Source: Phlegmacium glaucopus
Taxonomy: Eukaryota > Basidiomycota > Agaricomycetes > Agaricales > Cortinariaceae
DNA: 27,691 nt
Direction of reading: 5' to 3'
Assembly: GCA_015039465.1 (NCBI GenBank)
Contig: MU130623.1
Span: 355,297 to 382,987 of the forward strand
Under the pieces are notes generated by a model, which saw only the letters and a program-made list of their open reading frames with translations, searched no databases and was not told the DNA's origin. Shown here piece after piece: positions 1 to 27,691 of this stretch. Each line of letters opens with the position of its first letter. The stretch's first letter is position 1. The position numbers were made by a program, and so were the translations under genes.

Positions 1-230
1 AAGTATGATTTACCGCTAAAAGATGAAAAACAATTGAAGTATCAGCAATATGAGGTTTTTTCATCGGTTCGACAGTTCGAACCGGTCCTGGAACCGAACC
101 GAACTGACAGAACCGGTTCTATCGGTTCCGGTTCCGGTTCCGGTTCAGTTCAGCTAGAAACCTTTCAGTTCAGTTCTCGGTTCTTCAAAAATAGTGAAGA
201 ACCGAGCTGAACCGAACTTTGGTAGCCCTA
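1..230. mobile_element. Right end of a hAT-like non-autonomous element, cut by the window edge
   Basis: Many copies of CGGTTC and GAACCG in both orientations fill positions 60-215. The block ends in GGTAGCCCTA at 221-230. That end matches the termini of the other hAT-like elements in this window (GGCAGCCCTA at 19208, CGCAGCCCTA at 25524). The left end and its 8-bp target duplication lie outside the window, so the insertion cannot be proved here. No coding potential is seen. Confidence 0.5.
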
Positions 231-999
231 TCGCCGTCGAACTTTGGTGCCGCAGAATGGTTTCTTCCTGGCATTGTTTTAGCGGCTGTTTCAATTTCGT
301 TCGGCATTGTGTGATCTGTTGGGATATTCGACGTAGGCTTTGATTGTGCTCGGCTGATCTCTTCTTCTGTCCAAACGGCTGGCAGAAAGTGTGTGATGGA
401 TTCTTCGTCTGATGATTCAGATAGGAAATCGGCTGATGGTTCCGGATATGACGATTCCGGGTAAGGTAGATTTCCGAAGATCTGGAAGTCTGAATTCGTG
501 TTTGAAACGGGTAGCGGTAACCGAGCTAGCGTAGCTTGCTCAGCTGGGCTGGTTTACTAGTGGTTTGATTTTTGAGAGCTTGAACCTCCCTCGCGGTGGG
601 CTCCAAGTTGTGATGCAGTAGTTTGTACTACCGTAGAAATAGGTATTGTATATTAATGCGAGAGGTCAAGGACTCCGTCCTCGAATGTTTCAAGCAGCAA
701 GAGTTTTCGGGATGAATTGTTTCGAGTTTCTGAATTACTAGCACAGGCTCCTTTCGGTAATGGACTTTCGTTACTCCGAAATAGACTACCTGTGTTTTGT
801 AAATAGAAATAAAAGTAGAACTCGTGTCTGAGCTCTTTGAGAATGAATTTTACGGGGGAGTATTCAACTGATTTATTACGGTACAAAAGTCCAGTATTTA
901 AGTAAATAGGACAATGAGAGAAAATGTGTGTGGCATACACTAAATATAACATGCTTCGTTGGGCCGTCTGGTGGCCCTATCCCATTCTGGTAATATATT
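231..999. other. Non-annotated stretch with weak coding traces
   Basis: No complete gene is visible. On the plus strand, an ATG at 397 opens a short acidic/serine-rich stretch (MDSSSDDSDRKSADGSGYDD) that runs into a possible donor, GTAAGG, near 463. A later stretch around 690-800 is open and protein-like in one frame (it reads SELLAQAPFGNGLSLLRNRL). These could be upstream exons of the gene at 1000-1407, but I could not join them with confident splice sites. Confidence 0.25.
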
Positions 1000-1407
1000 A
1001 TGGGTCCATTGTTCAATCGTAAGGGAATTACTTTCCTTACAGTGGAAGCATTTAAACGGTTCCCAGATTTTCTTGTTGTGAAGGTCAAGCCCCAACCATT
1101 AAATACCCCCCGGCATCATTACATCGTCTGCGTGATTGAAATTAAGAGGGATGGGGATACTGAAGCAGAGGCAGACGATCAGATGATAGGTTACATGGCA
1201 GCGCTGGCCGAACTTCCTCTCCGTGAACGAAACCTTCAAGGTTTCCTTGTTATGGGGCGCAAAGTTAGGGTTTTTGAGCTGATAACACCACATCGCGGTA
1301 CCACAGTGCCTCGAAGGCTTGCAGAATTTGACATGTTTGATGAAGGTGATTCTCTTTTGTCTCAACTTTGCGAGATTGCTGTCAAGAATTGGAATCGGTC
1401 GTTGTAA
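1000..1407 (+). CDS. Small PD-(D/E)XK nuclease-like protein or C-terminal exon of one
   Basis: The frame is open for 135 codons from an ATG to a TAA. Near residues 20-25 there is a PDF, followed about 25 residues later by a strand-like VCVIEIK. A helix with QMIGYMAAL comes next. The order PD...(E)xK...Q resembles the core of the PD-(D/E)XK restriction-endonuclease-like fold, and a similar order occurs in the gene at 14764-15783. Assignment to the fold is my inference from the motif spacing; activity is not shown. The start may be internal to a longer spliced gene, since upstream fragments at 397-800 look coding. Function is unknown. Confidence 0.5.
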   Translation: MGPLFNRKGITFLTVEAFKRFPDFLVVKVKPQPLNTPRHHYIVCVIEIKRDGDTEAEADDQMIGYMAALAELPLRERNLQGFLVMGRKVRVFELITPHRGTTVPRRLAEFDMFDEGDSLLSQLCEIAVKNWNRSL

Positions 1408-2458
1408 TCATCACACCGCCCGCGTATCGCGTGGCCATGTCTCGGCTGATTCAAAATTTGTTTTGTCCTATTCACTCACTCAATCCACATTCGATTTCCT
1501 GATTTCCCACTCTGTATCTTCCCATCCCAATTCACCAGGGGATATCATTCGTAAAAGACATTACTATGTAAGTAGTCTACTGTAATGAAATTCAGGCTAT
1601 CGGTGAGGAACCTTTAGCCGCGCCGGCGGATGAAAACATAAAACATAAAAAGCTCAGCTGCAGGACGAAAATGGCGGATCTCCCCTGACTATTTAACCAG
1701 CAAAGCAGAGCGTGAAACGAGCCTCGGCCCAATTCGGTAAAACACAGTGAGAGTGCAACACAAACGAGAATCTGAAAGAAAACAAGAAAACTCAAATACA
1801 AATTTCGTAGATACTGATGCTTTATAAAGAGAAGACAAGCAGGAGATTCGGAGATTCGGAGGTCAAAGTAGTACTCAAATTTTGCAGTAAATCGGGATCT
1901 TCCGTACAAACTGTTTAGCACGACTACAGGATGGTTTCGGAGTAAGGAGGAATATGATAGGGCAAGGATCATGGCAGAGGAGTTAGATTCGTTAGGGTTG
2001 GGCTTAGTCGTCATACTGGGCGACTAGGAAAAGGAGAAAATAGCAAAAACTATAACACCTAAGGTGCGTTATCCACACAGCATCAGCGCATGCTAGCGAA
2101 ACGGGGAATTTACTCACATATGGCGGAGATGTCAACTGGGTGACAGTTCGGGCCGTTGAGGACGAAAAGGGTATCGAAAGCAAAATAGCAGCTGCAGGTA
2201 ATAATGGTGAGAGTTCTACTTTATGGAGAAAGAAAAATCCAAACCTTTTTTTTGATGCTCGAACGGGGATAAAATTTGGCCTTCAATTGGCCTTTCCACT
2301 TATTATAGTTTATATCTACGAGAAGAAGTTGACAATATGAGCAACGCGAGAGAATATAGGAGCAGTTCTGACTGCTTGTCAAGCTTGAGAACAATATTTC
2401 TTCATCCACTGCCGAGTTGTTGTTGCTTGGTTGTCGGTGAATCACAAATAGCTTACAC
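1408..2458. other. Mostly non-coding, with one candidate terminal exon
   Basis: I see no complete gene. On the plus strand, 1888-2027 follows a pyrimidine-rich TTTTGCAG acceptor and is open to a TAG at 2025-2027. It encodes a protein-like tail containing KEEYDRARIMAEELDSLGLG. This could be the last exon of a decayed gene. A short frame at 2140-2340 looks random. The rest shows nothing I can name. Confidence 0.25.
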
Positions 2459-2740
2459 CTGCAAAAACGTAGGCAGGTTTACAATTTCATACTTGTGCCT
2501 ATGTTTACACCACATTTAGCAGGGTACCCTGAGCAATCACCCTTTTCTAGGTTGTGTCGGGCTACATGCTCCCGCATGTGGAGCCAGCGCCAAACTGGGA
2601 TGTTTGGCCGTTGTAGTTTTTCTATTGAGCGGCAACCTCAAAAATGGGCGATGTGGATTGCGTCTGAAGGGTCTTACTAAAATGGTTGTTTATAACCAAA
2701 CCTAGGCGCGAAATTTGTAAACCTGCCTACGTTTTTGCAG
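2459..2740. mobile_element. 282-bp MITE with near-perfect terminal inverted repeats
   Basis: The left end at 2459 starts CTGCAAAAACGTAGGCAGGT and the right end at 2740 is its reverse complement. The match is perfect for 26 bp and continues with one indel. The interior (about 220 bp) has no coding frame. I could not see a target-site duplication in the flanks (ACAC on the left, ATGG on the right), so the superfamily is unassigned. Confidence 0.75.
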
Positions 2741-2932
2741 ATGGCTCAAAGGTGCTGTAAAAAGTCGGAGTTGTGAGCATTACATAACGCAACCAACGTC
2801 ACGTGCATGGTTCAACAATGTCATGATGTTTCAAAGTTGATCGTTGGTTATTTCATACCACCAGGCAACGGTTCGTTTATGCAACTACGAATTTCAGACA
2901 TTCGAGCTCTAACTTTTCATAAACAATGTAGC

Positions 2933-3397
2933 ATGCAAACATCAACTGCTTCCGCTTTATATTCAGCGACAATTCCCATCACCAAACGTCCACCGCCACG
3001 CTATAAACGATTTGGTGGCTTTCCTATAACAAGAAGCATCGCTATCGAATGGGCTTCGCGTATCTTTGGGGAAGCATTGGATGAAGACGACATTTACCTT
3101 GTCCGGAAATCTATTCTTGACAAATTTCGGCAATATGGCATAAACTTCCTGCAAATTGGAGAAGCTGGCGTCGACTGGATGGTTGTTACCCAATATGCAC
3201 CTTTTAAGGGTTATAAGGGTATGTCTTCATCTCACATTCCAGTGTTTGAGGAAGGGCCGAAAGATGTCGTTGCTCGACGGGTATTGGAAGAGGAGGGTGC
3301 GTTGTCATGGTCACTCATATGTGGTAGGTGTTGGACTAACACATCTTTGAAATCACAAGGTATCCTTGGCTGCGAATTTAAAACAGTGCTAGGCTGA
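2933..3397 (+). CDS. Unrecognised protein, possibly partial
   Basis: The frame is open from an ATG at 2933 (in frame with an earlier ATG at 2807) to the stop at 3397. The middle part is strongly protein-like: amphipathic segments include AIEWASRIFGEAL, DEDDIYLVRKSILDKF and GEAGVDWMVVTQYAP. The last 25 codons are less convincing and start at a possible donor (GGTAGG near 3321), so the true 3' end may be spliced. I do not recognise the family. The MITE at 2459-2740 lies directly upstream and may have displaced a promoter or first exon. Confidence 0.45.
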   Translation: MQTSTASALYSATIPITKRPPPRYKRFGGFPITRSIAIEWASRIFGEALDEDDIYLVRKSILDKFRQYGINFLQIGEAGVDWMVVTQYAPFKGYKGMSSSHIPVFEEGPKDVVARRVLEEEGALSWSLICGRCWTNTSLKSQGILGCEFKTVLG

Positions 3398-3429
3398 TGG
3401 ATAAGTCATGAAGCAAACTATTTTGTCTG

Positions 3430-4002
3430 CTATACCTTGGTACAATAATTCAATATTTGTATACTTGAATGATTGTGTTTGCCTAGTAATTGAAAGATGT
3501 GAAGCTGCGCATGATTTAAAAAAACTAGACCACCGGTCATCGAAGAACCTGTGATACCATTCATTGGCATTAACTTTCTCGTCTCTCTGCTCAAGAAGAC
3601 TGGCAGAACGTCAAGTCCTTCTATATCAAGACCACTACGGGCAAGCCCGTACGCCTCTACTGAGTTTCGACCTGATGAGAGGAGTAGCATGAACAATTGA
3701 AGACGGATGATTGGGTCTTGTGCTTCACGCCGTCTCCTTTCAAGCTCAGCCGCTTCAGTTTCTATGCTGTGTATACGAGATTGAACCAGCGAGAGAAGGC
3801 GGCCAAGTGGGCAGACGAGATCAAGAAGCACACGAGACTCATGGTTACATAATTGAGGGATGGTTGAATCCGAAATGGCTGCGACTCGAGTATCGAGTAT
3901 CGAATGTTCTAGTTGATGTGTAAAATATTCAGGCGCAATAGTGAAAAAGACACCAGAACATGAGACTGGAACAGCAGAAATAAGGTAGAACATGTTATCC
4001 AC
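3430..4002 (-). CDS. Hypothetical protein with a charged helical middle; possibly decayed
   Basis: The frame is open for 190 codons on the minus strand. Residues about 90-125 form a charged helix (SIETEAAELERRRREAQ) followed by a hydrophobic helix. After about residue 150 another minus frame becomes more protein-like (NEWYHRFFDDRWSSFFKSC), which suggests a frameshift or an unrecognised intron near 3580. The 5' half overlaps a block duplicated at 11620-11880, where the same minus frame is broken by stops. The plus strand of that block also has short conserved frames, so which strand is genuine is open. Confidence 0.3.
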   Translation of the reverse strand: MDNMFYLISAVPVSCSGVFFTIAPEYFTHQLEHSILDTRVAAISDSTIPQLCNHESRVLLDLVCPLGRLLSLVQSRIHSIETEAAELERRRREAQDPIIRLQLFMLLLSSGRNSVEAYGLARSGLDIEGLDVLPVFLSRETRKLMPMNGITGSSMTGGLVFLNHAQLHIFQLLGKHNHSSIQILNYCTKV

Positions 4003-4445
4003 GAGCTCGGTTCATGACGACTACACTGGAGAGAAACCATGCTAACCACAACCGAAAGTATTATGGGCTAGCGCCCCGAGCACAAGAAAGCCCTGTGATG
4101 ACTAGACGGCAGATCGCCTCCCATGCCCGAAATCGAGCTTGCTAAATGTTGGTCGAACATGAATGGAGTTTCTGTATCAAACAACATAGTATGGTACAAA
4201 GTGAGAAACCAACCTGACCTCATCGTCCATATTGATTGGTCGCTTGTGTAGTTTCCTCGCACTACAACGCCTAATGGGTTCAAGATTGGAACAAGGCCGG
4301 GAAGACAATGAATACGAGCGAGAGGCTAAATATCAGAAGGATATGGCCTTGGTTAAATGTACAGGTAGCGGTAGGAAACAAAATGTTTTTCCAACTTGTT
4401 TTTTTTTGTACTTATTTGTCCGAAACCAAACACTTGAAGCGCACC
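3763..4445. repeat. Duplicated flanking block, left copy
   Basis: The left part (3763-4060) matches 11620-11880, and the right part (4296-4445) matches 11905-12060, both in direct orientation. Shared landmarks are the GTGTATACGAGATTGAA stretch, the TGTAAAATATTCAGGCGCAA stretch and the ACCACAACCGAAAGTA stretch. The left copy has about 215 extra bases (about 4065-4285) that interrupt the homology. On the plus strand both copies keep short frames such as TRLNQREKAAKWADEIKKH against TRLKQQEKVAERVDEIKTH, probably remnants of one gene. The two copies bracket F-box copies 1-3. Confidence 0.65.
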
Positions 4446-4743
4446 TTTGGTCCTTCCATACTTATAGTCGTGTGTAACTTGATAGCCCGTTCCTAAGTAC
4501 AGTGTTATAGATCGAGTCTTTACGCAAGTCACAGCGAATAACATGACATGTCACGCGCATTCAAGAAACAATATGAAACGTCTATCCTAGTAGTATCTTG
4601 TATCATGACACAACGGAAGACGAGTCCGCATTTGTACCTTCGCTCACTGTCTCTCACTGTCTCTCCTATACCAGGGGTGCATTTCTTCGTCATTAAAGTG
4701 ACCCGCTACCTTGCCCACGTCTCTCACGCCCTTTGTCATCGGA

Positions 4744-6382
4744 ATGCATCGACCACTGCTAACGGATCTGCCACTCGATGTACAAATTCACATTTGTGAG
4801 CTCCTCCATCCATCCCAGATTCTTGCTCTTCGACAAGTAAGTAGCAGATTATTCAACCTTTCTTTTCAAGCACTCACACAAGCACACGCATATAGACCTG
4901 CAAGACTGTTTATGAGGCTACTTTACAACGGAGCGTCTGGATTCATGCGCTACATCACATATGTCGTGAAAACTCGCTCTTTCTTCCAACTTTTTCCATT
5001 GCTGCTATGTCTGTTGCCCAATTGGAACGTGCGGCTACTGCTCCACTTCGATGGATTGCGTTATCATCTTCGAAGGACAGAAATAATAATGAGGTTTTAC
5101 ATCCTCGTGGGATCCGAGTTATCGAAGATCCGTTTGCATCGACGAAGAATGTCCAGTTTCAAAACGCGCGGGAGTTGAGGAGCTTCACTAGTCTGTATCT
5201 CGTGCCAGGGGGACGCTACCTTGTGACTAGTTCGGATTGTCTAGGCCTATGGGACTTGGCATCCGTTTCAGACAGTGATATGACCTCCGATGGGAAACTG
5301 ACGATGTGGACTACTGAGATACCCGAATTTGGCCTTTGGTGTATTCAACCCACTCCTGATGGCCTGGGTATCCGAATACTTGCCAATAGCTCTCCTACGT
5401 ATGTCAATAATATCGCCTATCACAAATTTTATTATCTAATACTCTCACTCGTTGTATAGGTATAATTACGTCCTCACCCTGTATATCTTCGAGATATACC
5501 CCCAAAAAGAGACTCCTCAGTTCGCAAAAATTGCGGAGCTCATGGTCGACTTACCAGAAGAAGACCCAGAATTTGCAAAGTCCTCTTTGAATGGAAATAT
5601 AGTCGTAAACTACAACTCTGGGGAGGGGACTGTTGTAGTATGGGATTTCGTGGCGAACACTGTGGCAAGCTGGTTTATTAGCAACTCCAGTCACATCGAT
5701 GAGGTTTGTTGAATCCCTTTTTTCGCTACCCATGGTGCAGGTGACTCAGTAACCTCTTATTTAAAAGGTCATCAAAGTTACGGAAACAACCCTCATAACT
5801 ACTCACGCTCACTCTACTCCCTCCCTGTGGATATTCCAGATTCCCCCTCTGACACCATACTCATCACGATCACGACACGACATTAAATATCCCCCAGGAC
5901 TAGCCCCAGTCTTCATACTCAATGTAACTTCATCCGTCGTCCAAAACCCTGATAGCTGGTACTATGATGTTCCTATCTATATTGACGTCGAGAATCACGA
6001 AACTGGCAATTATGAACGGTCCAAACTTGATATTGCCTGTGATCTCAGCAACGTCTCTCTCGTACCAATCGCTCCTATAGCTGGCCAATACCCAACAGAA
6101 GATCAAAGGGGTGGTGATGTGATGTATTATAGGATCTGTGACGAAGGAATCGTAAATGATCATGAACTCTCTGAAACGATTGAAGTTCATACGTACCCAA
6201 CTTCATCTGGCATTTCTATGGGTTCTGGGCCGTCTTCCGACTCTCATCGTTCTCGACTTCCAAGTTTACACATCGATATGACACAGCTTGCTGTGGCCAA
6301 TAGCGCTTACAGCTTCTGTCCAGCGTCCGCTAGGCTTGTTTATGAAGACGACGAAGGTGTTGTCATTTCTGATTTCGTGTAA
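4744..6382 (+). CDS. F-box protein, array copy 1 (intact)
   Basis: Four exons: 4744-4836, 4896-5398, 5460-5703 and 5768-6382. The introns are 59, 61 and 64 bp with GT/AG ends. Splicing gives 484 residues with no internal stop. Residues about 3-35 are an F-box (MHRPLLTDLPLDVQIHICEL, then LALRQTCKTVYEATLQ across the first junction). F-box proteins normally bind Skp1 and bring substrates to an SCF ubiquitin ligase. The remainder has WD-like strands (LYLVPGGRYLVTSSDCLGLW, GTVVVWDF) and may form a beta-propeller substrate receptor. The conserved end is FCPASARLVYE...VISDFV. This start is chosen because all four copies begin here. The substrate is unknown. Confidence 0.85.
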
Positions 6383-6640
6383 AGTTGAGCATTAGAGAAT
6401 CGAGATCGCGTCACAAACAAAATTCATTTCATTCTTGATTCAATTCATCGTTAACCCGAGATAGTCGGGGAGTAGGTACTCCTTTTGTACTGTTGCAAAT
6501 ATTTTTCGGCAGCCAAAGGAAAAGAGAAGCTCGCTCGATAGGATCGTATGTCCTTCAAGTGTACCAGCACGTGCCGGAATAAACATTACAATTTGTATTT
6601 ATTTGTCTGGGTTGTCGAGCTGGTAAAGCTTTCTTTTAGA
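6383..6640. promoter_or_regulatory. Repeated spacer between F-box copies 1 and 2
   Basis: This 258-bp spacer resembles the spacers after copies 2, 3 and 4. They share an AGTCGGGGAGTAGGTA-like motif, a TTACTGTTGCAAA-like motif, and CATTACAATTTGTRTTTATT shortly before the next ATG. The latter could be part of a conserved promoter or 5' leader, since it recurs at the same place before copies 2, 3 and 4. No gene is seen in it. Confidence 0.45.
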
Positions 6641-9177
6641 ATGCATCGACCATTGCTAACGGATCTGTCCCTCGATGTACAAATTCACATTTGCGAGTTC
6701 CTCCATCCATCCCAGATTCTTGCCCTTGGACAAGTAAGCAGCAGAGTATTCGACTTTTCTTTTTAAGCACTCACACAAACACACGCATATAGACCTGCAA
6801 GGTTATACATGAGGCCACTTCACGACGGATCGTATGGATCCATGCGCTAAATCGCATATGTCGCGAAAACTTACTCTTTCTCCCAACTTTCCCCATTGCT
6901 GCTACAGTAGAAGTTCTCATACTGCATAGCCTCGGGACCGGCCATTGGGTTATGCATTAATAGATTTATGCAGAACGAAAGGTGTCACAAATTGTGACAT
7001 ATGTGACCCTCTGACCAATTGGGCGACAGCGTTACTCTATCCGTTTGGTTTTCGTAAAATAACTGGGTCAACAACGTTTGAGTAGAACTAATAAGACTTT
7101 CATGCAACAACTGGGCTCTGTACTTGCGTAATTGACAAGGCAATTCTAAGGAGAAGCTCTCACCTCCTGATACCTGGCACAAACTTTTTCAAGCCTTTCA
7201 CAGAGCTTCCATGAGTTCACGTCGCAAGGGCAAATCATTGACATCGACATCGTCATCCTCCGAGTCCGAATCATCAAGTTTGATGACTTCACCACAGGCA
7301 ACTATGCATGATAGTATTCTTTATAACAGAGCCTTAGGCTTTCGTATGTAAGGTTTTGCTTTTGCGCGAGCCTGAGCCTGTTTACGGGTGGGTTCAGGAC
7401 CAGCAGATATTTCCATCGACTTTGTATCCATGGTGTTTGCTCGACTTTTTATGAGGAAAATTCTGTCATTCCACCCTTAGTACCATACCCTGTTAATTTA
7501 AGCATTATTCTAATAAATTGCAAGCAGTTGGTGGCGTTCCCGACCCTATGTCGTCGCCATTCATCAGTACAAACAAAATTCCCACCTACTCCGATAATGC
7601 ATATTGGGGTCCCCAGGCCTATGCATTATGCATTATGCAATATGCACCCCATTTCCCTGCGTCCCATGGTGGTTCCGACGCCAGACCTATGCATTAATAG
7701 ATTTATGCATCATGACGTTATGCATTATGAAAACTTCTACTGTATGTCTGTTGCCCAATTGGAACGTGCGGCTACTGCTCCACTTCGATGGATTGCGTTA
7801 TCATCTTCGAAGGACAGAAATAATGATGAGGTTTTACCTCCTCGTGGGACCCGAGTTATCGAAAATCCGCTTGGATCGATGTGGAGGACTCTCCAACTCA
7901 GTATCTTGTGGACGTGGAACACCTCCATTGATCTGTATCTCGTGCCAGGGGGACGCTATCTTGTGACAAGTGGTCTGCATTGTCTAGGCCTATGGGACCT
8001 GGGACCCGTTTTAGATGGTGATAAGTCTGACGATGGGAAACCGACAATGTGGGCTACTGAGATAGACAATGTAGTAGGGTTTCGTGTTCATCCCACTCCT
8101 GATGGCTTGGGTATCCGAATACTTACCTATACTCCATTGTATGTCAATAATATTGTCTATAACAAATTTTATTTTCTAATACTCTCACTCGTTGTATAGG
8201 CTTGCTGGCGTCATCGCCCTTTATATCTTCGAGATATACCCGCAAGACGAGACTCCTGAGCTCGCAAAAATTGCGAAGCTCCTGCTCCGCTTATCAGGAC
8301 ATGGTACAACTTACTCTTTGAATGGAAATACAGTCGTAATCTACAGCCCTTTGGAAGGGACTGTTATACTATGGGATTTCATCGTAAATACTGCGGCAAG
8401 TTGGTCTATTAGCAACCCCAGTTTCAACGACGAGGTTTGTTGAATTCCTTTTTTCGCTACCCCTGGTCCAGGTGACTCAGTAACCTCTTATTTAAAAAGG
8501 TCATCAAAATTACGGAAACAAGCATCATAACCACTCACGATCACCCTAACCCCTCCCTGTGGATATTCCAGATCCCCCCCCTGACAATAAACTCATCATT
8601 ACTTAACATTGAAGATTCCCAAGAATTAGCCCCAGTCCTCATATTCAATGTAACTTCATTCATCCTTCAAAGACCCGATAGCTGGTACTATGACGTTCCT
8701 ATCTATATTGACGTCCTCGAGAGTCACGGAACTGGCAATTATGACCGATACAAACTTGGTATTAAGTTCCTCGAGAATTACCCAACTGGCAATTATGACC
8801 GGTGCAAACTTGATGTTGCCTGTGATCTCAGCAACGTCTCTCTCGTACCAATCTCCGCTGAAACCATCCAATACCCGATAGATTATCGAAGGAATTTGTA
8901 CTATAGGATCTGTGACGAAGGATTGATAAATCTTGCTAAATGCTTCGAAACGATTGAAGCTTATACGTACTCAACTTCATCTGGCACTGCTGCTGTGGGT
9001 TCTGGGCCATCTTCCGACTCTCATTGTTCTCAACTTCCAACTTTACACATCAGTACGACACGTCTTGCTACGATACGTCATGCTACGATCTTCGGACTTT
9101 CTGACAGCTTCTGTCCAGCGTCCGCTAGGCTTGCATATTACAGCCAGGGAAATATAGTCATTTCTGATTTTGTGTAA
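6641..9177 (+). pseudogene. F-box protein, array copy 2, split by an 838-bp element
   Basis: Exon 1 is 6641-6733, exon 2 is 6793-6904 continuing at 7745-8138, exon 3 is 8200-8434 and exon 4 is 8500-9177. Ignoring the insertion and one copy of the duplicated TA, the frame is open for about 503 residues, so the gene was intact before the insertion. The insertion falls in the methionine codon after LPTFPIAA, which is present in the other copies. The F-box half is now separated from the propeller-like half by stops. Residues in the R of LALRQ are changed to LALGQ. Exon 4 holds an internal tandem duplication of about 54 bp (TGNYDRYKLG / TGNYDRCKLD, about 8707-8815) that is absent from copy 1 but also seen in copy 4. 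Confidence 0.85.
6905..7742. mobile_element. Tc1/mariner- or pogo-type non-autonomous element with TA duplication
   Basis: The insertion is defined exactly by comparison with F-box copies 1, 3 and 4. TA at 6903-6904 is repeated at 7743-7744. The ends are CAGTAGAAGTTCTCATACTGCATA and its near inverse (CAGTAGAAGTTTTCATAATG...), about 26 bp with three differences. A subterminal motif, ATGCATTAATAGATTTATGCA, occurs near both ends in the same orientation (about 6953 and 7689). The minus strand between about 7440 and 6985 has remnants of a protein (an acidic DDSDSEDDDVDVND stretch and a basic helix LRKYRAQLLHESLISSTQT) broken by stops, perhaps the end of a decayed transposase. Confidence 0.9.
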
Positions 9178-9564
9178 ATTTGAATGTTAGATAATCTAGA
9201 TTGCACTCAGAATTCCTTTCATTCTCGATTCAATTCGTCATTAATCAGAGATATAAAAGTCGGGGAGTAGGTATTCTTCTCTTACTGTTGCAAATGTTTT
9301 TCAACAGTCAAACGAAAAGAGAAGCTCACCGGATAGGAATGTATGTCAATGTTCTGTGTGTCTGAACGCTACTCCGGAAACAGATCGACTTAGCAAAAAG
9401 TACTCCGACCGTGTTACGAATACGCCAAACTAAGCGACATATGGATTCAGGACTTGAGTACTTGGTTGGCAGGGGCAGGTAGCGTTAGAATTTGAGGAAA
9501 TAAACATTACAATTTGTGTTTATTTGTTTGGGTTGTAGAGCCTGTGCTAAAGCTCTCTTTTAGA
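9178..9564. promoter_or_regulatory. Repeated spacer between F-box copies 2 and 3
   Basis: This spacer has the same shared motifs as the spacer after copy 1, including CATTACAATTTGTGTTTATT just before the ATG of copy 3. It also carries a block around 9355-9470 (TCTGAACGCTACTCCGG onward) that recurs at 11420 and 14325. No gene is seen in it. Confidence 0.45.
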
Positions 9565-11214
9565 ATGCGACCATTGCCGCTAACGGATCTGTCCCTCGAT
9601 GTACAAATTCACATTTGCGAGTTCCTCCATCCATCCCAGATTCTTGCTCTTCGACAAGTAAGTAGCAGAGTATTCAACTCTTCTTTCCAAGCACTCACAA
9701 ACAAACGCATATAGACCTGCAAGGCTATACATGAGGCCACCTCACGACGGATCGTATGGATTCATGCACTAAATCGCATATGTCGCGAAAACTCGCTCTT
9801 TATCCCAACTTTCCCTATTGCTGCTATGTCTATGGCCGAATTAGAACGTGCGGCGACTGCTCCACTTCGATGGATTGTGTTATCATCGAAGGACAGAAAT
9901 AATGATGAGGTTTTATATCCTCGCAGGACCCGAGTAATCGAAAACCCCCATGCATTGTTGATGAAGACTCTCCAACTCCATCACTCGCGAAAGTTAAGGA
10001 CCTTCACTGGTCTGTATCTCGTGCCAGGGGGACGCTACCTTGTGACAAGGGGTCTGCATTGTCTAGGCGTATGGGACCTGGGATCCGTTTCAGACGGTGA
10101 TATGTCCTCCAATGAGAAACCGACGATGTGGGCTACTGAGATAAACAATTTAGTAACCCTTCGTGTTCATCCCACTCTTGATGGCCTGGGTATCCGAATA
10201 CTTACCTATAGCCATTCTCTGCCGTATGTCAATAATATCGTCTATCACAAATTTTATCATCTAATACTCTCACTCGTTGAATAGGTTTACTGACATCACC
10301 ATCTTCGAGATATATCCCCAAAAAGAGTCTCCTGAGCTCGCAAAAATTGCAAAGCTCACGCTCAACTTGCCAGAACGAGTTTTAAAATTCTCTTATGATG
10401 GAAATTCAGTTGTAACCTACAACCATGCGAAGGGGACTGTTATAGTATGGGACTTCATCGCGAACACTGCGGCAAGCTGGTCTATTAGCAACCCCAGGTT
10501 CATGGACGAGGTTTGTTGAATCCCTTTTTTCGCTACCCCTGATGCAGGCGACTCAGTAGCCTTTTATTCAAAAAGGTCATCAAAGTTACGGAAACAACCA
10601 TCATAACCACTCACGCTCACTGTACTACTCCCTCCCTGTGGATATTTCAGATCCCCCCTCTGACAACACACTCGTCACTACTCGACATTGAAGATCCCCC
10701 AGAATTAGCCCCCATCCTCAAATTCAATCTAACTTCATTCGTCCTTCAAAGGCCTGATAGCTGGTACTATGATATTCCTATCTATATTGATATCCTCGAG
10801 AGTCACGAAACTGGCAACTATGACCGGTGCATGGTTGATATTGCCTGTGATCTCAGTAAAACCTCTCTCGTACCAATTGCTGCTGAAACCGTCCAATACC
10901 CAATTAGTTATCGAAAGGAATGTGGTGTGACGGCGTACTATAGGACCTGTGACGAAGGATATAGGATCTGTGACAAAGGATTCGTAAATCTTTCTAAATA
11001 CTTGGAAACAATTGAAGCTTTTACGAGCTCAACTTCATCTGGCACTGCTGTGGATTCTGGGCCGTCTTCCGACTCTCATCGTTCTCAACTTCCAACTTTA
11101 CATATCAACACGACACGCCTTGCTATGGCCCGAGGGCATTCCAGCTTCTGTCCAGCGTCCGCTAGGCTTGTGTATGAAACAGAGGAGGGTGTCGTCATTT
11201 CTGATTTCTTGTAA
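9565..11214 (+). CDS. F-box protein, array copy 3 (intact)
   Basis: Four exons: 9565-9657, 9715-10223, 10285-10510 and 10576-11214, with introns of 57, 61 and 65 bp at the same positions as in copy 1. Splicing gives about 488 residues with no internal stop. The F-box reads LTDLSLDVQIHICEFLHPSQ, followed by LALRQTCKAIHEA across the junction. Exon 3 is 18 bp shorter at its start than in copies 1 and 4 (FTDITIFE). Exon 4 has a private small duplication, YYRTCDEG followed by YRICDKG, near 10940-10980. The role is as for copy 1: a likely SCF substrate adaptor with an unknown target. Confidence 0.83.
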
Positions 11215-12414
11215 ACTTGAACGGTAGAGAATCGAGATCGCGTCATAACGGGACCCCAAAATCCCTTCATTCTCAACTCAATTCACCGTTAACCAGAGAT
11301 ATAAAAGATATAAAAGTCGGGCAGTAAGTATTCTTCTTCTCCTATTGCAAACATTTTTCAGCAACCAAACGAAAGCAGAAGCTCGCTTGACAGGGGATCG
11401 TATGTCCATGTTCTGTGTTTCTGAACGCTACCGATCGACTTCGCAAAGGGTACTCCTGCCGTGTTAACGAATACGCCATATTAAGCGAGATATGGAGTCA
11501 GGACTCGAGTCCCTTGATGTGGGAGGGTTCTCAGACCGGTCGTGAAGGTTACATAACGAGATGGAAGGCGGAAGGATTGGATACATCTGAACACTATCCA
11601 CTACTCCTACATGTCTTTTATGTTGTGTATACGAGATTGAAACAGCAAGAGAAGGTGGCCGAGCGGGTGGACGAGATCAAGACTCATGGTACATAATTGA
11701 CGGTTGAATTTGAAATGGCTGTCGAGTGTCGAACGTTGGAGTTGATGTGTAAAATATTCAGGCGCAATAGCGAAAAAGATACCATCATAAGGTAGAACAT
11801 GTTATCTGCGAGCTCGAGTCATGACGACCTACACTGAAGAGAACTGGAGAGAAACTATGCTGACCACAACCGAAAGTATGCACGACGAGCAATTATGGAT
11901 ACCTTAGAACAGGAAGACAATGAACACGAGCGAAAGGCTAAATGTCAGGACATGGCCCTGGTCAAAGCCTGCCTGGGCACAGGTAGCAGTGGATAAATCA
12001 TAAAGAAACAAATGTTTTTTCAACGCCTTTTTATTTGTACTTGTTTGTCCAAACGAAAGACAAGCAACTCAAGGCAGAGCTCACTTTCAATTGATTTACT
12101 TATTCAATTGATCATTGAAAGATATTTTACAGACTGAAGCATAAATACTACACCAAATATACCAACAGCACATTGGAAAACCGAAACAAATCAAGCCTCA
12201 GGCCTCAGCGCTCAGCTTGAAAAGGAGGCTTGGGATACAGTCATATCTAAATACGCAATTTTGAGATATAGGTCCTCTTTAGAAGGTGGAGACACGCTTC
12301 AAAATCAGCCAAGCATTGATCGGCAGAAGAACGGCGGTTTAAACTTTACAATTTGTGTTTATTTGTCGTTTGTAGAAGCATAGCTTGTGTGGTAAACTTG
12401 TAGAATGAACTTCA
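11215..12414. repeat. Long spacer between F-box copies 3 and 4 made of duplicated blocks
   Basis: 11420-11500 matches 9355-9440. 11620-11880 and 11905-12060 match 3763-4060 and 4296-4445. 12080-12300 matches 14411-14620. Plus-strand fragments that look coding include EGYITRWKAEGLDTSEHY near 11545, LERNYADHNRKYARRAIMDT near 11840 and a helix reading EDNEHERKAKCQDMALVK near 11915. These suggest a dead gene copied along with the F-box units. The segment ends with the pre-ATG motif TTACAATTTGTGTTTATT. Confidence 0.6.
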
Positions 12415-14132
12415 ATGAATCGACCACTGCTAACAGATTTGCCCCTTGATGTACAAATTCACATTTGCCAGTTCCTCCATCCATCCCAGATTCTTGCTCT
12501 TCGACAAGTAAGTAACAGAGTATTCAACTTTTCTTTTTAAACACTCACACAAGCACACGCATATATAGACCTGCAAGGCTATACATGAGGCCATTTCACA
12601 ACGAATCATATGGATTCATGCACTAAATCGCATATGTCGCGAAAACTTGCTCTTTCTCCCAACTTTCCCCATTGCTGCTATGTCTATGGCTGAATTGGAA
12701 CGTGCGGCTACTGCTCCACTTCGATGGATTGCGTTATCATCTTCGAAGGACAGAAATAATGATGAGGTTTTACATCCTCGCAGGACCCGAGTTATCGAAA
12801 ATCCGCTTGCATTGATGATTAAGACTCTCCAACCTCCTGACTTGCAGGAGTGGGGGGGCTTCGCTGATCTGTATCTTGTGCCAGGGGGACGCTACCTTGT
12901 GGCAAGTGGTCCGCATTCTCTAGGTGTATGGGACCTGGGATTCATTTCAGATGGTGATATGTCCGACGATGGGAAACCGATGATGTGGGCTACTAGGGTA
13001 AACACGTTAGTGGGGTTTCGTGTTCATCCCACTCCTGATGGCCTGGGTATCCGAATACTTACCTATAGCTATCCTCCGTGGTATGTCGATAATATCGTCT
13101 ATCACAATTTTCATTACTATCTAATACTCTCACTCGTTGCATAGGCTTACTAACGTCCTCACCCTATATATCTTCGAGATATACCCAGAAAAGGAGACCC
13201 CTGAGCTCACAAAAATTGCGAGGCTCATGCTCGACTTACCAGAACAGGAACCAGAATATGCAGCTTGCTCTTTGAATCGAAATACAGTCGTAATCTACAA
13301 CCGTGTGGAGGGGACTGTTATAGTATGGGATTTCGTGGCGAACACTGCGGCGAATTGGTTTATTAGCAACGCCAGTTTTATGGACGAGGTTTGTTGAATC
13401 CTTTTGTCGCGATACCTCTCCTGCAGGCGACTCAGTAGCCTCTTATTTTAAAAAGGTCATCAAAGTTACAGAAACAACCTTCATAATGACTCACGCTCAC
13501 CCTCCCTGTGGATATTCCAGATCCCCCCTCTGACAACAAACTCATCACTACTCAACACTGAAGATCTCCCAGAATTAGCCCCAGTCCTCATATTCCATGT
13601 AACTTCATCCGTCCTTCAAAGACCTGATAGCTGGTACTACGACGCTCCTATCTATATTGACGTCCTCGAGAGTCACGGAACTGGCAATTATGACCGATAC
13701 AAACTTGGTATTATCGACTATATGGACGTCCTCGACAGCCACGAAACTGGCAATTTTGACCGGTGTAAAGTTGATATTGCCTGTGATCTCAGCAACGTCT
13801 CTCTGGTACCAATCGCCGCTGAAACCATCCAATACCCAACAGGCTATCGAAATAATTTTGGTGCAGTGACACGCTATAGGATCTGTGACGAAGGGCTCGT
13901 AAATGTTTTTAAACCTTTCAGAACGGTTGAAGCTTATACCAGCTCAACTTCATCTGGCACTGCTGTGGGTTTTTGGCCGTCTTCCGACTCTCATCGTTCT
14001 CAATTTCCAACTTTACAGACCAATATGACACAACTTGCTGCGGCCAACAGGCCTTTCTTCAGCTTCTGTCCAGCGTCCACTAGGCTTGTGCATACAAGCG
14101 AAGAAAATATGGTCATTTCTGATTTCTTGTAA
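12415..14132 (+). pseudogene. F-box protein, array copy 4, frameshifted in exon 4
   Basis: Exons 12415-12507, 12569-13080 and 13145-13388 are open and match the other copies (F-box reads LTDLPLDVQIHICQFLHPSQ). Exon 4 should start at 13456, but it has 7 bp fewer than copy 1 after ACTCACGCTCAC (about 13495-13501). That shifts the frame and meets a TGA near 13530. The rest of exon 4 up to 14132 is intact in the correct frame. An acceptor at TTCCAG 13515-13520 would skip the shifted piece and restore the frame, at the cost of about 22 residues, so a shortened protein is possible. The 54-bp internal duplication (about 13667-13765) is present as in copy 2. Confidence 0.75.
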
Positions 14133-14763
14133 ACTTGAACGTTAGAGAATGGAGATCGCGTCACAACAAACCTCAAATTTCCTTTCATTCTCGATTGAAT
14201 TCATCATTAACCAGAGATATAAAAGTCGGGGAGTAGGTCTTTTGCTTCTCTTACTGTTACCAGGGTTTTTCAGCAGCCGAAGCTTGCTTGATAGGGGATC
14301 GTGTGTCAATGTTCTGCATGTCTGAACGCTACTCCGGAAGCTGATCGACTTTGCAAAGAGTACCCTACCCAAATAAATCAGTCAACCAAGCAACCTCAGG
14401 CAGGGGAGAGCTCACTTTCAAGTCTCAATGATCATTGGACGATATTTTACTCACTAAAAACATAAATATTTATATGCTACACCGGCAACAGCACATTGGA
14501 AACAGAAACAAATCAAGCCTCAGGCCTCAGCGCTCAGCTTGCAAGGATGCTTGTGACACAGTCATATCTAAATACACAATTTTGGATATATGGAGTCCTC
14601 TTCAGAAGGTGGAAATAATATTACTAGTAATAATTCTGTGACATGTGTCGCTACTCATGTACATGTTTGCATAATATACATGTTCAGAAAATTGGGATGT
14701 AACAACTGGAATGCGCAAGGATCTGATTTGCAAAGGATATGTTGCGTCTTTCAAGTACCCATA
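14133..14763. repeat. Spacer after F-box copy 4, homologous to earlier spacers
   Basis: 14133-14360 resembles the other 3' spacers (ATATAAAAGTCGGGGAGTAG and TCTGAACGCTACTCCGGAA). 14411-14620 matches 12080-12300, including CAAATCAAGCCTCAGGCCTC. Because the 5' flank of copy 4 recurs after copy 4, this marks the right edge of the last duplication unit. No gene is seen. Confidence 0.55.
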
Positions 14764-15783
14764 CTAGATATACAATGGAGCCATCTCCGTATCCAGGAAA
14801 TTCAACCGCTCGTGAATATCTGTAAGCCATGCCTTCTGTGCTGGTGACGTGGGGTCGGTGAATACCTTAGGTGTTCGGTTAAGAACTCGAGGAGAGTCTG
14901 GACTGGGAGCTGGGGAGCGCTGAAACCCTTGATTTCGGTTTGCAGGCGGTGTCATCCAACCTGGGGAAGATGCTTCGGTAGATGGAGTACCAGAAGATGA
15001 TCCAGGCGTATAGGTAGAATCTCGATCAGCATTATGAATTCCTCCCGCAATCTCAGAGCGACGGTCCACCTCCCCATATCTCCAAACATTTCCCACGGCT
15101 GCAATGTATCCTACAACCATGAGGCGTTCGTCTTCAGCCAAGGCATGTACCGCCTGTTGCTTTGCCTGAAGCTCTGCCTCCACGAGACCGCGTTTGGTTT
15201 TGCCAAGTTTCGAAGAGGACCTCTTCAGCTCTACAACCATGTCGATGCGACTCGCCTTGATGTTCAAATTGTCGTCCAAGTAGAAACGTCGCCGAACAAA
15301 GTCGGGAATTCGCGTGGAGCGGAAACGTTGGTAGTCTGCCATAGATATTTCACTTAAAAAGCGCACTGATTCAGGAACGGAAGATTTTTCTTCTGTCATG
15401 GATTGTGAGCGAATTTGTTCTGGGTGACACGTGGGCTGATGAATATTAAGTGGATGCCTCCCTTTTCCGTTAACGCATGACTTACGAGGCGGAAAGGTTC
15501 TACATGGGTAGCCCGAGTGGGTGTGGGAGATTCATATCCTCCATCATCGGTGTCGTGATCTTCCTCATCCCCGTCACCGCTCACATCTTCCTCATCAATA
15601 TCAATATCAACCTCCGCAATAATCGGCAATTGAGGGATGAAGAGCGTAGCAACTTTATTTTCCACTCGAGACATGTGCTCCCGAAGAACGATGCAAGAAG
15701 CCATACCAAGGTGGCTCCAGTACTTCATTCTTAGCATATTTCAATGCCACGATCGATAAGAGGTCGGCTTGTGAGAGGTCCAT
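14764..15783 (-). pseudogene. PD-(D/E)XK-like protein gene, two exons, probable frameshift in exon 1
   Basis: Exon 2 (15435-14764) is open for 223 codons. Its core reads TRIPDFVRRRFY, then RIDMVVELKRSSSKLGK about 20 residues on, then a helix QAKQQAVHALAEDERLMVVG and GNVWRYGEVDR. The PD...ExK...Q order resembles the PD-(D/E)XK fold. The C-terminus is rich in serine and proline. A 50-bp intron (15436-15485, GTAAGT/CATCAG) joins it in frame to an acidic exon 1 (VDIDIDEEDVSGDGDEEDHD). The best start, MDLSQADLLSIVALKYAKNE at 15783, is one base out of frame with the rest of exon 1. The shift lies at about 15690-15725, just after PPWYGFLH. This may be a real mutation or a sequence error. Confidence 0.6.
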
Positions 15784-16901
15784 AGTGGGCGGGATTTGCT
15801 AGGCCACAGTTGGAGTGGAAATGACAATAAATTTGACGCAACAGTAGAACATCGCGTTTGAAATTTGAAATTTGACTGACCTTTATCAACAGATAATCTG
15901 ATCTCCATATCAATTGAAGTTGCATAAAAGCGTTACAGCTACAGGGTCTTGCACAGCGCAGCGTTATGATGTGACCAATAGTTTTACAGCTCGGCTGTCT
16001 GCTTTCGGAGTTTAAAATGGATCAACAGTGTCATGCTCAAAACACAAGGATCGATGTTTTGCGTTTTGCGCTGCAAGGAATAAACTGCTTGCCTTTCCGT
16101 CTTTCAAGACAAGTGTCATGGCGTAGGAAAGTACTTCTACAAAATTTTGTGAAATGCCGTCCACTCGATCTGACTCAATTCGCATACTTTAGGCCATCAA
16201 AGGTAATGGCCACCACTATAAAAAATCCTACTCTCGTTCATTTAGTTCTTTCTCCCAAAAATCTTGATAGTCATGTTTCTATAAGGCTTACATAAGAATG
16301 ATTGTAAAAAAATTGAAGAAGCCAACTTTTGGCGGGAGAGAGGAAATCGACTATTACAAACTCCTGGCCACTCATAGTAAGTCATCAATCAAAAAATACA
16401 CGCTTGATCGGGGTCGGAATTTGAAGTTTTGTAGATCACGGGGTAACAAGTTACTGTTAGTTGCCCTCGGCTTGCTGGCGGACTCTAATTTTAAAGGTTA
16501 GAAGATATTTACCATTTTTAGAACATCACGTGGTAAGATTTGGTATTTTTTGAGTATAAGTAATGGCCTATCAAATTTGGCCGAATGAGGTCTGACTGGG
16601 ATTCCGAGAAATCAGATGTCGGATCTTGGCTTTCGAGTAGTAATACTATAGGGATGCGTGGAAATGTGACTGTCACATCAAATGCTGCTGCAAACCATAT
16701 TGCAAGATCAGTAATTCCACAGGCCCTTTGTTTGTTAACCAAACAGTTAACATCTTGCCCTCGAGTTCTACTTGCCGACATCTGAAGTAGCTATGCCAAA
16801 TGAAAAGGTTTGCTCTCATATCTTGTAAAGTTTCAAATTTCAATGGCTGCTTACGCCCGTGAAATAGTCACAATTACAGTCGAAGCATCCGAACTCGCAC
16901 C
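15784..16901. other. No recognisable gene
   Basis: Several short frames exist (for example plus 16017-16295 and 16298-16501), but none shows a recognisable motif, conserved splice signals or protein-like composition strong enough to call. The stretch from about 16846 may contain a first exon (MAAYAREIV) of the gene that follows. Confidence 0.4.
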
Positions 16902-17351
16902 GTGTGTGTTGCTAATGCCACCAAATACAAAGCCCTTCCGAGTGACTGGAAGACAAAGGCTCATTATTACTTCTATGGCTGGGCAGTCACAAACGAAGTT
17001 CTACAAAGGTATCTTTCCACCATCAACAAGGCGCACGTCTCCTGTGAGGACGAGATTGGGACCGCCAGTTCAGCAATTTTCTACATGCAACGAGATGTTG
17101 GATTTCATCATATCAACTACGTTGGAGGCAAAGTCGACGACGAAGCTGCGGCAAATTGCAGAGTCGAGCAGACAGAAGAAGGGCCGATGTTGAATTTGAT
17201 GTCAATTGGTTGCACGCGGTCGAAGAGGCTATTTTGGCGTCGTCCAACGCCCAAGCAGTTGGAGCGACTTATAGAAATATTTGGGGAGAAGCCACGGTGG
17301 TTCGAGGATTTCTATACGAAGGAGGAATTTGATCACGAACTGATGCATTAG
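16902..17351 (+). CDS. Unrecognised protein, start unresolved
   Basis: The frame is open to a TAG at 17349-17351 and is convincingly protein-like: YKALPSDWKTKAHYYFYGWA, then a helix VTNEVLQRYLSTINKAH, and near the end PTPKQLERLIEIFGEKPRWF. The listed start is not an ATG in this frame. A short upstream exon with ATG at 16842 would need splicing in, and I could not fix the junction. I do not recognise the family. It lies about 540 bp left of the large Tc1/mariner-type transposon and is outside its inverted repeats. Confidence 0.45.
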   Translation: MCVANATKYKALPSDWKTKAHYYFYGWAVTNEVLQRYLSTINKAHVSCEDEIGTASSAIFYMQRDVGFHHINYVGGKVDDEAAANCRVEQTEEGPMLNLMSIGCTRSKRLFWRRPTPKQLERLIEIFGEKPRWFEDFYTKEEFDHELMH

Positions 17352-17889
17352 ATTGGCTCATTTCACTCGAAGACGCTTCGTTTGCATGACCAGCTAGCCT
17401 CGTTTGCATCTGACCTACAATTTGTAAACCTCAGATCTGAAACTTAAAACCAAACTATAAGTCAGCTTTGAAATTAAATTGTTTGAGAGGTCAGACTCAA
17501 GCCGAACTCGAGTTGCTTGACACATGCGTTCAACTCAATCTGGTCGTATGACCGTTCCGCTGTCTTTGCCATTCGCCATTCGCCACCCTTATACCACGCC
17601 ATCCATTATAACGATCTTCTTTGCATGGCCAGAACTGCAACATGGCTAGCCACAACTTGTGGGCATTGTCAGCTTCATCCTGATGCGATTCCTACTTGCC
17701 ATGCTCGGTATGGTTATTCCAGGGCATCTCTTAGCATGCCTCTTGTCAAATCCGTCTCGGCGACCATTTCCCTTGCACGCATTCATTCGAGGACCTCCCG
17801 CGCACAACAAGAACATTGCTGTGGCTTCGGGGTTCGGGTACCATTTTGATGTTTACGTAGGGCCAGTCTAGACGATTCAGTGACCTTTA
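17352..17889. other. No recognisable gene; left flank of the large transposon
   Basis: Open frames at 17517-17849 and 17659-17871 overlap each other and show no motif or recognisable composition. The last two bases, TA at 17888-17889, are the left copy of the target-site duplication. Confidence 0.4.
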
Positions 17890-17971
17890 CAGAACTTTCG
17901 GAAACTCTTGTCCGGCAGACAATTTCGGTGTTTTAAAATAAAATAAATAGATTTAATTTCGAGAAATTCAA
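17890..17971 (+). repeat. Left terminal inverted repeat of the Tc1/mariner-type element
   Basis: It starts CAGAACTTTCGGAAACTCTT directly after TA and pairs with 22557-22637. Three of its differences from the right repeat are in the first 20 bases. Confidence 0.88.
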
Positions 17972-18579
17972 AAATTCAAAAATCGCAACATTGGCCATCC
18001 TACAGCTTAAATACACCCTCTAACGTGCTGTATACCATGTCTGACGACGACACCAACACTCCTTTGAACTTTCCCTCATCTGAGGCTGATTATTACTCCG
18101 AGTTTGAGGACATGCAGACGGAGGAAACTTCTGCCAGCCTACAAAAATCCCCACGAAAATGGGAACCTGAAATCCTTCAAATCATAACCGAAGCTGGCTT
18201 CAGCCCAGAAGACATTGAAACTGAAGTCTCACTCGATGAAGACTCCGAATCTGAAGAAGAAAAAGATGTTAACGAGGAAGGAGAAACGAGTCAGTTCATT
18301 TGCTTTTCAGCCTACCTCAGCATGCTGATGCAACTTCTGAACAGCAACGCACCAACCAGTGCAATTTCGGCGTGCTGGAAACTTCAAAATTAGACTTCTT
18401 GCACCAAAACCTCCTTCGACAGCTAGTGCTGCTAGTATGCTGGTGGCAGAAAAACCTTGGTCTCGTCAGGATGTGTCAGTAGACAGCAAAAAGGTGCCAG
18501 CCCCAGTGGACGTGCCTACAAACCCCAGAAAACATTGAGCTACTTCAGAGGCCAGGACTGAGCATTCAGATACTGGCAG

Positions 18580-19208
18580 TAGGGCTGCCAACCGTCCCGT
18601 CCACGGGGACGGCCGTCTAAAATCAACCCAGTGACGGGTGACGGTCCGTGTACAGACGGCCGTCTTTTTTGAAATCCAAAGGTCGGTCGGGTCGGGTACG
18701 GTATAAAGACGGCCGTGACGGCCGTACACGGTAAAACAAGGAGAAAATTCATTTTACTTGAAATATTCGCACAGTTAAAAATGTCTACAAAGCTACAGAA
18801 TATGTAATCTGGAATAAAAATTCTATGAAACCCACAATTAAGCTGGTTGATGACCAAATTGTTGGGACTGAAGCCAAATATTTAATTTAATTTATATTTA
18901 ATTTGTTTTTTAGCACTAATAATTGGTGTAAATAGGTCGGAGAATAGCTCCCCTGACTTCCCAGATTTATTTGAGAGGGAAATATTAACACAATTTTTGA
19001 ATAAATTGACTTTTTTGCATTTCTCGTTCAGTATACACCCGCTACCCGTGTACGGCCGTCCACGGCCGTCTTGAGACGGGTAAAGACGGTTCACGGACCG
19101 TTGAAACACGGCCGTGAATATTCAAGTTTTGAATCTTGTCGGGTCGGCATCCGTCACCGTGAGACGGTACCCGTGAACCGTCCAGGACGGGGCCGGTTGG
19201 CAGCCCTA
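18580..19208. mobile_element. 629-bp hAT-like MITE with perfect 8-bp target duplication
   Basis: ACTGGCAG at 18572-18579 is repeated at 19209-19216. The termini are inverted: TAGGGCTGCCAACCG at 18580 and CGGTTGGCAGCCCTA at the right end, with CCCGTCC continuing on both sides. Both subterminal zones carry many copies of ACGGCCGT in either orientation, and the middle is AT-rich and non-coding. An 8-bp duplication with short inverted repeats is typical of the hAT superfamily. It has inserted into the passenger gene of the larger transposon, so it is younger than that element's arrival or copy. Confidence 0.92.
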
Positions 19209-19740
19209 ACTGGCAGGGATGATGAAAAGGTTGCAAAGAAGAAGAAACGATCCAAGAAGAGAGCTTGACCTGTTGAGGTGGAACAGCAGCCGCCTCCAGT
19301 CCCAAAGAAGCGTGGTCAACCTTGCAAGCCTGTTGAGAAGGCTTCCAAACCTGTTTCTGTTGCTGGATCACAGCCCTTCAATGCATCTGTGTTCATCTCT
19401 GTTGAAAAACCGCCTCAGCTCATGTGTGGAAAGACTCACAAAACAGATAAACATGTCACTCAAGAACCTTGCGTCGAAGGCCCATTTACTCTGATTAGAT
19501 CTATGAAGTGGGCTGATTTTCTTGACGAGGTAGCAGGGTAGGTTGGAGTAGATAAAGAGAACTTACGCATCAGTGGCCTATCTTGGGGATTCCAGAAACA
19601 GAAGGCACATTTGCCGCTCACCAGTGAGCAAGCCTTCAAGACACTGAGAGAGCAAGTGAAGGCAAAGAACAGCTCTGCTACTGTCATCTTTGTTTACCAT
19701 CCCATATGCAAGCAGCCACAAAGTCAAGGGCAGGAAGATG

Positions 19741-19970
19741 AGAGGATGTACCACAATCAACACACCCCCCAAATGGAGAAGTTGTGAGACGCGACACACC
19801 GTCCTTTGGCTGCCTCACGGCAGCCGGAGTTCTAACTACCTAACCACTTACCCAAGACTGCGCTACCGCGTGAAAAGGATATATACCTGATCCCTAAGCC
19901 TACCACTAACCTGAGAAAAAACCCTAACACGAACCCCTAACGCTAACCGTGATCCTAACCAAATTACTAG
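19741..19970 (-). repeat. Telomere-like repeats beside a candidate tRNA-derived SINE
   Basis: 19890-19965 contains several CCCTAA/CCTAAC-like words (ACCCTAACACGAACCCCTAA and neighbours), like degenerate telomeric repeats. On the minus strand the next stretch reads GGTAGCGCAGTCTTGGGTAA and then GTTAGAACTCCGGCTGCCG, which resemble polymerase III A-box and B-box sequences, although their spacing is shorter than usual. The passenger-gene reading frame is lost here (after about 19740) and resumes after about 20080, so an insertion is plausible. I could not find its ends or a target duplication. Confidence 0.35.
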
Positions 19971-21448
19971 GCCAACCCAAACCCCAGCGGCACCTAACCG
20001 GCAGACTGGCCGGAGTATCAAAAATAAGTCGATGGCGAGCTACGGCATCCAATTTGATGGGAGATCAGCACTTCGTGCCTGAGTGTGCATGTCGATTGTG
20101 GTCACTCCCGGGAAGATGATACTGATCAAGTGACCGTCCAGGATGAAACTCGTTGGGGCAAGAAGGTGAGTAGGCGCCTAATCACCTTGTTGCCAACTCT
20201 CACGCACACATGCTGCCATTTTAAATTTAGATAAGCCTTGATGACAAGCTTGCTCCTATTATCATTCAACTTGAAACATTGTATGCAGTTGGGCAATGTT
20301 CAGATCACCCCGATATCCATTGTTTCTACACATCTGTTCACCCAAATGAGACCTGGCACTTCGAGCTCAACAAGGCAAGAATGGCTGTCTGGGCCAATGT
20401 GATTGTAAGTGATCTACTTATTCTCCATGCCACCATAGCTTGCTGAGCCCTCAATAGAATAGAAAAGAAGTTTTGATTATCAACGCGCTCCTATCGGATG
20501 CAATTTTTTTGGTGCCAAAGATAGGATCAAGACGGCCCTTCAAGCTCAAGTTGTACTGCAAACACCACCACCACCACATGGCAGTGGAAACTCCTTTGTG
20601 CCACCCACCCACCACACCTATCCATGGCCGCTTTTTTATCCAGGCTCTCAGCATGGAGTGCACCCATCTCCCAATCTGATGTCACCAAGTCCTGGGTTTC
20701 ATTATCCGCCATCTCCTTATTACCCATTCTCAACCCCTTTTGGATTTGGGAGCCCATTGCCGTGGGATTATCCTGCAGCCCCTCCTCAAATGCCAGGCCC
20801 TAAAATCATTCCACCAATGACAAACATGCCTCAGATCCTTCCGTCACCTGGGTTGCCTCTGGTGCCTGTACCTGTCAATCCAACCCTGTTTCCTGCAACA
20901 CAAGACTTGAAGGCTTGGTGCATGCAACACACACTTGGCGAGGCTGAATATGAAGGCCTCTTAAAACTTGGTTTCCGAGTTGGTGATGGCCATGTGTTGG
21001 CTAATCTCGAGACCTCCATGTGGGAGTGGGCTGGTATTGCTCCCTTGGCCCAGATGCGAATTCTCACTGCTTGCCAAGCCACTTCCTCTTCTGGTTCCAA
21101 CTAAACTTGCCCACCTGTGCTCAATTTCTGTCATTGCCTTGTGAACTTAATTTCTTATATACATATACCCACATATATTCCCAACTGGAGGCCATATTCA
21201 TTCTATTGTATCATATCGATCACCCATTATTTTCATTCTAGTGACACCTTCCAATTTTTGCGAGACCTCTCAGCTATTCCCTCATTCCTCCTTCAGAGTT
21301 ATCAAGTTATGATTGCTATAATATTTTCTCTTCCAGTACGTTGATATCTGGGTCAGATATGATACTATTGACTTTATTACAACCTTGTTTATATAACTAT
21401 ATATCTCTTTTAATGATTTACAGATTATGCAGGAAGGTAACCACAGTC

Positions 21449-22510
21449 TCAAAACCACCCTCGAGCCTTCTCTGGCGTAACTGCCTCAAAACAGGCATCA
21501 ATAAGATCTTGTTCTGGAAAAGGGCTATCTATGAAGTGGTGGTAATATCGACAGAGGTGCACTTTCACTAGGAAACTGAATGTTAACCAACAATGAAGGG
21601 CAAGCATCATGATCAACATAGAAGCATACCGCAACTAAAACTCTCTTCAATTGGACTGAAGTCAGGTGAATATGGTGGCAAAAATATGAGGTGGCGACCA
21701 GCCGCTTCAATGACTTCTCGTAAAGCATCACTCTTATGTGTTGCACAGTTATCCATAATGAAGACACTGTGTGGCTCTGGATAAGGATTGGTGCAAGGAA
21801 TCTCAGAGATGAGAATCAGTATCTTTGAGAACTTTAAATCAGGCAGAACGACATACCAAATCATTGACAATGAAGTCAAAAAACTCTTCTCCATCAATGG
21901 AGCCTTCAACAGCTCGTGCGGCAATATAACCATTGAGAGTAAGAGCTGGTAGAACACTGTAGCGTGTTCCCCTGTCTAATGAGACAGTAAGAACAGGATC
22001 ATCACCAGATGATGCGCGCCCATATTTCCATATCAGTGTCCTGTTATCCTTGCTCGATTCATCGAGAATGACCATCTGTTCGGCAGTATATGTGTTCAGG
22101 ATATTGTACATCCAGTTGGCACGCAATTTGTGGTCCCGTTCAGCTGCTGCACGGCGCATGAGTTTGCGTGTTAGTCCCAGCTCCCTGAGATTATCGTGCA
22201 GGGCTGTTGTCGAGATTTGAACCTCATGATAAAGTGCCAACCATTCCCCAATCTCATCGAGGTAAAGTTCAGGGCTCTCTTGAATGAGGTCACGCAGGTC
22301 TTCAACTATGTCTGCAGAAAGTATGCGCCGCCTACCCCAAAGAAATGAGAGTGGATTGACACAACCATGCGTTTCATAGTTATTGTGCCAACGGTCAATA
22401 CTTTTGGGTGACACATCAAGAATATCCGCAATTTCATGCATTTCCCAACCATCCTCGAGCAACTGGAGGGCCCTCCTCTTTATGTCTGCACTGATGGGAC
22501 AATATACCAT
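21449..22510 (-). CDS. Tc1/mariner-superfamily DD34E transposase (DDE_3-like), intact
   Basis: Exons 22510-21857, 21801-21630 and 21567-21449 join through introns of 55 bp (GTATGT...AG) and 62 bp (GTATGC...CCTAG) into 314 residues without a stop. The N-terminus has helix-turn-helix segments (EMHEIADILDVSPKSIDRWH). The catalytic triad is D150 (QMVILDESS), D235 (VFIMDNCATH) and E270 (LPPYSPDFSPIEE), with 34 residues between the last two, which is the DD34E signature. PPYSP(D)xxPIE is the hallmark of IS630/Tc1 enzymes. It cuts at the inverted repeats and inserts at TA, which agrees with the TA flanks. The ATG at 22510 lies 47 bp inside the right repeat. Length and motifs suggest it may be functional. 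Confidence 0.9.
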
Positions 22511-22556
22511 GGTCAAGGAAGAGAAATATGTCTTAGAGACGGCCAGTTCTCATTTG

Positions 22557-22637
22557 TTGAATTTCTTGAATTAAATCTATTTATTTTATTTTAAAACACT
22601 GAAATTGTCTGCCGGACAAGAATTTCTGAAATTTCTG
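22557..22637 (-). repeat. Right terminal inverted repeat of the Tc1/mariner-type element
   Basis: The reverse complement starts CAGAAATTTCAGAAATTCTT and pairs with 17890-17971. It is followed by TA at 22638-22639. It lies upstream of the transposase, so it may hold that gene's promoter. Confidence 0.88.
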
Positions 22638-22639
22638 TA

Positions 22640-23139
22640 AAAGGAAAAGTTCATGTGTACATGAGCCCGCCGTTCCATGTTGACTTTCAAGTGATAGCGG
22701 ATGGATGTGGCTTGTATAATGGAACACTTAATGACTATAAAGACCTTGCACATAATGTTCATGAATGACAGTGGTGATGGGGGGAATTGACATGGTCATC
22801 TTTGGGACATGCAAAATCAAGTGCATAATTTATCTCCTTGCCCCATGCACTGGACCCCCCCATCTCTTCATCTCACAATATGCAACACTGGAGCGAGTTA
22901 TTGTCGGCGTTGGATGCTAGGGATGCTGCGCATGAGTTCAAATTATATACATCATTCATAACGTCAAGGATGACATCTGGCAAGCCACCATTCCAAAATG
23001 GTCTCACCGAAATGCTAGCCTCCTGCCAACCCCACAACAGTGCGTCTAATGCCGCAATTCTCTTTATTGCCTGACTTTCTAGCTGAGCAATGCTGGGAGA
23101 GCCTTTCACACAGTGCTTGAAGATAGTCCTGACACTGTA
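22640..23139 (-). pseudogene. Gene fragment cut by a hAT-like end
   Basis: The minus strand from about 23130 to 22873 is open and protein-like (SPSIAQLESQAIKRIAALDA, then LWGWQEASISVRPFW). It ends in a TAG near 22873, with weaker coding further on. Its upstream part is missing because the hAT-like end at 23140 begins there. I do not recognise the protein. The remaining 230 bp next to the Tc1/mariner-type element show nothing. Confidence 0.3.
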
Positions 23140-23290
23140 TAGGGCTGTGCACCGGCTGTATTACGGGTTAAATGGGTGAAAATCAGATGGGAACGGGACG
23201 GGCATCCATTTGGGCAATCTCAAACGGGTCGCGACGGGTGTAAAACGGGTACCAACGGCCGTCGATGGCCGTTTTCCTATTTATGAAAAT
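23140..23290. mobile_element. Left end of a hAT-like element, right end not found
   Basis: TAGGGCTGTGCACCGGCTG starts at 23140 and is followed by repeated ACGGGT and ACGGCCGT words, as in the MITE at 18580. No matching right terminus followed by ACACTGTA (the 8 bp on its left) was found downstream, so the element is truncated or rearranged. Confidence 0.45.
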
Positions 23291-23724
23291 ATTTCTTAGT
23301 TTTTATTGATTCTAACAAGATATTCCGGATCAAAGAAAGGTATGCACGAATTGTGGAATTTACTTAAAGGTAGAAAAGCAAAGTACTCAGAAAAAATCAA
23401 ATCACTTTAAGTTTCTGGTCTTAAATTCACTCATACTCATCCTGGGTTGCCTCTCAGTAGTATAGAACAAGATAACTCAGTCTCGGAATAAAAGACTATA
23501 TTTCAGGTAATCTATACCTATAGAACAAGATAACTATAATATCATCAGTCCAAGCTGTAATAGTAAAAGTAATATTGTATGAACCTCAGTCTCAGAATAA
23601 AAGACTGAGGTTACAAAACATATCAAATGTAATGTATATAGTAAAATCCCCTTCATTCTTGGGGAATGATGGTAGCAACTGTTGGGGGATTATGAATCAA
23701 GAATGGAGGATAAGAAATTGTATG
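23291..23724. other. AT-rich non-coding stretch with a short hairpin
   Basis: No gene is seen. CCTCAGTCT (23584-23592) and AGACTGAGG (23602-23610) form a perfect 9-bp stem around a 9-base loop. A near copy of its left part, with TATAGAACAAGATAACT, occurs about 110 bp earlier. This may be the interior of the element starting at 23140. Confidence 0.35.
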
Positions 23725-24654
23725 TAGGGCTGCGCACCGTCACCGTACCTATGGGCATACGGCTGTATGTTACAGCCACCATCACCATACCGTGAAGGGT
23801 CTGGGACATCAAAAATACGGCCATAACTCCACGGCCGTAAGAGGGGTCCATCAAATTCGCCGTGTATTCACATGGCGGTGGCATGGCTGGACTCAGATCA
23901 GCTGAACGAAGCTAAATCCGAGCTCAGATAAAAATTTGGGAGAAATTTACCTGCTGGGCATCGCCATCAGTGGTCTGCCAAACCGTATTTTACAGCACAC
24001 GGTACGGTGTCGCGCACCAATACTGATTGGTAGCGTGAGAAGAAAGCTTAAAAGTCGCCATCATGAAAATAAGCGGACTTTGAATTTGCTTACCTATTTT
24101 GGAAGCGGCCCTGAATTGCGTTCCTGGTCAACAAAACCATTCATTCAACGATAACATCCTCATCGCTCATCATATCCTCAATGTCTTCCACTATGCTATC
24201 CATCATTTACACCATTGACATGCTCCTTAACATCTACCATCCATTCGTTCCTTGGCTAGCGATTCAACAAAGCGATCACTCTACTATTCGCATCGGTCAT
24301 CGGCTCGCATTTGATCGCATCTATGGCCCATCATTTCAAGAACAGCCCATTTATGGACGCATCAGCTACATCTCCCATTATGTCAAAGGCTTTGTCATTG
24401 TTGTTGTGGCTATGGACCCACAAGTCTTCTCCTCAGCTATCTATCTTGCCATACCTCGCTCCTGGATCGCACTCAGTCCCCTATCCTCACTCATCTACCT
24501 CTTATCTTATCATTCACTGCCAAAACCATCATTCACGCGGTACCTGAAGCCTTCCCACCCTCTTTATGACAATTTAGGAAGTCCAGGAGGATCACGACTA
24601 AGCAGGAATTGCAGATGAATCAGCAGCAGAGGATTATTCTCGCAGTGTGTCAAG

Positions 24655-25312
24655 TGTTATCAAGGCTGCGCGACATGGGATCATGGGCAAGTAGTATTTT
24701 CTCGGGAACAAGGCTGCGCCTTTCAAGTGTTGACTCAGGACCTTTCACATTTTTGACATGACCACACGCCTATGGAGTTGATATATTTTTGCTATTGGAC
24801 TATGTACACTGCCTTCTTTTCTTTTCTCTCGCACTTTGACACTTTACAGATTTTTTTATTGTTCCTTCTTCTTTTCCATTGTTCTTTTCTTCTCGCAGCT
24901 GTCCTCTCTTTATCTTTCTTCCTTTGACAGCGCGTACTTTTTTCTTTTTATTGTTTTACATAGCCTCATCCTTAGGGTATAAATACTGCTCTTTTGTACC
25001 AGGATAGGTAGTTCAGTTCAATTCATTCTTACCCCCCACTTTCATCATCTCAGTGGAATTCCAGTGAATTCCTCCCTCAAGTTCGCTTTTTCAGTCCTTT
25101 AACTGTCAATCTATCCCCACTGTCAATTACTATAGTCTTGCTGAAGACTCCCTCTTATTCTTCCTCATCCTCTTCCTTAACCCCTCTGAGTTCGCTTTTT
25201 CAGTCCTTTACTGTCAACCCACTGTCAACTGCTATAGTCTTACTGAAGACTCTTCCTCATTCATCCTCATCCTCCTCACCTCTACTCTTGCTCCCTACCT
25301 CTGTGTGATACA
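24655..25312 (+). repeat. Candidate solo LTR of a retrotransposon
   Basis: It begins TGTTATCA and ends TGATACA, a near-inverted TG...CA pair. GTCAAG occurs directly before the start (24649-24654) and one base after the end (25314-25319), a possible target duplication with a one-base offset. Inside there is a TATAAATA box (24978-24985) followed by a pyrimidine-rich leader, as in an LTR promoter and R/U5 region. No retrotransposon coding sequence is nearby, so if it is an LTR it is solo. Confidence 0.45.
25081..25285 (+). repeat. Tandem duplication of about 100 bp within the candidate LTR
   Basis: GTTCGCTTTTTCAGTCCTTT occurs at 25081 and in near-identical form at 25190. Each copy is followed by TGTCAA pairs, TATAGTCTT and CTGAAGACTC in the same order. 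The period is about 109 bp and there are small internal indels. Confidence 0.7.
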
Positions 25313-25532
25313 AGTCAAGGTTACACCTTCCCTAAACGAACAACAGGGAGGCTTTTGACTTAAAGACTAGTCCATTGCTCTCTGGTTGGTGTTTTATAAC
25401 AACACAAAGAACGATTTATAACGGTACAATGTGAACCATAGCCGTGCTGTGGAGGGTTGAAAGTTCAACAAATACAGCTGTTGACTTACAGCCAACTACC
25501 GTTATGGTATGGAACGCAGCCCTAATCATATG

Positions 25533-26283
25533 AGTAAGAAAAACCAAGATAAAAATACTTTTGGTTCCTGATAATACACGGTTTGTATATTCAACAAGTA
25601 GCTCATAATCAATGAAAAATGGCCATATTGAATTCACTGCGATAAAATAAAACCACTTCAAAATGTGTTCCGGTGTTGAAATGACACCAGCACTGTGTCA
25701 CATGATCACCTCTTGATATACCGAGCCAGAGGGTCACTGAAATATATTGCCAAAGTGCCAGATCAGTGCCACATTGGATCACCAGGATGTAGGTCTTAAA
25801 TTTATGGGGGAAAGTAGAGCTTTTATACCAGAATTTATTACAGGTACCTTGCAGGTACCCATAATGGCCATCACTCGATGGGTCATGACAGGTATGTGCC
25901 ATCATGCGCTGGGCTGTCCAGCGTGTTGCTCAAGGCTCAAACGGTACAGTGATGTACCTGTGGTGAGGTCAGACTGCAAGTAGTAACATAGTTCGTGGGG
26001 TTAATGTAGATTTACTCAATAGAGTTTAGGAGAAGTTTGCAGTATTGAAATATGCAAGGAGAGAAAACCATGAAGATAGCAAAGTTCGTGAATATTATCA
26101 TTGTGAATAATAGCAAAGTACATGAAGTAGGTTAAAGAATGAGACTATTGACTTAGAACATTGCTGCAAAGTTTCTGGGATCAAAACTCTGGCTGTCTCT
26201 TGTTCACCTTGCCTCCTACTTGCTATGGATACTTAATACAAGAGTTGTAAACTAACCAGGCAGTACTTTACAGTGCCCCACGC
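25533..26283. other. No recognisable gene
   Basis: Short frames on both strands (for example minus 25609-25905) lack motifs and read like chance ORFs. I see no RNA gene or repeat here. Confidence 0.4.
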
Positions 26284-26655
26284 TTCCGAATGGAATCCGA
26301 GTGGAGTCCGAGCATTCCGACTGGATTCCCAGTGGAGTCCAAGTGGAGTCCAAGTGGAATCATGGATTCCGAATGGAGTCCACTCGGACTCCACTCAGAC
26401 TCTGCTTGGAGTCCAAGTCACTAAGTAGATTCCGAACAGAGTCCGAGTAGAGTCCGAGTAGAGTCTGAGTGGATTCCAAATAGAGTCCGAGTGGACTCTT
26501 AGTGGATTCTGAGTGGATTCCGAGTGGATTCCAAATGGAGTCTGAGTGGACTCTCAGTGGATTCCAAGTGGATTCCAAGTGGATTCCAAATGGAGTCTGA
26601 GTGGACTCTCAGTGGATTCCAAGTGGATTCCGAGTGGAGTCCGAGTGGAATCTCA
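26284..26655. repeat. 11-bp minisatellite with a 55-bp higher-order unit
   Basis: The unit is about GTGGATTCCAA, with variants such as GTGGAGTCCGA, ATGGAGTCTGA and GTGGACTCTCA. From about 26524 to 26640 five consecutive variants repeat as a 55-bp block. In the left third the array changes orientation for a short stretch (ACTCGGACTCCACTCAGACT near 26380), so it can fold back. The long open frames across it come from the repeat (33 bp gives an 11-residue period) and are not taken as genes. Confidence 0.85.
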
Positions 26656-26735
26656 GTAACATCTTATAAACATTTCAAGGAATATTTGGCTCTGTTACAA
26701 TGGTCTACTTTATAGTACAATATCATACCTGTAAC

Positions 26736-27297
26736 TCAATCTTCATTCTCTGTGTCAGAGTCATCTCCCTCCTGATCCTTCTTCTCCTTTTTCCACTTCT
26801 TCTGTCTTTGTCTCTCAAGAACATATTGAGTGTGGTAAAAGAGCATTGTATGCAAAAACCAATTAAAGTTGCCTGGTGTCATGTGTTTCAGAATAGAGTC
26901 AAAGCCACCCAGCCATGCATTCAATTGTTCACATGCCTAAATAAGCCATGCATTCAATTGTTCACATGCCTAAATAAGCCAAATTAATTAATATAAACTC
27001 ATAATAGAAATAAACATACCTGAGTATTGAATGCCTGTTTCAAATAAGGCTTATTTTTTCTGTCCAAGGCCATAACAACAAGATTAGGGGCAGAGCCATC
27101 TAATGGCCCAGGGTTACAAAACTTCCGGCAAAGAAAATCATTTGTGCGATGATTGATATAATGGTATGCATCAACAATGAAGCGACTAGTTTTCTGCCAC
27201 TTATTCCAAGATCCATTGCTGATAGCAGTCCTGAGCACAAGACAAGCCTTGTCAATGCATATATAGTCAGGCCGAGACTCCTCTGTGGGATACACCT
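26736..27297 (-). CDS. 3' part of a KDZ-associated cysteine-cluster (CxC5/CxC6-type) protein gene
   Basis: Exon 27297-27020 and exon 26936-26736 are joined by an 83-bp intron (GTATGT...TTTAG). The protein includes KVYPTEESRPDYICIDKACL, then FIVDAYHYINHRTNDFLC, DGSAPNLVV, and across the junction FNTQ-ACEQLNAWLGGFDSIL and MTPGNFNWFLHTMLFYHTQY. The end is highly charged (QKKWKKEKKDQEGDDSDTEN). From memory this matches basidiomycete proteins with a cysteine cluster found near KDZ (Kyakuja-Dileera-Zisupton) transposases; their role is not known. On the normal minus strand the frame upstream of 27297 (GGAR, then unrelated sequence) does not fit the family. The expected upstream protein is present in 27298-27691 in an impossible orientation. 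Confidence 0.75.
26912..26977 (-). repeat. Perfect 33-bp tandem duplication spanning a splice acceptor
   Basis: Two identical 33-bp units (26912-26944 and 26945-26977) each contain the acceptor TTATTTAG and the exon start GCATGTGAACAATTG. Using the acceptor of the first unit met by transcription leads in frame to a TAG. Using the second gives the family's protein. The intron therefore grew from 50 to 83 bp. Confidence 0.85.
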
Positions 27298-27691
27298 TAC
27301 GTGCACCTCCACATAAAACATGAGAAGTACTCGTACTTATACCTGGTGCAACAGCACACTTTCCCACGGTTTTATTGTTTCACCGTGGTTGGGTTCGTAC
27401 GAGAGTTGTGTTTTACGTTACCCTGTTTGTGTGAGTAGTGGTATCGGTAAGTTCAGAATGTCCAAGCCGCATACAATGTTTCTGGACCACTTTTAGACGG
27501 TACCTTAGGACGTTGGTCTCCTTTACATGTTGGTGTACTACTTTTACGGGGTCTTGGTGAAGCTTCGGTGATGAAATCAGGAGGGGCAAAAATAACACAC
27601 CTTTGTTAGACACGTGGGACACCACGTCAATAACGAACCCGGTTTAAACGTTTTAGACTTAGTGGTTGTTTATAGAACTTGAAGAACCTGT
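27298..27691. other. Order-reversed segment: upstream exon of the cysteine-cluster gene in a non-biological orientation
   Basis: Neither strand read normally encodes anything recognisable. If the plus strand is complemented base by base and read left to right (not reversed), it encodes GGVFCTLHEHEYGPRCRVKG, then CQNNKVAPTQACSQH (from about 27363), then QRPGENLPWNP, then RSHYFSPPRFYCVETICAPC (about 27564-27620), then AWAKFAKSESPTNILNFLD up to the last base. That is the expected upstream part of the gene at 26736-27297. The last codons (TTG GAC A) join in frame to AG GTG TAT at 27297, giving NILNFLD-KVYPTEES. One frame change, equivalent to a 2-base loss, lies between the two halves near 27470-27480. 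The order of bases was thus reversed without complementing. Confidence 0.85.

Follow-up and report, generated by a model that had tools for sequence, protein, structure and literature searches.

Errors introduced by gap closing in draft genomes usually take the form of wrong repeat copies or wrong joins. Reversal of DNA without complementing is, by comparison, a procedure used on purpose: as described in PMC11403998, which cites Tsuji et al., DNA treated in this way provides the null in NUMT searches. Here, we analyzed a window of 27,691 bases (C223:355297-382987) from a genome of 60.5 Mb in 259 scaffolds, in which scaffold C223 has 440,879 b. The original prediction, made from the letters of this window, held that its last 394 bases are reversed in order but not complemented. 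The features at the window's end are as follows.

26261-27297, minus strand: part of the same KDZ-type copy with its letters in normal order, comprising the coding exon beside the junction, the 3' part and the terminal tandem array (alignment to C28 and protein matches)
26285-26649, no strand: tandem array with an 11-b / 44-b period near the element's end (tandem-repeat analysis)
27298-27691, no strand: string-reversed, uncomplemented end before the N run; when un-reversed, coding sequence of the KDZ-type element with a CxC6 cysteine cluster (alignment and domain search)
27691: last base before the N run (C223:382988-385030, 2043 N)

Base order and coding content at the window's end

Alignment to C28:32017-31622, a normally ordered copy elsewhere in this genome, bore out the predicted reversal. 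Un-reversed, the segment was identical to this copy in 391 of 396 columns, as against 223/441 for the letters as given, 219/477 for the reverse complement and 234/447 for the complement. Since it matched normal copies only after reversal, the 394 bases are the right letters with their order turned and no complementing. Across the genome, the un-reversed segment had 34 match rows (best E 2.9e-199), the eight best of which were full-length at 97-99% identity. In the normal copies, its sequence directly follows the sequence that ends at window position 27297, and the junction of 27297 with 27691 was exact to the base, as had been predicted. An ordinary inversion is ruled out by the poor alignment of the reverse complement. 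Chance or low-complexity resemblance, for which one could point to the simple tandem array at the element's end, has a probability of practically nil and is likewise ruled out: the 391/396 identity extends across 394 b lying outside that array, the un-reversed segment reached the E-value above, and the as-given and reverse-complement controls gave far poorer alignments.

The correctly written flank (L030 1557-2594) aligned to C28:33012-32017 at 93.8%. The KDZ-type coding region also contained an exact 33-b tandem duplication at window 26911-26981 (2.2 copies, 100% matches), and on C28 two oppositely oriented KDZ-type copies were separated by about 9.5 kb (C28:29044-33012 and C28:42508-46536).

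Domain searches recovered CxC6 (PF18721) in one un-reversed minus-strand frame of 63 aa (E 9.6e-7; 29.4 bits against a curated cut-off of 27.5 bits), and no family in two un-reversed readings of another frame (203 and 110 aa), in five as-given readings or in the as-given ORF at 26999-27367. The un-reversed join was read as a protein of 203 aa, 93 aa of which come from the normal flank, and in the protein search 823 of 865 candidates matched it at E <= 0.001; the one as-given frame searched, a 76-aa reading, gave no candidates. The 120 listed matches spanned 73-100% of the joined query and so reached the un-reversed part, and among them was one protein named after CxC6. Names among these matches included Infundibulicybe, Lyophyllum, Tricholoma and Gymnopilus, all mushroom-forming fungi. 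The best match listed, P0001, showed 99% identity over the matched 83% of the joined query, came from a separate 1059-b contig (jgi) and read through the un-reversed junction with no break. The earlier claim of a cysteine-cluster protein held for the CxC6 cluster in the un-reversed reading; of the two peptides cited for it, GCQNNKV... and RSHYFSPP..., each has its own frame once the string is un-reversed, whereas they share one frame in P0001. This frame split arises because the copy at 27298-27691 lacks 2 bases that are present in the normal C28 copy.

Reversed edges at other N runs

The reversed segment ends at the border of an N run and not at a contig end. It had been correctly noted that the segment runs to the window's last base; the N run beginning at the next base accounts for this. 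The as-given letters of the segment were also found on C46, C5 and C219, and the edges of four N runs (C223, C46, C5 and C219) were read against the normal copy on C28. Compared with this one copy, five edges of the four N runs, on left and right sides and on four scaffolds, were reversed in place:

C223, left edge: 394 b
C46, left edge: 1336 b
C46, right edge: 209 b, with 115 aligned at 94.8% and 94 unaligned
C5, right edge: 243 b
C219, left edge: 1067 b

At C223, C5 and C219, the normal flank resumed at exactly the base expected from the normal copy, while the joins at C46 overlapped by up to about 10 b. At C5, the left edge matched in the given order, unreversed; at the right edge of C223, a reversed match to C28 was sought and none was found, and the base order scored as normal. 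The four N runs had been reached through reversed matches, which would bias any share of affected edges derived from them. In C219:316522-325000, where the next 5000 b read toward the right edge were still N, the N run was at least 8479 b long, exceeding the approximately 4 kb element copies on C28.

The prediction had left room for a deliberate edit as well as for string reversal during data handling. An edit made to this window alone, whether on purpose or by accident, to which the segment's end at the last base might be thought to point, is highly improbable: the same letters stand in the whole genome, and the four further N edges, on three other scaffolds, have other lengths and end points. 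Together, the whole-genome letters and the other reversed edges rule out an edit of this window alone, and the same four edges support data handling.

The control used 20 loci (177,178 non-N bases) selected because they surround known copies; their reversed strings were aligned to the loci at 1e-10. This produced 211 reversed-string matches, in which an edge segment was the query in 106 and the subject in 105; in all 211, exactly one partner lay within the five edge segments (3249 b), and no reversed-string match joined two interior stretches in the 177,178 sampled bases. As the five segments had been defined beforehand from the earlier alignments, the result excludes further reversed segments within the sample and is not a blind prediction of edges. 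A Markov score, with other loci as the training set, preferred the reversed order at 5/5 reversed edges (-3.7 to -140 bits, weakest at C46 right with -3.7 bits) and the given order at both other visible edges (C5 left and C223 right). In sliding 300-b windows the score was less sharp and dipped in the interior, where the lowest value, at 18905 (-20.6 bits), was below that of the C5 edge (-16.1). This interior stretch, 18905-19204, thus scored as reversed at -20.6 bits per 300 b; it had no reversed homology within the sampled loci, and the dip perhaps reflects strand-skewed composition.

Extent across the genome

A reversed 2255-b piece of the normal copy gave 23 genome match rows, equivalent to 20 places on 19 scaffolds once neighboring rows were merged (weakest place modest, at E 5.6e-9), and the recurrence of reversed sequence from this element family, together with the four further edges, contradicts a deliberate edit. 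DNA was read at 12 of the 20 places, comprising the four resolved against the normal copy and eight more. An N run was seen at 8/12, specifically at 4/4 of the resolved places and 4/8 of the further ones. The fetched stretches at C228, C81, C87 and C219:395630 (601-1101 b each) contained no N, and in three of these four the reversed part extended as far as one end of the fetched DNA. When the 120 listed proteins were compared with the eight further places, 6/8 matched after string reversal and 0/8 as given; at the four further places with N, the protein match stopped 0, 8, 55 and 186 b away (L055, L053, L050 and L052, respectively).

A second element type in the window was located as follows.

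21613-22516: transposase of the Tc1/mariner type, divided between two frames, with HTH_23 and DDE_3 domains

A 500-b mariner-type piece occurred at three genome places in normal order and at one string-reversed (C226:95362-95847, 88%), and the reversed piece on C226 indicates that the error affects more than one element. A reversed F-box-linked piece had no genome match. The window additionally held a tandem family of similar genes (4700-14360) with the repeated reading 'ELERAATAPLRWIALSSSKDRNN', in which one of two members tested had an F-box above the cut-off and the other had none. By eye, repeats resembling this family seem to recur at C223:400001-410000 (L032).

Copying of DNA by a biological process in reversed polarity, without complementing, might be suggested by the several places and two element families involved, and by the 4/12 places read at which no N was seen. 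Such a process is nevertheless extremely improbable and is rejected, as all five resolved segments end at N runs and no interior pair was found in the 177 kb sample. We know of no mechanism that copies DNA reversed without complementing it. Moreover, in PMC11403998, reversed-uncomplemented DNA is the control for spurious matches in NUMT searches, which also speaks against this process. Data handling is the best reading of 27298-27691.

Origin of the backward edges and comparison with known systems

Very probably, the segment is an assembly artefact in which an edge adjacent to N was reversed without complementing, likely through a half-done reverse complement in a gap-closing step. We infer that a gap closer added the reversed stretches as extensions. 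Such a tool would grow scaffold edges into gaps that had stayed unresolved inside repeats, and the extension would be written with only half of the reverse complement carried out. An extension stored as the opposite strand might have been complemented but not turned round, or one already in the right strand might have been turned round but not complemented, and either route would yield the reversed string. The unreversed edges (C5 left and C223 right) would then never have been extended, or would have been extended in the other orientation. PBJelly, for example, lengthens scaffold edges in this manner, although its involvement here would be a guess.

The reversal could also have arisen at another stage of the pipeline, such as the assembler's handling of contig ends, the merging of scaffolds or the conversion of formats, and reversed edges would fit any step that treats contig tips separately. 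We consider this unlikely: among the sampled loci, the affected bases were confined to tips of 209-1336 b beside N and the rest of the sampled scaffold parts were normal, whereas a format conversion would have reversed whole records.

The segment is best regarded not as a biological feature but as a quality warning for the genome. The error in the genome record appears to be systematic, and usual checks would miss it because aligners and repeat maskers examine only two strands. Backward edges break genes and repeats beside gaps, and they undermine reversed DNA in its role as a null. Self-alignment of a reversed assembly would reveal the error and is applicable to any draft genome. More tentatively, a gap closer in wide use may, through a half-done reverse complement, have seeded backward gap edges across many public draft genomes, although we hold this to be somewhat less probable than its opposite; if it were true, reversed-DNA decoys, presumed absent from genomes, would find true matches. 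Among the matches listed in searches of the open-licence literature, no published report of backward-written gap edges was found.

Three known systems are closest to this locus. The segment shares with KDZ-type elements carrying CxC6 (PF18721) the above-cut-off CxC6 match and the relatives of the un-reversed join, and differs in that the window copy is interrupted by an N run. With NUMT decoy DNA, as presented in PMC11403998, it shares the operation on the letters; the decoy, however, is a deliberate control presumed absent from genomes, while the segment stands in a genome record and would give true matches. Finally, as in gap-closer edge errors of draft genomes, the wrong sequence is limited to bases adjacent to N and lies within repeats, but here, unlike in the usual errors, correct letters stand in reversed order.
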